Shown here: piece after piece, positions 1 through 64,000 of the stretch
Position numbering within the stretch: the first letter of the stretch is position 1
Layout of the letters: the number at the start of each line of letters is the position of its first letter
Assembly (NCBI GenBank): GCA_040219085.1
Contig: JAVJTC010000020.1
Coordinates: 1-64,000 of the forward strand
Length of the DNA stretch: 64,000 bases
Direction: 5' to 3'
Source: Acidimicrobiales bacterium
GTDB taxonomy: Bacteria > Actinomycetota > Acidimicrobiia > Acidimicrobiales > JAVJTC01
Notes under the pieces: model-generated
Databases searched by the model: none
What the model was told of the DNA's origin: nothing
The model's input: only the letters and a program-made list of their open reading frames with translations
Program-made: the position numbers and the translations under genes

Positions 1-672
1 GAGGCGGATCATCGCGTCGGGGTGGCCGGTGTCGATGTAGACGCCGCGTTTGCGGTCCTGTTCCGCGGCGCGGTCTTCGGGGTCTTCGCCGTGGCGGCAC
101 CAGTTGCGCACCAGCTGCCGCAGCCGGGCGACGGGGACCCGCCGCGCCCACGCGACCAGGTGGGCTTCGTCTCGGCGCGCTCGGGCCGGGTCGGCTTCGC
201 AGGCGAACCACAGCGCGGCGATGTGGCCGGTGGTGATCGCCCCCGCCTCGAGCGCCGTAATCGCTGCGGGCAGGATCTGCGCGACCCGCGCCGCGCGGCG
301 CTGCCGGTTCACTTCATCACGATCCGAACCCGCCGCGTCACCGGCACCGCCCGCAGGAGGAGGCGGCACCGGCCCCGCACCATCGTCGTCTTGGCCGCTG
401 GTGTCGTCGCCGTTACCAGCGCCGTCGCCGCTGCTACCGGGGGGCGGCGAGGCATGCGACGCGATCGCCGCTGCGGTACGCACCGACGCCGCCGCCACCA
501 CACGACGATGTGCTTCCAGGTCCTTGGACAGGACGCTCAACTGGTCGACGTCGAGGCACGCCAGATCCAGGCTCCGCAACCGGCCAGCCGCGGCGTCGAG
601 GGCCCCACGGGCCTCGCCGAGGCCAGTGTCACGGTCCCTGTCGGAACCGGCTGCGAACATGTGTTCGACCAT
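1..672 (-). CDS. DUF222 / 13E12-repeat HNH-endonuclease-like protein, N-terminal part
   Basis: The reading frame enters from the left edge on the minus strand, so only the first 224 residues are visible. The visible part looks like the N-terminal DUF222 region of the actinobacterial 13E12-repeat family: a helical segment with LDVDQLSVLSKDL, a Pro/Gly/Asp-rich linker at about residues 75-110, then LEAGAITTGHIAAL and VARLRQLVRNW. In full-length members an HNH nuclease domain follows; here it would lie outside the window, so nuclease activity cannot be judged. I chose the ATG at 672; the in-frame ATG at 660 is an alternative. These proteins are often multicopy in actinobacteria and their role is poorly known. 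Confidence 0.8.
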   Translation of the reverse strand, partial: MVEHMFAAGSDRDRDTGLGEARGALDAAAGRLRSLDLACLDVDQLSVLSKDLEAHRRVVAAASVRTAAAIASHASPPPGSSGDGAGNGDDTSGQDDDGAGPVPPPPAGGAGDAAGSDRDEVNRQRRAARVAQILPAAITALEAGAITTGHIAALWFACEADPARARRDEAHLVAWARRVPVARLRQLVRNWCRHGEDPEDRAAEQDRKRGVYIDTGHPDAMIRL

Positions 673-744
673 GAACCCACACTAACCAACCGGTGAGACA
701 CTCAACGCCGGACGGAACGTGTCAGGGGAGATCTCCGGAAAACC

Positions 745-782
745 CGAAGGGCCCGCCTCCAGTGGGGGAGGCGAGCCCTTCG
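745..782 (-). terminator. Hairpin terminator after the zinc-ribbon/TerB-like gene
   Basis: An inverted repeat with arms CGAAGGGC-CGCCTCC and GGAGGCG-GCCCTTCG encloses a short loop. It sits 40 bases downstream of the minus-strand stop at 822. On the minus strand the hairpin is followed by GGGTTTT, a short T tract, which fits an intrinsic terminator. Confidence 0.6.
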
Positions 783-821
783 GCGCAGGGTGGCAGGGGC
801 AAGGCTTTTCTGGTGGTGGGA

Positions 822-1439
822 TCAGCTTGCAACCGCGGGGGCGGCGAGGTCGACGCCGCGTGTAGCGAGGAGGCGGGCCTTGAGAGGCGGCACGCCGAGG
901 ACGAGGGCGGCCCCGACGATGACGTCGACCTGGGCCGTGGACGGAGACCCGCCGGACTGGGCAACGGCCACGGCAGAGCTCAGGAGCGTTGTCCGGCGGG
1001 CCTCGTCCAGATCTTCGGCAACCACGAGGAGCGAGCCCCGCAGTCCGTTGTCGAGGTCTGTGTCAGCCAGATCACGGGTGAGGTCGGCGTCGCTGTAGTT
1101 GGTGCGACCGAGTTGGCGGATGTGCTCGATCGTCTCCTCCCGCACCTCGGGCTTGGAGCTCGGGCCGGCTGCCGCGACGGTGACGAGCAGGTACCGGGCG
1201 CACTCCGTGAAGCGTGCCTCGAACTCGGGGTGGCGGGGTGTGGGATCGAAGCCGTGGGCGTCGTGGATCGTGCGGCAGCCGGTGCACTGGACCCGGGGAC
1301 CACCTCGGCGGGGTCGCCGGCCCGAGAACTCGTTGCTGTCGAAGATGGGGGGAGCTTCGAAGATCTCGCCCACCCTGTCCGCCCCGCAGACCGGACAGTG
1401 AAACACGATGTGTCCTGGGAGTCGCTTGGACGGTTCCAT
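822..1439 (-). CDS. Zinc-ribbon protein with TerB-like helical domain
   Basis: This is a protein of about 205 residues. Two CxxC knuckles (C15/C18 and C52/C55) form a likely zinc ribbon at the N-terminus. The remainder is helical and resembles the TerB/tellurite-resistance fold: two repeats of about 50 residues, each starting with an aliphatic helix (ARYLLVTVAAAG, LLSSAVAVAQSGG). I placed the start at ATG 1439 because it directly precedes the zinc ribbon; an in-frame start 69 bases upstream would add a basic stretch with no recognisable features. The gene stands alone with a hairpin terminator downstream. The role is unknown; a cytoplasmic sensor or scaffold is only a guess. Confidence 0.7.
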   Translation of the reverse strand: MEPSKRLPGHIVFHCPVCGADRVGEIFEAPPIFDSNEFSGRRPRRGGPRVQCTGCRTIHDAHGFDPTPRHPEFEARFTECARYLLVTVAAAGPSSKPEVREETIEHIRQLGRTNYSDADLTRDLADTDLDNGLRGSLLVVAEDLDEARRTTLLSSAVAVAQSGGSPSTAQVDVIVGAALVLGVPPLKARLLATRGVDLAAPAVAS

Positions 1440-1701
1440 TCTTGTGCCCTGCCTCACTGGTTGGTTCCTCTGCCGTGGTACATCCACAGAATCGGTGCAG
1501 TGGGGCATCTGCTATACGTCAACATTGATGAATCGGCGTCGGATTCGAGGTCCGATGCCGCTTCGGATGGGCTGAACGGGCCGTATTCCTACCGACTATC
1601 GGGTAGAGGGGGCCCGATGACCCCCCATTTTCTTCTCGTCAATGGTGGGTAGAGACCGGGTCGGGCTTCGTGATGCGCGCGGGACTGTGATGCCGGGGAA
1701 C

Positions 1702-3339
1702 TCAGTGCCGGAGTTTGACCGGTGTCGACACATCCGCGTAGAAGTCGTTCCCCTTGTCGTCGATCACGACGAACGCGGGGAAGTCCTCGACCTCGATGCG
1801 CCAGATGGCTTCCATGCCGAGCTCGGGGTACTCGAGCACCTCGACCTTGCGGATGGAGTCCTTCGCGAGGCGGGCGGCCGGCCCGCCGATGGAGCCGAGG
1901 TAGAAGCCACCGTGGGCTGCGCAGGCGTCGGCGACCTGCTTGGAACGGTTCCCCTTGGCGAGCATGACGAGACTGCCGCCGGCTGCCTGAAACTCCTCGA
2001 CATAGGAGTCCATCCGTCCCGCGGTGGTGGGGCCGAACGAGCCCGACGCGTACCCCTCGGGCGTCTTGGCCGGACCGGCGTAGTAGACGGGGTGGTTCCG
2101 CAGGTAGTCCGGCATCGCCTCTCCCGCGCGGAGACGTTCACGGATCTTGGCATGGGCGATGTCGCGGGCCACCACGAGGGTGCCGGTGAGCGAGACGTGG
2201 GTCTTCACGGGGAACTTCGTCAGCTCGGCGCGGATCTCGTCCATCGGCCGGTTCAGGTCGATCGGGTGGATGTCGTCGGAGAGGTCGTCTTCGGTCGCCT
2301 CGGGCAGGTACTTCGCGGGGTCCCGCTCGAGTTCCTCGAGGAAGATGCCGTCCCGGGTGATCTTGGCGAGGGCCTGGCGGTCCGCCGAGCACGACACGGC
2401 GATCCCGACCGGGCACGACGCGCCGTGACGGGGGAGTCGGATGACGCGGACGTCATGGCAGAAGTACTTGCCGCCGAACTGGGCTCCGATGCCGAAGTCC
2501 CGCGTCTGTTCGAGGATGCGCTTCTCCCACTCGAGGTCCCGGAATCCGTGGCCGTCCTCTCCGCCTGCGGTCGGGAGCCGGTCCAGGTAGCGCGTCGATG
2601 CCATCTTCGCGGTCTCGACCGCGAACTCGGCCGACGTGCCGCCGATGACGACGCCGAGGTGGTACGGCGGGCATGCCGAGGTCCCGAGTGAGCGCAGCTT
2701 CTCGTCGAGGAAGTCCGTGAGGGAATCCGGATCCAGAAGGGCCTTCGTCTCCTGGAACAGGAAGCTCTTGTTGGCCGATCCACCGCCCTTGGCCATGAAC
2801 AGGAAGCGGTACTCGGAGCCGGCGACCGCCTCGATCTTCGTCTCCATGGGGAGGTTGGTCTTGGTGTTGACCTCGGAGAACATGTCGAGCGGGGCCATCT
2901 GCGAATAGCGCAGGTTGTGCTTCTGGTAGGTGTCGTAGACGCCCCGGGCGATGGCCACCTTGTCGTCGCCGGAGGTCAGCACGTACTGACCCTTCTTGCC
3001 TTTCACGATCGCCGTACCCGTGTCCTGGCAGCCCGGCAGGATTCCGCCAGCGGCGATGTTGGCGTTCTTCAACAGCTCCAGTGCGACGAAGTGGTCGTTG
3101 GGGGAGGCGTCGCCGTCGTCGATGATCGCCTTGAGCTGTGCGAGGTGGCTGGGGCGCAGGAGGTGGGCGATGTCGCGCATCGCCTCCGCTGTGAGTAGGC
3201 GGATGCCCTCGTCGTCGACGCGGATGAATTCCATGCCCGCGGCTTGCACCACCTCGACGTGGTCCGTGGTGACGAGTCGGTAGGTCGTCGGGTCTTCGCC
3301 GGTCAGCGGCAGGAGGTCGGTGTAGGAGAAGTCGGCCAT
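1702..3339 (-). CDS. fumA: Fumarate hydratase, class I (iron-sulfur)
   Basis: This 545-residue protein has the length and layout of single-chain class I fumarases, which interconvert fumarate and L-malate in the TCA cycle. The three expected [4Fe-4S] ligands are visible: C104 in [10 protein letters not shown]223 in SACPPYH and C309 in GASCPVG. The C-terminal half has the fumarase beta domain ([42 protein letters not shown] quoted only in part here as [17 protein letters not shown]). Class I enzymes are oxygen-labile because of their cluster, so they depend on Fe-S assembly such as the SUF systems elsewhere in this window. The gene is monocistronic, with a 70-base gap to the next minus-strand gene. 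The start ATG 3339 gives a normal N-terminus. Confidence 0.95.
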
Positions 3340-3409
3340 GGCCCAAGCGTAGGTCGCGCCGGCGACGGTCCGGGAACGAGCGCCGCTGCGCTGCGGCGGA
3401 ACCCTTCGC

Positions 3410-3898
3410 TCAGGGGATGGCCGGGGTCCCGGCGTAGCGCATCGGGTCCGAGGCTTCGGGGATCGTCGGCTGGTTCCAGCTCATCATCTGGGTGAGGTTC
3501 GCAACGACGTCGCGCCATGCGTTCGGGTCCCAACCTTCGGCGGCCGCCACCACCTCGAGCGAGTGGTCCAGGTGCACGATGGCGGGGAGCGTCTCGAGCC
3601 CGAGGGCGCCGATCATCTCGCGATCGGGATCGGCGAAGGTCAGGAGCTTGTCGGACCACGGGCCGAGGAACTCCCTGGTCTCGTCGTCGTCGCCCGCGAC
3701 CAGCCAGGAGACCCTGCAGTCGGCGCCGACGAAGTTGGAGAGGATCCGACCGGCGGTGTCGATGAGCCACGCGCTCTCATAGGTGAACGGATCGAGTGCG
3801 ACCATCACCAGGTGGAAGGTCGTCACCCAGTCCTCGGCGGGGAGAGCGTCGCCGTTGATCGGGTCGAGGGTCGTGTCGGGAGGTGGTGCGGTTGCCAC
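3410..3898 (-). CDS. Thioredoxin-fold protein of unknown function
   Basis: This is a protein of 162 residues if the GTG at 3898 is used. A longer frame to 4030 exists, but it would overlap the divergent gene starting at 3991 and its extra residues look like non-coding translation. The order of beta strands and helices ([17 protein letters not shown], a central [16 protein letters not shown] segment, then [19 protein letters not shown]) resembles a thioredoxin/redoxin fold with the cis-proline region at LPAIVHLD. I see no CxxC active site; the single cysteine (GADCRVSW) does not form one. A redox catalyst is therefore doubtful, and a structural or binding role is equally possible. Confidence 0.65.
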
Positions 3899-3990
3899 GG
3901 CGGGCAAAGGTAGTCGAATGCGTACGCCGGTGGCATGTTGGGGGCACCTCGGCCTGACCGACCCCGGGACGCGCCGGTAGTGTCCACGCG

Positions 3991-4770
3991 GTGCACCCCA
4001 TGGAGCATCTGCGCCACGTCGCCCGGTCACACGGTCTCGAGCACCAGATGCTGGCCGCCGAGTCCGCCTACGCGCTGGCGGGGTTCAGCGACGATCCCGG
4101 TGCTCTCGTCACGGCCTGTCGCCGGATGGTCGCGCGTCAGGCCAACTCGGGTCCGACCATGTGGGTGGCCGCACGGATGCTCGCGGCGGCCGATGCCTTC
4201 GAGACCTCCCGCGAGCTCGCCGAGACGCTGTCGGACGACCCGACGGCGCGTCTGCTGGCACGGGAGCTGCCCGACGAGGCGAAGGTGGTCACGGTGGGCT
4301 GGTCGACGGTCATTCCCGCGGCCCTCCGTCGACGCGGTGACGTCGCTGTCGCCGCGGTGGGCGGTTCGGGCGCGTTTCTGCGTCGCCTGCGCTCCGCCGA
4401 GGTGGACGTGGCCGATGTGGCCGACGCGGCGCTCGGTGTGGCTGTCGCCGAGGCCGACCTCGTTCTCCTCGAGACGTGGGCGGCCGGGTCCCGGCGCTTC
4501 GCCGCTGAACTCGGTTCCCTGGCGGCGGCCGCCGTCGCCCGTCACAGCGGTACGCCCGTCTGGCTGACCGCGGGGCTGGGAGCCTTCGTCCACGAGGACC
4601 TGTGGCGTCGCATCGAGGCGGGACTGGTGGGCGTCGACGCGACCCTCGATGTCGTCGATCTCGACCTGGTGGACCGGGTCGCCACCCCGGGCGGCGTGGT
4701 CGACGTCGCTGCCGCCGTGGCCGCAGCTGATCGCCTGCCCGCTCCCGAGTTGACCCGCGACATCGGGTGA
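3991..4770 (+). CDS. eIF2B alpha/beta/delta-like (translation initiation factor 2B-related) protein
   Basis: This is a 259-residue protein starting at GTG 3991. The C-terminal half has the Rossmann-like organisation of the eIF2B/MtnA/ribose-1,5-bisphosphate isomerase family: VVTVGWSTVIPAALRR, then VADAALGVAVAEADLVLLETWAAG and a final ATPGGVVDVAAAV segment. Family members bind sugar phosphates or act as isomerases. The catalytic Cys and Asp of MtnA are not evident, so I would not assign that reaction. It overlaps the start of mutY by up to 4 bases, so the two are probably cotranscribed. Substrate and pathway are unknown. Confidence 0.6.
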   Translation: MHPMEHLRHVARSHGLEHQMLAAESAYALAGFSDDPGALVTACRRMVARQANSGPTMWVAARMLAAADAFETSRELAETLSDDPTARLLARELPDEAKVVTVGWSTVIPAALRRRGDVAVAAVGGSGAFLRRLRSAEVDVADVADAALGVAVAEADLVLLETWAAGSRRFAAELGSLAAAAVARHSGTPVWLTAGLGAFVHEDLWRRIEAGLVGVDATLDVVDLDLVDRVATPGGVVDVAAAVAAADRLPAPELTRDIG

Positions 4771-5663
4771 TGTCGCCGGGTGAGGACGGCGACGGCGTCT
4801 TCGACCCCGGAGCGGTCCGTGACCTGCTCGGTTGGGCGGCACAGGATCCGCGCCCGATTCCGTGGCGTGGTCACCGTGACGCGTGGGGCGTTCTGGTCTC
4901 GGAGGTGATGCTGCAACAGACCGACGTCGGCCGGGTCGTCGACCGCTGGCCGGTGTTCATGGAGCGCTACCCGACGCCCGCTGCCATGGCCGCAGCGCCG
5001 GTATCGGCGGTGATCGCTCACTGGCAGGGGCTCGGCTACAACCGGCGCGCCGTCGCACTGCACCGGTCTGCCGTGCGGATCGCCGAGCGTCACGGTGGCG
5101 AGGTGCCCGACACCGTCGAGGCTCTGGAGCAACTTCCCGGAGTGGGCGCCTACACGGCGCGTGCGGTGGCCGCGTTCGCGTTCGGTCGCGACGTCGGTGC
5201 GCTCGACACGAACGTCGGTCGGATCCTCGCCCGCCGTGCCGGTCGGCCGCTGGGCCGCGTCGATGCGCAGGCTCTGGCCGATGCCGCCGTGCCGGCCGGA
5301 CGTGCGGGGGAGTGGAACCAGGCGATGTTCGACCTCGGCGCGGCGGTCTGTACCAAGCGGAGTCCGTCGTGTGGCGGGTGCCCCGTGCGTCGGGGGTGTG
5401 CGTGGCACGGCGAGGGTGGGGACCCGGCGGTGGGGTCCGCGGCGGTCTCGCGTCCCCAGTCGCGTTTCGTCGGTTCCGACAGGCAGGGACGGGCCCACCT
5501 CGTCAGGGTCCTCAGTGACGGTGGTGCCGTGGAGGAAGCGACCGTCGCCGCGGTCATGGGCTGGCCCGACGATGCGGACCGTGCGGCAAGGGTGCTCGCC
5601 GGCCTGGTTGCCGACGGGCTCGTCGACTGCGAGGGAGGGGTCGTCAGCCTCGCGCGCCGATGA
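4770..5663 (+). CDS. mutY: A/G-specific adenine DNA glycosylase
   Basis: This is MutY, which removes adenine mispaired with 8-oxoguanine in base-excision repair. Counting from the in-frame GTG at 4767, the helix-hairpin-helix motif is LPGVGAYTARAVAAFAF (about 123-139), the catalytic Glu lies in SEVMLQQT (E46) and the catalytic Asp in LDTNV (D147). The iron-sulfur loop C195-x6-C202-x2-C205-x5-C211 is complete. The protein has 297 residues. It lacks an obvious full MutT-like C-terminal domain, although about 60 residues after the cluster could be a shortened version. The start overlaps the stop of the upstream gene, so translation is probably coupled. Confidence 0.95.
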   Translation: MSPGEDGDGVFDPGAVRDLLGWAAQDPRPIPWRGHRDAWGVLVSEVMLQQTDVGRVVDRWPVFMERYPTPAAMAAAPVSAVIAHWQGLGYNRRAVALHRSAVRIAERHGGEVPDTVEALEQLPGVGAYTARAVAAFAFGRDVGALDTNVGRILARRAGRPLGRVDAQALADAAVPAGRAGEWNQAMFDLGAAVCTKRSPSCGGCPVRRGCAWHGEGGDPAVGSAAVSRPQSRFVGSDRQGRAHLVRVLSDGGAVEEATVAAVMGWPDDADRAARVLAGLVADGLVDCEGGVVSLARR

Positions 5664-5755
5664 TCCGCGCTGCGGTGCCGCCAGGCAGAGCGTGTTTCCG
5701 CCCGCGATCGCACGGTTGGCTACCCTTCGGGACCGCTGTCGACAAGGAGATCACC

Positions 5756-6259
5756 GTGAGCGAGAACGGCGAGACGATCGATCCCATGGAGTTCCGACGG
5801 GTGCTCGGCCACTACCCGACGGGCGTGACCGTCGTGACGGCCGACGGCCCGGACGGGCCAGCGGGGTTCGCCGTCGGTACGTTCGCCTCGGTCTCGCTGG
5901 ACCCTCCCCTCGTGTCGTTCTATCCGGACAAGTCCTCGGCGACCTGGCCGGCCATCGAGGCGGCGGGCTCTTTCTGCGTGAACGTTCTCGCTGACGACCA
6001 GGCGGGGGTGTGCGGGAAGTTCGCGTCGAAGGAGGACGACAAGTTCGCGGGAATCTCGTGGCATACCGAGGTGACCGGTGCACCGGTTCTCGACGATGTC
6101 CTGGCGTGGATCGACTGTGACATCGACGTCGTCCACGAGGCGGGCGACCACTGGCTCGTCGTCGGGCGGGTGCGGGCCCTCGACGTGGCTGACGACGCGC
6201 GGGGCCCGTTGCTGTTCTTCAAGGGCGGTTACGGCGCCTACGGCGTGCTGGACGGCTGA
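5756..6259 (+). CDS. Flavin reductase domain protein (FMN-binding split barrel)
   Basis: This is a 167-residue protein. I place the start at GTG 5756 because AAGGAGA lies 5 bases upstream; the frame is open to 5660 but the extra residues look non-coding. The sequence follows the flavin reductase-like family: FRRVLGHYPTGVTVVTA, SLDPPLVSFYPDKSSATWPAI, SFCVNVLADDQ and DHWLVVGRVRAL. These enzymes bind FMN or FAD and reduce it with NAD(P)H, often as the small partner of a two-component monooxygenase. No partner oxygenase is adjacent, so the electron acceptor is unknown. The next gene begins 3 bases downstream. Confidence 0.88.
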   Translation: MSENGETIDPMEFRRVLGHYPTGVTVVTADGPDGPAGFAVGTFASVSLDPPLVSFYPDKSSATWPAIEAAGSFCVNVLADDQAGVCGKFASKEDDKFAGISWHTEVTGAPVLDDVLAWIDCDIDVVHEAGDHWLVVGRVRALDVADDARGPLLFFKGGYGAYGVLDG

Positions 6260-6261
6260 GC

Positions 6262-6780
6262 GTGCCCATCTACGCGTTGGGTGACCTCGAACCGGTGATC
6301 CATCCCGAGGCGTACGTGCATCCCGAGGCGGTCGTGATCGGGAACGTCACGATCGGAGCGGAGTCCACGGTCTGGCCCGGGGCGGTCCTGCGGGGCGACG
6401 AGGGGTCGATCACCGTGGGCAGCGGCACCTCGATCCAGGACGGTGCGGTTCTGCACACCACTGGCGAGTTCTTCACCGTGGTGGGCGACAACTGCACGAT
6501 CGGGCATCTCGCGCATCTCGAGGGCTGCACGGTGGAGGATCTCGCTCTGATCGGTGTCGGCGCGGCCGTTCTGCACCGGGCCGTGATCGGCCGGGCGGCA
6601 CTGGTGGGAGCGGGCGCCGTGGTGACCAACGACATGGTCGTCCCGGCGGGGGCGATGGCGCTGGGCATCCCCGCGAAGATCCGCCCGGACGCGGCCGACG
6701 AGGAGACCCTCCGCTGGGGCGCAGGGGTCTACCGCCGACGTGGCCACCAGTACCGAGCGGACCTCCGTCGGCTCGACTGA
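6262..6780 (+). CDS. Gamma-carbonic-anhydrase-like hexapeptide-repeat protein
   Basis: This is a 172-residue left-handed beta-helix protein with repeated hexapeptides (VVIGNVTIGAESTVWPGAVL, shortened here). The residues expected for the gamma carbonic anhydrase/YrdA family are visible: Arg and Asp in LRGDEG, Gln in SIQDG, and zinc-type histidines in VLHTT and IGHLAHLEGC. Family members are trimers with a metal site between subunits; some hydrate CO2 and others have no measured activity. The GTG start at 6262 is 3 bases after the flavin reductase stop, which suggests an operon. It converges on the PPK2 fusion gene with a 9-base gap. Confidence 0.88.
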   Translation: MPIYALGDLEPVIHPEAYVHPEAVVIGNVTIGAESTVWPGAVLRGDEGSITVGSGTSIQDGAVLHTTGEFFTVVGDNCTIGHLAHLEGCTVEDLALIGVGAAVLHRAVIGRAALVGAGAVVTNDMVVPAGAMALGIPAKIRPDAADEETLRWGAGVYRRRGHQYRADLRRLD

Positions 6781-6789
6781 GGACGCAGC

Positions 6790-9315
6790 TCAGCTGCGGC
6801 GGCTGCGGGCGGCGACGAGCGCGCCGGTCAGTTCGTGGGCCGCGCTGGGTTGGTGGAACACGTAGCCCTGGATCTTGTCGCAGCCGATGTCCACGAGTGG
6901 AGCCAACTGGTCTGCCGACTCGACCCCGGAGGCGATGACCTCGATGTCGAGGGCGTGGGCGAAGCTGATGATCGCGTCGAGGAGCTGACGGCCCTCCTCG
7001 TCGCCGATGCGTGAGACCAGCGTCGAGCTGAGCTTGACGCTTCCGATCGCGAGGCGCTGGATGTCCGCGAGCGATGAGTGCGACGTGCCGAAGTCGTCCA
7101 CGGCGATCGGCACGCCGAGGTCTCGCAGGCCTGCGAGCGTCTTGGCGGAACGGTCGAGGTCGACCATGAGCGCCTTCTCGGCGATCTCGATGCAGATGGC
7201 GTCGGGCGGCAGCGAGTTGGCCTCGAGCTCTGCCGCGATGCGGTGGGCCAGCTCCGAGCTGCCGATCTGACGCCCGGAGATGTTGATGTGCACACGGGGC
7301 GCGTGACCGTTCATCTCGGCTCTCCAGTTGGCGGCCTGTTCGCACGCCTTGGCGAGCACGAGCATGTCGAGCTCGGAGATCATGCCGGCGGCGTCGGCGA
7401 CGTCGACGAACTCCGCAGCCGGAAGGAGTCCGCGCGTCGGATGGCGCCAGCGCACGAGTGCCTCGACGGCGCTGATGCGCAGCGTGTCGGTGTCGAAGAG
7501 TGCCTGGTGGTGGAGTTCGAACTCGCCGCGGGAGACCGCCCCGTCGAGTTGTTCGGCGGTGGCCGCACGATTGGCGGTGTTGGTCCGCATCGTGTCGTCG
7601 TACAGCTCGGCTCGGGCCCGGCCGTGCTCCTTGGCCTGGTACATGGCGGCGTCGGCGTCACGCATGAGCGAGTCGGGGTCCGTGGCCTCGTCGGAGACGG
7701 CCACACCGATGCTGACCGTCACCGCCAGGTCCGTGTCGGCGACCCGGAACGGTTTCTCGGTGAGGGCGTTGGCCACCCGTTCGGCGATGGACATGGCGTG
7801 GGTCTCGTCCTCGATGTCCTCGCACAGGACCACGAACTCGTCGCCGCCGAGGCGGGCGACGGTGTCCGAGGGGCGCAGGATGTCACTCAGGCGCGCCGCC
7901 ATGTCGACGAGCAGGCTGTCGCCGGCCGCGTGGCCGTAGCGGTCGTTGATGACCTTGAACCGGTCGAGGTCCATGAACAGGACTGCGACGGGGTGCCGTG
8001 ACCGTGACGAATGCGCGAGCGCGAGTTGGAGCCGATCCAACAGCAGTGACCGGTTGGGCAGATTCGTCAGGGCGTCATGGGTTGCGAGGTGTGCGAGCCG
8101 TGCCTGGCTGGTGGGGCTTCCGTCGACGACCGAGGCGGCCAGTTCGGCGACGCGCACGGCCTCGAAGGCGCCTTCGGTTGCAGGGGTGGTGGGCTCCGGC
8201 GGTGTCCAGCGCGATCGCACCGGGGCAAGACCGGTCTCATCGCCGGCTATCGCAGCGGCTGCCACTTCGCGAGGTCCGGCGGGGATGGCGGGGGCATCGG
8301 GCAACTCGATGACGATCTCGTCGGTCGGGTCCGTGTCGGCGCGACGGGAGGTCCCAGGGCCGCCGGTCGCCTTCTCGGAGTACCCGCCGCTGTCGTGGCC
8401 GGTGGAAGCGTCGGGGTGGTCGCCGTGGCCGATGGGTGAGTCGGGTCCTTCGCCGGGGTCGCCGTGGCCGGCGGGTGCGTCGTGGGCCGCCAGGGCGTGA
8501 GCCTGCTCGGCGGCCTCGCGGAGGTCTGCATCGAGTTCGTCGGAGGGCTCGGGCAGGCGTAGATCGAGCTCGCGTAGTGCTTCGACGACGACGCGCATGG
8601 CGATCAGGTCACGGAGCCAGGGTCTGTCTGAGGGGACGATCCACCACGGGGCGGCTTCGGTGCTGGTCTCGGTCAGCATGTCCTCGTACGCCCGGCTGCG
8701 CGCCTCCCAGCGGCGCCTGTCGGCGAGGTCGCCGAGGGTGAACTTCCAGCGTTCCTCCGGGTCGTCCATCCGGTCCTGGAGTCGACGTCGCTGCTCTTCG
8801 GACGACAGGTGCAGGAAGAGCTTGACGACCGTCGTCCCCTCGTCGGTGAGGAGGCCTTCGAACTGGCGGATGTGCTGGTACCGGCGTCGCCAGGTGGACT
8901 CCGGTACGAGGCCGTCCACGCGGGCGCGGATGATGTCCTCGTAGTGGCTGCGGTTGAACAGTCCCAGCTCGCCGACGCGGGGGACCTCGGCGTGGATCCG
9001 CCACAGGTAGTCACGTTCGGACTCGGATTCGCTGGGAGGTCCGAAGGTGGCCAGGCGCACACCCTGGGGGTTGACGGCCGAGTAGAGCAGGCGGACCAGC
9101 GCGTCCTTGCCGGCCGTGTCGGGTCCCTGGAGGATCACCAGCAGTCGGTGGCGCCTCTGCGCGAAGAGGCGGATCTGCAGTGAGCCGAGCTCGTCGGTGA
9201 GTCGTTCGAGGCGCGCACGCGCGTCGCGCCGGGCGACGTCGGTGTCGCCGCGGGGGTCGATTTCGTCGAGGTCGACCTTCGCCCGCTCCTCGACGCGATG
9301 GCGGGAGGTGTCCAC
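6790..9315 (-). CDS. PPK2 polyphosphate kinase-like domain fused to GGDEF and EAL domains
   Basis: This 841-residue protein has three domains. Residues about 35-250 are a PPK2-type polyphosphate:nucleotide phosphotransferase with Walker [10 protein letters not shown] (64-72), lid motif FNRSHYED (120-127) and WKFTLGDL. That set fits the PPK2 branch with FNRSHYE. A His/Asp/Gly-rich linker of about 150 residues follows. The GGDEF domain has an intact GGDEF (490-494) and a product-inhibition I-site RPSD (481-484) exactly five residues upstream. The EAL domain has EAL (618-620), the Asn of INISG, DDFGTS and QGY. The Glu of the usual AEGVE is Ser796, and KID reads KLS. No signal peptide or membrane segment is visible. 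GTG 9315 was chosen because residues encoded upstream look non-coding. See findings. Confidence 0.92.
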
Positions 9316-9537
9316 GTCCGCAGCTTCGCACGGTCTGGTCCCGATGTGGTGTCTCTCGGCCGCGGTTGATCCGGCTGACCCACGACGCGGCGGGCGGGCC
9401 CCACAGGTGACTACCCAGGGTCCCTGCGTCCTCACTGCGGGTGGTGTCAATGGTGGCGAACGCCGTGTTTCGGTCGTCCGTCGAAACTCGTCGGTGATCC
9501 GGTCGTGTTACGCGATGGACCCGGCCGGGAACATTGT

Positions 9538-9560
9538 TACTATCCACGTAGGAGAAACCC
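9538..9560 (+). promoter_or_regulatory. Candidate suf promoter element and shared 12-base motif
   Basis: This lies in the 292-base gap between the divergent PPK2 fusion gene and sufB. TACTAT at 9538-9543 resembles a -10 box; no clear -35 box is visible. TAGGAGAAACCC at 9549-9560 recurs exactly at 56464-56475, beside the second suf locus. Together they suggest a common regulatory site. The rest of the gap holds nothing else I can recognise. Confidence 0.35.
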
Positions 9561-9607
9561 CCCCGGCTCGCCGGGGTGCCCCCAACCCCGAACGGAGTGT
9601 TCCCGCC

Positions 9608-10867
9608 ATGTCGACGACCCAGGACCTCGGCCTCGACCTCAGCCGCTATGCACTGGGCTGGTCCGACGTCGAGGACTACGTTTTCAAGCCGAAGAAGGGC
9701 ATCGACGAGGCGATCGTCAAGGAGATGTCGTGGATGAAGGGGGAGCCCGACTGGATGCGGGACTTCCGTCTCAAGTCGCTCCAGCGCTTCGAGCAGCGGC
9801 CCATGCCCCACTGGGGCGGGGACATGTCCGGGATCGACTTCGATGACATCTTCTACTACATCAAGCCGACCAACTCGCTCTCCGACGACTGGGACAACGT
9901 CCCCGAGTCCATCAAGAACACCTACGAGAAGCTCGGCATCCCCGAGGCGGAGCGCAAGTACCTCGCCGGTGTCACGGCCCAGTACGAGTCCGAGGTCGTC
10001 TACCACAAGAACCGTGAGGACCTCGAGGCTCTCGGTGTCATCTTCTGCGACATGGACACCGCCCTGCGCGAGTACCCCGAGATCGTCAAGGCCTACTTCG
10101 GGCGGATCATCCCGCCCAACGACAACAAGTTCTCCGCCCTCAACTCGGCGGTCTGGTCCGGCGGCAGCTTCATCTACGTCCCACCCGGCGTCGAGGTCGA
10201 CATGCCCCTCCAGGCCTACTTCCGCATCAACGCGGAGAACATGGGTCAGTTCGAGCGGACGCTGATCATCGCCGACGAGGGCTCCAAGGTCCACTACATC
10301 GAGGGCTGCTCGGCGCCGACCTACTCGACCGACTCGCTGCACTCGGCTGTGGTCGAGATCGTCGTGAAGCCCTCCGCGCGGGTCACCTACACGACCATCC
10401 AGAACTGGTCCTCGAACGTCTACAACCTGGTCACCAAGCGTGCGCGGGTCGAAGCCGAGGGCCACATGGAGTGGATCGACGGCAACATCGGCTCCCGTCT
10501 CACGATGAAGTACCCCGCCGTGGTCATGGTCGGGCCCAAGGCATCAGGCGAGGTTCTCTCGGTCGCCTACGCGGGGGCCGGTCAGCATCAGGACGCCGGG
10601 GCCAAGATGACCCACGCAGCGCCCGAGACCACCTCCAAGATCGTCTCGAAGTCCATCTCCAAGGACGGCGGGCGTAGCTCGTACCGCGGGCTCGTGCGGG
10701 TCGAGGACGACGCGTACGGCTGCAAGAGCCACGTCCAGTGCGACGCTCTGATCCTCGACGAGCACTCCATCTCGGAGACCTACCCCTACATGGAGCTGGG
10801 TTCACGTGACGCGGTGGTCGGTCACGAGGCCACAGTCTCCAAGGTGGCCGACGAGCAGCTCTTCTAA
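9608..10867 (+). CDS. sufB: Fe-S cluster assembly scaffold SufB, interrupted by in-frame TAA
   Basis: This is the first 419 residues of SufB, part of the SufBCD scaffold complex that builds Fe-S clusters. The start is ATG 9608 ([12 protein letters not shown]). Recognisable segments include [64 protein letters not shown] and [15 protein letters not shown]. The frame stops at TAA 10865-10867, exactly where family members have Tyr in the sequence QLFYLM. The conserved C-terminal tail continues in the same frame to 11014. The product as read is about 48 residues short. Sequencing error, recent mutation or read-through cannot be separated from sequence alone. Confidence 0.9.
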
Positions 10868-11014
10868 CTGATGACGCGTGGTCTGACGGAGGAGCAGGCG
10901 ATGGGCATGATCGTCAACGGGTTCATCGAGCCGGTCACGCGTACCCTTCCCATGGAGTACGCCGTCGAGTGGAGCCGTCTGATCGAGCTGCAGATGGAGG
11001 GCTCGGTCGGCTGA
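10868..11014 (+). pseudogene. In-frame C-terminal tail of SufB beyond the TAA
   Basis: The codons after the TAA, in the same frame, encode 48 residues that match the end of Suf[30 protein letters not shown] and [11 protein letters not shown], ending at TGA 11012-11014. The segment keeps normal codon use, so it shows no decay. It could be translated separately from ATG 10871, but I see no ribosome-binding site there. Whole-length SufB would be 468 residues if the stop were read as an amino acid. Confidence 0.85.
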
Positions 11015-11047
11015 GTCAGCTGCCAGAACGACCCCCGGGGCACCACC

Positions 11048-11410
11048 ATGCCGATGCGTCAGGAATGCAAGCACTTCGAGAGCCGCTCGTACCCCAACGG
11101 CGACACCGTGCGGAAGTGCGACCTCGATCTGGCCCCGGAGGCGCCGTGGCGGTGTCCCGCGGACTGCCCTCGCTATGAGAAGCGCCGGGTGGACGTGAAC
11201 TGGTCCTACGGGACCCTCGTCACCCCGGAGACACCTGCCGAGCCGCCTTCGCTGGGAACCGACGACTCGATCGCCGCCCTGTTGGACGAAGCCGAGGACA
11301 TCGTCAACGGCGTGGGCGACCGGGTGCGCGCCGAGGTCGAGGAGCAGCGCCGTCGTGACAGCTCGAAGCTCGGCAGGTTGAAGCGGCGCTTCCGCCGCAA
11401 CAAGGACTGA
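11048..11410 (+). CDS. Small four-cysteine protein within the suf operon
   Basis: This 120-residue protein lies between sufB and sufD, 33 bases after the SufB tail and 38 bases before sufD. Four cysteines fall in the first third: C7 (QECKHF), C24 (RKCDL), C36 and C40 (WRCPADCPRY). They could bind zinc or an iron-sulfur cluster. The C-terminal part is a charged helix (EDIVNGVGDRVRAEVEEQRRR shortened to DRVRAEVEEQRRR) followed by a basic end rich in Lys/Arg. I do not recognise it as a standard SUF component. Its position argues for a role in Fe-S assembly or delivery, but that is inference. Confidence 0.75.
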   Translation: MPMRQECKHFESRSYPNGDTVRKCDLDLAPEAPWRCPADCPRYEKRRVDVNWSYGTLVTPETPAEPPSLGTDDSIAALLDEAEDIVNGVGDRVRAEVEEQRRRDSSKLGRLKRRFRRNKD

Positions 11411-11448
11411 AGTCGAACCGGGACCTGTGGTCCCGCAGAAGGAATGTT

Positions 11449-12711
11449 GTGACAATCACCGACGACAACCCGCCCGGGACGACCGGGCCCGACTGGCTTG
11501 CGGCGCAGCGGCGTGAAGCCGCCGACGCCGTCTCGGCGGCCGAAGCGCCCACCACCGAGATCGAGGAGTGGCGGTACTCGCCCGTCGCCGACGTGACGGC
11601 TTCCGACTACACCTCGGTGACCGACGCGGTCCGCGAGGTCCCTGACCTGACGGCGGTGGCCCCGCTGCTCACCGGCGCCGCCGGCGTGGTCGTGACCCGC
11701 AACGGCCGCATCGTGTCGTTCGACGTCGCCGGGGTCGCTCCGGCTGTCGTCTCCTCGCTCACCGAGGGCGATTCCCCCGGTGCGCTGGGAACGGTGATGG
11801 CCGAACCGCCCGACGTGTTCGCTCAGATGTCGATTGCCGAGGCGGCCGAGCCGATCGGGATCACGATCCCGGCCGGGAAGGTCCTCGAAGCTCCGATCGT
11901 CATCGTGCACGTGATCGACGCCGATGCGGCACGGGTCGGATGCCGTTTGGCCATCAGCGCCGGCGAGGCCTCGCAGGTGTCGGTCGTCGAGATCGTCATC
12001 TCGCCCGACGACGTCTCCGCCCTCTACCTGCCGACTCTGGAGATGGACGTCGCCGACGCGGCGAACGTGTCCTATGTGAACGTGCAGATGCTCGGCCGCC
12101 GGACCGTGCAGATCTCCTCGCACGCGGCGCGCGTGGGCGCCCAGTCCCAGCTCGCCGCCGGGCTCGTGGCTCTCGGCGGCTCCTACGGTCGGATCCGCCT
12201 CGACTACGACCTGATCGGCCGTGGTGCGTCCGTGGACCTGTGCGGCGCGTACGTCGCGGACGGCGATCAGACGCTGGACTTCCGGGCGTTCCAGAACCAT
12301 GTGGGGGCCGACACGACGAGCGACCTCCTGTTCGTCGGCACCCTCGACGACACCTCGCGCAGCGTCTACACGGGAACCATCCGCATCGGTGAGGACGCCC
12401 CGGGTACCAACGCCTTCCAGACCAACCGCAACCTCAAGCTGTCCGACGATGCCCGCGCCGAGTCGGTCCCCAACCTCGAGATCGAGAACAACGACGTGCG
12501 CTGTTCGCACGCCTCGACCGTCGGGCCGATCGACCCTGAGCAGCGCTTCTACCTCGAGAGCAGGGGCGTGCCACCGAAGATGGCCGAGCGGCTGATCGTG
12601 GGCGGGTTTTTCGAGGCCGTCCTCGGTCGCCTCCCGGTGGCGACGGTGCGCGCACCGCTGCGGGCCATCCTCTCCGAGAGGCTCGACGCCGAGCTGGGGG
12701 TGACGGTGTGA
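11449..12711 (+). CDS. sufD: Fe-S cluster assembly protein SufD
   Basis: This 420-residue protein has the beta-helix core of SufB/SufD and the N-terminal helical region of SufD. Characteristic segments are EEWRYSPVADV near residue 39, PNLEIENNDVRCSHASTVGP (with the conserved Cys and His) and YLESRGVPPKMAERLIVGGF at the end. SufD pairs with SufB and SufC in the scaffold complex and supports iron entry. The GTG start at 11449 is preceded by AAGGA. The stop overlaps the start of the Rieske-type gene by 4 bases, so the two are translationally coupled. Confidence 0.95.
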   Translation: MTITDDNPPGTTGPDWLAAQRREAADAVSAAEAPTTEIEEWRYSPVADVTASDYTSVTDAVREVPDLTAVAPLLTGAAGVVVTRNGRIVSFDVAGVAPAVVSSLTEGDSPGALGTVMAEPPDVFAQMSIAEAAEPIGITIPAGKVLEAPIVIVHVIDADAARVGCRLAISAGEASQVSVVEIVISPDDVSALYLPTLEMDVADAANVSYVNVQMLGRRTVQISSHAARVGAQSQLAAGLVALGGSYGRIRLDYDLIGRGASVDLCGAYVADGDQTLDFRAFQNHVGADTTSDLLFVGTLDDTSRSVYTGTIRIGEDAPGTNAFQTNRNLKLSDDARAESVPNLEIENNDVRCSHASTVGPIDPEQRFYLESRGVPPKMAERLIVGGFFEAVLGRLPVATVRAPLRAILSERLDAELGVTV

Positions 12712-13046
12712 GCCGCGAAGTCCCGCTGTGTCGTGCCGACAGCGTCGCCGACGGTGAGGCCAGGGCCTTCGACATCGGCAAGGCCAGTGTGGCGCTCGTT
12801 CGCATCGGCGAGGAGTTCCACGCGATCGACGATGTCTGCAGCCACGCCGACTTCTCCCTCGCCGCGGGCGAGGTGGACCCCGACGAGTGCACGGTCGAGT
12901 GCTGGAAACACGGCGCGCTCTTCGACCTGCGCACCGGCGAGGCACTGACGCTTCCGGCCACCCGGCCGGTGGCCGTCTACGAGGTCCGTGTCGCCGATGG
13001 CGACGTGACAGTGGTTCTTCCCGACGACGACGAGGACCGGCCATGA
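12708..13046 (+). CDS. Rieske-type [2Fe-2S] ferredoxin in the suf operon
   Basis: This is a 112-residue soluble Rieske protein like the ferredoxin components of non-haem oxygenases and NirD. The two cluster motifs are C44-x-H46 (VCSHADF) and C65-x2-H68 (ECWKHGALFDL). It overlaps the end of sufD and the start of sufC by 4 bases each, so it is an integral operon member. Such a gene is frequent in actinobacterial suf operons. A role in electron supply for cluster assembly is often assumed but is not shown by this sequence. Confidence 0.92.
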   Translation: MSREVPLCRADSVADGEARAFDIGKASVALVRIGEEFHAIDDVCSHADFSLAAGEVDPDECTVECWKHGALFDLRTGEALTLPATRPVAVYEVRVADGDVTVVLPDDDEDRP

Positions 13047-13861
13047 GCGAGTTGATCATCGAAGATCTGGAGGCCACCGCGGGCGGGACGGAGATCCTGC
13101 GGGGTCTGAGTCTGACGGTCCGAAGCGGCGAGGTTCATGCCGTGATGGGTCCGAACGGGTCGGGCAAGTCGACGCTGTCCCATGTCGTGATGGGCCGGCC
13201 GGGCTACGAGGTGACGGGGGGTTCGGTGACCCTCGACGGCGCCGACGTCCTGGCGATGTCGCCGTTCGAACGGGCGCACGCGGGCCTGTTCCTCGCCATG
13301 CAGTATCCGACGGAGGTCCCCGGCGTGGTGCTCCGTGACGTGCTGGGCGCGTCGTTCACCGCCGCGGGCCGTGACCCCGCCGAGATCGACGGTCGTGTGG
13401 CAGCAGAGGCGCCGGCGGTCGGCATGACCACCGCACTGCTCGAGCGCAGCCTCAACATGGACCTCTCCGGCGGCGAGAAGAAGCGCAACGAGACCCTCCA
13501 GTTGGCGGTGCTCGAGCCGAAGATCGCGCTGCTCGACGAGCTCGATTCCGGCCTGGACGTTGATGCGCTTCAGGCGGTCAGCCGCCGTATCGAGGAGGCC
13601 ACCAAGACGGGTCTCGGCGTTCTGGCCATCACCCACTACACCCGTCTGTTCCGGGAACTGAAGCCGGATCGCGTGCACATCCTCGTGCGTGGCCGCATCG
13701 TCGAGAGCGGCGGGCCCGAGTTGGCCGACCGTCTCGAGGCGTCGGGCTACGACGAGTGGACCGCCGCGCCCACCGAGACCACGGTGGGCATCGGCTCGTC
13801 CTCGCTCGGGTCCCGGGCCAAGCCCGCCGAAGCGGACCCTTTCGCCGACCCGCTGGCCTGA
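13043..13861 (+). CDS. sufC: Fe-S assembly ATPase SufC, first copy
   Basis: This 272-residue ABC-type ATPase energises the SufBCD scaffold. It has Walker A GPNGSGKST, the SufC signature LSGGEKKRNE and Walker B LLDELDSGLDVDAL. The usual SufC Walker B reads ILDETDSGLD, so Thr is replaced by Leu here; the second copy at 55651-56418 keeps the usual form. The C-terminus carries a non-conserved tail of about 35 residues after YDEWTAAP. ATG 13043 overlaps the Rieske gene stop. Presence of two sufC genes in one window is unusual. Confidence 0.93.
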   Translation: MSELIIEDLEATAGGTEILRGLSLTVRSGEVHAVMGPNGSGKSTLSHVVMGRPGYEVTGGSVTLDGADVLAMSPFERAHAGLFLAMQYPTEVPGVVLRDVLGASFTAAGRDPAEIDGRVAAEAPAVGMTTALLERSLNMDLSGGEKKRNETLQLAVLEPKIALLDELDSGLDVDALQAVSRRIEEATKTGLGVLAITHYTRLFRELKPDRVHILVRGRIVESGGPELADRLEASGYDEWTAAPTETTVGIGSSSLGSRAKPAEADPFADPLA

Positions 13862-13909
13862 CCCCGTCGCCGGTCCGGTCCGGCGCACCGACGCCCGAAG
13901 GAGCACGAG

Positions 13910-14200
13910 ATGGCAGATGTCCCACCGGTCCTCTCCCACGAGGACGTCGACGCGGCCCTCGCCGATCTCGAGGGTTGGGAACGCGACGGCGAGTTCCTGC
14001 GCCGCGACTTCGAGTTCGACGACTTCGTGGAGGCGTTCTCCTTCATGGCCGGCGCGGCGCTCGTCGCCGAGAAGCTCTTCCACCATCCCGAGTGGTCCAA
14101 CGTCTACAACCGTGTGTCCATCGCCATCACGACCCACGATGCCGGTGGCCTCACCGACAACGATCTCGAGTTCGCCCGCCGGGTCAGCTCCCTCGTCTGA
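13910..14200 (+). CDS. Pterin-4a-carbinolamine dehydratase
   Basis: This is a 96-residue protein with the PCD signature EKLFHHPEWSNVYNRV and the downstream ITTHDAGGLTDND. The enzyme dehydrates 4a-hydroxy-tetrahydropterin and recycles pterin cofactors; in bacteria without aromatic amino acid hydroxylases the role is often unclear. AAGGAG lies 6 bases before ATG 13910. It is 48 bases after sufC and may be cotranscribed. No aromatic hydroxylase is present in the window. Confidence 0.93.
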   Translation: MADVPPVLSHEDVDAALADLEGWERDGEFLRRDFEFDDFVEAFSFMAGAALVAEKLFHHPEWSNVYNRVSIAITTHDAGGLTDNDLEFARRVSSLV

Positions 14201-14290
14201 CACGGGACGCTTCCCCGGAACCCTCCCTCTGGCGCGGATGCGGGTGTTATTCTCTGTCCCGAATTGCGGCGGCGAAAGGCGAGTGACGGG

Positions 14291-16546
14291 GTGCACGGGC
14301 CCGGTCCCACACACGTGGATGGCGAGGCCACTGGCGAGGTTGCCGGGTTGAACATCCTCCTCGTGGAGGACTCCGAGGGCGACGCGTCGCTGGTGACGGC
14401 TCACCTGGGTATCGCGGCACCGACCTACGATGTGCGTCGCGTCGAGACACTGGCCGCGGCGACGGAGCATCTGCAGTGGGCGCACTGCATCCTGTTGGAT
14501 CTCGGACTTCCCGACGCGCACGGTCTGGAAGGGGTGAAGGCCCTCCTCGAGATCCCGCATCAGGCCGCCGTCGTGGTTCTGACCGCTGATCACCGCGCCG
14601 AGCTCGCCGCCGAGGCCCTGGCCCTCGGGGCCACGGACTATCTCCGCAAGGGAACGGCCGATCATCACCGTCTGGCCACCGTCGTGGCACAGGCGGTGGA
14701 GAGGAACAAGCTGCACCGTCGCATCCTGGACAACGAGAGGTGGGCTGAGATGCGGGCGGCACGACACGCCGCGGTCGCCACTCTCGGAGCGCTGGCGGTG
14801 TCGGGAGGGCCGCTCGACGAACTACTCGACACGACGGTGCTTCGTGCTGTCGACGGATTCGAGTCCTCGGTTGCGACGATCCTGGTACCTGCCGACGGGA
14901 CGCTGCGGGTGCTGGCGGAGGCCGGGCTCGGCGACGGATGGTCCGACGACGGCTTCGCGGACCGATCGCTCGCGGCGGTGCTGGGCGGCGGTCGCGCCGT
15001 CTACGTGGCCCACCACGGTCAGGGTGCCGTTCCTGCGCCGGCCATCGTCGCAGACCGCGGGCCGGTCGCGACGATCGCGGCTCCGATTCACGGGGCCTCG
15101 GTTCCTCTCGGTCTGTTGACTCTCCACACCGCGTCGGAGGTCGAACGACAAGAGGAGGCGGTCGACTTCGTCCAGTCCATGGCCAACGTCCTCGCCCACG
15201 CGTTCGAACTCCAACAGGCGAGCGCCGAACTCGCCCACAGAGCGATCACCGACGACCTCACGGGCCTCGCCAACCGGTCGTTGTTCCGCGACCGGCTCGC
15301 CAACGCACTGGCGCAGCGGATCGGTTCGTCGTGCGCGGTGATCTTCGCCGACCTGGACGGGTTCAAGGACGTGAACGACGCTCTCGGCCACGGCGTGGGG
15401 GACAAGGTCCTGCGGTTGGTCGGACAGCGCCTCGCCGCCTCGTTGCGTGAAGGTGACACCGTCGCACGCCTCGGTGGTGACGAGTTCGCGATCTTGTGCC
15501 CGTCCGTGGCTGACGAGGTCGAGGCGGCGATGGTCGCCGAACGGACACTCGCGGTCCTGGAGAGCGCGCCGTTCGAGATCGAGGAAGGGCAGATCGATCT
15601 CTCGGCGAGCCTCGGGGTTGCGCTCGGGGGCCCTGAGCTCGGTCCGGAGGGACTGTTGCGTGACGCGGACGCGGCGATGTACCGGGCGAAGGCGGCCGGT
15701 GGCGGTCAGGTCAGTCTCTACGATGACACCATGCACGCCGCGGCCCGTGAGCGCTTCGAGCTGTCCAACGACCTGCGGCACGCGCTCATGCGCGATGAGC
15801 TGTCGGTCCTGTTCCAGCCGATCGTCGGTCTCGCCGACCGCCGCCTCGTCTGGGCCGAGGCCCTCGTGCGGTGGGACCATCCGACCCGTGGCCGTCTGGG
15901 CCCGGATCGGTTCCTCGACATCGGGGAGCGGGCCGGCCTTCTCGCCGCAATGGACACCTTCGTGTTGGGCACGGCGGTTGCGGAGCTCGAGAAGTGGACG
16001 GCGAGAGGAGCGCGGGCCGCTCCCTCGGCGGTGACGGTGAACGTCACCGCTCAGCAACTCCGCGACGGCGATCTGCCGCGACGTTGCGCCGAGGCGCTCG
16101 CCGCGACGGCGCTGCCCCCCGGCGCCATCTGGCTCGAGGTGGCCGAGAGGTCACTTGCGCGGGACCACGAGACGGCGACAGCGTCCCTCGAGGCTCTGTC
16201 GGATCTCGGTCTCGGCCTGGCGCTCGACGACTTCGGTACCGGCTACTCGTCTCTGAGTCACGTCGGGACCATGCCCTTCGCGGCGTTGAAGATCGACCGC
16301 TCCTTCGTGAGTGGATCCGGGCCGGGTCTCGCCAACCCGCGCATCGTCGCGGCCATCATCGAGGTGGCGCATTCGCTCGGCGAGGTCGCCATCGGCAAGG
16401 GGGTGGAGACGTCCGAGCAGTACGAGGCACTGCGCGAGCTCGGCTGTGACCTCGCGCAGGGGTTCCACATCAGCGAGCCGCTGCCGGCCTCTCAGATCGG
16501 GCCGTGGACGGCGCAGTGGCACTCGACGCAGGGAGTCATCGCCTGA
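14291..16546 (+). CDS. Response-regulator receiver protein with GAF, GGDEF and EAL domains
   Basis: This protein has about 751 residues from GTG 14291, which has a GGCGAAAGGCGAG ribosome site 7 bases upstream; a TTG at 14348 is an alternative. A receiver domain (residues 20-140) has phospho-acceptor Asp70 in LLDLGLPD and Lys in LRKG. A GAF-like domain occupies about 160-305. GGDEF (395-399) is intact with I-site REGD (386-389), so cyclase activity with product inhibition is likely. The EAL domain has EAL (523-525), NVTAQQ, DDFGTGYSSL, LKIDRSF and AQGF, but the Glu of AEGVE is Lys703 (GKGVET). No histidine kinase is adjacent. Confidence 0.92.
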   Translation: MHGPGPTHVDGEATGEVAGLNILLVEDSEGDASLVTAHLGIAAPTYDVRRVETLAAATEHLQWAHCILLDLGLPDAHGLEGVKALLEIPHQAAVVVLTADHRAELAAEALALGATDYLRKGTADHHRLATVVAQAVERNKLHRRILDNERWAEMRAARHAAVATLGALAVSGGPLDELLDTTVLRAVDGFESSVATILVPADGTLRVLAEAGLGDGWSDDGFADRSLAAVLGGGRAVYVAHHGQGAVPAPAIVADRGPVATIAAPIHGASVPLGLLTLHTASEVERQEEAVDFVQSMANVLAHAFELQQASAELAHRAITDDLTGLANRSLFRDRLANALAQRIGSSCAVIFADLDGFKDVNDALGHGVGDKVLRLVGQRLAASLREGDTVARLGGDEFAILCPSVADEVEAAMVAERTLAVLESAPFEIEEGQIDLSASLGVALGGPELGPEGLLRDADAAMYRAKAAGGGQVSLYDDTMHAAARERFELSNDLRHALMRDELSVLFQPIVGLADRRLVWAEALVRWDHPTRGRLGPDRFLDIGERAGLLAAMDTFVLGTAVAELEKWTARGARAAPSAVTVNVTAQQLRDGDLPRRCAEALAATALPPGAIWLEVAERSLARDHETATASLEALSDLGLGLALDDFGTGYSSLSHVGTMPFAALKIDRSFVSGSGPGLANPRIVAAIIEVAHSLGEVAIGKGVETSEQYEALRELGCDLAQGFHISEPLPASQIGPWTAQWHSTQGVIA

Positions 16547-16597
16547 CCCGGACGGGGCGACCCGCCACCCGCCAACGCGTGTCGCTACGGTTCGGCA

Positions 16598-17929
16598 ATG
16601 GAGCGGTGCGAGGCCTGCGGTGCCGATGTCGACGCCGGCTGTGCCTGCACCGGCTGTGGTCACGTCGCTGCGACCCCGCTGCTGGTCTTCGACGCCACAG
16701 GGGATTCCGGCCCGGGTACACCGGACCCGGCGGGGGCTGAACGACCGGGACGCCGGCCGCAGTGGCCTGTCGTGGTCCTCGCCGTGGCGGTCGGTGTCCT
16801 CGCGCTCGGTGGGATCTGGTCCGCCGGAGGCGACGAGCCCGACCCTGCGCCTGACGAGCCCGGGTCGGTCCGCCCCCCTGCGACCGCGGATGACGGCGCG
16901 TCCAGTGCCGGGACCGGTCTCGGGGGCGGTTTCCAGGGGAGCTTCGTCCCCTTCTCGGCGGACACCGTCGCCGTGTCGGTCTCCGAGGCCGGTTCCGTGG
17001 CAGCTGACCTGCCGGCGGAGATCGCCGGTCTGCGCATCGCCGTGCGCGCCGGTGCGGAGGTCCTGGTGATCGACCTCGGCGACGCGACGGTTCGATCCGT
17101 GGACTCCGTCTACGGCGACTCCCTCTTGAACGCCGGGGGTTTCGTGCTGACGGCGCACGCCGTCGTGGTGGTGGACGACGGGGTCGGTCGTCTGGTCGCG
17201 CTCGAGGGTCCCGTCGGGGCGACCGTCGATCTCGGCGACGCCGTCGACGCGGTGGGCGTTCCCGGTGACGACCGCGTCTGGCTCATCGACGCCCCGGATT
17301 CGCCGCCGGGTTTCGCCTCCGCCCGGGAGGTTGTCGCCGCCGGCGAGGCCGGGGCGTACCGGGCGGCCGAGGTCGGTTTCGGGTCCCGCACGTTCGCCTC
17401 CCGGGCCGTACCGGCGGGCCTCGTGGTGGTGAACGTCCTCGCCGGGACCTGGATCCACGACGGTGTGGACTGGCGGTCGGTGTACGACGGGAAGCCGCTG
17501 GCGTCGTTCGAGGACATCGCGGTCGTTCAGGAGTGCAGCTCCGCTGATTCCTGCGGTGCGTTCCGGGTCGACCTCTCGACCGGCGAACGTGTCGTCGCGT
17601 CGCAGGTCATGGTGGATCTCGCGGCCGAAGGGGCGGACCTCGTGCTCGAACCGGCGGGCACGTCGGCGGTGTTCCGTGACGTCGGCGGGGGGATCGGTCG
17701 GGTGGACGTCGTCTCCGGCGGGACGGGGCTGCTCTCCTCGTGGGGTGGGCCCGGGAGCCGTCTGCTCGGGCTGTCGCCGGGTGGTCGTTGGCTCTTCGCG
17801 TCCGATGGCGTGGACGAGGTGGTCGCGTTCGACCTCACCGGCGGCGTCAAGGGTGCGGTCGTCGTCATGGAGGGGCTGGACCCTTCGGTCGACCTGGCGA
17901 CGTTCCAGGTCGTGGCGGTCCGGGGCTGA
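16598..17929 (+). CDS. Membrane-anchored protein with N-terminal zinc ribbon
   Basis: This is a 443-residue protein. The N-terminus has four cysteines in two CxxC pairs (CEACG and CTGCG, with a further Cys between), typical of a zinc ribbon in the cytoplasm. A single membrane segment, WPVVVLAVAVGVLALGGIW, follows at about residues 56-74, then a Pro/Asp/Gly-rich linker. The outer part of about 320 residues is made of beta-strand repeats that look like a propeller (VWLIDAPDS, RLLGLSPGGRWLFASDG). Two cysteines (EC-SSADSC) may form a disulfide. I do not recognise the family. The topology suggests an envelope sensor or scaffold, which is a guess. Confidence 0.7.
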   Translation: MERCEACGADVDAGCACTGCGHVAATPLLVFDATGDSGPGTPDPAGAERPGRRPQWPVVVLAVAVGVLALGGIWSAGGDEPDPAPDEPGSVRPPATADDGASSAGTGLGGGFQGSFVPFSADTVAVSVSEAGSVAADLPAEIAGLRIAVRAGAEVLVIDLGDATVRSVDSVYGDSLLNAGGFVLTAHAVVVVDDGVGRLVALEGPVGATVDLGDAVDAVGVPGDDRVWLIDAPDSPPGFASAREVVAAGEAGAYRAAEVGFGSRTFASRAVPAGLVVVNVLAGTWIHDGVDWRSVYDGKPLASFEDIAVVQECSSADSCGAFRVDLSTGERVVASQVMVDLAAEGADLVLEPAGTSAVFRDVGGGIGRVDVVSGGTGLLSSWGGPGSRLLGLSPGGRWLFASDGVDEVVAFDLTGGVKGAVVVMEGLDPSVDLATFQVVAVRG

Positions 17930-17940
17930 ACTCCGGGGTC

Positions 17941-18639
17941 TCAGCGGTCCTGTCGGCTCTCCCTGACGTCCTTGCGGACGATGTCGAGCAGGCCCTTGGC
18001 CATGCGGGTGTTCTCGTGGCTCAGGTTGTCGCCGTGGACCCGCCGGATGAGGTAGACGTCCTCTGCGACGCCGATGCGGACCCCTGCCCGCCGCAGGCGG
18101 AAGAACAGGTCGGTGTCCTCGCCGGTGCGCATGTTCTCGTCGTAGCCGCCGACGCCGAGGAGGTCCGAGCGTCTGATGAGAACGGTCTGGACGATGGGGT
18201 TGACGTCGCCGGCCGCTGCCATCGACGCGATGACGGGTGGTACGTCGGCGCCGGCGATGATCTCTGTGCGGCCCCGACCGATGACGGCGTCGTGGTCGGG
18301 GTTGGCGTCGAGCCATGCGAAACGGCGCTCGATGCTGTCGACGGGGAGCAGGTCGTCGGAGTCGCAGAAGGCGATCCACTCCGTGTCGGCGGCAGCGAGC
18401 CCACGGTTGCGCGCGGCACCGGGCCCCGCGTTCTTCTGGTGGCTCACATGGACGCGGGCGTCAGCGGCGGCGAGTTCCGTGATGCGCTCGCGGGTGCCGT
18501 CGGTCGACCCGTCGTCGACGATGTGAACCTCGACGTCGGGATGGGTCTGGGCGAGGACCGACTCGACCGTCTCGGCGACGACGTCGCGCCGGTTGTAGAC
18601 GGGGACGATGACGCTCACGCGTCGTGTGGCGGTTGTCAT
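17941..18639 (-). CDS. Family 2 glycosyltransferase
   Basis: This is a 232-residue GT2 enzyme with the GT-A fold: VSVIVPVYNRRDVVAETVES, nucleotide motif VDDGSTDGT and DxD-type CDSDDLLPVD, then GGYDENMRTGEDTDLFFRL for acceptor binding. It transfers a sugar from a nucleotide donor to a growing glycan. ATG 18639 has AAAGGCGAG upstream and overlaps the stop of the next upstream gene. It is the last gene of an eight-gene minus-strand operon that begins at the sugar transferase (24662). A longer frame to 19065 is antisense noise over its neighbour. Donor sugar unknown. Confidence 0.9.
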   Translation of the reverse strand: MTTATRRVSVIVPVYNRRDVVAETVESVLAQTHPDVEVHIVDDGSTDGTRERITELAAADARVHVSHQKNAGPGAARNRGLAAADTEWIAFCDSDDLLPVDSIERRFAWLDANPDHDAVIGRGRTEIIAGADVPPVIASMAAAGDVNPIVQTVLIRRSDLLGVGGYDENMRTGEDTDLFFRLRRAGVRIGVAEDVYLIRRVHGDNLSHENTRMAKGLLDIVRKDVRESRQDR

Positions 18640-19373
18640 GTCTCGCCTTTCGATCGGTGGGTGGGTGCGCCGGCGCCGGTGGGCGCCGTCCGTCTGCGGT
18701 TCAGGTTCCGGTGCAGGAGTCGCAGCAGCGTGGCGTCGGTTCCGACGTTCTCGTAGGTCAGGTTGTCGCCGAATATCCGCCGGGTGGTGGCGGCACGGTC
18801 CACGAAGTCGGCGCGGATGCCCTCCTGGGCTGCGCGGATGTACAGGTCGAGGTCCTCGCCGATACGGATGGCCTCGTCGTACCCCCCGAGCGCGTCGAAG
18901 AGGCGCTTCCGCATGAACATTGACGGATAGGAGTAGAGCGGGAGCCCGTGGGTCAGCAGTGGCGTGATCGTCGGTGGCGGTGTGACGCCGTCGCTGATCC
19001 ACAGTTCCTCGGTGCCTAGGACTATCGGGCAGTCGGGTTCCGCTGCGAGGTAGGCGAGTTGCCACTCGATGCGGTCCTCGACCATGAGGTCGTCGGAGTC
19101 GGCGAAGGCGATGAACTCCGCGTCGGACTGCTCCGCCCCGCGGTTGCGGGCCGCCGACGGACCGGCGTTGCTCTGATGGATGACCCGGACGCGGTCTTCG
19201 GTGGCGGTGATCTCCCCGAGGACGGCGAGGGTGTCGTCGGTGGAGCCGTCGTCGACGACGATCACGGTGCGGACGGGATGGGTCTGGGTGAGCGCGGAGC
19301 CGATGGCGTCGCCCAGGAGGTGGGCGCGGTTGAACGTCGGGATGACCACGTCGACCGTGGCCCCCGTAGTCAT
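18636..19373 (-). CDS. Family 2 glycosyltransferase
   Basis: This is a 245-residue GT2 paralogue of its neighbours: VDVVIPTFNRAHLLGDAIGS, VDDGSTDDT, and ADSDDLMVED as the metal-binding motif; GGYDEAIRIGEDLDLYIRA and a C-terminal RRIFGDNLTYEN. The last motif, (R)RI(F/L)GDN, recurs in the two flanking GT2 proteins, so the three arose by duplication. The gene overlaps both neighbours by 4 bases. Probably cytoplasmic, acting on an undecaprenyl-linked acceptor; sugar specificity cannot be read. Confidence 0.9.
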   Translation of the reverse strand: MTTGATVDVVIPTFNRAHLLGDAIGSALTQTHPVRTVIVVDDGSTDDTLAVLGEITATEDRVRVIHQSNAGPSAARNRGAEQSDAEFIAFADSDDLMVEDRIEWQLAYLAAEPDCPIVLGTEELWISDGVTPPPTITPLLTHGLPLYSYPSMFMRKRLFDALGGYDEAIRIGEDLDLYIRAAQEGIRADFVDRAATTRRIFGDNLTYENVGTDATLLRLLHRNLNRRRTAPTGAGAPTHRSKGET

Positions 19374-20071
19374 CGCCGACCGCTCCGATCCTGGTGGCGG
19401 CGGATCACGTCGAGGAGCAGGGCGCCGATGCCCGGCTCATTCATGACCATGTTGTCGCCGAGTATCCGACGGGTCACGAGTTCCTCGTCGAGGTAGCCGA
19501 TGGTGGCACCCGCCCCGCGCAGTCGGGCGGCGAGGTCGAGGTCTTCGCCGTGTCGCACGTCCTCGTCGTAGCCGCCGACCGCCTCGATCGCGTCGCGGGT
19601 GATCATCAGCGACTGCCAGTACCAGCGTGGACCGGTCCGCTCCATCTGCGCCCGGATGGACGGGGGCGGGGTGATTCCGTCGGCCACGACGATGGCTTCG
19701 GTGCCGACCACACCGTCGAGGTCCGGGTTGGCGCGGAGATGCTCCACCTGTCGTTCGATGCGGTGGGGTGGCATGAGGTCGTCGGAGTCCAGGAATGTCA
19801 CCAGCCGGGCGTTCCCGTTGGCGAGGCCGACGTTGCGGGCGGCGGACACGCCGCCGGTCGGTACGTGGGTGACGGTGATGCGCTCGTCGTCGGCGGCCAG
19901 AGCATCGAGGACGTCTGCGGTTCCGTCCGTCGAGCCGTCGTCGACGACCTGGACGCGGACGTCGGGCCAGGTCTGGGCGAGTGCGGACGCGATCGCCTCG
20001 CCGACGGTGGGTCGGCGGTCGAGCACGGGGATCACGACATCGACGGCTTCGACGGCTTCGGCGGGCGTCAC
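19370..20071 (-). CDS. Family 2 glycosyltransferase
   Basis: This is a 233-residue GT2 enzyme starting at GTG 20071, which overlaps the stop of the gene upstream. Motifs are DVVIPVLDRRPTVGEAIAS, VDDGSTDGT, LDSDDLMPPH and GGYDEDVRHGEDLDLAARL, with RRILGDNMVMNE near the end. Compared with the two downstream copies it keeps all catalytic motifs. Residues encoded far upstream in this frame (toward 21529) lie antisense to other genes and are not real. Confidence 0.9.
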   Translation of the reverse strand: MTPAEAVEAVDVVIPVLDRRPTVGEAIASALAQTWPDVRVQVVDDGSTDGTADVLDALAADDERITVTHVPTGGVSAARNVGLANGNARLVTFLDSDDLMPPHRIERQVEHLRANPDLDGVVGTEAIVVADGITPPPSIRAQMERTGPRWYWQSLMITRDAIEAVGGYDEDVRHGEDLDLAARLRGAGATIGYLDEELVTRRILGDNMVMNEPGIGALLLDVIRRHQDRSGRR

Positions 20072-21195
20072 GGGTCCGCCCGGGACGATCGGAGCGAGCG
20101 CACGGCCTTGAGGGCGGCCCGCCTGGGGATCTCGGTGAGCAGTCCGGCGGGGGAATCGAGGCCCCAGAGAGACGTCAGGACCCCCGGTGTGGCCCGGGCC
20201 GATTCCGCCGCACCGAACCCCACTGTGGATCGGGCGAGGACCCCGAGGAGGGGGTGGATCGTCTGGTCGGGGGCGACGGAACGCAGCAGCAACTCGTGGC
20301 GACGACGGTCGGCGGCACTCACCGGAAGGGCTGCGAGCGCCTCGAGGTGACGACTCGTGTCGACGCCTGTGACGGACCGGATGGTCGCGAGGACGTGACG
20401 GGCGGGCGTGGTGAGCTGGAGTTCCGCTATCCGGCGGGCGATCGCGGCGGGGGCGGTGGGCCGTCTGACGAATCGGGCGGTGTCGGCGAGCGTCCGGAGC
20501 CTGTGGTCCGCGCCGGCGCCGATGCCGCCGGTGAGCAGGTACGCGGCGAGGTCCACGTCCGCGGTCACGGCAACGGGGCCGTGGGGGGTGTCGACGTCGA
20601 CGGCCCGTTCGATGGCGTCGGGCACCGTCGCCCGGTCCCGGGTGCCGGACGCGACACCGCGGCATGTCTCCCAGCTGAGTCGGAGTCGCTGGTCGACGCG
20701 GGCGAGCGTCACGCCGTCGTCGATGAGGACCCGGTCCTCGTCGGGGGCGGAGAGGGCGACCCAGCCGAGGGCCTCGAGGGCGTCGACTGCGGGCCCGATG
20801 TCGGCGACGGCGACGAGAAGATCGGGGGCGTCGACGGGTCGGGACGCCATGTCGTCGTAGAACGTCAGCGCGACGGCGAGAGCGCCGTGGACGCAGTGGT
20901 CGATACCAGCCGACCGGAGATGGGAGGAGGCGGCGGCCGCGTCGGCGAGCGCGTTCTGGGTGGTGACCCACGTGCGGCGGTGGATCCCGGCGAGGCGGGG
21001 CGCCTCGGGGATCCCGTCGACGCCGCGCAGGGCGACGTGGCACGCAGGTAGAAGGGCGTACCGGCCGGAGTCCCAGATGTCTTCGAACGGGTGCAGTGTG
21101 GTGAAACGGGCCCAGTGTCGGGCGGCCTCGTCGCCCGTCGAGAGGGACGCCTTCAGCAGTGCCGCCTCGTCGTCGGTCACCCACGCTCGCTTCAT
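20068..21195 (-). CDS. Nucleotidyltransferase-like protein, probably degenerate
   Basis: This is a 375-residue protein that resembles the NTP_transf_5 family in layout: HGALAVALTFYDDMASRP, then DAPDLLVAVADIGPAVDAL and LGWVAL. The family normally has LKG...(R)xxGDxDxLV; here the GDID-type metal motif reads DAPDLLVAV, so one acidic pair is lost. Compare the 46017-47150 protein, which has GDIDVLID. Catalysis is therefore doubtful. It sits between GT2 genes with 4-base overlaps on both sides. Related proteins often occur with HPr-kinase-like and PqqD proteins, and both are in this operon. Confidence 0.6.
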   Translation of the reverse strand: MKRAWVTDDEAALLKASLSTGDEAARHWARFTTLHPFEDIWDSGRYALLPACHVALRGVDGIPEAPRLAGIHRRTWVTTQNALADAAAASSHLRSAGIDHCVHGALAVALTFYDDMASRPVDAPDLLVAVADIGPAVDALEALGWVALSAPDEDRVLIDDGVTLARVDQRLRLSWETCRGVASGTRDRATVPDAIERAVDVDTPHGPVAVTADVDLAAYLLTGGIGAGADHRLRTLADTARFVRRPTAPAAIARRIAELQLTTPARHVLATIRSVTGVDTSRHLEALAALPVSAADRRRHELLLRSVAPDQTIHPLLGVLARSTVGFGAAESARATPGVLTSLWGLDSPAGLLTEIPRRAALKAVRSLRSSRADP

Positions 21196-21614
21196 GAGGG
21201 GTGTACCTGCCTGCGACGGGACAGGTGGCCGCGCATGGTGGCGAGCATCTCGCCGGTCTCATCGCGATGGCGGCTCGTGTAGCCGTCGGCGCGGAGCCGC
21301 CTCCGTACGAGCACCTCGTCGACGTGGCCGAGGCGGAGCCCTCGGTGCAACGCCACGGACAGCCACTCGATCCAGTGCGCCAGGTGGTCGCCGGAGGTGA
21401 AGCCTCCAACCGTCTCCAGCCGATCGCGCCGTGCGGGCAGTGCCGAGGCGACCCGGCCGTCGATTCGTTCGTGGCCGCGGCGCAGCGTCGGTCCGTCTCC
21501 GCTGTCCGTCGCGAACTCGGTGACGGCACAGAAGACGCCGTCGAGCGTTTCGCCCAGGCAGGCGGCGACGCCGTACGCGGGTATCGCGACTGCGACGTCG
21601 GCCACGGTGCTCAT
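21192..21614 (-). CDS. Glycosyltransferase-like remnant lacking the catalytic centre
   Basis: This 140-residue frame joins two pieces of a GT2 protein. The first piece is the opening strand and helix (VAVAIPAYGVAACLGETLDG). The second is the acceptor-side end (ARRDRLETVGGFTSGD, HVDEVLVRRRLRADGYTS). The VDDGS and DxD motifs that lie between these in all neighbouring copies are absent, as though about 90 residues were deleted in frame. It still overlaps both neighbours by 4 bases, so it may only be kept for translational coupling. I call it a remnant, not an active enzyme. Confidence 0.65.
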   Translation of the reverse strand: MSTVADVAVAIPAYGVAACLGETLDGVFCAVTEFATDSGDGPTLRRGHERIDGRVASALPARRDRLETVGGFTSGDHLAHWIEWLSVALHRGLRLGHVDEVLVRRRLRADGYTSRHRDETGEMLATMRGHLSRRRQVHPS

Positions 21615-22309
21615 GTGCCCGTGCCCCGACCGTCCTTCAGGTGTCGGCGGAGGATGTCGAGGTAGGCCTGCTTGTCGGTGTCGAAGGACCGTGACGTGTT
21701 GTGCGCGTGGATGCGTCGTCTCATGAGGACTTCGTCGACGATGTCGGTGCGGATGCCGGCCCGGAGTGCCTTCGCGAACCAGTCGATGGATTCGCCGAGC
21801 CCGAAGGCCGTGTCGAAGCCTCCCATGGAGGTGACGAAGCGCCGCCGGATGAGCAGCGAGGAGGCGGCGAGTGACCGCACGCGCTGGTGTAGGCCGCGGC
21901 CGGGGATGTAGGACTCGTCGACGTCGGGCGAGAGGAACTCGTCCGCGAGGCATCCGACCGCGTCGAGTCCGGGATCTGCCACCAGAGCGTCGATCTGTCG
22001 CTCCAGTTTCGTCGGTGCCCACAGGTCGTCCGCGTCACAGCCGGCCACGAGTTCGCAGGTGCTGGCTTCCAGGCCCCGCTGTCGGGTGGCCGCGGTCCCG
22101 GCGTGTTCGCCGGGCAGGACCGTGACGGTCGGGCTGTAGCCGAGCGCGACCTCGACCGAGTCGTCGGTGGAGCCGTCATCGACGACGAGCACCTCCAGCG
22201 GGGGGATCGTCTGGGCGAGGATGGCCTCGAGCGTCTCGGCGAGATACCGCGCGGAGTTGTAGGTGGGGATGATGGCCGAGACGGAGTGGGCCGGCGGCGT
22301 GGCGCTCAC
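21611..22309 (-). CDS. Family 2 glycosyltransferase
   Basis: This is a 232-residue GT2 enzyme: VSAIIPTYNSARYLAETLEA, VDDGSTDDS, CDADDLWAPT, then SLLIRRRFVTSMGGFDTAFG and a C-terminal RRRIHAHNTS. The VGGF/VLVRRR context matches the adjacent remnant at 21192-21614, suggesting the remnant came from a copy of this gene. ATG 22309 overlaps the stop of the HPr-kinase-like gene. Acts in the same glycan operon; donor unknown. Confidence 0.9.
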   Translation of the reverse strand: MSATPPAHSVSAIIPTYNSARYLAETLEAILAQTIPPLEVLVVDDGSTDDSVEVALGYSPTVTVLPGEHAGTAATRQRGLEASTCELVAGCDADDLWAPTKLERQIDALVADPGLDAVGCLADEFLSPDVDESYIPGRGLHQRVRSLAASSLLIRRRFVTSMGGFDTAFGLGESIDWFAKALRAGIRTDIVDEVLMRRRIHAHNTSRSFDTDKQAYLDILRRHLKDGRGTGT

Positions 22310-23349
22310 GGGTGTCCCCTGTCGAGGATCCCGGCGATCGCGTCGACCACTCCCTGCCGGTCAGATCCGAGGGTCACCTGCCAACAGGGGACCGACGAGG
22401 TGATCTGCGCCATTGCGCTCAGCGCGCCCTGGCCCAGGACGGGCAGCTGGGTGATGGTGGAGGGGGCGAGTGCCCGCAGCGCCGCTCCGCCGGTCATGGG
22501 TTCCACGGTGGTGGATGCGGACCCGCCGACGGTGAGCGCGACGACCCCGCGGATGGCGGCGTCGGCCACCATCTGGTCCGGGTAGACCCGGGCCGGCCAG
22601 AAGATGAGTTTCTCGTTGGGCGTGTTCTGGCGGGGGCTCGCGGTCGCTGTGAGTGCCTCGAACCCGTCCGTCTCGTGTGGCATGCACTTCGCTGTCCCGA
22701 AGATCGAGTGGACGCGCCCGTCGGCGGGGGTGGCCACGCAGTAGTCGTCGCCGAGGAATCCCAGTCCGCCGACGGTGCAGCGCAGCGAGGTGGTGGACTT
22801 GCCCGATCCGCTCGGTCCGGTCAACAGCACGGCGTCGCCGTTGCGGGCCACTGCCGCCGAGTGCAACAGGGTGGCGCCGCGCGCGACGATCTGGCGGGCG
22901 ACGAAGAGCTTCAGCGGCGCCGCGCGCACCCACCACGGCAACTTGTCGGGGTCGGCGGTGAGGCTCCAGGCGTGGCCGCCGGCGAGGTCGTGGAGGGCGA
23001 GGGTCCGGCTGTCCCAGTCGTAGTGGACCTGTGTCTCGGCCCGGTGGGCGATCCGGGCCTGTTCCGGTGTCTCCGGGAACGCCTCGCGTGGGAGCGGCGG
23101 CAGGGTGGCGTCGGGGTCCGGGGACCAGGTGTCGATCACGACTGCCGGATCGACGGTCTCGGGCGGGCGGGGGAGGTGGCCGTACGCAGCCGAGAGGAAC
23201 TCGACGAGGCGCTCACCTGCGAACCGGATCATGATCGGAGTGCCTGCGACGGTGAAACGCCGCTCGATCAGCCCGTGACGCGTGACGTGGTCAGCGAAGC
23301 TCGCCGCGAGTTCGGCTCGGCAGTCTTCGAGCGTCGGGTGTGCGCTCAC
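22306..23349 (-). CDS. HPr-kinase-like protein in the exopolysaccharide operon
   Basis: This is a 347-residue protein. The C-terminal half matches the HPr serine kinase-like P-loop fold: His163 in LLHSAAV, Walker A GPSGSGKS (178-185) and the acidic pair D201-D202 in LGDDYCV, all intact. The N-terminal half (about 1-140) is an unassigned domain seen in this subfamily. Homologues are found next to PqqD and nucleotidyltransferase genes, and some phosphorylate RiPP precursors. Here it overlaps the PqqD-tail gene by 4 bases, so that protein is the most likely partner or substrate (inference). ATG 23349. Confidence 0.85.
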   Translation of the reverse strand: MSAHPTLEDCRAELAASFADHVTRHGLIERRFTVAGTPIMIRFAGERLVEFLSAAYGHLPRPPETVDPAVVIDTWSPDPDATLPPLPREAFPETPEQARIAHRAETQVHYDWDSRTLALHDLAGGHAWSLTADPDKLPWWVRAAPLKLFVARQIVARGATLLHSAAVARNGDAVLLTGPSGSGKSTTSLRCTVGGLGFLGDDYCVATPADGRVHSIFGTAKCMPHETDGFEALTATASPRQNTPNEKLIFWPARVYPDQMVADAAIRGVVALTVGGSASTTVEPMTGGAALRALAPSTITQLPVLGQGALSAMAQITSSVPCWQVTLGSDRQGVVDAIAGILDRGHP

Positions 23350-23783
23350 TCCTCGTCGGTCGGCCCGGCCGGCTGGTGGGGCCAGCCCGCGGCGGCGTCG
23401 ACGTCGTGGACGGGGTCCAGGAGGATGACGTCGGCCATGTCGGTGAAGGTTTCGAGTGCGGGCGTCTCGTAGGGGAGGCCGGTTCCGTGGTCCGGCGCAG
23501 CGCCCGTCTCCGGCGAGCCGGCGACGATGAGCTCACGTGCCAGGAGGTCGGCGACGAACGCTTCGATTTCGGCGGCGATGTCGGCGTCGGTGGGTGCGTG
23601 TGTGGCGGTGACGTGATCGATGACCCCGGCGGTGTCGAGGCCAGCGACGATGGCGTCCCACGCGACCGCGGCGGAGTCACGCATGGAGAAGTAGGCGCCG
23701 GATCCGAGGTCGATCGCGACCACCTCACCGTCAAGGGTCTCGTGGATCACACGCGGCGCGTTGACGACGTAGGTGGGGGACAT
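23346..23783 (-). CDS. PqqD-family protein with leader-like C-terminal tail
   Basis: This is a 145-residue protein. Residues 1-90 follow the PqqD/RRE fold that binds RiPP leader peptides (GEVVAIDLGSGAYFSMRDSA, WDAIVAG, LIVAG). After a linker the C-terminus has YETPALETFTDMADVIL followed by DPVHDVD and GWP. YxxPxL is the motif recognised in lasso-type leaders, so this protein may carry its own substrate. It overlaps the HPr-kinase-like gene at its end and lies 93 bases downstream of the sugar transferase. No B2 protease or cyclase is in this operon. I am sure of the PqqD domain and unsure of the tail function. Confidence 0.8.
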   Translation of the reverse strand: MSPTYVVNAPRVIHETLDGEVVAIDLGSGAYFSMRDSAAVAWDAIVAGLDTAGVIDHVTATHAPTDADIAAEIEAFVADLLARELIVAGSPETGAAPDHGTGLPYETPALETFTDMADVILLDPVHDVDAAAGWPHQPAGPTDEE

Positions 23784-23876
23784 CCGGATTCTCCTCGGGG
23801 GCTCGCCGGCACCGGAGGGTAGCGCCTGGACCGGTGAGCTACCGGTTCGTCGCAGCGGACCGGCGCCGCTCAGCGC

Positions 23877-24662
23877 TCAGTGGGCGCCGGTCTTGCGGAG
23901 GACCGCCGGGATGGTGCGCGCCAGGATCCTGACGTCACCCCAGAGCGTCCATTCGCGCACGTAGTCGGCGTCGATCTCGCCGCGTTCGGGGAAGCCGATG
24001 GTGGAGCGGCCCTTCACCTGCCATGCGCCGGTGATGCCCGGGCGTACGGCGAGGTAAGCCCTCAGGTTGTATTCGTAGTGTTCCAACTCGTCGTCGACGA
24101 CCGGGCGGGGGCCGACGAGGCTCATCTGCCCGACGATCACATTGAGGAGTTGGGGGAGTTCGTCCAGACTCGTCCGGCGGAGCCAGTGCCCCACGCGCGT
24201 GACCCGCGGGTCCTGCCCGGGCGGGAACTTGAACCCGTTCGCACGGTGGGCTTCGTTCATCGCCCGATCACGCTCCAGGCGCTCTTCGGCGTCGTGGTAC
24301 ATCGAGCGGAACTTCCAGATCCTGAACCGCTCTCCGTTGCGTCCGACCCGCCACTGCCGGAAGAAGACAGGACCGCGCGACGTCGTGGCGATGGCCAGTG
24401 CAACCAGCATGAACAGGGGGATCGCGACGATGAGGAGAATGGTCGCCCCGGCGGCATCGAACACCCGCTTGGCGCGTATGGACCATGGCCGGTCGCTGAG
24501 ACGTCGATGGAAGGACTCGACGCCGGGGATGGGCCTGACCGCGGGGCCGAGCATGCGCTCGTCCAGAGCGAGGGCCCGGTCGGCCGTCGCCGCCGACTGG
24601 TTGGATTGGGGGTCCGCCACAGACACCTCTGTTCCGCCTTCGAGAACTTCCGTCATGTGCAA
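23877..24662 (-). CDS. Undecaprenyl-phosphate sugar phosphotransferase
   Basis: This 261-residue protein matches the bacterial sugar transferase family (PF02397), which loads the first sugar-1-phosphate on undecaprenyl phosphate. One membrane segment (ATILLIVAIPLFMLVALAIA, about residues 75-94) precedes the catalytic part with WKFRSM, RTSLDELPQLLNV, GPRPV and RPGITGAWQV. It lacks the N-terminal multi-span domain of WbaP-like forms, so it is the short type. It is the first gene of the minus-strand operon running to 17941 and would start glycan synthesis. Start ATG 24662, with an alternative ATG at 24656. Confidence 0.93.
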   Translation of the reverse strand: MHMTEVLEGGTEVSVADPQSNQSAATADRALALDERMLGPAVRPIPGVESFHRRLSDRPWSIRAKRVFDAAGATILLIVAIPLFMLVALAIATTSRGPVFFRQWRVGRNGERFRIWKFRSMYHDAEERLERDRAMNEAHRANGFKFPPGQDPRVTRVGHWLRRTSLDELPQLLNVIVGQMSLVGPRPVVDDELEHYEYNLRAYLAVRPGITGAWQVKGRSTIGFPERGEIDADYVREWTLWGDVRILARTIPAVLRKTGAH

Positions 24663-24853
24663 CCACTGTATTCCGAGCCCATCGGCACGGCGCGGACGAA
24701 CCTGAGAGTTCCGTCATTGTCAACGCGAGTCGTCACCGTGGCGACGACGGCCTCGGGGCTGTTGTCCGTCCGACGCGTGGGGCGTTGCGTGATCCTGCGG
24801 TGGTGCGTCGATTGATAGCGTCGGGAAGGCGAGCGGCGGAACGAAGGTGCAAT

Positions 24854-25828
24854 GTGACCGATCAGGCTCTGGGCGACGACGGTGTGGGCGACAACGTCGT
24901 TCTCGGCTGTTTCTCCCGTGGCGGGAGCAGCCTGGTGTGGAACCTCCTGGCGTCACATCCGGCGCTGGCATCGGCAGGCATGGAGACTCACGAGTTGTTC
25001 GTGGGGCGCAGCGGCGAACGTTCGACTTCGGCGCGTTGGCGACGGCACCTGCGCGACGCCCTCCACGGCGGTGGCCTCCCCCGCCCGCGGTTCTCTTCGG
25101 GTCATGTCCTGCCGAACACGGGTCTCTTCGAGGCGTCGAACTTGGCGCAGCGACGAATACCCGCGCGGATGTACGGGGATGTGCGTCAAACCCTTGTATC
25201 AGCCCCCCGGCTGGTGGCTCCCGCTGTCGATCCCGTGCTGGCCGAGTCCTCGCCGGGTTCGGGCGATGTGGCCGACCCCGGGGCGGTCGTCGCGAAGAGC
25301 ATCAACGGCATCGTCACGCTGACCCCGTCGGTGCGTGCCGTTCTCGGTGCGTGCCGCAACGTCCTCCTGTTGCGGGATGGGGTCGCGATGTGCGAGAGCA
25401 GGATGCGGCGGGGAACCTTCGCCCGGGCGTCGAAGTTCGGCCTGGTCTACCGCCTCGTGGTCTCCGAGATGCGGCGCCAGGTCGAGGCCGATGCCGAGAC
25501 CGTCGTCGTCTTCTTCGAGGATCTCCTCGATGACCCCGTCACGTTCACCCGTGACCTCTATCGCAGCGTCGGTCTGGATCCTTCGGTCGTGGACAACGTC
25601 CGGCTCAAGAGCAAGCCGCACCTCCAGTCGTCGGGCGTCGTCGCGGCGCCACGCCCCGGTTCGCACCACTTCTGGATAGCGCTCGATGACCTCCCAACGG
25701 TCATCACGTCGTCTATCGACGAGACGCAGTCCGACCGACTCGGGGCAGGCGACCGTCGGGCATTCGAGAGGTCGGCGGGTGATTCGGTCGAGTGGGTCCG
25801 CTCGATGCGGGACGTGACCCACAGATGA
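24854..25828 (+). CDS. Sulfotransferase-family protein
   Basis: This is a 324-residue protein. The PAPS-binding 5'-phosphosulfate loop is CFSRGGSSLVWNLL, and a 3'-phosphate region appears at CRNVLLLRDGVAMCESRM. These features fit the Sulfotransfer_3-type family that moves sulfate from PAPS to carbohydrate hydroxyls. GTG 24854 has GAAGGTG about 5 bases upstream, so I prefer it to an upstream start at 24785. The stop overlaps the next gene (ATGA). It starts a plus-strand operon of four glycan genes and is divergent from the sugar transferase. Confidence 0.8.
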   Translation: MTDQALGDDGVGDNVVLGCFSRGGSSLVWNLLASHPALASAGMETHELFVGRSGERSTSARWRRHLRDALHGGGLPRPRFSSGHVLPNTGLFEASNLAQRRIPARMYGDVRQTLVSAPRLVAPAVDPVLAESSPGSGDVADPGAVVAKSINGIVTLTPSVRAVLGACRNVLLLRDGVAMCESRMRRGTFARASKFGLVYRLVVSEMRRQVEADAETVVVFFEDLLDDPVTFTRDLYRSVGLDPSVVDNVRLKSKPHLQSSGVVAAPRPGSHHFWIALDDLPTVITSSIDETQSDRLGAGDRRAFERSAGDSVEWVRSMRDVTHR

Positions 25829-26910
25829 ACCCGAGGGTCCTCCACGTCGTGAACTCGCGGTCCCACGAGTCCATCCCGCTCGAGTTGGCCCAACGGCTTC
25901 CGTCGGCCGGGGTGGAGACGGCCGTGGCGACCTACTACCGGGGCGAGGCCGGCGCCCCGTCGGTCAGCGACGACATCGAATGGTTCCCCCTCGATGCCTC
26001 AGGCCGAGTCAGCGCGGGTGCCGCGACGCGCTTCAGGGCGGCGGTCCGGGACTTCAAGCCTGACATCGTCCACGTTCACCATTTCCCGTCGGCTCAGATG
26101 GCTGCGGTGCTCCTGGGGGGACGGCGGGCACCGAAGCTCGTGAAGACCGAGCACAACGACCATCGACGCCAGCCGTTCCACCAGAACGCCGCCGTGTTGC
26201 CGGTGTTCGCCCGGTCGGCGCGGGTGTTGTGCAACTCGCAGGCGACCCTGGAGTCGTTCTACCCGTGGGAACGCGTGCTGGTGCGCGGGCGTGCGGTGGC
26301 GGCACTGAACGGCGTGGACGTCGAAAGAGTGCGGCGGGCCGAGAAGGTCGAGGTCCCACTGGACGGGTTCGTCATCGCCGCGGTCGGTCGGTGCGTCCCG
26401 CAGAAGAACCTCTCTCGCCTGATCGACGCGTTCTCGATCGCAGGGTCGGCGGAGCCGGACCTGCGCCTCGTGGTGGTCGGGGGAGGTCGGCAGGAGGCTG
26501 CCCTGCGCCGTCAGATCGCGAACCTGGGCCTGGCCGAGGCGGTCCACGTGACCGGGATCGTCCCCCGCGACACTGTCTACGGGATCCTCCGGACCGCCGA
26601 CGCTGCAGTGGTCCCGTCGTTGTGGGAGGGCTTCTGCAATGCGGCCGTCGAGGCCATGGCGGCAGGGCTGCCGTTGGCGGCGTCGGACCTGCCGGTCCTG
26701 AGGGAGGTGCTCGGCGACGTCCCGTCGTACTTCGACCCGACCGACGTGGAGGCGCTCGCGTCGGCCCTCGTGTCGTTGCGTCGCCGCACCGACGACTCCG
26801 GTGCGCGGCGCGGCGTTCTGCGTGCAACGGAGGGACTCTCGCTCGACGCTGCCGCGAGACGCTATGCCGACAGCTACCGCGACCTGGCGGGCGAGGGGCC
26901 ACCGCGGTGA
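25825..26910 (+). CDS. Family 4 glycosyltransferase
   Basis: This is a 361-residue GT-B enzyme of the GT4 family. The N-terminal domain has VLHVVNSRSHESIPLELAQR and DIVHVHHFPSAQMA; the C-terminal domain has VIAAVGRCVPQKNLSRLIDA and the donor-binding PSLWEGFCNAAVEAMAAGLP. GT4 enzymes are retaining and usually use UDP- or GDP-sugars. ATG 25825 overlaps the sulfotransferase stop, and the gene's own stop overlaps the next start as GTGA. It therefore acts with two sulfotransferase genes in one transcript. Confidence 0.93.
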   Translation: MNPRVLHVVNSRSHESIPLELAQRLPSAGVETAVATYYRGEAGAPSVSDDIEWFPLDASGRVSAGAATRFRAAVRDFKPDIVHVHHFPSAQMAAVLLGGRRAPKLVKTEHNDHRRQPFHQNAAVLPVFARSARVLCNSQATLESFYPWERVLVRGRAVAALNGVDVERVRRAEKVEVPLDGFVIAAVGRCVPQKNLSRLIDAFSIAGSAEPDLRLVVVGGGRQEAALRRQIANLGLAEAVHVTGIVPRDTVYGILRTADAAVVPSLWEGFCNAAVEAMAAGLPLAASDLPVLREVLGDVPSYFDPTDVEALASALVSLRRRTDDSGARRGVLRATEGLSLDAAARRYADSYRDLAGEGPPR

Positions 26911-28961
26911 GCTCCCAGCTGCCGGTGGTGATCTACGTCGGTGGTTACAGCCGAAGTGGCTCGACTCTTCTGGACCTCGTGCTGTCCGACGCGTTCGGTG
27001 CGTTCGGTGGGGGTGAGCTCACCCGACTGTTGGAGGACTGGGACACCGTCGCCTGTTCGTGTGGTGAGCCCTTCGCAATGTGTGGGTTCTGGGGGGACCT
27101 GTCGCTCGACCGTCTCGCTGACCGGCGTCGGGCGCAGGCCGCTGTCGAGGCACGGCCCGTGTTCGGCGCCCGGCGCGGCGCGACTCGCAGGGACGTCGCG
27201 CTCCATGCCGACACGACGCGGCGGGTCTTCGCCCACCTCCGTGAGCGCTCGGGGGCGTCGGTGGTGGTCGACTCGTCGAAGTCCGCACGTGGCGCAGCCC
27301 GGCGAGCCCAAGCTCTGGCTGACGCGGGCCTCGATGTCCGATTCGTCCACCTCCTGCGCAGTCCCTACTCGGTCGCGAGTTCCTATCGCCTCACCGGCTC
27401 CAACCGCGCCGCCGAGGGGATCGCCGGCGAGCATCGCGGTCGCGTGGCGCGGGCGGTCGTCGGCTGGTCGATGGCCAACGCGCAGGCTTCGAGAGACGCC
27501 GCGTCCGACAGGTGGCCGGCGGTGCGGGTGGCCTATGAGGACCTCGCCCGGGAGCCTGACGTCGTCGTGGGCCACATCACCGCGGCGCTGGGGCTCGGGG
27601 CACCTCGCGGCCCGGTGCCGGACCACTTCGGCGACGCGCGCGGCCATGCCGTCGCGGGCAATCGGATGCGGCGCAGCGGGGAGGTCGTGTTCACGCGCCG
27701 GGTCGTCCCGACCATCCCCGCCGACTGTTCCCTCCGGGACAGAGCGACCGTGCGGGCAGTGCTCGGCGCGGCGCGGGCCGACCACGGCTACTCGTTGGAG
27801 ACAAGCGGTGTCGTACCCACCTCGCTCCGGGTGGATTCGCCCACCGGGGCATCGGCGCGGCGTGTGGCCCATGTCTGCACGAGGTTCGCGACGGGCGGCA
27901 GTGAGCGCCGGATCGTCGACGCCATGGCGGCCACCCCGGAGATGCGCCACAGGGTCTACCTGGGACCGGAGTCGAACTGGGAGAGAGCGGCGCGGGACCT
28001 GGGTGGCGCCGAGGTCGGCGTTCTCACGGCGATGAGCCACCGCACCTTCACGCCCGTGGGCGACCTCAGGGCGCTGCGCTCGCTTCGGGCGGACCTGTCC
28101 GCCTGGGGCCCCGATGTCGTCCACACCGTCCAGTCCAAGGCCGGGATGATCGGACGGCTGGCGGCGCCGTCGATGGCGCGCCGGGTCCATTCCGTGTCGG
28201 CGCTCAACTTCGGGTCGGCCTTCGCCGGCCCGGTTTCCGCATTGGCCAGGAAGGTCGAAGAGCTACTGGCACGAAAGACCGACGACCTGCTCGTCGCCGG
28301 GGATGACCTGAAGGCGGCGTACACGGCAGCGGGGATCGCTTCACACGATCGCCTGACCGTCACCCGGGCCACCGTCGACCTCGAACGAATCACGGAGGTC
28401 GCTGAGACGTCGCGCGACGAGGTACGCGATGCGCTCGGACTTGCCCCTGATCGTCCGGTGGTTGCATTCGTCGGTCGCCTCGAGCGGCGAAAGGGTGTGC
28501 ACCACCTCGCCGTGATCATGCGAGACGTCGTTGCCGAGGTGCCTGACGCGATGCTGGTCGTTGCAGGAGCCGGGCCTGAAGAGAATGAGTTGCTTGGTGC
28601 GCTTGCGGACTTCGGACCGGACGCTGTGGTCTCTCTCGGCTACTTTTGTGACGTGCCGGCGCTGTTGCGAGCATCGGACTGCGTCGTTCTCCCGAGTTTG
28701 GCGGAGGGGATCTCGCAGGTGCTGGTTCAGGCGTCGCTTCTCGGCCGACCGTTCGTGTCCTTCGACGTGCCGGGTGCGGCGGAACTGCTCCGTCTCGGCG
28801 CCATCGGCAGCATCGTGAGCGTGGGCGATGAGACAGCGGCGGCTCGCGAGATCGTGCGGTGGATCCGCTCCGACGTCGGGCCGACGGCGTTCGACGGCAC
28901 GTCGTGGAGCCCGGACGCGATCTCTGGTCGGTGGCGTGAGGCCTTGACGTGCCCGCAGTGA
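26907..28961 (+). CDS. Sulfotransferase-GT4 glycosyltransferase fusion
   Basis: This 684-residue protein combines two enzymes. Residues 1 to about 300 are a sulfotransferase: YVGGYSRSGSTLLDLVL (PAPS loop), VVVDSSKSARGAARR, and VRFVHLLRSPYSVASSYRL. Residues about 315-684 are a GT4 glycosyltransferase: HVCTRFATGGSERRIVDAM, FVGRLERRKGVHHLAVIM and PSLAEGISQVLVQASLLGRP. The frame is continuous with no stop between the halves. GTG 26907 overlaps the upstream stop; residues encoded farther upstream are antisense noise. A fusion implies that one glycan unit is transferred and sulfated in a coupled manner (inference). Confidence 0.9.
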   Translation: MSSQLPVVIYVGGYSRSGSTLLDLVLSDAFGAFGGGELTRLLEDWDTVACSCGEPFAMCGFWGDLSLDRLADRRRAQAAVEARPVFGARRGATRRDVALHADTTRRVFAHLRERSGASVVVDSSKSARGAARRAQALADAGLDVRFVHLLRSPYSVASSYRLTGSNRAAEGIAGEHRGRVARAVVGWSMANAQASRDAASDRWPAVRVAYEDLAREPDVVVGHITAALGLGAPRGPVPDHFGDARGHAVAGNRMRRSGEVVFTRRVVPTIPADCSLRDRATVRAVLGAARADHGYSLETSGVVPTSLRVDSPTGASARRVAHVCTRFATGGSERRIVDAMAATPEMRHRVYLGPESNWERAARDLGGAEVGVLTAMSHRTFTPVGDLRALRSLRADLSAWGPDVVHTVQSKAGMIGRLAAPSMARRVHSVSALNFGSAFAGPVSALARKVEELLARKTDDLLVAGDDLKAAYTAAGIASHDRLTVTRATVDLERITEVAETSRDEVRDALGLAPDRPVVAFVGRLERRKGVHHLAVIMRDVVAEVPDAMLVVAGAGPEENELLGALADFGPDAVVSLGYFCDVPALLRASDCVVLPSLAEGISQVLVQASLLGRPFVSFDVPGAAELLRLGAIGSIVSVGDETAAAREIVRWIRSDVGPTAFDGTSWSPDAISGRWREALTCPQ

Positions 28962-30142
28962 GAAGGAACCCGGAACGCCTGTTCCGGGTGCTGATGGTCT
29001 CGGGCGCCTATCCGCCCGACCAGTTGGGCGGCGCGGAGATGCAGTGCCGCAAGCTCTCGACGGCTCTGGCTGCCCGTGGCCACCAGGTCACGGTTCTGAC
29101 GAGCTGTCGCCTTCGGCGCGATGCCGGGGCCTGCGAGGAGTCAGGCGTGGTGGTCCGTCGGGTCTGGTCACGCCACCCGCCGCAGAACATGGGTCGCCGG
29201 ATGGGCTCGTCGGTGGCGTGGACGATCGGCGCGGTTCGGGCGGCACGCTCGCTCGAGTTCGACATTGTTCATTCCCACCAGGCGAAGTTCCCGTCCGCGG
29301 TGGGTGCATGGATCGCCCGTCGCCGGGGCGTGCCGAACCTGGCCAAGATCGGTGACAGTGACCACAAGTTCGATCTCGCCACGCTCGAGCGCAAGAAGCT
29401 GATCGGGGCGACGCTCGCCCGGTACGTCGCGCGTTCAGTCGACAGATTCGTTGCCATCTCCGAACCGATCCGGGAGGACCTCGAGGCGTTCGGCGTGCCG
29501 GCTCGCCGGATCGAGAGGATCCCGAACGGCGTCGTGGATCGGGGTGGACCGCTCACCGGGCAGGAACGCCTCGCCGTTCGCGAAGGACTGGATATGGGTG
29601 CTACGGCGACGGTTCTCGTGTCGGTCGGCCGGTTCTCTGCGGAGAAGAATCTCGTTGCCCTGATCGATGCCGTAGGCGTTCTCGACGATCCGAGGCTGGA
29701 ACTCCACATGTTCGGTTCGGGTCCCATGGAGGAGGCCCTGAGAATCCGGGCCGACGAGGCTCGTACACGTTCGCGGATCGCGTTTCACGGTGTCGTCGAC
29801 GATCCGACCGATGCCTACCGAGTTGCCGACTTCCTCGTGCTGCCGAGCCTGGCCGAGGGTCTGTCCAACACGCTGCTCGAGGCGGCGGTGGCCGGACTGC
29901 CGGCCATAGCGACGGCAGTGGGTGGGACCCCGGAAGTCGTGGCGGACGGCGTGACGGGATATCTCGCCGGTGATACGACGGTCGGCGACCTCGGCACGGC
30001 GCTGCGACGTGCGCTGGCTGACAACGGTGATACCCGGGCTCAGATGTCGGCCGCCATCAGAGCTCGCGCGTTGGCGCGCTACGAGATGGCAGGCGTGGTC
30101 GAACGCTACGAGAGCCTGTACGCAGAGCTGGCGCGCACATGA
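28949..30142 (+). CDS. Family 4 glycosyltransferase
   Basis: This is a 397-residue GT4 enzyme: VSGAYPPDQLGGAEMQCRKL, DIVHSHQAKFPSAVGAW, VSVGRFSAEKNLVALIDAV, then PSLAEGLSNTLLEAAVAGLP for donor binding. GTG 28949 overlaps the end of the fusion gene by 13 bases, so it is the last of a four-gene run from 24854. Its sequence resembles the GT4 half of the upstream fusion. It converges on the GT2 gene at 30191 with a 48-base gap. Confidence 0.93.
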   Translation: MPAVRRNPERLFRVLMVSGAYPPDQLGGAEMQCRKLSTALAARGHQVTVLTSCRLRRDAGACEESGVVVRRVWSRHPPQNMGRRMGSSVAWTIGAVRAARSLEFDIVHSHQAKFPSAVGAWIARRRGVPNLAKIGDSDHKFDLATLERKKLIGATLARYVARSVDRFVAISEPIREDLEAFGVPARRIERIPNGVVDRGGPLTGQERLAVREGLDMGATATVLVSVGRFSAEKNLVALIDAVGVLDDPRLELHMFGSGPMEEALRIRADEARTRSRIAFHGVVDDPTDAYRVADFLVLPSLAEGLSNTLLEAAVAGLPAIATAVGGTPEVVADGVTGYLAGDTTVGDLGTALRRALADNGDTRAQMSAAIRARALARYEMAGVVERYESLYAELART

Positions 30143-30190
30143 GGCCAGAGGGGATGGGGCTCGCGGGATCGGTCGAGCTCAACACCTGGT

Positions 30191-31123
30191 TCATCGGCTG
30201 CCGTGGGTGCGTGCGAGTCGCTGTGCGGCTCTCACCCCTCCCACGAGCGCGCCGTAGCAGACCGCGAGCCAGGGCCTGCGCCGGGTGGGCGTTGCCCGGA
30301 CGGCGTTGAGAGCGCTGCGGAGGGCCTCGCCGATCTCGCCTTCATCGGCGGCCTGACGGCAGCGGACGATCTGGGATCGGGCCATTCGAACCCGTCCCGC
30401 CTGGGCGAGAGAGTCGTCGGCGGCCACGGCCTTGGCTACGACACGCTCCATGGATTCCACCTTCAGTGCCCGGCGCTTTCCCAGGCTCCCCGGGTGGTCC
30501 CGCTTGTCGACCAGCGTCCTGGGAATTCGCACGGCTTCGGCCTGGCCGAGAATACGCAGCCACAGGTCTGTGTCCTCGGCGCTTCGGAGAGACTCGTCGA
30601 ACAGACCCACGGTCTCCAGGACAGACCGCCGGATCGTGGCGGTCGAGGGGATGATCGGAGCATCGTGGCGAAGGTAATCGTCTCTGGCCGCCCGTCCGGT
30701 TCCTTCGATCGAGCGAGCTCGAACGTGTCGTCGATGGTCGTCGGTGAACAGGTTCAGGTCGCTGTAGAAGACGCCGGCATCGGGCTTGGATTCGATCGCC
30801 GCGGCCACGGCTGCAAGGCGACCTGGTAGCCAAAGATCGTCGCCGTCGAGGAGAGCGATCCAGGGGCTCGAAGAAAGCGCTATCCCTGCATTGCGCGCTG
30901 CGGCGAGTCCGTGGTTGTCACGCCGAAGAAGCGTGAAACGCCTGTCGCTGGAGAACTCTGCATCGAGAGCATCCGGTGAGCCATCCGTCGACCCGTCGTC
31001 TACGACAACGATCTCTTCCAACGACTCGCTGTCCTGAGAGATGACCGAGGAGACGGCATCGAGACACAGCGGGTACTCGTTGTAGCTCGTGATGATCGCC
31101 GCGATCGCGCCGGTTCGCATCAT
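30191..31123 (-). CDS. Family 2 glycosyltransferase
   Basis: This is a 310-residue GT2 enzyme with IAAIITSYNEYPLCLDAVSS, VDDGSTDGS, LDGDDLWLPG and TVGLFDESLRSAEDTDLWLR, plus a C-terminal helical region of about 80 residues with several Arg. I placed the start at the tandem ATG pair at 31123/31120 because upstream residues (to 31216) look non-coding. No strong ribosome site is visible. It is divergent from the polymerase-like gene at 31255, with a 131-base gap holding both promoters. Confidence 0.9.
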   Translation of the reverse strand: MMRTGAIAAIITSYNEYPLCLDAVSSVISQDSESLEEIVVVDDGSTDGSPDALDAEFSSDRRFTLLRRDNHGLAAARNAGIALSSSPWIALLDGDDLWLPGRLAAVAAAIESKPDAGVFYSDLNLFTDDHRRHVRARSIEGTGRAARDDYLRHDAPIIPSTATIRRSVLETVGLFDESLRSAEDTDLWLRILGQAEAVRIPRTLVDKRDHPGSLGKRRALKVESMERVVAKAVAADDSLAQAGRVRMARSQIVRCRQAADEGEIGEALRSALNAVRATPTRRRPWLAVCYGALVGGVRAAQRLARTHGSR

Positions 31124-31254
31124 GGTGACAGTAGTACCGGGTTGCGCGCTGCGAGCTGGTCTCGTGACGGCCGTGACAGAGCAGGCAGGCCAGCTATCGT
31201 TCGGCCAGCAGCGCAATCTGCGGAGCGGCGACGAATGACGGATTCAGGTGACCG

Positions 31255-32601
31255 GTGCAGGCCAGTCCTCGAGAGCAGGTGGTCATGGCGGTGACCCGGT
31301 TCTCGCAGCCGCCAGCCCCTGGAAGGTCCTCGCCTGCCTCCGTCGAGGGACGGATCGTCCCCGTTCTCGCAGGAGTGGCGGTGGGCAGCGTGTTCCTGGG
31401 GGTCGAGCCTGAGGTGGGAGCGGCCGTCGTGCGGCCGTTCGATGGTCTCGTCCTGCTCACAGCCGTGGTGCTTGCAGCTCGGGTCGTCGTACTCGGGCGA
31501 CTCCCGCGGGTGTCGCTCGGATGGTCGTTCTTCTTTGCCGCCGCCTATCTCTCGTTCCGCTCCCTCGACGCACTTGTGCAGTCGCCCCTCTCGACTGCGG
31601 TGGTCGAGACGATTCAGGGTGTCGAGTTGTTGTTCCTGTTCTGGCTTGTCTCGGTCGCCACCCGAACCGTCGACGGATTCATCCGGTTCTTCACCGGCCT
31701 GGCATCTGCAGTAGCAGGAATCGTTATATGGGCAACGATATACCATCTATCGATCGGTGAGTACTTCCGCTACAAGTCCCTCGATGAGCCGAAACTGGCC
31801 TTCGGAGTTCTTCTGTCCTTGATTGTGGTCGCCCGGTTCGAGCGACTGCCGCTGAACCGGCTGCTGAGATCTCGAACAGCGCTTGCAACCGTGACTCTGC
31901 TCGTCCTGTTCTCAGGCGAGCGGAAGATGTGGGTGGGGGTTGCCGTGGCGCTGTTGGTCCTCGTGGCTCGGCCATCGAAGTCCCTCGCGCCGAAGCTTGT
32001 GCTCCTCACGATCACGGCCTTGGTCGTCGGTGCGGTGGCGGTCGGCCCGTTGTTCGCCGACCGGCTACCTGAGGACAACTACACTGCTCGCCAGTTGCGC
32101 TCGTTGAGTGAGCTGCCGACGGTCTTCGCAGGTGATTCGGAGAGGCAGAGTGTCTCTGTCAGCAACGAGAGCCGCACGGAGTTGACGGAGATCGCCGTCG
32201 AGGTGTTCCGAGACAACCCTGTTGCGGGAATCGGCCCGGACAACTTCGCGCCCTTCATACGGGGCCTCGGGCCGGAGCGCCCCCGAGCAGGTAAGTCTCC
32301 CCACAACGAGTATCTCCTCGCAGCAGCGGAGACGGGATCCATCGGCTTGGTCTTGTTCGGTTCACTCGCACTGAGCGTCGCCGTCAACGCCTCTCCGCGA
32401 CGCAGTGCAGCGAAGCGGGGCAGAGTTGGCTCCGACTTCGTCGTGGCGTTCTCGGCATTGGCTGTCGTCGTCAACCTGTTTCTTGCGGGAGGAGTGCTGA
32501 ACATGGTGTTCCTCATTCTCCCTGCGGCAGTAGCCCGCGGGCGCGATCAGGAGCGCGTGGCAGCTGCGGGCCGGCGGCCAACCCTCGCCTTGAATTCCTG
32601 A
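31255..32601 (+). CDS. O-antigen ligase/polymerase-like membrane protein
   Basis: This is a 448-residue multi-span membrane protein with about ten hydrophobic segments. The signature region of the WaaL/Wzy family is present: FRDNPVAGIGPDNF followed by a loop and SPHNEYLLAAAETGSIGLVLF. Such proteins polymerise or ligate undecaprenyl-linked glycans on the outer face of the membrane. Here it is the natural polymerase for the surrounding glycosyltransferases. GTG 31255 was taken as start, but an in-frame GTG or ATG at codons 10-11 could also serve. Confidence 0.85.
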   Translation: MQASPREQVVMAVTRFSQPPAPGRSSPASVEGRIVPVLAGVAVGSVFLGVEPEVGAAVVRPFDGLVLLTAVVLAARVVVLGRLPRVSLGWSFFFAAAYLSFRSLDALVQSPLSTAVVETIQGVELLFLFWLVSVATRTVDGFIRFFTGLASAVAGIVIWATIYHLSIGEYFRYKSLDEPKLAFGVLLSLIVVARFERLPLNRLLRSRTALATVTLLVLFSGERKMWVGVAVALLVLVARPSKSLAPKLVLLTITALVVGAVAVGPLFADRLPEDNYTARQLRSLSELPTVFAGDSERQSVSVSNESRTELTEIAVEVFRDNPVAGIGPDNFAPFIRGLGPERPRAGKSPHNEYLLAAAETGSIGLVLFGSLALSVAVNASPRRSAAKRGRVGSDFVVAFSALAVVVNLFLAGGVLNMVFLILPAAVARGRDQERVAAAGRRPTLALNS

Positions 32602-32776
32602 ACTGTTCCCGGTCGTCGGTGTCGAGCACGGCGACTTCCCTTTGATTCTCCAAGAGCTCCGACCTGGGCGTGCTGCAGTTGGGAAGTGGGCGCTAGGGAC
32701 ATGTCGGTCCGCATTGGCGACCAAAGGTACGACCGGTTGCAACCGGGCGCGGAGCGCGGCCCTGTACCGTTTCGCG

Positions 32777-33547
32777 ATGGCTGGAACCGGTACGAGCCGT
32801 GCGCTGAAGCCAGTGCTCAGAGCGCGACGTCGCCGACGTCGACGCCTCCGCGCCTCGCGGCGACGCCGGCATCTCAGCTGGCTCCACAACGGCTACTACC
32901 GGCTGAAACCGCGTTGGGTTCGGATCGAACGACAATCGGTGTTCATCTGGATCCCGAAGACTGCGGGGTCGAGCCTTTTCGAAGCGCTCCACCGGGTCGG
33001 CTGTCGACTGGTCAAGACGGACGCCGAACTCGCCAGGTATTTCGACGGAGCAGGGTGCTTCTCCTTCGGACACATGGACTACCTGTCTCTGGTGGGTGAG
33101 GACACCATCGATCCGGTGTTCGGTGCTGACGCGTTCCGGTTCACTGTTGTGCGTGACCCCTATGACCGGGCCGTGTCTCTCTGGGCGTACTGGCGGGGCA
33201 TCGGGAAGATCCCGGCTGAGGTGACGTTTGCAACCTTCGTCACCATGCTCTCCGAGCCATTGCACCCGCTCGGGGTCCACAATGCTGATGGCAACAGCCA
33301 ACTGCATCCCCAGACGGCGTGGATTGCCCGTGATGGCAAGGTCGCGGTCGACCTGGTGATGCGGTTCGAGCACATCAACGACGATGCCAAGGTCCTTGCC
33401 GCAGAGCTTGGGCTTCCATCGCTCGAATTGCCGACCACGAACTCGAGCGATCGGGGCAGTGCCGACGAGTACTACACGCCGGCGCTTCGCCGCCAGGTGG
33501 CCGAGGTGTGGGCGTCGGACTTCGAGTTGCTCGGATACGAACCGTAG
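32777..33547 (+). CDS. Sulfotransferase (Sulfotransfer_2-type)
   Basis: This is a 256-residue protein from ATG 32777. The PAPS loop is IWIPKTAGSSLFEAL and the 3'-phosphate motif is FTVVRDPYDRAVSLW, as in carbohydrate sulfotransferases of the Sulfotransfer_2 family. The N-terminus has a very basic stretch (RARRRRRRRLRASRRRR) of about 17 residues, not followed by a clear membrane span. A longer frame from a TTG at 32642 exists, without support. It lies 175 bases after the polymerase-like gene; nothing else is recognisable in that gap. Confidence 0.82.
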   Translation: MAGTGTSRALKPVLRARRRRRRRLRASRRRRHLSWLHNGYYRLKPRWVRIERQSVFIWIPKTAGSSLFEALHRVGCRLVKTDAELARYFDGAGCFSFGHMDYLSLVGEDTIDPVFGADAFRFTVVRDPYDRAVSLWAYWRGIGKIPAEVTFATFVTMLSEPLHPLGVHNADGNSQLHPQTAWIARDGKVAVDLVMRFEHINDDAKVLAAELGLPSLELPTTNSSDRGSADEYYTPALRRQVAEVWASDFELLGYEP

Positions 33548-33566
33548 AGCGCAGTCAACGGCGCTA

Positions 33567-35333
33567 CTAGGAGAGTGGCGGTGAGTCTGAACCGAGTATC
33601 TCCAGCGGCTCGGACGCGACGCGCCGTACGGCCTGCTCAGCCTCTGCGAGGGTCCCCACCGTGAGTACCTTCCCGCCGGCCATCGCCACGATGCGGTCGC
33701 AGAATCCCAGGGTCGAGACCCGGTGGGCCACGACGACCATCGTCGTTCGTCCCTTCAGTTCACCGATCGTGCTCGTGAGTGCTGCCTCGGAGTGGGGGTC
33801 GAGCGCACTCGTCGGCTCATCGAGAATCAGGAGCTGCGGTTCTCCGGCGAGGGCGCGTGCAATGGCGATCCGTTGCGTCTGGCCACCTGAAAGGCCCGCA
33901 CCCCTGGGGCCCATCACGGTGTCGAATCCGAGAGGGAGCGCTTCGATCTCCTCGCGGACGTGCGCAAGAGCGGCCGCGTCACGGATCTTGGCTTCGTCGA
34001 TGCCTTCGCGGTGCATGGCGATGTTCTCGGCGACGGTCCCGCGGAACATGCGCGGCGTCTGGGGCACGAAGGAGACGAGGTGACGCCATGACGATTCGGC
34101 GATGAGGGTGTACTCGACTCCGTCCACGGTTATCTCGCCCTCCGTGGGGCGCCGGAGACGCAGGAGCAGCTCGACGAGGGTGCTCTTCCCCGCACCGGAC
34201 GGCCCGATCACCCCGATGGCCTCTCCACGGCTGATCTGAAGGTCGAGATCGCGAAGGACAACCGTTCGGCTGTCGTAGCTGTAGGAGACATCCCGCAGCG
34301 CGATCTGGCCCATCGCATCTGGGCAGAGGGACCCTGTCGTTTCCTCGTCGGAGCGGAGAGATTCGATCTTTTCGTGAAGGCGGTCGAGACTCGGACTCTG
34401 CTCTCGGATCGCCTGCGCAGAAGCGTTGGCTTGTTGGGCACTCGATACCGCGCGGACGACGAGCAGCACCACGGCGCCCGCCTCGCCGATGTCAGAGGTG
34501 CTCAGTTGGTTGAGCGCGGCGATTGCCGCGACCAGCCCGAGGATTGTGACATCGCGGTACAGGAAACCCCCAAGGAGCCGCGTGATTCGCGAGCGGCGCA
34601 TCAGTTCCGCAGCGTCATGGTTGCGGCGGCTCAGTCGCACGGACTCGGACTCGATGACACCGAAGGTCCTGTACTCGAGCGCGAGTGTGCTCCACTCGGC
34701 TACGGACTCGGCGACACCACTCTGGGCATCGACGGAGGCCGCCGCCCTGCGTCGCTGCATCCGGGCGAGTGGGCCGAGAGCGAGGGACAGTGCAATGCCG
34801 AAAGCGATGACAACAAGCGCAGCCTGCCAACTGACGAGCATTGCCATCCCGATGAGCGCCGCAAGGGTCAGCGCCGCTGCCACGAACTGAGCCAGCGAAG
34901 TCATCAGGCCGGCGGACTGAAAGGACAGGGTGCTGACCGCCTCCTGGAGCGAACCCTCCCGTTCGCCCGCCTGCTTTCCCCAGGACGCGCGCCCGAATGC
35001 GCTGATGAGACCGTCCCGGGCATTGCGCATGGCCCCTGCCGTCAGCGTCGCCGTCGCATGAGCCACGCCGAGGTGGATGATGACGGTGAGGAGACCGAGG
35101 GCTGTGGCCAGCCACAGGCTCGTCGCCACGGCGAGGTCCTGACTGCCCAGCACTGGTAGCGCGACGTCGCGCCCGGTCCCCGCATCGGTGACCTCCAGCG
35201 CCACCGAGACCACCAGCACCAGCAGGCTCGCCTCAGCGAGCCCTGCGATGATCGACGCTGCGCCGAGAGCACCCAGGGTGACGACCGACCACCCGGTCAA
35301 GAGCGCTCGCAGTTTCCGCCATGTCGAGAGCAC
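33567..35333 (-). CDS. ABC exporter with fused membrane and ATPase domains
   Basis: This 588-residue protein has a typical type IV ABC exporter half-transporter layout. Six membrane segments occupy residues 1-310 and an ATPase domain the rest: Walker A GPSGAGKST, Q loop FVPQTPRMFRG, signature LSGGQTQR and Walker B LLILDEPTSALD with a switch His in VVAHRVS. In this setting the best guess is a flippase for lipid-linked glycan, in the manner of PglK or MsbA; export of the RiPP product from the cluster 13 kb away is another option. It converges on the sulfotransferase gene with a 19-base gap. Confidence 0.9.
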   Translation of the reverse strand: MLSTWRKLRALLTGWSVVTLGALGAASIIAGLAEASLLVLVVSVALEVTDAGTGRDVALPVLGSQDLAVATSLWLATALGLLTVIIHLGVAHATATLTAGAMRNARDGLISAFGRASWGKQAGEREGSLQEAVSTLSFQSAGLMTSLAQFVAAALTLAALIGMAMLVSWQAALVVIAFGIALSLALGPLARMQRRRAAASVDAQSGVAESVAEWSTLALEYRTFGVIESESVRLSRRNHDAAELMRRSRITRLLGGFLYRDVTILGLVAAIAALNQLSTSDIGEAGAVVLLVVRAVSSAQQANASAQAIREQSPSLDRLHEKIESLRSDEETTGSLCPDAMGQIALRDVSYSYDSRTVVLRDLDLQISRGEAIGVIGPSGAGKSTLVELLLRLRRPTEGEITVDGVEYTLIAESSWRHLVSFVPQTPRMFRGTVAENIAMHREGIDEAKIRDAAALAHVREEIEALPLGFDTVMGPRGAGLSGGQTQRIAIARALAGEPQLLILDEPTSALDPHSEAALTSTIGELKGRTTMVVVAHRVSTLGFCDRIVAMAGGKVLTVGTLAEAEQAVRRVASEPLEILGSDSPPLS

Positions 35334-35493
35334 TACAAGACCCGTCTGTCGCCCGATGCTTCATCTCCCCCCTGCCGCGGGAGGCTACAGCGGCTCCCGC
35401 GGCAGGTTGAGGCACACTGGTTGGTGTCCATGGCGATGGGCAGCGGTCGTCTAGGATTTCCTCGGCGGGATCAGGGTGGGAGCGTAACGCGCA

Positions 35494-36411
35494 ATGAGTT
35501 CTGAGACTGGTGGCGGTGATGTCGGCCGCCGCGATGTTTTCTGCGTGATCCGCGCAGCAGGTGAGCGAACCGCGGACATGGCGCGACAGCTCCTCGAGGC
35601 ACAGGTGGGTCACAGCTCCGTCGCCGTCGTCCGAGAGGTCCCGTTCAGCGCTGCAGTCGAAGCTACCTTCAGGGCCGGAATCGAAGCGGGCGCCCGATGG
35701 ACGATCGCCGTGGATGCCGACATTCTCGTCCGCCCCTCGGCAGTGGGCACCCTCGTGGCCGCCGCCGAGGCATCGCCGGACGGCTTCTTCCACCTCCAGG
35801 GCCAGGTTCTCGACCGGTCTTTCAGGATCCCCAGACCCGGGTGCCCACGCGTGTACCGGACGAGCATGCTTCCGAGAGCCTTGTCAGTTCTGGCAGCCGC
35901 TGTCGGAGAGGCGAGGCCGGAGTCGCAGGTGTCGAGCCAGATGGCAGCGGAAGGAGCCGCAAGTCTGTCGATCCCCGACGTGCTGGGTCTGCACGACTAC
36001 GAACAGAGTTACTCCGATCTGTTCCGCAAGGGCGCCTTCCACACCCGCAAGCACCAGCGGCGAATGCCGTATTCCCGGGTCATGTGGCGGAGACTCAGCC
36101 GCAGCGAGCCTGACTACCGGGCATTGCTGGCCGGCGCGGAGTATGCCGACTCCCCGGATCGCGACATCGGCCCGGACATCGGACTCTTCGATCGTCGTGA
36201 GATCGAACAGCTGCTTGCTGCGAAGGGACTCCACGAGAAGCGCGAGTTGAAGACAGCGCGAACAGAAGTGTCCGCCGTGGTCGAGGCAGAGATTGCGGGT
36301 TGGCGGGCACCTGCCGAGTACAGGATCTGGCAGGCGAGGAAGTTGATCCCGTCAGGTGCCCGTCGAGCATGTCGCGGCCTCGCTGCAGGCATCGCCGGGG
36401 TTGGGAGATGA
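35494..36411 (+). CDS. Glycosyltransferase-like protein, GT-A fold
   Basis: This is a 305-residue protein. The N-terminal part looks like a GT-A fold: DVFCVIRAAGERTADMARQL, VREVPFSAAVEATFRAG and the metal-type motif WTIAVDADILVRPSAV. The rest has FRKGAFHTRKHQRRMPYS and a charged C-terminus without known motifs. I would call it a probable glycosyltransferase of an unassigned family. ATG 35494 is 160 bases from the divergent ABC gene. Its stop overlaps the next start (ATGA), coupling it to the asparagine-synthase-like gene. Confidence 0.65.
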   Translation: MSSETGGGDVGRRDVFCVIRAAGERTADMARQLLEAQVGHSSVAVVREVPFSAAVEATFRAGIEAGARWTIAVDADILVRPSAVGTLVAAAEASPDGFFHLQGQVLDRSFRIPRPGCPRVYRTSMLPRALSVLAAAVGEARPESQVSSQMAAEGAASLSIPDVLGLHDYEQSYSDLFRKGAFHTRKHQRRMPYSRVMWRRLSRSEPDYRALLAGAEYADSPDRDIGPDIGLFDRREIEQLLAAKGLHEKRELKTARTEVSAVVEAEIAGWRAPAEYRIWQARKLIPSGARRACRGLAAGIAGVGR

Positions 36412-37688
36412 CCGATGAGGCTGACGTCATCGGCGCATTTCTGCACCTCGGGTTCATCCCGCGTCCGAACAGGATCGCGGCCTACCGGTCCTTCGCTGCC
36501 CGTGCGATCCGCGGCGCGGAAGAGCACGCGGTCTCGGATCGGGTAGCTCACGTCCAGAAGGTCCTCGAGGAATCGGTGATACCGGCGGGACCCGGCCCCC
36601 ACGTGGTCCCGCTCAGTTCCGGGCTCGACTCGCGGCTCGTGTTCGCTCTGCTGCGCCGGCACCTCAACGCCAATGAGGTGCACGTGGTCACGTATGGGTC
36701 CGCTCGGACCTGGGACTTCGAACTAGCGCCTCGCGTCGCTGAGGCGTTGGGCGCTGAGACAGAACGGTTCGACCTTGCTGACCTTTCCTTCGACATCGAG
36801 GACTTCCGGGCTGCCGCGCGAAGCGGTGCCAGTTGGACACACATGCTGGGTGCCGTGGTGGTCAGGAAGATCGCGGCACAACTTCCTGTCGACTGCACCG
36901 TCTGGACCGGGTATCTCGGGGACCCGCTTGCCGGGAGCCACCTTCCCCCAACTGTCTCCTGGGACTGGTCTGAGGGCATTGAGCGCCTTGCCGCCAAGAC
37001 GAACCTTTGGGGTTCCGATTCGCATCCAACGGCCGCTCATCTCGGCAGCCTCATCCCGGAGGGACCAAACGAGGGGTTGGAAGACCTCGAGCCGTACGAC
37101 CATCTCTATCTTCTCGTCAGACAGCCGTGCCAGATGCGGCCATGTGTGTTGCCAAACGACCCGAGATTCCTGGCGCCGTTCGAAGACCTTCGGGTGGTCG
37201 GCGCCTTTCTCACTCTCCCGCGCGCCGAGCGCTTCCAGCGGAAGCTGTACAGGGAGGTCATCGCCCGGGTGGCTCCAGATGTAGCCCGCCTGCCGGGCAG
37301 TGCGACGGGTGGACTCCCGCACGATGTCACGCGGCGACGGCGCCGAGCGACCGGCTTGTGGCGCCGGGCGATGGCGTCAGGCCGGCGACGGTTGCCGAGG
37401 TTCCGTTGGCCTGCGCCGGGTTGGACCAACTTCATCGACCTCGACGACGCCTTCCGCCACCGGGAGGATTTTCGTGTCCTTGCCTCGACCTGCGTCAGCC
37501 AGCTGGCAGGCCGCGAGATGCCTCCGTGGCTCAACGTGGCAAGACTTCACGCCGATCACCTTGCAGGACGTGCGAACAATGGGGACGCGTTGATGCGGAC
37601 ATGCGCGCTGGCCGTATCGCTGGAGATTTGTCCCGATCCCTTCGCCGCGGCAGCGGACAACGTCATCGGCTGGGGAATCGACATCTGA
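36408..37688 (+). CDS. Asparagine-synthase-like protein without glutaminase domain
   Basis: This 426-residue protein contains the PP-loop ATP pyrophosphatase domain of asparagine synthase: VVPLSSGLDSRLVFALL (SSGLDS 70-75) and WTGYLGDPLAGSH. The N-terminal glutaminase domain of AsnB is missing; only about 60 residues precede the PP-loop. Related proteins adenylate carboxyl groups, for example in lasso peptide cyclases or polysaccharide amidation. It overlaps the putative glycosyltransferase gene upstream. Its substrate is unknown. It is quite different from the full-length cyclase at 50367-52295. Confidence 0.8.
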   Translation: MTDEADVIGAFLHLGFIPRPNRIAAYRSFAARAIRGAEEHAVSDRVAHVQKVLEESVIPAGPGPHVVPLSSGLDSRLVFALLRRHLNANEVHVVTYGSARTWDFELAPRVAEALGAETERFDLADLSFDIEDFRAAARSGASWTHMLGAVVVRKIAAQLPVDCTVWTGYLGDPLAGSHLPPTVSWDWSEGIERLAAKTNLWGSDSHPTAAHLGSLIPEGPNEGLEDLEPYDHLYLLVRQPCQMRPCVLPNDPRFLAPFEDLRVVGAFLTLPRAERFQRKLYREVIARVAPDVARLPGSATGGLPHDVTRRRRRATGLWRRAMASGRRRLPRFRWPAPGWTNFIDLDDAFRHREDFRVLASTCVSQLAGREMPPWLNVARLHADHLAGRANNGDALMRTCALAVSLEICPDPFAAAADNVIGWGIDI

Positions 37689-37755
37689 GGCCCGTTGCCC
37701 GCGGTCGAGGAGTCTCCCGCACCGACAGATGCTCTCACCGACACGTCAGCCTGAG

Positions 37756-38601
37756 CTACGTCCCGATACTCGCCTCGAACACCATGGACGGTCGAGACGG
37801 AACCAGAGCCCGCAGCCTGAAGCCGGCATCGGTGAGCAATGTGGTCACGGCCGGTGCTGTGCTCTCCCGCGCAGGACCTCGTTCCGGACCGACGTCGACG
37901 GTGACGAAGCGTGTCCTTCGTAGCGTCTCCTCGGCGCCGGCCAGAATCTCAGGTTCCGCTCCCTCCGCTTCGAGCTTGAGTAACCCGATCACGCCATCCG
38001 GAGCCACCTCGAGGCAAAGGGCGTCGAGCGTGACAGTGCGCACCGTTGTGGTCGGCGGGCTACCCCCGGGGTCGATGAGGGTCGTGTCGCCCCGGTCGTT
38101 GCCGAGGTAGATCTGCATCTCGCCGGGCTCGTGCCACAGTCCAGCGTGGACAGCCGTGGCGCCGGATGGAGCGAGATTCCTCTCCAGAGCCGCGAACTCG
38201 ACCGGATCGGGTTCGACGGCGATGACTCGGCAGCCCGTCGTCCGCGCCGCCCACAACGAGAACTCGCCGACGTTCGCTCCGCAGTCGATCACCGGCTCGG
38301 ACGGATTCAGGGGAAGGTCGCTGGCCCCGAACTCGCGTGCGAGCGCCTCGAGCCGCTGAGCCACACCGTCTCGGTACTTCCACAGCCGTGCCTTCCGGGG
38401 AACGATGAGCGATGCCTCACCGTCGTCGACGACGAACGCGTCGAACGCCGCCACCCACCTGATCTCGCACGGCCACCGGATGAGGGACGAGTTGAGAAGA
38501 CGGTACCGCCGCGCGAGTGAGGCACCCTCCTGTGACCAGACGAGTTGGGCTGCGAGTGCCCGCCGGGGATGTCTCGCTGCGGTTGCCGCACGCCGCATCA
38601 T
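37756..38601 (-). CDS. FkbM-family SAM-dependent methyltransferase
   Basis: This is a 281-residue class I methyltransferase of the FkbM type. The SAM-binding motif is VIDCGANVGEFSLWAA, followed by VIAVEPDPVEFAALERNL and the family motif LLKLEAEGAEPEILAGA (typically KIDVEGAE). FkbM proteins O-methylate sugars or polyketides. In this region it probably methylates the exopolysaccharide. It converges with the upstream plus-strand gene over a 67-base gap. Confidence 0.9.
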   Translation of the reverse strand: MMRRAATAARHPRRALAAQLVWSQEGASLARRYRLLNSSLIRWPCEIRWVAAFDAFVVDDGEASLIVPRKARLWKYRDGVAQRLEALAREFGASDLPLNPSEPVIDCGANVGEFSLWAARTTGCRVIAVEPDPVEFAALERNLAPSGATAVHAGLWHEPGEMQIYLGNDRGDTTLIDPGGSPPTTTVRTVTLDALCLEVAPDGVIGLLKLEAEGAEPEILAGAEETLRRTRFVTVDVGPERGPARESTAPAVTTLLTDAGFRLRALVPSRPSMVFEASIGT

Positions 38602-38895
38602 CGAAGACTCCGCCTGTCGTGAGTTTCGGGCCTCATGGACGTAGTCTGTCGCGGCAGTTCATCGATACGACGGACTGCAAGTCCGCATGAGGGCAGATAC
38701 CCGGCTGGCCATGCAACCCGCTTCGTCTACGCTGACACTGGCAAGTACGTGTTCCGGAGTGACCGACGGGTCATGAGTCTCAGTGCCCCCATACGAGAGT
38801 CTCCGTCGCTGCGATCCGCAGCCGGATCACCGGACGGCCTCCCTGAGGCGCTCCTGGCCAGGGTCGCCAGTCATGATGAGGTGAGGACGTAGCCG
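38602..38895. other. Divergent intergenic region between two methyltransferase genes
   Basis: This stretch of 294 bases separates the starts of the FkbM and the second methyltransferase gene. An open frame of 85 codons on the plus strand (38635-38892) has no homology I can see and no ribosome site. A CGGA-CTGCAAG-TCCG hairpin at 38671-38685 resembles a tRNA-Cys anticodon arm but is not part of a tRNA. The ribosome-binding site of the downstream gene, GAGGTGAGGA, is at the right end. Confidence 0.5.
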
Positions 38896-39744
38896 ATGCC
38901 ATCGTTGACGGACATCGCGAACCGGTTCGGGACAGACAAGGGTTCGCTTGTTGGCGATGCCCACAGCTACTCGTGCCTATACGACGCGCTGTTCGCGCCA
39001 TTGCGCTGCCGACCGCTTCAGCTGTTGGAGCTGGGACTGCATATCGGAGGGCCCGAGATCGAAGGCCGTGGGAGCGTCGACCGGCCGGTGTCCGGCTCGC
39101 CGTCGTTGAGCACCTGGCTGGAGTACTTCGACGATCCGCAGGTCACCGGATTCGACATCTCGGACTTCTCGGAGTTCGAGGAGGAGCGCTTCCGCTTCGT
39201 CCGGGGCGACGCCGGGTCTGTCGACGACCTGCGGGGGTTGATATCCGAGACGCCCCGGTTCGACGTGATCATCGACGACGCATCACACGCCTCGTACCAC
39301 CAGCAGCTTGCGCTGGCCACGCTTTGGCCGTCGCTCAAGCCCGGCGGCCTCTACATCATCGAAGACCTCCACTGGGTCCCTGACCACATCGAAGCGGTGC
39401 TGCCCACCGTCGCTCGCACACGAGACCTCCTGCGCTCTGTCCTGGACGGAGGATCTCTTCGATCAGGGATCGAAGAGATCGACAAGGGGCTGGTCCGGGT
39501 CCGGTCCGAGTTGGCTACTGCGCTCGTCTATGACCGCGCCATGCTCGATGCGCTGGGGTCGGCGTACAACCAGCGGCATGGTCTTGTGGCCGACCGGCGT
39601 CCCTTTTCCGCCCGCGGGCTACTCCGCTCGTTGGTTGGCACTGGCTACCGACGATACTTCCTGCGGCGCCTCGCCTCGGTCTTCCGTCAAGGTGAGTGGG
39701 TCGACTGGCCGACGGTGAAGCTCGCTGTGATCGCCAAAGGTTGA
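38896..39744 (+). CDS. Class I SAM-dependent methyltransferase, TylF/macrocin-type fold
   Basis: This is a 282-residue protein. It starts with LTDIANRFGTDKGS, the opening motif of a class of sugar O-methyltransferases, followed by LQLLELGLHIGG (SAM loop), VTGFDISDFSEF and FDVIIDDASHASYHQQ with LKPGGLYIIEDL. The Asp pair in IIDDASH is the likely metal/base site. A ribosome site GAGGTGAGGA precedes ATG 38896. It likely methylates a glycan or nucleotide sugar. The next minus-strand gene converges with a 23-base gap. Confidence 0.85.
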   Translation: MPSLTDIANRFGTDKGSLVGDAHSYSCLYDALFAPLRCRPLQLLELGLHIGGPEIEGRGSVDRPVSGSPSLSTWLEYFDDPQVTGFDISDFSEFEEERFRFVRGDAGSVDDLRGLISETPRFDVIIDDASHASYHQQLALATLWPSLKPGGLYIIEDLHWVPDHIEAVLPTVARTRDLLRSVLDGGSLRSGIEEIDKGLVRVRSELATALVYDRAMLDALGSAYNQRHGLVADRRPFSARGLLRSLVGTGYRRYFLRRLASVFRQGEWVDWPTVKLAVIAKG

Positions 39745-39767
39745 CGGGGTCCCCCGGAGCCCCCCGA

Positions 39768-40964
39768 CTACCGTCCGAGTTCACTCCGGGCATGTTGCCA
39801 AGCGGCGCGAGTTCCATAGCGGGCGGCAGCGGCGAAGTGGCGCTGCTCGAGGAGCAGGTCGAAGATGCGCCGCCGCCATAGCTGGCCGGCGTCGCCATGG
39901 CGCGCAAGGAAGCGGGCCGCCTCCGTGGCGAGATCCGATGATCCGAGGTGTGAAGCGGCGTCGCACACGACGACGGCGGCCACTGTCATCGCGGAGTCGC
40001 CGGGATCGCCGCCTCGGAAGACGGGTTCGACGACGTCGAGAGCTGCAGCGGGTGCGCCGCCGGTGTTCAGGATCCATCCCTGTTGTGCCAGCAGATCCGG
40101 GTGGTCGGCTCCGCCCGAGATGAGGTGGTCGAGCAGGCACAGGTCGGCACGGTTGCGTCCCTTGAGGCCGTGAACCCCGTAGCGGGCGCACATTGCATCG
40201 ACGTCGGATTCCGTGAGTGCCGGCAACGGCCCGGTGGCGAGGTGCGCGTAAATCTGGAAGGACCCCGCCAGGGTCACCTTGTCGAAGAAGGGATGGAAGA
40301 CGAGTTGGCCTGCAGCGAGGTCGATCGGGGCGGAGCGCCTGACCGCTGACTCCCTGAGCGCGGCGACCCGCATCAGCTTCCCGTCGACGTGCACGGTGCC
40401 CAGTCGCAGTACGTCACCTCCGGCGGTCGGTTCCTCCCACGCCACGCCCATCTCAGCCAGCAGATAGTTGATGGCCTTCTGGTCGTCCTCGTGTTCGGCC
40501 ACCGCGGCCCGCCACCTGTCGAAGAACGCCTTGGTCGTTGGAGTGGACCGGGCGGCGAAGAAGCCACAACACAACACGAAGCCCCACCGATCGACGATGT
40601 CCTTGGGGAGGCCGTACTCGATCGAGAAGACGAGGTCGGCATCGATGTCAGCGAGGCGAGGCACCGGATCACGCAGCCAGAACGCGTCCAGGTCCGTGTG
40701 GATCAGATCGTCGTCGTCGAGGAACTCCCGCAGCGCGTCGAACCGTGCGAGCCAGAACCCTCGTCGCCGCCGGTGGAATCCGTGTCCCGCAATATCTGTG
40801 GTGAGTCGGTGTGCACGCAGTCCCGCTCTGGCGGAGGCCCTCTGGAAGGAGACGTCGTCCGCGCAGACGATGTCGGTCAGGCGGGGGAGTGCGTCTGCGG
40901 ATATCCGGTGCCAGGCGTCGAGCAGGGGCAGGTAGCTCTCCGTGGTGAAAGACACAGTCCGCAT
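39768..40964 (-). CDS. Nucleotide-diphospho-sugar transferase-like protein
   Basis: This is a 398-residue protein. The GT-A core has RGFWLARFDALREFLDDDDL and the DxD motif LIHTDLDAFWL, then DLVFSIEYG and a later LVFHPFFDKVTLAG, as in the PF03407-type transferases. The C-terminal 130 residues are helical repeats of unknown function (ATEAARFLARHGDAGQLWRR). The start at ATG 40964 is preceded by AAGGCGG at about 8 bases, so I reject an upstream start at 41192. It is divergent from the DUF4012 gene. Confidence 0.75.
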   Translation of the reverse strand: MRTVSFTTESYLPLLDAWHRISADALPRLTDIVCADDVSFQRASARAGLRAHRLTTDIAGHGFHRRRRGFWLARFDALREFLDDDDLIHTDLDAFWLRDPVPRLADIDADLVFSIEYGLPKDIVDRWGFVLCCGFFAARSTPTTKAFFDRWRAAVAEHEDDQKAINYLLAEMGVAWEEPTAGGDVLRLGTVHVDGKLMRVAALRESAVRRSAPIDLAAGQLVFHPFFDKVTLAGSFQIYAHLATGPLPALTESDVDAMCARYGVHGLKGRNRADLCLLDHLISGGADHPDLLAQQGWILNTGGAPAAALDVVEPVFRGGDPGDSAMTVAAVVVCDAASHLGSSDLATEAARFLARHGDAGQLWRRRIFDLLLEQRHFAAAARYGTRAAWQHARSELGR

Positions 40965-41079
40965 GTCGATGCCGCCTTCGTCGCCGCGCCGCCCCGAGAC
41001 TACGGCGTGGCCGATCGCCCTGGAACGATGTGTCGGGCCGTCACCTGATGGCGGTGTGCCGAGCGCTACCGTCGCCGGG

Positions 41080-43380
41080 GTGACCGACGGGTCGACAACC
41101 ACCACGGCGGGGCTGCGTCGGGCTGATCTCATCGCGCTCGGGCTCGCCGCCGCCGTCGGTCTGCTCGCCACCTTCTCTCCCGGCGCCGCCACGGGCGTTG
41201 AACCCCTCGACGGTCTCTACCGCTTCGTGATCGCCGCGGCGGTCACCGCTGCCGCCGCGTGGGCGTCACCGGTGGCTCTCGTCGCTGCGAGCGCCGTTGT
41301 CTACGGCGCGGTCGCCATCGACAGTGGCTCGGCGGGGATCGTAGTCGTCGCCCTCATTGCGATCGGGCTCTCGGTGTTGCCGAGCGCGGCCGCCCGCGCC
41401 GCTGCGGGGGCGACGGTTGCGATGATGGCTCTGAACCTGCCGTCGTTCGGTTTCCACGGCGCCCCCTCGCTGGTGGCGGGCGTCGCATTCGCGTTGATCC
41501 TCGCGTCGGGGCTGATCGCCACGGGACCTGTGCAACGCCATCGGCGGGCGGCGTTCGTCACCGCAGCTGCTGTCACAGCCTTAGTCGCCCTTCTGTCCGG
41601 TGTCGCGGTGGTCTCGGCCCTGTCGGCCCGGGGTGCATTCGAAGAGGCCATCGACACGTCGCGCGCCGGTCTAGAGGCGATACGCAGTGGCGACGTCGAC
41701 GGCGGTGTCACCCTTCTCGAGCAGGCGGCCGAGGACTTCCGTCGAGGGGGCGACCGCGCCGACAACCTGTTCGCCCGGGCAGCGCGGATCGTGCCGATCG
41801 TCTCGCAACACCAGAAGATGCTGGCCGACGCCAGCAGCGCAGGCGCCCAACTCGCCTCGATCGCGGCTGAGGAGGGGGCCGCCGCCGATGTCGACCGCCT
41901 TACCGTGGTCGGCGGGGCCTTCGACCTCGCAGTGCTCGAGGATCTGAGCGGCGCGGTGGACCGCTCGCTGGTCTCGGTCATCGAGGCCCAGCGCGTCGTC
42001 TCGGCTGCCGACTCCGGGTGGCTGGTCCCGCCGCTGGCCGAGCGCGTGGACGACCTCTTCGCAGAACTGACCGATGCGCGGGGAGACCTCGAGTTGAGCC
42101 GCGACGTCATCGACGTCGCCCCGTGGCTGCTGGGAGAGGACCAGCCCCGCCGCTACTTCGTCATCCTCGCCAGCCCGGCCGAGACCCGGGAACTGGGCGG
42201 ATTCATGGGCGCCTACGCCACGCTCATCGTCGACGACGGCGCGTTCCGCCTCGAGACCAGCGGTGCGACGCGCGATCTCAACCGGTTGATCAGGGCGGAC
42301 GGTGCAACGGTTGCCCTCGACGACCCGGAGAGCTACCCCATCCGCTACCGCCAGGGCGAGCCCGGCCGGTTCTGGCAGAACGTGCCCGGTACGCCGGATC
42401 TGCCCACCGTGGCGCGTGCCGTGGCAAACCTCTACCCCCAGGTCCCCGGCGGGGGACCGGTCGACGGCGTCATCTACATGGACCCCTTCGCCCTCGGGGC
42501 CCTCGTCGAGTTGAGCGGGCCGGTACCCGTCGAACGTCGGGAACAACCGCTCCAGCCCCGCGAGGTGGCCGACTACCTCCTGCGGGACCAGTACCTCGAG
42601 TTTCCCGACGTCGACGAACGCACCGACATCCTCGATGCGATCCTCGATGCGACCGTCGGGCAGTTGCTCGGAGGCTCTCTGCCTGAGCCCCGCCGGATGT
42701 TCGACGTCCTCCAACCTGTGGTTCGACAGAACCGGCTGCGGGTACACGTCCCCGACGGTGCCACCCAGGACCTCTTCGACCGCATCGGGCTGGGTGGAGC
42801 CATCACTGTCCCCGACGGCGACTACCTGGCGTTGCGCCAGTCCAATGGCGGTGGCAACAAGCTCGACGCCTACCTGACCCGCGACGTCACCGTCGACGTG
42901 GTCACGGATCCGCGAACCGGCTCGGTTCGCACCGTCCTCACAGCCGAACTGACCAGCACGGTGCCCGGTGACCTGCCCGACTACGTGGACTCGAACCTCC
43001 GGGGCCTCCCGGAGGGCACGAATCGCACGCTCATCTCGCTGTACAGCGCGCTCACGGTCGACACGATCCTGGTCGACGGCGTGCCCACGCCGTTCGAGCC
43101 GCTCGTCGAGTACGGCCTGCGCCGGTCCAGCCTCCTCGTTGACATCCCGGCAGGGGAGATCGTGACCGTCGAGGCCAGGCTGTCGGGGTTCGTCGATCCC
43201 GGCGCCGAATACCGACTCACGATCGACCACCAGCCCCTCGCCGTCGACGACACGATGACCGTTCTCGTTCGCGGAGCTCAGGGTCTCGACCTCGACGGGC
43301 CCGACGCGCCCCTCGATATCGATCGCGCCGTGTTCGTGCTGGATAGCGCAGCGTTGATCACCGCTCGCCTCGACGGGTGA
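41080..43380 (+). CDS. DUF4012-domain membrane protein
   Basis: This 766-residue protein has five or six membrane segments in residues 1-190 (for example LIALGLAAAVGLLATFSPGA, then WASPVALVAASAVVYGAVAI), then a large extracytoplasmic region. DUF4012 motifs are visible in YFVILASPAETRELGGFMGAY, YPQVPGGGPVDGVIYMDP and RLRVHVPDG. DUF4012 proteins are common near actinobacterial glycan genes, with unknown function; a role in glycan assembly or attachment is inferred. GTG 41080 is the chosen start. The BY-kinase gene follows after a 120-base gap. Confidence 0.85.
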   Translation: MTDGSTTTTAGLRRADLIALGLAAAVGLLATFSPGAATGVEPLDGLYRFVIAAAVTAAAAWASPVALVAASAVVYGAVAIDSGSAGIVVVALIAIGLSVLPSAAARAAAGATVAMMALNLPSFGFHGAPSLVAGVAFALILASGLIATGPVQRHRRAAFVTAAAVTALVALLSGVAVVSALSARGAFEEAIDTSRAGLEAIRSGDVDGGVTLLEQAAEDFRRGGDRADNLFARAARIVPIVSQHQKMLADASSAGAQLASIAAEEGAAADVDRLTVVGGAFDLAVLEDLSGAVDRSLVSVIEAQRVVSAADSGWLVPPLAERVDDLFAELTDARGDLELSRDVIDVAPWLLGEDQPRRYFVILASPAETRELGGFMGAYATLIVDDGAFRLETSGATRDLNRLIRADGATVALDDPESYPIRYRQGEPGRFWQNVPGTPDLPTVARAVANLYPQVPGGGPVDGVIYMDPFALGALVELSGPVPVERREQPLQPREVADYLLRDQYLEFPDVDERTDILDAILDATVGQLLGGSLPEPRRMFDVLQPVVRQNRLRVHVPDGATQDLFDRIGLGGAITVPDGDYLALRQSNGGGNKLDAYLTRDVTVDVVTDPRTGSVRTVLTAELTSTVPGDLPDYVDSNLRGLPEGTNRTLISLYSALTVDTILVDGVPTPFEPLVEYGLRRSSLLVDIPAGEIVTVEARLSGFVDPGAEYRLTIDHQPLAVDDTMTVLVRGAQGLDLDGPDAPLDIDRAVFVLDSAALITARLDG

Positions 43381-43500
43381 ACCTCGGAGCCTGATGGGCT
43401 GGTGGGTTCCGACCACGGGGACCCGACGACGGGTAGTCTCGGCTGCGAGAGGCTCGAGGGCCGCCTCGTTTTCACGCTCATTGCGGCCAGGGAAACCCCG

Positions 43501-45147
43501 GTGGACGACTACGAACTGAGTATTCAGGACTACATGAGGGTCCTGCGACGCGGGTGGCACCTGCTCGTCGCGGCCATCGTCGTCTGCGCGGGACTCGGCT
43601 ACGGGCTGACAACCCTCCAGGCCGACCGCTACCGCTCCACGGCTGACGTACTGGTCGGTGTCCAGCAGGCCGCGAACGTCGTCGACGCCGGCGATGGACA
43701 GATCGGCCAGGCCGACCGACTCGAGACCGAAGTCGCGTTCATCGAGTCCAGCGTGATGCGTAGCGCCGTGCGCGAGACCGAGGGCTCGGCTCCCGGCGTC
43801 GACGCCCAGGTCGACGGTGAGGCCTCGGTCATCGAGATCCGCGTGTCCGACGGAGATCCCGAGGTGGCGGCCCGCTTCGCCAACGCCTACGCCGAGACCT
43901 ACATCGAAGAGCGCCGCCAGCGGGCTGTGGACGACTACCTGGCGACAGCTGCCGTGGTTCAGGCGCGCATCGACGACATCGACGTCCTTCTCGAGTCGCT
44001 CGACGCCGACGACCCCGAGGCGGCCGCACTGAACTCGCAGCGCCTCGTCTACCTCAACGCGATCGAGTCGCTCGCACTGGGAGCCGATCTCTCGGGAGGG
44101 ATCACCGCTCAGGTGATCAGCCCCGCCGGGGTCCCGGCCGGCCCCTACAGCCCCAAGCCCGTGCGCAACGGCATCCTCGGTGGCATCATCGGCGTGGCCA
44201 TCGGTCTGGCACTCGTCCTGTTGCGCGAGACGCTCGACGACCGAATCCGTTCGAAGGAGGACCTCGAGAAGGCGTCGGGGCTACCGACCCTCGCCGTGAT
44301 CCCCCACGTCGCAGACTGGAAACGAGATGACGATGAGAGGCTCGTCTCGCTCGACGAACCATCCTCGGACACGGCGGAGGCATATCGGACCCTGCGGACG
44401 GCAATGCAGTTCTTCTCCCTCGACCGCTCGATTCGCACGATCCAGGTGACGTCGGCCAATCCGGGCGAAGGGAAGTCCACCACGGTGGTCAACCTGGCCG
44501 TCGCGATGGCCCGCGCAGGACGGCGCGTCATCATCCTCGACGGAGACCTTCGTAACCCGCGGATCCACCGGTTCCTCGGGCTCAGGCGCCGCCCGGGCTT
44601 CACCGATGTGCTCCTGGGTGAGGCGACACCGCGTTCGACGGCAGTGCCGTCGCCGAAGGCCGCCAACCTCTCGCTTCTCGCGATCGGGGCTGGGCGGCCG
44701 ACCACCAATCCCTCCGAGGCGCTCGGTGGTCGCACCACGCGCGAGTTGCTCATGATGCTCGGCGAAGCCGCCGACGTCGTCCTCGTCGACTCGCCCCCCG
44801 TTCTGCCGGTTTCGGACGCGCTCGTGCTCGCCGGCCAGGTCGACGCCGTCCTCGTCGTGGCCAAGGCCAACCGTGCCCGCAAGAAGGAACTCGTCCGGGC
44901 GGTCGAACTGCTCGCCCAGGTCAATGCGCCCGTGATCGGCACGGTGCTCAACGACGCCCCCCGGGGCGGAACCTACGGCTACGGGGCCTACGGCTACGGC
45001 TACCCGGTCCGAGAACAGGGCTCGATGAAGAAGCGACGCAACGGTGACGACAACCTCTGGGACGATCAGTCCGATGATGACGGCGACACGCTGGAGCACG
45101 ACCTCGAAGCGCTCTTTTCGCGCCGTGCAGGCGTAGAGGACACCTGA
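43501..45147 (+). CDS. Wzz-type chain-length regulator fused to BY tyrosine autokinase
   Basis: This 548-residue protein joins a Wzz/polysaccharide co-polymerase domain (membrane segments near residues 18-40 and 220-240) to a cytoplasmic CpsD-type kinase. Kinase motifs are SANPGEGKSTT (Walker A), VIILDGDLRNPRIH (Walker A') and VVLVDSPPVLPVSDALVLAG (Walker B region). A Tyr/Gly cluster, GGTYGYGAYGYGYPV, lies about 45 residues before the C-terminus and is the likely autophosphorylation site. It controls glycan length and export with the polymerase-like protein. GTG 43501 was preferred because a purine-rich AGGGAAA lies upstream and the Wzz domain starts there. Confidence 0.92.
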   Translation: MDDYELSIQDYMRVLRRGWHLLVAAIVVCAGLGYGLTTLQADRYRSTADVLVGVQQAANVVDAGDGQIGQADRLETEVAFIESSVMRSAVRETEGSAPGVDAQVDGEASVIEIRVSDGDPEVAARFANAYAETYIEERRQRAVDDYLATAAVVQARIDDIDVLLESLDADDPEAAALNSQRLVYLNAIESLALGADLSGGITAQVISPAGVPAGPYSPKPVRNGILGGIIGVAIGLALVLLRETLDDRIRSKEDLEKASGLPTLAVIPHVADWKRDDDERLVSLDEPSSDTAEAYRTLRTAMQFFSLDRSIRTIQVTSANPGEGKSTTVVNLAVAMARAGRRVIILDGDLRNPRIHRFLGLRRRPGFTDVLLGEATPRSTAVPSPKAANLSLLAIGAGRPTTNPSEALGGRTTRELLMMLGEAADVVLVDSPPVLPVSDALVLAGQVDAVLVVAKANRARKKELVRAVELLAQVNAPVIGTVLNDAPRGGTYGYGAYGYGYPVREQGSMKKRRNGDDNLWDDQSDDDGDTLEHDLEALFSRRAGVEDT

Positions 45148-45158
45148 GTCGGGCTCGC

Positions 45159-46010
45159 GTGATCGAGCCTCGGCGTGTTCTGAAAGAAGTGCTCGGTCGC
45201 TCGCCCGTGGCGACGCACGCGGCCCCTGACTTCGTGATCATCGGCGCGATGAAGGCGGCGACGACCTCTCTGTACCGGTGGATGACGAGCCACCCTCAGG
45301 TGATGGCCGGCCGCCGCAAGGAGCAGCACTTCTTCGACAGCCGTCAGGGACCGGGCGGCGAGTCCTTCGCGTCGTACCGCCTCGGCTTTCCGGCGCTGCC
45401 GGCGATGTGGGCGCGACGGCTACGTACGGGCGGGCCGGTCGTGACAGGGGAGGCGACGCCCATCTACCTGTTCCACGAGCACGTTCCTGCTCGGATGGCC
45501 GCGGTCCTCCCGAACGTCCGACTCATCGTCGTGTTGCGTGAGCCGGTGGACCGGGCATTCTCGCACCACGCCATGGTGGTGAGCAGGGGACAGGAGGACC
45601 TTCCGGCAGCAGAGGCGTTCGCGGCTGAGGACGGACGGCTCCGAGCGTCCCGGGAACTCCTGGCCCGCGGTCTCGAACCAGAACGTGCGTACTGGGAACA
45701 CAGCTACCTGGCGCGCGGCGAGTACGCGGATCAACTGGAACGCTGGTGGCAGTTCTATCCGCGGTCGCAGATGCTGATCACGACCTACGAGGCCCTCGCC
45801 GAAGATCCGTGGCCGGTGTACGCAGACTGTCTGCGATTCATCGGAGTGGATCCGGACGCGGCGCCCCGCCCCGAGTTCGACGCTCACAACGTGGGCCGAC
45901 GCGATCCGGCGGACCCGGACCTGATCGAGACGCTGCGGGAGAGGTTCGCCGAGTCGAAGCGCCGTCTCGCCGAGCTGACAGGCATCGACTACGGCGCTGC
46001 CGGTGGTTGA
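45159..46010 (+). CDS. Sulfotransferase-family protein
   Basis: This is a 283-residue protein with FVIIGAMKAATTSLYRWM (PAPS loop) and RLIVVLREPVDRAFSHHAM (3'-phosphate site), typical of the Sulfotransfer_1/heparan-sulfate type. GTG 45159 follows the BY-kinase stop by 11 bases, so it probably belongs to the glycan operon rather than to the RiPP cluster on its right. It converges with the nucleotidyltransferase gene with a 6-base gap. Confidence 0.85.
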   Translation: MIEPRRVLKEVLGRSPVATHAAPDFVIIGAMKAATTSLYRWMTSHPQVMAGRRKEQHFFDSRQGPGGESFASYRLGFPALPAMWARRLRTGGPVVTGEATPIYLFHEHVPARMAAVLPNVRLIVVLREPVDRAFSHHAMVVSRGQEDLPAAEAFAAEDGRLRASRELLARGLEPERAYWEHSYLARGEYADQLERWWQFYPRSQMLITTYEALAEDPWPVYADCLRFIGVDPDAAPRPEFDAHNVGRRDPADPDLIETLRERFAESKRRLAELTGIDYGAAGG

Positions 46011-46016
46011 ACGCCC

Positions 46017-47150
46017 TCACCTGCGGCTGATGCCCCGCCAGAGTTGACGGAAGGGTGCGGCGGCGAGAGCGAGCCGGTCGGGCACGCGCTCGTCGGCCAG
46101 CGCGGGCTGTGGCCCCACGTAGCCGGCCAGCATGCGGACCTTGTCCGCGGGCCGTTCGACGAGGCCGTAGCGGAACCGCATGAGCGCGAACTTGTCCAGG
46201 GGCTCGAGGATCGACGGGTCCGGGGTGGCACCCAGATCCAACAGTCCGAGAGCATCGACACCGTCGAAGGCGACGTCGAGGCAGCGCCGCGCATGCCAGG
46301 CGTCGGCGGTCGCGGTGACCTCGTCGACCAGCTGGGGGCGTTGGGCGAGGAGCCGGGCCACGTCCACGGCCCACTTCAGTCGCTCGAGGCGGTGGCGCCC
46401 CGCGTGCACCGCCACGAACGTCATCTCGTCCACCTCACCCAGAACCGGTATCTCCGTGTCTGAGGGCGAGACCGAACCGCGGCGGTGCCAGAGGCCCGCG
46501 AAGTCGACGTCCGTCGCCACCGTGGACTCGAGACGCCAGTGGATCTCCACGGCGGCGTCGTCGCGGGTCATCAGCACCTGGTTGAACACGTACCGCAGCC
46601 AGCGCCGCCAGGACGGGTCCACGCCGTTCGCCCGGTCCCGGGGCGGGTCCCAGCCTCCGGCGACGAGAGCGGCGGCCGCCTCGTCGAGGGTGCCCACGTC
46701 GATGAGGACGTCGATGTCCCCAGGGTGCCGACCGGCGAGGCGGCCGGTCGTGTTCAGCGCCAGCGGAAGTCCCTTGAGGACCAGCAGCGGTACACCGGCG
46801 GTTGTCAGCGTCGAGACGATCTCGCCGAGTTGGGCTCCGGCGTGCAGGCTCCGGAGGGCCTGGGTGTGTGCTTTGTGCATGAGCGAGGACCGGACATCCG
46901 CGGGAAGGTCCAGCTCTGACAGGATCGGGGCGATGACCGGGACGACGAGATGGTATTCGGCTGCGTCGGCGAACGCCGCCGGGTCGCCCACGGGCGGGGG
47001 AGAGCACGCCTCACCCGATTCACGTGCGAGCGCGAAGGCGAGGACGCGCAGAAGGTCGATCAGGAGAACGTCGTGACCGGATCGTCGGTGACCGGATCCT
47101 CCGCGTTGGTCGCGTCGATCGACAGTCGCCGCAGCATCGGCTCGTGCCAC
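46017..47150 (-). CDS. Nucleotidyltransferase family protein (NTP_transf_5-type) of the RiPP cluster
   Basis: This is a protein of up to 377 residues. The core motif is LLVLKGLPLALN followed by HPGDIDVLID, with the GDxD-type acidic residues of active nucleotidyltransferases intact. Similar proteins accompany HPr-kinase genes in paeninodin-type lasso clusters. The GTG at 47150 gives the longest frame, but its first 26 residues overlap the precursor gene at 47060-47194 and look non-coding. The true start is probably near 47070, just after the precursor stop, though no standard start codon is evident there. It ends next to the sulfotransferase gene. Confidence 0.8.
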   Translation of the reverse strand: MARADAAATVDRRDQRGGSGHRRSGHDVLLIDLLRVLAFALARESGEACSPPPVGDPAAFADAAEYHLVVPVIAPILSELDLPADVRSSLMHKAHTQALRSLHAGAQLGEIVSTLTTAGVPLLVLKGLPLALNTTGRLAGRHPGDIDVLIDVGTLDEAAAALVAGGWDPPRDRANGVDPSWRRWLRYVFNQVLMTRDDAAVEIHWRLESTVATDVDFAGLWHRRGSVSPSDTEIPVLGEVDEMTFVAVHAGRHRLERLKWAVDVARLLAQRPQLVDEVTATADAWHARRCLDVAFDGVDALGLLDLGATPDPSILEPLDKFALMRFRYGLVERPADKVRMLAGYVGPQPALADERVPDRLALAAAPFRQLWRGISRR

Positions 47151-47194
47151 CGGCTCCGCTCCGATTCAGCCTCTGGGTTGGTGGTGTGCGCCAT
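47060..47194 (-). CDS. Candidate RiPP (lasso-type) precursor peptide A1, 44 residues
   Basis: This is an unannotated small gene. The leader contains W16-H-E-P19-M-L21, matching the (W/Y)xxPxL motif bound by B1 proteins, followed by T29 at the expected -2 position. The predicted core is A31 to S44, starting with Ala and with Asp at core positions 7 and 8 (D37, D38) for a macrolactam. It ends in Ser, as do precursors phosphorylated by HPr-kinase homologues. A TAGAAT box sits 6 bases before ATG 47194, fitting a leaderless transcript. It is followed by the nucleotidyltransferase gene and preceded by B1 on the same strand. Confidence 0.7.
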   Translation of the reverse strand: MAHTTNPEAESERSRWHEPMLRRLSIDATNAEDPVTDDPVTTFS

Positions 47195-47200
47195 CGGCAG

Positions 47201-47206
47201 ATTCTA
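47201..47206 (-). promoter_or_regulatory. -10 box of the A1 precursor gene
   Basis: TAGAAT on the minus strand ends 6 bases before the ATG of precursor A1. With this spacing the transcript would begin at the start codon, as in many leaderless actinobacterial genes. No good -35 box is visible. Confidence 0.45.
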
Positions 47207-47268
47207 CGCGCCTGGATTCGTGTCGTGCCCCGGTGGGCAGGGGGGCGAGGTTGCGGACGGAACGGCGC

Positions 47269-47553
47269 TCAGTTGGTGACGGTGACGAGGTCCGCCTCGA
47301 CCATGTCGCTGAGCAGCGCGATCACGTCGTTGCGACAGGTCGCCTCGTCGACGTCGTAGTCCGCCATCAGGGCCGAACAGATGGTGCCGACCGCAGCGGG
47401 TTCGGAGATCAGCGACCAGATGTGCTGGCCGATGTCGTCGAGCCCGTAGTAGTTCCCCGAATCCGGGTCCAGCATCACGAGGTCGTCGTTCACAGGGGCC
47501 GTGAGTGGCCGCCGGCTGCGAACCACCACTGAGTCTTGGGTGAGGTCGGTCAT
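47269..47553 (-). CDS. PqqD-like leader-binding protein, lasso B1 type
   Basis: This is a 94-residue protein from ATG 47553 (a GTG at 47559 is possible). It has the winged-helix PqqD/RRE signature: VMLDPDSGNYYGLDDIGQHI, WSLISE, and a helical end with ALLSDMVEADLV. In lasso clusters the stand-alone B1 protein binds the leader and presents it to the B2 protease. It is 76 bases upstream of precursor A1 on the same strand and divergent from B2, matching that role. Confidence 0.85.
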   Translation of the reverse strand: MTDLTQDSVVVRSRRPLTAPVNDDLVMLDPDSGNYYGLDDIGQHIWSLISEPAAVGTICSALMADYDVDEATCRNDVIALLSDMVEADLVTVTN

Positions 47554-47636
47554 GGACACGCCCCGGAGTGTGGCGCCCGCAGGGCGCTCCTGTCCATCAT
47601 TGGTGCAGACGGTGACTGTCGACGGGAAGGGTGCAC

Positions 47637-48086
47637 GTGCTTCGTGCGCTGAAGACTGCGATCACGATGGACGCCGGTCGGCGCCGGTTGGCACTGCGCT
47701 GTGGATTCGAGTTGGTCCGCGCATCGGCACAGTTGGCGGTCGTGCGTCGCAGCGCGATCTCGCCGCTGCTCGGTGACGCGCGTCCTGCGCTCGACCCGGC
47801 GGGACTCGCCCCCGCGTCGGACGCGGACCTGCGGCTGGGTATCGAGGTCGGTCGCCTGGTTGCGCGTATCGCAGCGGTGCTTCCGTGGCATCCGGGGTGT
47901 CTGCGCCAGGTACTGGCGTGTCGCCGCACTCTCACAGCCCGGGGGGTTGAAACGGTCATCCATCTCGGGGTGGCGGACGCGGCGACACTGGGGGCGCACG
48001 CCTGGGTGAGCGTCGGCAACATCGTCGTCAACGGTGCGGGGCAGCAGGAGGCACACACGCCGCTTGCGAGTTACCGGGGCCGCTGA
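47637..48086 (+). CDS. Lasso peptide biosynthesis B2-type transglutaminase-like protease
   Basis: This is a 149-residue protein. The B2 family signature WHPGCLRQVLACRRTL holds the catalytic Cys, and LGAHAWVSVG the catalytic His. The expected third residue, Asp, should follow within about 12 residues, but the sequence there reads IVVNGAG, so the triad is incomplete by eye. GTG 47637 has GGAAGG 6 bases upstream; GTG 47631 is too close to it. B2 cleaves the leader from the precursor. The gene is followed by HPr-kinase-like genes after a 170-base gap with no recognisable feature. Confidence 0.82.
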   Translation: MLRALKTAITMDAGRRRLALRCGFELVRASAQLAVVRRSAISPLLGDARPALDPAGLAPASDADLRLGIEVGRLVARIAAVLPWHPGCLRQVLACRRTLTARGVETVIHLGVADAATLGAHAWVSVGNIVVNGAGQQEAHTPLASYRGR

Positions 48087-48256
48087 ACGAGAGATGAGGC
48101 GCCGACAACGAGGTCGGTGGCGGAGAAATACGCTGGTGGTGGGCCGCAGCCCGCACCATTACAACACCGCCCGCCAGGTTCACGTATCGAGATCCACCCG
48201 CTGTCGTGCGTCGCGGTGTGTTGGCCTCCGTGTCCCTCGACGACGATAGTGGGCGG

Positions 48257-49144
48257 GTGAACGACCGTCCGAGCGACAGTCCCGGCGTCGCCGGAGGGAA
48301 CGCCACCCTCCCCGCCCGACTCGTGGGCGCGACCGTCACGGTCACCCGTCATGGCGAACCGGAGCCCGGGGGCCTGCGCGAGTTGAGCGGCCTCGGGGGT
48401 GGCGAACACCTGCGAGTCCACGCGGATGGCGGCCGGGCGGTCATCTGGGCCGACCGGGTCGGCCACATCTGCGTGGAGCAGGGCCGCAAGGTGGCGATCC
48501 ACCCACAACCCGGGCTGGACGACGAATACCTCGCGGCCTACCTCTACGGGCTGGTGGCCACCCTGGTACTCGGCCAGCAGAAGCGATTCGCGCTGCACGC
48601 GTCAACGGTCGCGGTAGACGGGACGCGCGTGGCTCTCTCGGGGAACCGCGGTGCGGGCAAGACCACGACGTCGCTGTCGCTGGTGGCACGCGGGGCGGAG
48701 CCGGTGACCGATGACCTCACTGTCCTCGACGTCGACGACCCACGTGTACACACGGTGTCGATCGGGCGCCCGCTGCACGTCTGGCCCGACACCATCGAAA
48801 TGGTAGGGCTGGATCTCGGGCCCGCGGTGTCCGATGGCGCCGACGGTTCCAAGTTGACGATCCCGTGGGTGGATGCGGAGCCCGGGGAGGTGGCCGCGGT
48901 CGTCGTACTCGTGCCCGACGACGTGTCGGAGCCGGTCATCGGGCGGTTGTCGGGGAGCGACGCCTTCGTCGCGGTCGACATCCAGACGAGCTGGCGCACG
49001 GTCGTCTCACAGATCTGGCCCACGGAACTCTTCGCATGGCGGGCGACGGTGGCGCACCGACTACCGGTATTCGAGCTGCGCCGGCCCCGGGAGGGCTGGC
49101 CACTCGACGACCTCTGCGAACGGATCGAGGGACTGGTTCGGTGA
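48257..49144 (+). CDS. HPr-kinase-like protein K1 of the RiPP cluster
   Basis: This is a 295-residue protein from GTG 48257 (an upstream frame start at 48206 is possible). The kinase core has H114 in LHASTVAV, Walker A GNRGAGKT (129-136) and the acidic pair D152-D153 in VTDDLTV, all matching the HPr-kinase-like family. In paeninodin-type clusters such kinases phosphorylate the precursor C-terminal Ser, and precursor A1 here ends in Ser. Its stop overlaps the next kinase gene as GTGA. Confidence 0.85.
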   Translation: MNDRPSDSPGVAGGNATLPARLVGATVTVTRHGEPEPGGLRELSGLGGGEHLRVHADGGRAVIWADRVGHICVEQGRKVAIHPQPGLDDEYLAAYLYGLVATLVLGQQKRFALHASTVAVDGTRVALSGNRGAGKTTTSLSLVARGAEPVTDDLTVLDVDDPRVHTVSIGRPLHVWPDTIEMVGLDLGPAVSDGADGSKLTIPWVDAEPGEVAAVVVLVPDDVSEPVIGRLSGSDAFVAVDIQTSWRTVVSQIWPTELFAWRATVAHRLPVFELRRPREGWPLDDLCERIEGLVR

Positions 49145-50046
49145 CTGCCGGTTCCGGTCGTTCCCCGGACCGTCCCGGCGACGGATCCGATCGCGGCGGG
49201 GATGCCTTCCGCTCGGACGTGCCCGCCGAGGTGCTGGGTGTGCCCGTCACGCTCGCGGAACCTGTCGCCTACGGGCCGGCGGATCGGGAAGCGGGTGGGC
49301 TCCGACACGGCTCGTGGTTCCGGGTCTCGCATGGGCACTGCACCGCATGGTTCCCGAGCTGTGCCCACGTGGAGGTCCGCCCCGACGGTGTGACCATCCG
49401 TCCTGTGCCCGGCGTCGACCCGGTGCGGCTCGCGGCGGTGATGCTCGGCCCCGTCGCGGGAATCGTCGCCACCCTGGCAGGCCACATCTGCCTGCATGCC
49501 ACGGCGGTCGCCGTCGACGGGCAAGCGATCGTCCTGGGAGGACCGCGCGGCATCGGAAAGTCCACGACTGCGCTCGCGGCGGTCGCGCTCGGGGCCGCAG
49601 CCGTCGCCGACGACGTCGCCGTCCTTCGGCGCAACGATCACACGGTCACCACCGCTGGCCATGGCCGCCCCCTCATGGTCTTCCCCGAGGACGCTCGGTC
49701 GGGCGGAGTCGATCTGACAGGCCCGGTCGCGGACGGGGTCGGGAAGGTTGCCATCCCCTGGGGGGACACGCGGCCGCGTGTGGTGAGTGTCGTGGTGAGC
49801 CTCGAAAGAGATGAGAGCGTCCGAGGGCCGACCGTCGAGACGCTCGACGGGATGGATGCCATCTCAGCCCTGCACCGCCTCAGCTACCTGCGCCGCGTCG
49901 GCGACGCGTTGGACCCCCGCATGATGTTCGCCGAACGTGTCGCAGTCGCAGAGGCGGTGCCCGTCGTGCGGCTCCGGCGACCTCCGGCGGGGTGCTCGGC
50001 GAAACAGGTCGCCGAAGTTGCGTTGTCGCTCATGTCCGGGCGGTGA
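49141..50046 (+). CDS. HPr-kinase-like protein K2 of the RiPP cluster
   Basis: This is a 301-residue paralogue of K1. Active-site motifs are intact: H119 in CLHATAV, Walker A GGPRGIGKS (133-141) and D157-D158 in VADDVAVL. Overlap of its GTG with the stop of K1 shows joint translation. Why two active-looking kinases are encoded in tandem is unclear; they may act on the two precursors. Upstream codons toward 48865 are K1 in another frame, not coding. Confidence 0.85.
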   Translation: MTAGSGRSPDRPGDGSDRGGDAFRSDVPAEVLGVPVTLAEPVAYGPADREAGGLRHGSWFRVSHGHCTAWFPSCAHVEVRPDGVTIRPVPGVDPVRLAAVMLGPVAGIVATLAGHICLHATAVAVDGQAIVLGGPRGIGKSTTALAAVALGAAAVADDVAVLRRNDHTVTTAGHGRPLMVFPEDARSGGVDLTGPVADGVGKVAIPWGDTRPRVVSVVVSLERDESVRGPTVETLDGMDAISALHRLSYLRRVGDALDPRMMFAERVAVAEAVPVVRLRRPPAGCSAKQVAEVALSLMSGR

Positions 50047-50079
50047 CCTACCGGAGAGGAATGCCCCGGCGCGGGTCGC

Positions 50080-50241
50080 TCAGAACGGCGAGGCGGCGGT
50101 GCTCGCCGGACGTCCACCGCCGTCAGAGCCGGTCGTCGCGCCGTTGGCGGTGAGCCGTGCTGAAACGGACCGGAGCGTCGGTGCGTGCCAGGGGCGCTGT
50201 TGTCCCGGGGTGGGCGTGATGTCGTGATCGGATTCCGCCAT
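50080..50241 (-). CDS. Candidate RiPP (lasso-type) precursor peptide A2, 53 residues
   Basis: This is a small frame on the strand opposite to its neighbours, between K2 and the cyclase. The leader has W18-H-A-P21-T-L23-R, then T31, which aligns position by position with A1 (W16...T29). Asp40 aligns with A1 Asp38 and would be core position 8. The predicted first core residue would be N33, which is unusual; a start at G34 gives a 7-residue ring. The peptide ends in ASPF rather than Ser. ATG 50241 lacks a clear ribosome site; longer in-frame starts exist at 50250 (GTG) and 50283. Confidence 0.5.
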   Translation of the reverse strand: MAESDHDITPTPGQQRPWHAPTLRSVSARLTANGATTGSDGGGRPASTAASPF

Positions 50242-50366
50242 GGGGGTCACGATAGCAACTTCGCAGGACGTGGCGCCGATCATCGGTTGGACCAGGCCGT
50301 GGGGACCGAAGCAGCGGGGGCGGGGATAGTGGCGTCCGGCTCGTCCGGTCGTGCACCATCGCGGCC

Positions 50367-52295
50367 ATGAATCTGATCGGCGGAGTGGTCACGTGGAAAA
50401 CGCCCACTCCTGATGTGTCCGGTCTCGCCGGTTCACTCGGAGCCGCGCCAGTCCACGGGTGGCGGGGTGGCCTCGGACCCGGGCGCGTCATCATGTTGTC
50501 GGCAGGTGCCGCCGGAGCGGATCCGTCGCTGTCGGTCGCGGCATCCGGGACGGCCGCGGCCACCGGCGGACGCCTCGCCGGATCGCGTCGCCTGGCCGCG
50601 GAGCTCGGCCTTTCCCCCGGTTGCGACGCCGACGTCGCCCTCGGCTTCTACCTGCGTCGGGGCCCCGCTGCCATCGGGCGTCTCGGAGACATCGCCCTGG
50701 CGGTGGTCGACCCGGAGCGGGAGATGCTGATGCTCGCCGTCGGACCGGCGGCCGCTACTCCACTGTGTGTATGGCGGAACGATGAGATGGTGGCTTTCGC
50801 ATCCCACGCTCTGGCCCTCACCGGGCTCCAGGCCGTCGGGCACCACCTCGACGAGCGGCGGGCGGTGGAAATGGCCGCCGGTCTGTTCGCAGGAGAACGG
50901 ACCCTGGTGGCAGGCGTGAGTCGGATCCCACCCGGGACGATGCTGCTGTGCAGGGCCGACGGTGTCACGTCGCGGAGGTGGTGGCGTCCCCGTGACGTGG
51001 TCGACGACGCCCCGATCGACGACCACGCCACCCGGTTGCGAGGCGCCCTCGAGGAAGCAGTGGCCGACGCCCTGGATGACGCGGCATCACCCGGGGTGCT
51101 TCTCAGCGGTGGGCTCGACTCGGCGTCGGTGGCGGCGGTCGCCGTCGAGCTTCACGACGGGCCGGTGCGGTCCTACACATCGGTGCCGCCGCCGGGTTGG
51201 ACCGGTGACGTCGGCCCGGGATGGGTCGCCGACGAGAGGTCCGCCGTCGAGGCGCTCGCGGCGCGCCACCCGACGTTGCGAACGACGTTCACAGGGAGCG
51301 ACAGCGGGGACGTCTTCGTTGCCCATGAGAAGTTCTGGGAGCTGGGTGGGGTCGCCGCGCGCAACGTCGCCAATGCGCTCTGGTACGACGCAGCTCACGC
51401 CGCGGCGGCCGGAGACGGCGTCGACGTCGTGCTCGTTGGGGAGGAGGGGAACCTCGCCTTCAGCGCCGACGGACCGGAATGGCTCGTCGAACTCCTACGG
51501 GAGGGCCGGCCGGTGCGGCTGCTCCATGAGGCCCGTGCCCGGGGGAGGCTGACGGGGACGACCCTCGCACACGTTCTCCGTCGGGACCTTCTGTCGCCTC
51601 TCGTGCCGGCGCGGGTTCGACGTCGCCTCGGCCGCGTGCCGATGGACGATGCGATCCGGCGATGGCGCTCGGCGTGGGCGGTGCGACCCGGGGCGCGGGC
51701 GATCCTCGGCGACGACGATGTGGCGGGTCTGTTCACGGGTGCCACGTCCTGGCGGGCCGAGCAGGTGGACGTCTCGCTGCGAAGTGCGGCGGCACACGCG
51801 GAGACGTCGCAGGCACGGGCGCTGCTAACGGGGGCGGTGACGAGGGATCCGTTGGCGGACCGACGGGTCCTCGATGCCGCGCTGGCCCAGCCCGAGACGG
51901 TCCGACGCGTCGAAGGTGTGGACCGTGCCGTCTGCCGCCGGGCGATGCGTGACCTGGTTCCCGCCGAGATCCTCGACCGTCGCACCAGGGGCGCGCAGTT
52001 GCCCGACTGGTTCGAGAGGTTCGGCGAGATGCGTACCGTGTTCGAGGAGCAGGTGGCTGCCGCCAGGGGCCATGCGCTGTCCTCGGAGATCATCGACGTC
52101 GACCGTCTAGCCGGGATCCTCGACGGCTGGCCGGACGTTGCGCCGCGCGGCAGGCAGGCGTCCGAGCTGCGTTTCACGCTGCCACGTGCCCTGATGGTGA
52201 GCGCCCACCTCCGGTGGTTCGAGCGGCGGCGGGATCGTCCGCTCCCCACCGCTGTCGTGGAGTACGTGAAACCGTACGGAACCCGAGGCCGCTGA
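50367..52295 (+). CDS. Lasso peptide cyclase-type asparagine synthase
   Basis: This is a 642-residue protein with the two-domain layout of asparagine synthase. It lacks Cys2 (it begins MNLIGG), so it has no glutaminase activity, as in lasso isopeptide-forming cyclases. The ATP-binding PP-loop is LLSGGLDSASV (SGGLDS 247-252). Its C-terminal part includes FERFGEMRTVFEEQ and AVVEYVKPYG. In lasso biosynthesis it adenylates a side-chain carboxylate (Asp/Glu) and closes the ring. It starts a run with the degenerate kinase and sulfotransferase, with 1-base to overlapping spacing. Confidence 0.88.
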   Translation: MNLIGGVVTWKTPTPDVSGLAGSLGAAPVHGWRGGLGPGRVIMLSAGAAGADPSLSVAASGTAAATGGRLAGSRRLAAELGLSPGCDADVALGFYLRRGPAAIGRLGDIALAVVDPEREMLMLAVGPAAATPLCVWRNDEMVAFASHALALTGLQAVGHHLDERRAVEMAAGLFAGERTLVAGVSRIPPGTMLLCRADGVTSRRWWRPRDVVDDAPIDDHATRLRGALEEAVADALDDAASPGVLLSGGLDSASVAAVAVELHDGPVRSYTSVPPPGWTGDVGPGWVADERSAVEALAARHPTLRTTFTGSDSGDVFVAHEKFWELGGVAARNVANALWYDAAHAAAAGDGVDVVLVGEEGNLAFSADGPEWLVELLREGRPVRLLHEARARGRLTGTTLAHVLRRDLLSPLVPARVRRRLGRVPMDDAIRRWRSAWAVRPGARAILGDDDVAGLFTGATSWRAEQVDVSLRSAAAHAETSQARALLTGAVTRDPLADRRVLDAALAQPETVRRVEGVDRAVCRRAMRDLVPAEILDRRTRGAQLPDWFERFGEMRTVFEEQVAAARGHALSSEIIDVDRLAGILDGWPDVAPRGRQASELRFTLPRALMVSAHLRWFERRRDRPLPTAVVEYVKPYGTRGR

Positions 52296-52296
52296 G

Positions 52297-53058
52297 GTGC
52301 TGGACGGAGCATCGGCGTCGATCCCGGTCGCCGCGGTCCGCCCGGACCGCGGCGTCGTGGCCGTCGACGGGCTGGGTCGCGTGGAGGTGGACGATTCCGG
52401 GGCGGTCGTCGCGTCCGTCGTGGACGGCGACGAACCCGGCTCGATCGAGGCGCTGGTGATCCCAGCTGTCGCGCTCGGCGACGTACTGGCGGGCCGGTTC
52501 CCGTTGCGGGCGGCGGCGGTTTCCCACGCGCAGGCCGGGGTGATCATCGTCGGAGACGCCGCCAGCGGCGCCTCCACAGTCGCCGCCGCGCTCGCGGGTG
52601 CCGGCGGTGCGGTGCTCGCCGACATGGTGACCGTCGTCGAGTCCGGATGGATCGATCCTCGGGGTGGTCGGGTGGAACTCCAGCCCGACGCTGCCGCAGC
52701 CCTCGGCCTCGGCGACGGTTCAGTGATACGTCCCGGCGTCTCCAAGCGCCGCTACGAGCTCACTGCCGCGAAAGAACCCGTGGAGGCCACTCATCTGATT
52801 CACGTTGTCCGAAGCGACCACGTCGAACGTCCCGAGGTCGCCACGGGGGACACCTTCGATGCCGTCACCCGGTTGGTCACCGCCGGCTGGCACCCCTGGG
52901 CGCTGGAGGGGCTCGGTCTACAGCCGCGCCGATTCGAGTTCGTGACAGCCCTTGCTCGACGTCTCAGCACGGCCAGGTTGACGGTGCCAGCCGCTCACGT
53001 CGACCCCGGGGCCATCGTGGCCGGGGTCATCACCGTCACCGGAGGCACCGGTGGGTGA
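52297..53058 (+). CDS. HPr-kinase-like pseudokinase K3
   Basis: This is a 253-residue protein with the layout of K1 and K2 but without the active-site residues. The loop reads GDAASGAS (86-93) where Walker A needs GK(S/T), the catalytic His position reads RAAAV (71-75), and the DD pair reads LADM (107-110). All three sites are changed at once, so loss of kinase activity is likely. It may be a regulatory or binding partner, or a relic. GTG 52297 is 1 base after the cyclase stop; the next gene overlaps it by 8 bases. Confidence 0.78.
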   Translation: MLDGASASIPVAAVRPDRGVVAVDGLGRVEVDDSGAVVASVVDGDEPGSIEALVIPAVALGDVLAGRFPLRAAAVSHAQAGVIIVGDAASGASTVAAALAGAGGAVLADMVTVVESGWIDPRGGRVELQPDAAAALGLGDGSVIRPGVSKRRYELTAAKEPVEATHLIHVVRSDHVERPEVATGDTFDAVTRLVTAGWHPWALEGLGLQPRRFEFVTALARRLSTARLTVPAAHVDPGAIVAGVITVTGGTGG

Positions 53059-53887
53059 CACCGTCTGGCTCTCGTCGTATCCGAAATCGGGCAACACGTG
53101 GTTCAGAGCGGTGCTGACGGCCTGGCTCCGGCTCGGGAGCGGGGACATGCTCACAGATCTCGAGGACCTCCGGTCCGAAGGCATTGCATCGTGGCGGGGC
53201 CGACTCGACGGCGCCCTAGGGCTGGTCTCCACGCTGCTGACCGACGCTGAGATCGCCCGGCTGAGGCCCGTTGCCGACGACGTGATCGACGCCGCGGGAG
53301 GTGAGCGGCTGCCGTGCAAGGTGCACGATGCGTTCCGCTGCGGTGACTCGGGCATGCCTGCCGTCTCGGTCGCCGCCACGAGAGGTGCCGTTTACGTCGT
53401 GCGGGACCCGCGCGACGTCGCGGTGTCCTGGGCGCACCACAACGGGTGGACCATGGAACGGGCTGTCGCGGTGATGAACGACGCGGAGTTCGCGGTCGGC
53501 GGGTCCAGCGGTGGCCGCCAAGTCGTCCAGAGACTCGGGAGGTGGTCCGACCATGTGGTGTCCTGGCTGGACGAGACACCCTTCGATGTGCACGTCGTCC
53601 GGTACGAGGACTGTGTCTCGGACCCCGTCGCCACGTTCGGCTCGGCGCTCGCCTTCCTCGGCCACAGGGGGACCACCGAGCGACTCGAGGCGGCCGTGGA
53701 GGCGACGTCGTTTCAGCGTCTGCGGGCCATCGAGGACGCTGTCGGGTTCTCCGAACGCCCGCCCGCCTCGGACCGGTTCTTCCGACGGGGCCGGCCCGGC
53801 GCGTGGCGCGATGAGCTTCCCGGGCCACTCGCAGCGTCCCTGCGCGGCGACCACGGCGACGTGATGGACAGGTTCAGGTACCGGTAG
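53051..53887 (+). CDS. Sulfotransferase of the RiPP cluster
   Basis: This is a 278-residue protein of the cytosolic sulfotransferase type. PAPS-binding motifs are WLSSYPKSGNTWFRA and GAVYVVRDPRDVAVSWAHH. GTG 53051 overlaps the K3 gene, so it is translated with the cyclase operon. It could sulfate the peptide product, or a glycan from the neighbouring region. It overlaps the end of sufU by 14 bases in convergent orientation. Confidence 0.9.
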   Translation: MGDTVWLSSYPKSGNTWFRAVLTAWLRLGSGDMLTDLEDLRSEGIASWRGRLDGALGLVSTLLTDAEIARLRPVADDVIDAAGGERLPCKVHDAFRCGDSGMPAVSVAATRGAVYVVRDPRDVAVSWAHHNGWTMERAVAVMNDAEFAVGGSSGGRQVVQRLGRWSDHVVSWLDETPFDVHVVRYEDCVSDPVATFGSALAFLGHRGTTERLEAAVEATSFQRLRAIEDAVGFSERPPASDRFFRRGRPGAWRDELPGPLAASLRGDHGDVMDRFRYR

Positions 53888-54377
53888 CGTCGGCGTCGAT
53901 CTCGTCGAGGGCGCTCAGGAGCGTGTTCCACGACAGGGTGGCGCACTTGATCCGGACCGGGAACTTGACCACGCCGCGCAGTGCCTCGAGGTCCCCGAGT
54001 TCGGAGCCGACCTCGCCGCTGGGCGGCGGTTCGACCTCGGCTTCGCTGCCGTCGCCGCCGATGTCCGTCTCGTGGATGGACATCATCTGCTTGAAGGCCC
54101 TGGCGAGGTCACGGACCTCGGCCGAAGAGTGGCCCTTCACCGCGGCCGACATCATCGACGCCGAACTCTGCGAGATCGAACAGCCCTGGCCGTCGATGCG
54201 TACCTCGCCGACGTTGCCGGCGTCGTCGACGTCGATGTAGACGATCACCTCGTCGCCGCACAGGGGGTTGAAACCCTCGGCGCGGTGCGCGGGCGGCGCC
54301 TCGAGCGTGCCCCGGTTACGGGGGTTGCGGTAGTGGTCGAGGATGATCTCACGGTAGAGATCTTCGAGGTCTGGCAT
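53874..54377 (-). CDS. sufU: Fe-S assembly protein SufU (IscU-like)
   Basis: This 167-residue protein carries the IscU-fold signature residues: C40 in NPLCGDEV with Asp42, C66 in GQGCSISQ and C145 in IKCATLSW. SufU binds zinc and receives sulfur from SufS. A region of about 25 residues (108-132) rich in Gly, Glu and Pro is an insertion compared with IscU, typical of SufU. It is the last gene of the sufC-sufS-sufU locus. The convergent overlap with a RiPP-cluster sulfotransferase marks the edge of that cluster. Confidence 0.93.
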   Translation of the reverse strand: MPDLEDLYREIILDHYRNPRNRGTLEAPPAHRAEGFNPLCGDEVIVYIDVDDAGNVGEVRIDGQGCSISQSSASMMSAAVKGHSSAEVRDLARAFKQMMSIHETDIGGDGSEAEVEPPPSGEVGSELGDLEALRGVVKFPVRIKCATLSWNTLLSALDEIDADATGT

Positions 54378-54388
54378 CGTGGCGGTCC

Positions 54389-55650
54389 TCAGAATGCGAA
54401 GAAGTCGGCAGCGTGTTCGAGAGCGTCACCGAGGGCGTCGATGTCGGACTCGTCGTTGTAGATGTACACCGAAGCGCGGGCTGTCGCACCCACCCCCAGG
54501 TGACGCATCAGTGGTTTGGCGCAGTGGTGGCCGGCCCGGACACAGACTGCGTGCTGGTCGAGCACCTGTGAGATGTCGTGGGGATGGATGTCGCCGAACG
54601 CGAACGAGAGGGCCCCACCGCGTGCCGCGGGCTCCGACGGACCGTGGATCGTGATCCCGTCGCCGAAGCGACTCTCCAGGGTCCGCAGGGCATAGGCGGT
54701 GAGTTCCACCTCGTGGCGGCGAACGGCCTCCATACCGAGGGCTTCGAGGTAGTCCACCGCGGCGCCGAGGCCGATGATCTCCGCGATCGGTGGCGTCCCG
54801 GCCTCGAACTTCCAGGGGATGTCGTTGGTGGTGAACCCCTCTGTGGTCACGTCGAGGATCATCTCACCGCCACCCAGGAACGGGGGCATGACGTCGAGCA
54901 GTTCGGCGCGACCCCACAGCACCCCGACGCCGGTGGGGCCACACATCTTGTGGCCGCTGAAGGCGATGAAGTCGGCGCCGAGTTCGGCGACGTCGGTGGG
55001 GAGGTGGGGGACCGACTGACAGGCGTCGGCCACGACGACGGCTCCGGCCGCGTGAGCCGCCTTCGAGATCTCGGTCACCGGGTTGATCGTCCCGAGTACG
55101 TTCGACATCACGCTGACGCCGACGAGTCGGACGCCGTCGAGGAGGCGGTCCAGGTCGGTCAGGTCGAGTTGGCCGTCGTCGGTCAGGGGAACCCAGCGCA
55201 ATTCGATCCCGCGCTCCGCGGCGAGCATGTGCCACGGGACGATGTTGGCGTGGTGCTCCATCTGGGTGAGCAGTACGGGATCGCCGGCCGAGAGGTTGGC
55301 ACGGCCCCACGAACCTGCGACGAGGTTCAGCGCCTCGGTGGCGTTCTTCGTGAACACGACCTCGTTCGGATCGGCCCCGCCGATGAACGAGGCCACCTTG
55401 GCGCGGGCGGCCTCCATCTTGCGCGTCGCGATGTCAGCGATGGTGTAGGCCCCGCGGTGGACGTTCGCGTTGATCGTCTCGTAGTAGTCGTCCATCGTGT
55501 CGAGAACGACCCGGGGCTTCTGCGAGGTGGCCGCCGAGTCCAGGTAGACGATGGCCGTGTCGTTGACGGTGCGGCTCAGCAGCGGGAAGTCCGCCTTGAC
55601 CTTCGCCACGTCGAAGCCGGGCTCTGTGTCGGCCGCCGGGGCCGCCGCAC

Positions 55651-55654
<4 letters not shown>
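54389..55654 (-). CDS. sufS: Cysteine desulfurase SufS
   Basis: This 421-residue PLP enzyme supplies sulfur for Fe-S clusters. The PLP lysine is K236 in FSGHKMCGPTG and the persulfide cysteine is C378 in RAGHHCAKPLM. Other group II features are YLDSAATSQKP near the N-terminus and MEHHANIVPW. It overlaps sufC2 by 4 bases, and sufU starts 11 bases downstream of its stop. This makes the second suf locus the sulfur-mobilising part of the pathway. Confidence 0.95.
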
Positions 55655-56418
<764 letters not shown>

Positions 56419-56441
56419 GGCGTCAGTCTACGAGCCGCGGC

Positions 56442-56475
56442 CCGTAGGAAAACACTACGGCGATAGGAGAAACCC
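56442..56475. promoter_or_regulatory. Candidate operator upstream of sufC-sufS-sufU
   Basis: This lies in the 77-base gap before sufC2. A perfect inverted repeat CCGTAG-N7-CTACGG spans 56442-56460, 24-42 bases from the start codon. TAGGAGAAACCC follows at 56464-56475 and is identical to 9549-9560 before sufB. It is a candidate site for an Fe-S-responsive repressor. No regulator gene is in the window. Confidence 0.4.
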
Positions 56476-56495
56476 GCCGCGAGGGTCGAGTGTCC

Positions 56496-57686
56496 TCATG
56501 CCGTCGCGGCCGCGACCGTCTCGATGACCGCCTCGGCCACCGCGTCGATGTGGCGGGCTTCGAGGGTGGGGTGCACGAGGAACGCGAGGGACGTGTCGCC
56601 CAACTCGGCGGCCACGGGCATCGGTTCGGCGGGGGCGAGGCCGCGCTCGACGAATGCCCGCTCCCGGTACACCTCGCCGCAGGATCCGCTGAAGACGGCC
56701 TGACCCTTCGCTGCCACCTCGGCGATGATGCGGTCCCGGTCCCAACCCGGGGCGAGGCGTTCGGGCCGCACGAACGCGTAATGGCGGTAGTAGGCGTGAT
56801 GGATGTCGGCGGGAGGGATCGTCAGGCGGAGGGCCTCGACGTCGGCGAACGCGGCGTCGAGACGGGCGGCGTGGGACCTGCGCGTGTCCACCCAGCGGTC
56901 CAGCTTGGTGAGTTGGACCCGGCCGATCGCCGACTGGGACTCCGTCATCCGGGCGTTGGTGCCGATTCCCTCGTGCAGCCACCGGAACCCCGGCGGGTGG
57001 TCGCGCCGATACACGGCATCGAAGCTCTTGCCGTGGTCCTTGAGCGCCCACACCGACTCGGCGAGGGCCTCATCGTTCGTCGTGATCATCCCGCCTTCGC
57101 CGCCGGTGGTCATGATCTTGTCCTGGCAGAACGACCACGCCGCGATGGTGCCGAGGCCGCCGACCCTTCGGCCGCCGATGGCTGCGCCGTGGGCCTGTGC
57201 GCAGTCTTCCATGACAGCGATCCCGCGTTGGTCGCACAGCGCCCGCAGCGCCGCCACATCGCCGGGCCAACCGCCGAGGTGCACGACGATCACCGCCCGG
57301 GTGCGGTCGCTCAGTACCGGTTCGACGGTGGCCGCCGTGATCCCCTGGGTCACCGGGTCCACATCGGCGAAGACCGGGGTGGCGCCCACACGGACGACGG
57401 CGCTCGCCGTTGCGACGAACGTCCGGGGAGTGACGACGACCTCGTCGCCGGGGCCCACGCCGAGCGCCTCGAGGCCCACCTCGAGAGCGACCGTCCCGTT
57501 GGCGACGGCCACCGCCGCCCGGGCACCCATCGCCGCGGCGAACTCCTCCTCGAAGGAACGTCCCTGCGTCCCGGTCCAGTAGTTGACCTTCCCGCTGCGC
57601 AGCGGGGCCATCGCCGCTTCGATCTCGTCGTCATCGAAGTGCGGCCACCCCGGTGGCGCCGACTCCGCCGGATCTACGGAGTCCAT
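56496..57686 (-). CDS. DegT/DnrJ/EryC1/StrS-family aminotransferase
   Basis: This is a 396-residue PLP-dependent enzyme of the sugar aminotransferase family. The PLP lysine lies in SFCQDKIMTTGGEGGM, and the N-terminal NYWTGTQGRSFEEEF and VVTPRTFVATASAV segments are typical. These enzymes make amino sugars for surface glycans or secondary metabolites. ATG 57686 has AAGGAGG about 10 bases upstream, so the longer frame to 57950 is rejected. It overlaps the end of the upstream small gene by 13 bases. Confidence 0.92.
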   Translation of the reverse strand: MDSVDPAESAPPGWPHFDDDEIEAAMAPLRSGKVNYWTGTQGRSFEEEFAAAMGARAAVAVANGTVALEVGLEALGVGPGDEVVVTPRTFVATASAVVRVGATPVFADVDPVTQGITAATVEPVLSDRTRAVIVVHLGGWPGDVAALRALCDQRGIAVMEDCAQAHGAAIGGRRVGGLGTIAAWSFCQDKIMTTGGEGGMITTNDEALAESVWALKDHGKSFDAVYRRDHPPGFRWLHEGIGTNARMTESQSAIGRVQLTKLDRWVDTRRSHAARLDAAFADVEALRLTIPPADIHHAYYRHYAFVRPERLAPGWDRDRIIAEVAAKGQAVFSGSCGEVYRERAFVERGLAPAEPMPVAAELGDTSLAFLVHPTLEARHIDAVAEAVIETVAAATA

Positions 57687-58054
57687 GCCAGCAGGTCCTC
57701 CTTCCACGCCCTGAACCGGTCGTGGGTCTCGCCGCTGGGACCGATGCCGGTGCCCGAGCCGTCCGCGAAGAGGCGGAACGTGTACTGCACGGACAGGTCC
57801 GAGGCGTCGAGGGCCATGTAGCGGGCGTCCGCACGTCGGGCCGGGCCGGCCCGCCACAGCAGCCAGCGTCCGAGCCGGCGCTTGTAGGCGGTCAGTTCGG
57901 TTCCGATGTCGTCGCCGAGGCTCAACAGTTCCGGCGGCGCCTCGATCCACGCCTCGGCCGGGACGTTGCGATCCCGGATCGGCGTGTCGGGAAGGTCCGC
58001 GGTGTGCAGCGGGGTCGGGTCGACGGGCCGCTCGTCGGCGGGCAGCGCATTCAC
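57674..58054 (-). CDS. Conserved-looking small protein of unknown function
   Basis: This 126-residue protein is upstream of, and overlaps, the aminotransferase gene by 13 bases, so the two are coupled. It has no membrane segment or signal. Segments such as LGDDIGTELTAYKRRLGRWL, MALDASDLSVQYTFRLFADG and RAWKEDLLAW look like a compact fold with conserved Trp. I do not recognise the family. Its position suggests a role with the aminotransferase. Confidence 0.65.
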   Translation of the reverse strand: MNALPADERPVDPTPLHTADLPDTPIRDRNVPAEAWIEAPPELLSLGDDIGTELTAYKRRLGRWLLWRAGPARRADARYMALDASDLSVQYTFRLFADGSGTGIGPSGETHDRFRAWKEDLLAWTP

Positions 58055-58100
58055 GGTCGGGTCGCGCCCGCGCCGGGTGCGGCCGCGCGGGGGGTCGCCG

Positions 58101-58790
58101 TCACCAGCCCCGCTCGATCCACTCGTCGAGATTCGGCCGCTCGTGGCCGATCGTCGTGTCGTCGCCGTGTCCGGGCATCACGATGGTCTCGGGCGCGAGG
58201 GCCGAGAACAGTCGGTTGTCGATCGATTCGATGATGTCGTCGAAGGATGCGTACTCGAACTTCGTCGCCCCCGGTCCGCCCGGGAAGAGGGTGTCGCCGG
58301 TGAACACCACGGGTGCGCCCTCGAGGCGGAAACACATGGAACCCGGCGTGTGGCCGGGAGTGGCGATCGTGTGGAGGCGCAGGCGACCCACCTCGATGAC
58401 CGAGCCGTCGTCGAGGATCTCGTCATAGGAGGGCAGCATCGCCGCGTCGGCCGCGGTGACGTGCACGGAGTAGCCGGCGTCGCGCATCTGCGGGACGGCC
58501 TGGATGTGGTCCCAGTGTCCATGGGTCTCCAGCACCTCACGGACGCCGAGACGCTGCGCGAGTTCCAGCAACTGGTCGTGCTCGTTGGCGGCGTCCAGGA
58601 GCACCGCGTCGCCGGTGGCCCGGCACCGCAGGACGAAGACATTGTTGTCGACGGGTCCCACCACGACCTTGTGGATCTCCGCGGCGGTGTCGCGGTAGTG
58701 CAGCGTCGCCACGGCATCGGCGGCGGTGCGGTTCCGCCCCGTTCCCTCCTGGGCGAAGCAGTAGTGCTCGATGGTGTCGTGGTCGGCCAT
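58101..58790 (-). CDS. Metallo-beta-lactamase-fold hydrolase
   Basis: This is a 229-residue MBL-fold protein. The zinc motif is THGHWDHIQAV (HxHxDH), with further metal-binding positions in TPGHTPGSM, VFTGDTLFPGG and VMPGHGDDTTIG. This set matches glyoxalase II-like hydrolases. The substrate is unknown; a thioester or a detoxification role is possible. ATG 58790 is the chosen start since upstream residues look non-coding. It is divergent from the acyl-CoA dehydrogenase gene (109-base gap). Confidence 0.9.
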   Translation of the reverse strand: MADHDTIEHYCFAQEGTGRNRTAADAVATLHYRDTAAEIHKVVVGPVDNNVFVLRCRATGDAVLLDAANEHDQLLELAQRLGVREVLETHGHWDHIQAVPQMRDAGYSVHVTAADAAMLPSYDEILDDGSVIEVGRLRLHTIATPGHTPGSMCFRLEGAPVVFTGDTLFPGGPGATKFEYASFDDIIESIDNRLFSALAPETIVMPGHGDDTTIGHERPNLDEWIERGW

Positions 58791-58899
58791 GGGTGGGTTC
58801 CCCCGGTCGCGTGCGAATGGAGCGGCGCGTCGACGCCTGGTATCAAGTCTGCCGTACCGGTGGCCACGTCGGCCGCCGCAGTGGGAGGAAGTCCGGCCC

Positions 58900-60036
58900 G
58901 TGCCGCTCGCGTTGACGCCCGAACAAGAAGACCTGCGCGCGGTCGTGCGGTCGTTCTTCGACGCGACCTCGCCCGAGTCCGAGGTCCGACGACTCATGAC
59001 CGAACCGGTCCCCATGGACCGCGACCTGTGGCGGCGGATGGCCTCCGAACTCGGCGTCCAGAGCCTGGCGCTGCCCGAGGAGGTCGGCGGTCAGGGCTAC
59101 GGCTTCCGCGAGCTGTCCGTCGTCCTCGAGGAGGCCGGTCGGTCCCTGCTGTGTGCCCCGCTGTTGTCGAGCACCGTGATGGCCTCGACGCTGCTCGACG
59201 CGATCGGGGACGGCTCTGCCTCGGAGTTGTTGCGTGAACTCGCGGGCGGCGGGACCATCGCAGCGGTGGCCGTCGCGGCGGACCGGGTCGGCTTCGACCC
59301 GACGGCGTCGTCTGTCCGGGCCCGGGTCTCCGCAGGGAGATGGCGACTCGAGGGGACCGCGCCCCACGTGATCGGCGGCGACCTCGCCGACGTCGTGCTG
59401 GTCGTGGCCTCGACCCCGGAGGGGGCGGCCGTCATGCGGTGCGACGCCGGCGCCGAGGGCCTCGTCGTCACGCCGGTACCGACGCTGGATCTCACACGGC
59501 CCGCCGCACGGCTCGACTTCGCCGACACGCCCGCCGTCCCGGTCGGCACGCCCGGAGCGGTCGATGCGGCGGTGGCACGCGCCCTCGACGTGACCTGCGT
59601 GGCGCTGGCCGTCGAATCGGTGGGTGGCGCGCAGCGTTGTCTCGAGATGGCCACCGACTACGCACGCGAACGCGTGCAGTTCGGCCGTCGCATCGGGTCG
59701 TTCCAGGCCGTCAAGCACCGCTGCGCCGACATGCTCCTCGAGATCGAGACGGCCCGGTCCGCGGCCTACTCGGCTGCGGGAGCTGTCGACGCGACCCGGC
59801 CAGGCGCCGGGACAGGAGCCGACGTCGACCTCGCCGCGGAAGCGAGTCTCGCCAAGGCCACCACCGACGAGGCCTACGTCCACGTCGCCAACTCGACCAT
59901 CCAGGTCCACGGCGGCATCGGCTTCACCTGGGAGCATCCCGCCCACCTCTACCTGAAGAGGGCGAAGTCCACGGCCGTCACCTTCGGTGACGCGATCGAC
60001 CACCGGTCCCGCCTCGGCGACCGCGTCGGCCTCTAG
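58900..60036 (+). CDS. Acyl-CoA dehydrogenase
   Basis: This is a 378-residue FAD enzyme for the first step of acyl-CoA beta-oxidation or a related pathway. Recognisable are LTPEQEDLRAVVRSFF, LALPEEVGGQGYGF, CLEMATDYARERVQFGRRIG and QVHGGIGFTWEHPAHLYLKR. The middle beta domain is present but divergent, so chain-length preference cannot be given. GGGAGGAAG precedes GTG 58900. The next gene starts 8 bases after its stop. Confidence 0.92.
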   Translation: MPLALTPEQEDLRAVVRSFFDATSPESEVRRLMTEPVPMDRDLWRRMASELGVQSLALPEEVGGQGYGFRELSVVLEEAGRSLLCAPLLSSTVMASTLLDAIGDGSASELLRELAGGGTIAAVAVAADRVGFDPTASSVRARVSAGRWRLEGTAPHVIGGDLADVVLVVASTPEGAAVMRCDAGAEGLVVTPVPTLDLTRPAARLDFADTPAVPVGTPGAVDAAVARALDVTCVALAVESVGGAQRCLEMATDYARERVQFGRRIGSFQAVKHRCADMLLEIETARSAAYSAAGAVDATRPGAGTGADVDLAAEASLAKATTDEAYVHVANSTIQVHGGIGFTWEHPAHLYLKRAKSTAVTFGDAIDHRSRLGDRVGL

Positions 60037-60044
60037 GACCCCCG

Positions 60045-60551
60045 GTGATCTGGCTCTTCGGCGCTGTTGCGGCGCTCCTCGTCATCGGCATCGCCGTGTT
60101 CGCCGTGAACGCCACGACCCGCGGCCTGGCCCGGAGCCTGCCGGTTTCCGTCTACGACCTGGCCGAAGCGACCGACTTCGTGTGCGAACGCCTCCCCGGG
60201 GAGGTGGCCGAGCGCCTCGACCGCGACGATGTCGAGTCGCTGCTCGCCTGGAACCTCACCTGGCTGCGCAGTCGCGGGCTCGCCACTTTCGGGCGGGTCG
60301 ACCTCATCGCCGAGGACGCCGCCCGTGACGCGACCGGCCCGATCGTCGCCGACGAGGACGACGCGGTCGACGCCCTCATCGAGCGAGCGGAGTACGAGGG
60401 CATCCCGGTGGACCCCGTCGACGTCGTCGTCGTACTCGACCTCGACGCGCTCTACCTGCGTGCCATCGGAGCGGTCGGCGAAGCCGTTCCCGAACCACTC
60501 GAAGAGGGCGGGAACGAGCCCGAGGACGGGGCCGGCGACGACGGTCCCTGA
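60045..60551 (+). CDS. Small membrane-anchored protein of unknown function
   Basis: This is a 168-residue protein starting with GTG 60045. An N-terminal membrane anchor (WLFGAVAALLVIGIAVFAV) is followed by a helical, acidic cytoplasmic or outer domain (ESLLAWNLTWLRSRGL, then DDAVDALIERAEYEGIPVDP and VVVVLDLDALYLRAI). The C-terminus is Glu/Gly/Asp-rich. Family unknown to me. It lies 8 bases after the acyl-CoA dehydrogenase, probably in the same transcript. Confidence 0.7.
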   Translation: MIWLFGAVAALLVIGIAVFAVNATTRGLARSLPVSVYDLAEATDFVCERLPGEVAERLDRDDVESLLAWNLTWLRSRGLATFGRVDLIAEDAARDATGPIVADEDDAVDALIERAEYEGIPVDPVDVVVVLDLDALYLRAIGAVGEAVPEPLEEGGNEPEDGAGDDGP

Positions 60552-60638
60552 GCCCTCGCGGAAACCTCTCGGAATAGCTCCCCACACGCCGCCGTCATGT
60601 GCTTAGATTGCTCTACCGAGGAAAGGAGGTGGTCCAAC

Positions 60639-60683
60639 TTGAGTAGCAATCGCAGTGGGACTTCGGAGGTGAATGGCCGCTAG
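60639..60683 (+). CDS. Possible 14-residue leader peptide
   Basis: A TTG codon at 60639 is preceded by AAAGGAGG at 9 bases, a near-perfect ribosome site. The frame encodes SSNRSGTSEVNGR after the start and ends with TAG at 60681. The ribosome site lies in a helix with 60692-60701. It might be a regulatory leader peptide or just part of a structured RNA. Confidence 0.35.
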   Translation: MSSNRSGTSEVNGR

Positions 60684-60820
60684 TCGGCCGCTGGACCATC
60701 TGGTGAATCCCAGTCATTCACCCTTGGAGCACGGCTGTCGGGAGCTTGTCCCACCCGGCACGTAAGGCCGCCTCCGGGCATTCCAGCCCCCGGCAGATCG
60801 CCGGGGAACCGAACTCGTGA

Positions 60821-60847
60821 GCGGGGAGGCCATTGTGGCCTCCCCGC
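60821..60847 (+). terminator. Strong intrinsic terminator-like hairpin
   Basis: A perfect 12-base-pair stem, GCGGGGAGGCCA with TGGCCTCCCCGC, encloses a TTG loop and is followed by TTCGCG. It ends the structured region and stands 55 bases before the next gene. Confidence 0.7.
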
Positions 60848-60901
60848 TTCGCGTCCATCGGGGTCGCGCCGACCCGTGAAGGGCCCTACGATGACGGCCT
60901 C

Positions 60902-61093
60902 ATGGAACGACCCTCAGCGTTCGAACACCACCGCTACCTCGGCGACAAGCGAAACCAGGTCGTCTACGACCTCGACGCGGTCACCGACGAGGCGATCATC
61001 GACGAACTCATCGCCGCCGAGACCTTCATCTGTTTCGGCCCCGACACCCTCGCCGAGGCCCGCAACCGCGGCTACCGACTCCGCACGGCCTGA
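60902..61093 (+). CDS. Small conserved-looking protein, 63 residues
   Basis: This short protein begins at ATG 60902 with EHHRYLGDKRNQVVYDLD, followed by an acidic helix (AIIDELIAAETFICFGPDTL) and EARNRGYRLR. Codon use is like that of neighbouring genes and the length is typical of small actinobacterial hypothetical proteins. A frame start at 60833 lies inside the terminator hairpin, so I reject it. Function unknown. The alpha/beta hydrolase gene follows after 47 bases. Confidence 0.6.
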   Translation: MERPSAFEHHRYLGDKRNQVVYDLDAVTDEAIIDELIAAETFICFGPDTLAEARNRGYRLRTA

Positions 61094-61140
61094 TGGTCGC
61101 CCGGGACGCGTCGACGACGCCGAACCGGTCCGGGATCTAG

Positions 61141-61905
61141 GTGCCGTCGAGCGAGGAGCGCTTCGCGTCGGGCGACATCGAACTCGCCGGAACCCTGGCG
61201 CGCCCGCCACGCCCGGGACGTGCCCCCGGCCTCGTGTTGTGCCATGGGTTTCCCGCCGGCTCGACCGGTGCCGCGTTGGCTGGCCAGTCCTACATCGAAC
61301 TCGCCGATCGCATCGCCGAACGGATGGGTTGGATGGTCCTCGCCTTCAACTACCGGGGTTGCGGTGAGTCCGAAGGGCAGTTCTCCCTCGCCGGATGGCA
61401 GGCCGACGTGGTGGCGGCCATCGCGCACCTGCGTTCGGTGGACGACGTCGACGGAGTGTGGGTCGTCGGATTCGGGACGGGGGGAGCGTTGGCCATCGCC
61501 GCCGCGGGCACCGACGCCGAGGTCCGTGGCGCCGCGTCGGTCGGGACGCCTGCAGACTTCAGCGACTGGGCCGCCAACCCTCGACGCCTGCTCCTCTACG
61601 CCCGCTCGCTGGGTGCCATCCGCGGTGACGACTTCCCCGCCGACTTCGACGAATGGTCCGCCGAGTTGAAGGCCGTGTCAGCGGTGCGGTCGGCTGCCAA
61701 GGTGGCCCCCCGCCCGCTTCTCATCATCCACGGAACCGAGGACGAACTCGTCCCGTCTCTCGACGCCCGTGCCATCGCCGAGGCACACGGCTCGGCGGAG
61801 CTCTCGATGGTCCATTCCGGGGGTCACCGCCTGCGCTTCGATCCGAGGGCCATCGCGGTGGTGCTGGGCTGGCTCGACCGACAGAGCCACGGCCTGGCCA
61901 ACTGA
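61141..61905 (+). CDS. Alpha/beta hydrolase without the nucleophilic serine
   Basis: This is a 254-residue protein with the alpha/beta hydrolase fold: LVLCHGFPAG (oxyanion region), MVLAFNYRGCGESEGQF, VWVVGFGTGGALAIA, then HGTEDELVPSLDA (acid) and HSGGHRLRFD (His). The nucleophile elbow normally reads GxSxG; here it is GFGTG, with Gly where Ser should be. The remaining two triad residues are kept. It may be a non-enzymatic member or use another residue. GTG 61141 is the start. Substrate unknown. Confidence 0.8.
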   Translation: MPSSEERFASGDIELAGTLARPPRPGRAPGLVLCHGFPAGSTGAALAGQSYIELADRIAERMGWMVLAFNYRGCGESEGQFSLAGWQADVVAAIAHLRSVDDVDGVWVVGFGTGGALAIAAAGTDAEVRGAASVGTPADFSDWAANPRRLLLYARSLGAIRGDDFPADFDEWSAELKAVSAVRSAAKVAPRPLLIIHGTEDELVPSLDARAIAEAHGSAELSMVHSGGHRLRFDPRAIAVVLGWLDRQSHGLAN

Positions 61906-62050
61906 TGCCCTTCATCGGGGGTCAAGTTCCCCCGAGGATCGACCGATGACCGCTCTTGCGCCCGGGTGGAACGAATCCACCGCTCGCGCGTTCTAGGCTT
62001 TCGCCAGACATCCGACGACCCCCAGCCCTCGAGGCGGAGGACATATTTCA

Positions 62051-62833
62051 ATGAAGAAGCTGTTTCTTGCACTGCTCGTCCTGGCGCTGGTGGCTGCCGC
62101 CTGCGGTGGTGACGACGACGATTCCGCTGCGCCGTTCTCCACGGGGGATGACGGAGGCTCCGACCAGGCGGCCGGCGACGACGGTGGTTCCTCCGACGAC
62201 GGAGGGTCCTTCTCGGGTGATTCCGGCAGCGACTGGTGCTCACTCGCGCAGAACGTGGAGGATGAGTCCTTCCTCGGCAACGACACCAACCCGTTCGCAG
62301 GCGACGCCAGCAGCATCGAAGAGGCCTTCAAGACCACCCTGGACTTCGCAGACGAGGCTGAAGACCGGGCCCCCGACGAGATCTCCGACGACGTCGAGAC
62401 CCTCTTCGACGGCCTCCGCCAGCTCGACGATGCGCTGAGCGACGTGGACTACAACTTCCTCGCGCTCGATACGTCGGCGTTGGCGTCGTTGGAGGACCCG
62501 GCGTTCCAGGAGGCCTCCGAGAACATCCAGCGCTACAACTTCGAGGTCTGTGGTGTCGGCGACGGCGTCGAAGCGGGCGCTCCGGGCGACGACGGGGGCA
62601 CCGCCGGGGACGATTCCTCCGACGACGGATTCGGTGACCTGCCGGCCGACGGCTCGTTCGGTGATGTCATCGCCCAGTCCCTGCAGCAGTCGCTCGGTCT
62701 CAGCGAGGCGGACGCCCAGTGTCTGGTCGACAACCTCGACCTCGACAGCATCGATCCCGAGAACCTCGACACTTCGGCGCTGTTCGGCGTGTTCGCGGAG
62801 TGCGACATCGACCTCGCCCAACTCGGTCAGTAG
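62051..62833 (+). CDS. Secreted lipoprotein, acidic, of unknown function
   Basis: This 260-residue protein has a lipoprotein signal peptide: KKLFLALLVLALVAAACGGD, with the lipobox LVAAAC and Cys18 as the lipidated residue. The next 45 residues are a Gly/Asp/Ser-rich acidic linker. The folded part has paired cysteines (SDWCSLAQ, FEVCGVG, AQCLVDN, AECDIDL) and helical segments. I do not recognise the family. GGAGG lies 11 bases upstream of ATG 62051. A hairpin terminator follows at 62866. Confidence 0.85.
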   Translation: MKKLFLALLVLALVAAACGGDDDDSAAPFSTGDDGGSDQAAGDDGGSSDDGGSFSGDSGSDWCSLAQNVEDESFLGNDTNPFAGDASSIEEAFKTTLDFADEAEDRAPDEISDDVETLFDGLRQLDDALSDVDYNFLALDTSALASLEDPAFQEASENIQRYNFEVCGVGDGVEAGAPGDDGGTAGDDSSDDGFGDLPADGSFGDVIAQSLQQSLGLSEADAQCLVDNLDLDSIDPENLDTSALFGVFAECDIDLAQLGQ

Positions 62834-62865
62834 CCGCGGGCCGCTGAGGCGGCACCGGTGAGTTC

Positions 62866-62901
62866 GTGAAGGTGGCCGGCCCCGGGGCCGGCCACCTTCA
62901 C
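62866..62901. terminator. Bidirectional terminator between lipoprotein and aceE
   Basis: A perfect inverted repeat of 18 bases per arm (GTGAAGGTGGCCGGCCCC and its complement) has no extra loop bases. It lies between the convergent lipoprotein gene (ends 62833) and aceE (ends 62935). It can terminate transcription from both sides. Confidence 0.8.
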
Positions 62902-62934
62902 GTCCGGTGTCTGCTCACGGGTAGCCGGACGGCG

Positions 62935-64000
62935 TCAGTCGTCGAGGACCGGCGGGGCCTCGAACCAGTAGGGGTTCGTGGTGTCGGGGTCGATGCCGTG
63001 GCGGGCGATGGCCTCGTCCACGACGGAGGCCTCCACGACACCCTCGGTGCACAGCGCCGCGAGGACGCCGACGACGACGTGCGCTGTGTCCACCTCGAAG
63101 AAGCGGCGGAGCGCCTCGCGGGTGTCACTGCGCCCGAAGCCGTCCGTGCCGAGCACGTGGTGGGGGCGGCCGATCCACCGTGCAACCTGGTCGGGGACCA
63201 TCGCCATGAAGTCGGTGACGGCGAGAACGGGCCCTGAACTCCCCGCGAGGCGTTCGGTCACCCGCGGTGTGCGAGTCGGCTGTCCGGGGTGCAGGCGGTT
63301 CCACCGCTCGGCGTCGAGCGCCTCCTCGCGCAGCAGCTTGTAGGACGTCGCCGAGTAGAGGTCCACGGCGATGCCGTAGCGTTCGGCGAGCTCCGCCTGG
63401 GCCTCGCGGGCGGCGGTGTGCGCCGTCCCGGAGAACACGATGGTCGCCTGCGGGTCGGAGCCGTCGGGCGTCCCCGCCCACTTGTAGAGACCCGAGGTGA
63501 TGTCGTCCTCGGAGATGTGGTCGGCGCGAGCGGGCTGTTCATAGTTCTCGTTGTAGAGCGTCACGTAGTAGTAGACGTCCTCACCGTCGGCGGCGCCCGT
63601 GGCGGGGTACATGCGCTCGAAGCCGTCCATCATGATGGCGGCCATCTCGTAGGCGAAGGCCGGGTCGTAGGCCTGACAGGCGGGAACCGTCGACGCGAGG
63701 ACGAGGCTGTGGCCGTCCTGGTGCTGGAGGCCCTCACCCATCAGGGTCGTGCGCCCGGCCGTAGCGCCGAGCAGGAACCCCCGGGCACGCGAGTCCGCCG
63801 CGAGCCACAGCAGGTCGCCGACGCGCTGGAACCCGAACATCGAATAGAAGGTGTACATCGGCACCATCGGCACGCCGAGGTTGGCGTAGCAGGTGGCGGC
63901 GGCGATCCACTCGGCGACAGCACCGGCCTCGGTGATGCCCTCTTCGAGGATCTGGCCGTCGGTGCCCTCCGCGTAGGACAACAACAGGTCGTGGTCGACG
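62935..64000 (-). CDS. aceE: Pyruvate dehydrogenase E1 component (homodimeric type), C-terminal part
   Basis: Partial: the frame continues past the right edge, so only the last 354 residues or so are visible. The sequence matches the C-terminal third of the homodimeric E1 of pyruvate dehydrogenase, which decarboxylates pyruvate with thiamine diphosphate. Clear motifs are EGITEAGAVAEWIAAATCYA, MVPMYTFYSMFGFQRVGDL, GATAGRTTLMGEGLQHQDGH, YYVTLYNENYEQP and HVLGTDGFGRSDTREALRRF. The other subunits (E2, E3) are not in the window. It ends 34 bases from a bidirectional terminator. Confidence 0.97.
   Translation of the reverse strand, partial: VDHDLLLSYAEGTDGQILEEGITEAGAVAEWIAAATCYANLGVPMVPMYTFYSMFGFQRVGDLLWLAADSRARGFLLGATAGRTTLMGEGLQHQDGHSLVLASTVPACQAYDPAFAYEMAAIMMDGFERMYPATGAADGEDVYYYVTLYNENYEQPARADHISEDDITSGLYKWAGTPDGSDPQATIVFSGTAHTAAREAQAELAERYGIAVDLYSATSYKLLREEALDAERWNRLHPGQPTRTPRVTERLAGSSGPVLAVTDFMAMVPDQVARWIGRPHHVLGTDGFGRSDTREALRRFFEVDTAHVVVGVLAALCTEGVVEASVVDEAIARHGIDPDTTNPYWFEAPPVLDD

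Follow-up and report, generated by a model that had tools for sequence, protein, structure and literature searches.

Class III enzymes of the polyphosphate kinase 2 (PPK2) family phosphorylate both NMPs and NDPs; the Glu that follows their RSxY motif is the signature of the class and affects the use of AMP, ADP and GDP (PMC8776046, PMC11641546). The enzymes of Meiothermus ruber (5LC9/5O6K) and Deinococcus radiodurans (6AQE) match the protein described here over the full length of the domain and share with it all motifs, including the class III Glu. In the class III relatives that we inspected, no more than about 30 residues follow the domain, whereas about 570 follow it here, including a GGDEF and an EAL domain.

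In the literature we searched there is one experimental link between a PPK2 and c-di-GMP. The PPK2 of Erythrobacter flavus lowers c-di-GMP by competing for or consuming GTP (PMC12172448); the connection thus runs through GTP, but PPK2 and DGC-0450 are separate proteins and the effect of PPK2 is negative. In Acidithiobacillus a polyP-binding CHAD domain is fused to an adenylate cyclase and encoded adjacent to ppk, which shows that polyP-related modules can join second-messenger cyclases (PMC6416229). This CHAD-CYTH cyclase resembles the present fusion in uniting the two kinds of module in one polypeptide, but it concerns cAMP and a polyP-binding domain, while here a c-di-GMP enzyme is joined to a kinase. 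Finally, the degenerate EAL domains of FimX and LapD are known c-di-GMP receptors (PMC7288161). Like them, the fusion has an EAL fold that has lost metal-binding or catalytic residues; binding is known for those two proteins and may persist here. The GGDEF domain of FimX is also degenerate (PMC3527489), whereas that of the fusion is intact. Full-text literature searches returned no paper describing a PPK2-GGDEF-EAL architecture, and the papers searched describe no PPK2-type input for GGDEF proteins.

The fusion gene and its domains

The gene lies in the first 64,000 nucleotides of contig JAVJTC010000020.1 of an Acidimicrobiales bacterium, the stretch analysed as a whole and referred to below as the window. 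Its features are:

6790..9315, minus strand: PPK2-GGDEF-EAL fusion gene, GTG start at 9315, 841 aa (open frame)
8569..9231, minus strand: class III PPK2 domain, aa 29-249 (PF03976, TIGR03709, PDB matches 5LC9/5O6K)
9106..9120, minus strand: Walker A core D66-T-A-G69-K70 (sequence; conserved in 116 relatives)
8938..8952, minus strand: Walker B type R122-S-x-Y125, then Glu126, the class III signature (sequence; rule from PMC8776046, PMC11641546)
8110..8568, minus strand: linker of about 153 aa, low-complexity and A/P/G/D/E-rich with a short His cluster (composition; coding in the same frame except aa 346-375)
7615..8085, minus strand: GGDEF domain, aa 411-567 (Pfam, conservation)
7864..7875, minus strand: I-site R481-P-S-D484, five residues ahead of GGDEF (sequence)
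6847..7554, minus strand: degenerate EAL domain, aa 588-823, EAL motif kept at E618 (Pfam; nine conserved columns changed)
7027..7029, minus strand: Ser763 replacing the Asp of the K-I-D motif, Asp in 49 of 51 relatives (alignment)
6928..6930, minus strand: Ser796 replacing the Glu of A-E-G-V-E, Glu in 48 of 51 relatives (alignment)

The frame runs on the minus strand from 9315 to 6790 through 841 residues without an internal stop, and Pfam places the three domains in the order PPK2, GGDEF and EAL, each with E < 1e-48 (7e-65, 6e-49 and 1e-61, respectively). The GTG start is supported by the alignment with the solved PPK2 6AQE, in which the first residues of the two proteins coincide. We trained a three-phase codon model on the neighbouring genes and applied it in 30-codon steps; it gave the coding frame about 1.00 in every step from residue 1 to 841 except residues 346-375 of the linker, where the frame was ambiguous (0.35/0.65). 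There is therefore no hidden frameshift or intergenic stretch, about 30 uninformative linker codons aside. By all tests applied, the fusion is a real single gene, and the one continuous frame of the original prediction is confirmed by the absence of a stop, by Pfam and TIGR03709, and by the codon model.

The PPK2 half scored 219 bits with PF03976 (cut-off 22.3) and 309 with the NCBIfam PPK2 subfamily model TIGR03709 (cut-off 247), and its best PDB matches are the M. ruber class III structures 5LC9/5O6K. Walker A reads QGPDTAGKD, and the RSxY motif is R122SHY125 followed by E126. In an alignment with 116 relatives, 53 of 56 conserved columns are intact, the departures being I61, L88 and E188; the preserved positions include Q63, D66, G69, K70, R122, S123, Y125, E126, R178, R182, K191 and D196. 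Judged by these residues, the domain is a class III PPK2 that looks catalytically competent. It clusters loosely with class III PPK2s from the same bacterial class, on a branch of 1.23 against a median of 0.36, a length that could reflect relaxed constraint.

The GGDEF domain also looks catalytically competent: all 35 conserved columns are intact, those for metal and guanine included, and the RxxD of the I-site stands at the canonical spacing. Thus Walker A, the lid residues, RPSD and GGDEF, all expected beforehand, were found in place. The linker had been described as 150 residues rich in His and Asp. Its length is as stated (about 153), but its composition is mainly Ala, Pro, Gly, Asp and Glu (27 A, 19 P, 17 G, 16 D, 14 E), with 6 His clustered in the first half.

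The EAL domain had been treated as an ordinary one, a view that did not survive alignment: with S745, S763 and S796 it is very probably inactive. Ser745 occupies a position that is Gly in 51 of 51 relatives, and the acidic residues lost at 763 and 796 are the same two in an alignment with MorA. RocR Glu352 is a metal ligand (PMC7911125), and Ser796 is its equivalent according to the AEGVE motif and the MorA alignment. Most suf-locus orthologues and own-genome paralogues retain the equivalents of Asp763 and Glu796. The fusion keeps E618, N678, E710, D740, D741, K761 and Q816, and the pocket positions Q604, E618, R622 and N678 are intact. Because three invariant or near-invariant positions, two catalytic acids among them, are Ser, this EAL domain probably cannot hydrolyse c-di-GMP, the activity being predicted to be lost or very weak. 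By analogy with FimX and LapD, it may still bind the dinucleotide. Just past the downstream end of the suf operon the window encodes a second GGDEF-EAL protein, with the order REC-GAF-GGDEF-EAL (14264-16546, plus strand). In place of AEGVE it has GKGVE, a Glu-to-Lys change at the equivalent of position 796, and it too may be a weak or dead phosphodiesterase.

Distribution of the architecture and the suf locus

Searches with the PPK2 half covered 397 genomes of the order, 395 of the class and 396 of the phylum, overlapping sets that together reached roughly 1,000 genomes; further searches took the whole protein at class level and covered 80 GTDB loci and ten viral-contig loci. With the PPK2 half or the whole protein of the fusion as query, the searches were aimed at fusions of class III PPK2, and many PPK2 matches were judged by open-frame length alone. 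No second PPK2-GGDEF/EAL fusion was found in the order-, class- and phylum-level searches, the 80 GTDB loci or the ten viral-contig loci, whose ten PPK2s are all unfused. Apart from the window's own copies, none of about 175 other PPK2 frames (164 + 15 checked at sequence level) carried GGDEF or EAL. The tail past the PPK2 match is at most 29 residues in the inspected frames, except for the class I copy of the source genome (51) and locus L345. The latter, a PPK2 frame extended by 267 residues, was rejected as a second fusion: Pfam recognises no domain in the extension, which comes after a masked run of N. A plasmid search returned no record covering 80% of the query.

The inspected homologues of each half are without the other half. 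Homologues always encoded as separate genes had been named beforehand as grounds for rejecting the fusion; what they show is that the architecture is lineage-specific, and the fusion in this genome is not refuted. The source genome is the sole member of its family among the genomes compared, and the fusion is a singleton, lineage-specific architecture. The original remark that this was not known as a described protein class agrees with its absence from the other genomes and the papers searched. It is a new domain architecture built from well-known parts.

The source genome (3.8 Mb) also encodes a separate class III PPK2, 52% identical to that of the fusion, a class I-like PPK2 and PPK1. With 24 GGDEF matches and no match to the PilZ receptor, it has a c-di-GMP network whose receptors are not obvious. 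A GGDEF gene 7 kb from the class I PPK2, on contig 4, was set aside as a GAF-GGDEF-like gene amid unrelated genes. A REC-GGDDF response regulator is encoded no more than about 2 kb from the stand-alone class III PPK2 gene at about 15 loci (L067, L070, L093, L106, L134, L175/L228, L174/L227, L178, L182, L185, L346, L349, L350, L353, L358 and L359). The regulator has a degenerate GGDEF, GHVGGDDF, and in the two loci inspected it adjoins rpe, which lies beside the PPK2 and regulator genes or between them, inside a block with fmt and def. This conserved neighbourhood was considered as independent support for a PPK2/GGDEF association and rejected as shared synteny of the rpe/fmt/def block.

The fusion gene sits between a hexapeptide-repeat gene and the suf operon, divergent from sufB:

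5660..6259, plus strand: flavin reductase-like protein of the same conserved locus (Pfam PF01613; synteny)
6262..6780, plus strand: hexapeptide-repeat protein, gamma-carbonic-anhydrase-like, the conserved left neighbour, convergent and 9 bp from the stop of the fusion (Pfam Hexapep; synteny)
9608..10867, plus strand: sufB, the conserved right neighbour, divergent, with 292 bp between the two starts (Pfam SUFBD_core)

For 80 genomes of the order we surveyed the sequence upstream of sufB, and for three GGDEF-EAL matches their surroundings. The order flavin reductase, hexapeptide protein, sufB is widespread in the order, and the slot taken here by the fusion is often empty. In G005, G105 and G106 the slot between the hexapeptide gene and sufB holds a divergent GGDEF-EAL gene, and a GGDEF-EAL gene divergent from sufB is also present in G011, G094, G264 and G177. 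Six of these seven genes encode PAS domains and none encodes a PPK2, while the Pfam scan of the fusion returned no PAS. In five more genomes (G088, G152, G023, G044 and G121) a GGDEF gene without EAL stands divergent from sufB. GGDEF-without-EAL loci beside sufB are L294, L295, L311, L315 and L326. Surveyed by sufB similarity, 9 of 80 genomes have a GGDEF gene divergent from sufB, which suggests that the position often carries c-di-GMP genes.

The best-scoring GGDEF-EAL relatives of the fusion, from G094 (48% identical) and G011 (49%), are both at the suf locus. A quick maximum-likelihood tree unites the fusion with five suf-locus genes and two others in a clade (SH-aLRT 98) that contains no own-genome paralogue; branching inside this clade is unsupported, including the branch that joins exactly the fusion and the five suf-locus genes. 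The slot genes of G105 and G106 fall elsewhere in the first tree and were left out of the second. A joint MAFFT alignment of the fusion with PPK2-only and GGDEF-EAL-only rows, meant for structure prediction and separate from these trees, was discarded because it forced unrelated halves together. The suf-locus PAS-GGDEF-EAL proteins of G011, G094, G005, G264 and G177 thus share position, orientation and clade with the fusion and are 43-49% identical to its GGDEF-EAL part where measured. They differ in having N-terminal PAS arrays and mostly intact EAL catalytic residues, where the fusion has PPK2 and a degenerate EAL.

Given the same slot, the sequence clade, the PAS domains of the relatives and the absence of PPK2 from the orthologues, the simplest account is that the GGDEF-EAL part of the fusion is orthologous to these suf-locus genes and that PPK2 replaced the PAS array. 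The reverse direction, in which the relatives gained PAS, is less parsimonious.

Possible roles of the fused kinase

We propose that the protein is a chimeric signalling enzyme that arose by a swap of sensor modules and acts as a diguanylate cyclase following polyP/nucleotide status; we put the probability of this reading at about 0.45. In an ancestral PAS-GGDEF-EAL gene divergent from sufB, a catalytically intact class III PPK2 would have replaced the PAS input, and the EAL domain of the ancestral suf-locus protein would have lost catalytic acids. PPK2 would bind polyP and NMP or NDP and, by forming the oligomer that its family typically forms, would draw the chains, and with them the GGDEF domains, together across the flexible linker. 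The product, c-di-GMP made from GTP, would exert feedback at the I-site and may also be bound by the dead EAL. A cyclase that follows the ligand state of PPK2 is favoured because PPK2 stands at the input position and the cyclase is intact while the phosphodiesterase is not. More tentative is a direct polyP-to-c-di-GMP transducer, in which PPK2, having replaced the PAS array, would be the sensor, and perhaps a granule anchor, that gates the attached diguanylate cyclase.

Several observations count against the proposed cyclase. The fusion occurs in one genome only, its PPK2 branch is long and the genome has no PilZ match. A flexible linker of about 150 residues is an unusual route for a conformational signal to GGDEF. 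With a separate class III PPK2 and PPK1 present, bulk metabolism does not depend on the fused kinase.

The original prediction had left open whether the fusion would supply or sense GTP for c-di-GMP production; locus and phylogeny suggest that PPK2 took the place of a PAS sensor, which fits sensing better than supply. Supply is nevertheless the main rival, albeit an unlikely one: the class III PPK2 would make GTP from GMP or GDP and polyP beside the cyclase, allowing c-di-GMP to be made when GTP is scarce. Normally the GTP level of the cell lies far above the Km of diguanylate cyclases; only depleted cells would then gain from a local source. The flexible linker has no evident channel. On the other hand, class III PPK2s do use NMPs and NDPs (PMC8776046, PMC11641546), the signature residue is present in the fusion, and Campylobacter jejuni ppk2 mutants make less GTP (PMC8776046). 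The E. flavus work provides the predicted link between PPK2, GTP and c-di-GMP with a precedent, but one for separate proteins in which PPK2 lowers both GTP and c-di-GMP (PMC12172448).

Signalling in the reverse direction, with the dead EAL and the I-site sensing c-di-GMP and switching PPK2 on or off, would agree with the receptor role of degenerate EALs in FimX and LapD (PMC7288161) and with the retained pocket positions. However, all conserved GGDEF active-site residues are kept, which a pure receptor would not need, and PPK2 occupies the N-terminal place that input modules have in the orthologues; we consider this direction improbable. We think no better of the chances that the two enzymes are tethered by accident, or that PPK2 merely places the protein on polyP granules. 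Occurrence in a single genome, the long flexible linker and the long PPK2 branch would suit such an uncoupled fusion, but the PPK2 and GGDEF motifs are fully kept despite a stand-alone PPK2 paralogue, and both halves have diverged by about 50% from their nearest relatives without decay. An assembly or sequencing artefact joining two genes is very improbable indeed. The roughly 30 linker codons without a clear frame (346-375) would allow it, yet codon statistics otherwise support one frame, and the paralogous PPK2, at only 52% identity, could not recruit reads. What is more, PPK2 is bounded by sufB on one side and a locus-typical GGDEF-EAL on the other, so that an artefact would take two independent misjoins, one of which had to be in frame; this two-sided fit argues strongly against misassembly.

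Stress, starvation and surface life all elicit responses in polyP as well as c-di-GMP, and the known connection between them is mostly circumstantial, the existing evidence being GTP competition between separate proteins. The interest of the fusion depends on its activity. A polyP/nucleotide kinase and a diguanylate cyclase in one polypeptide make a link between polyP and c-di-GMP testable in one tube, and the locus comparison yields a clear candidate for a sensor domain whose place has been taken by an enzyme.
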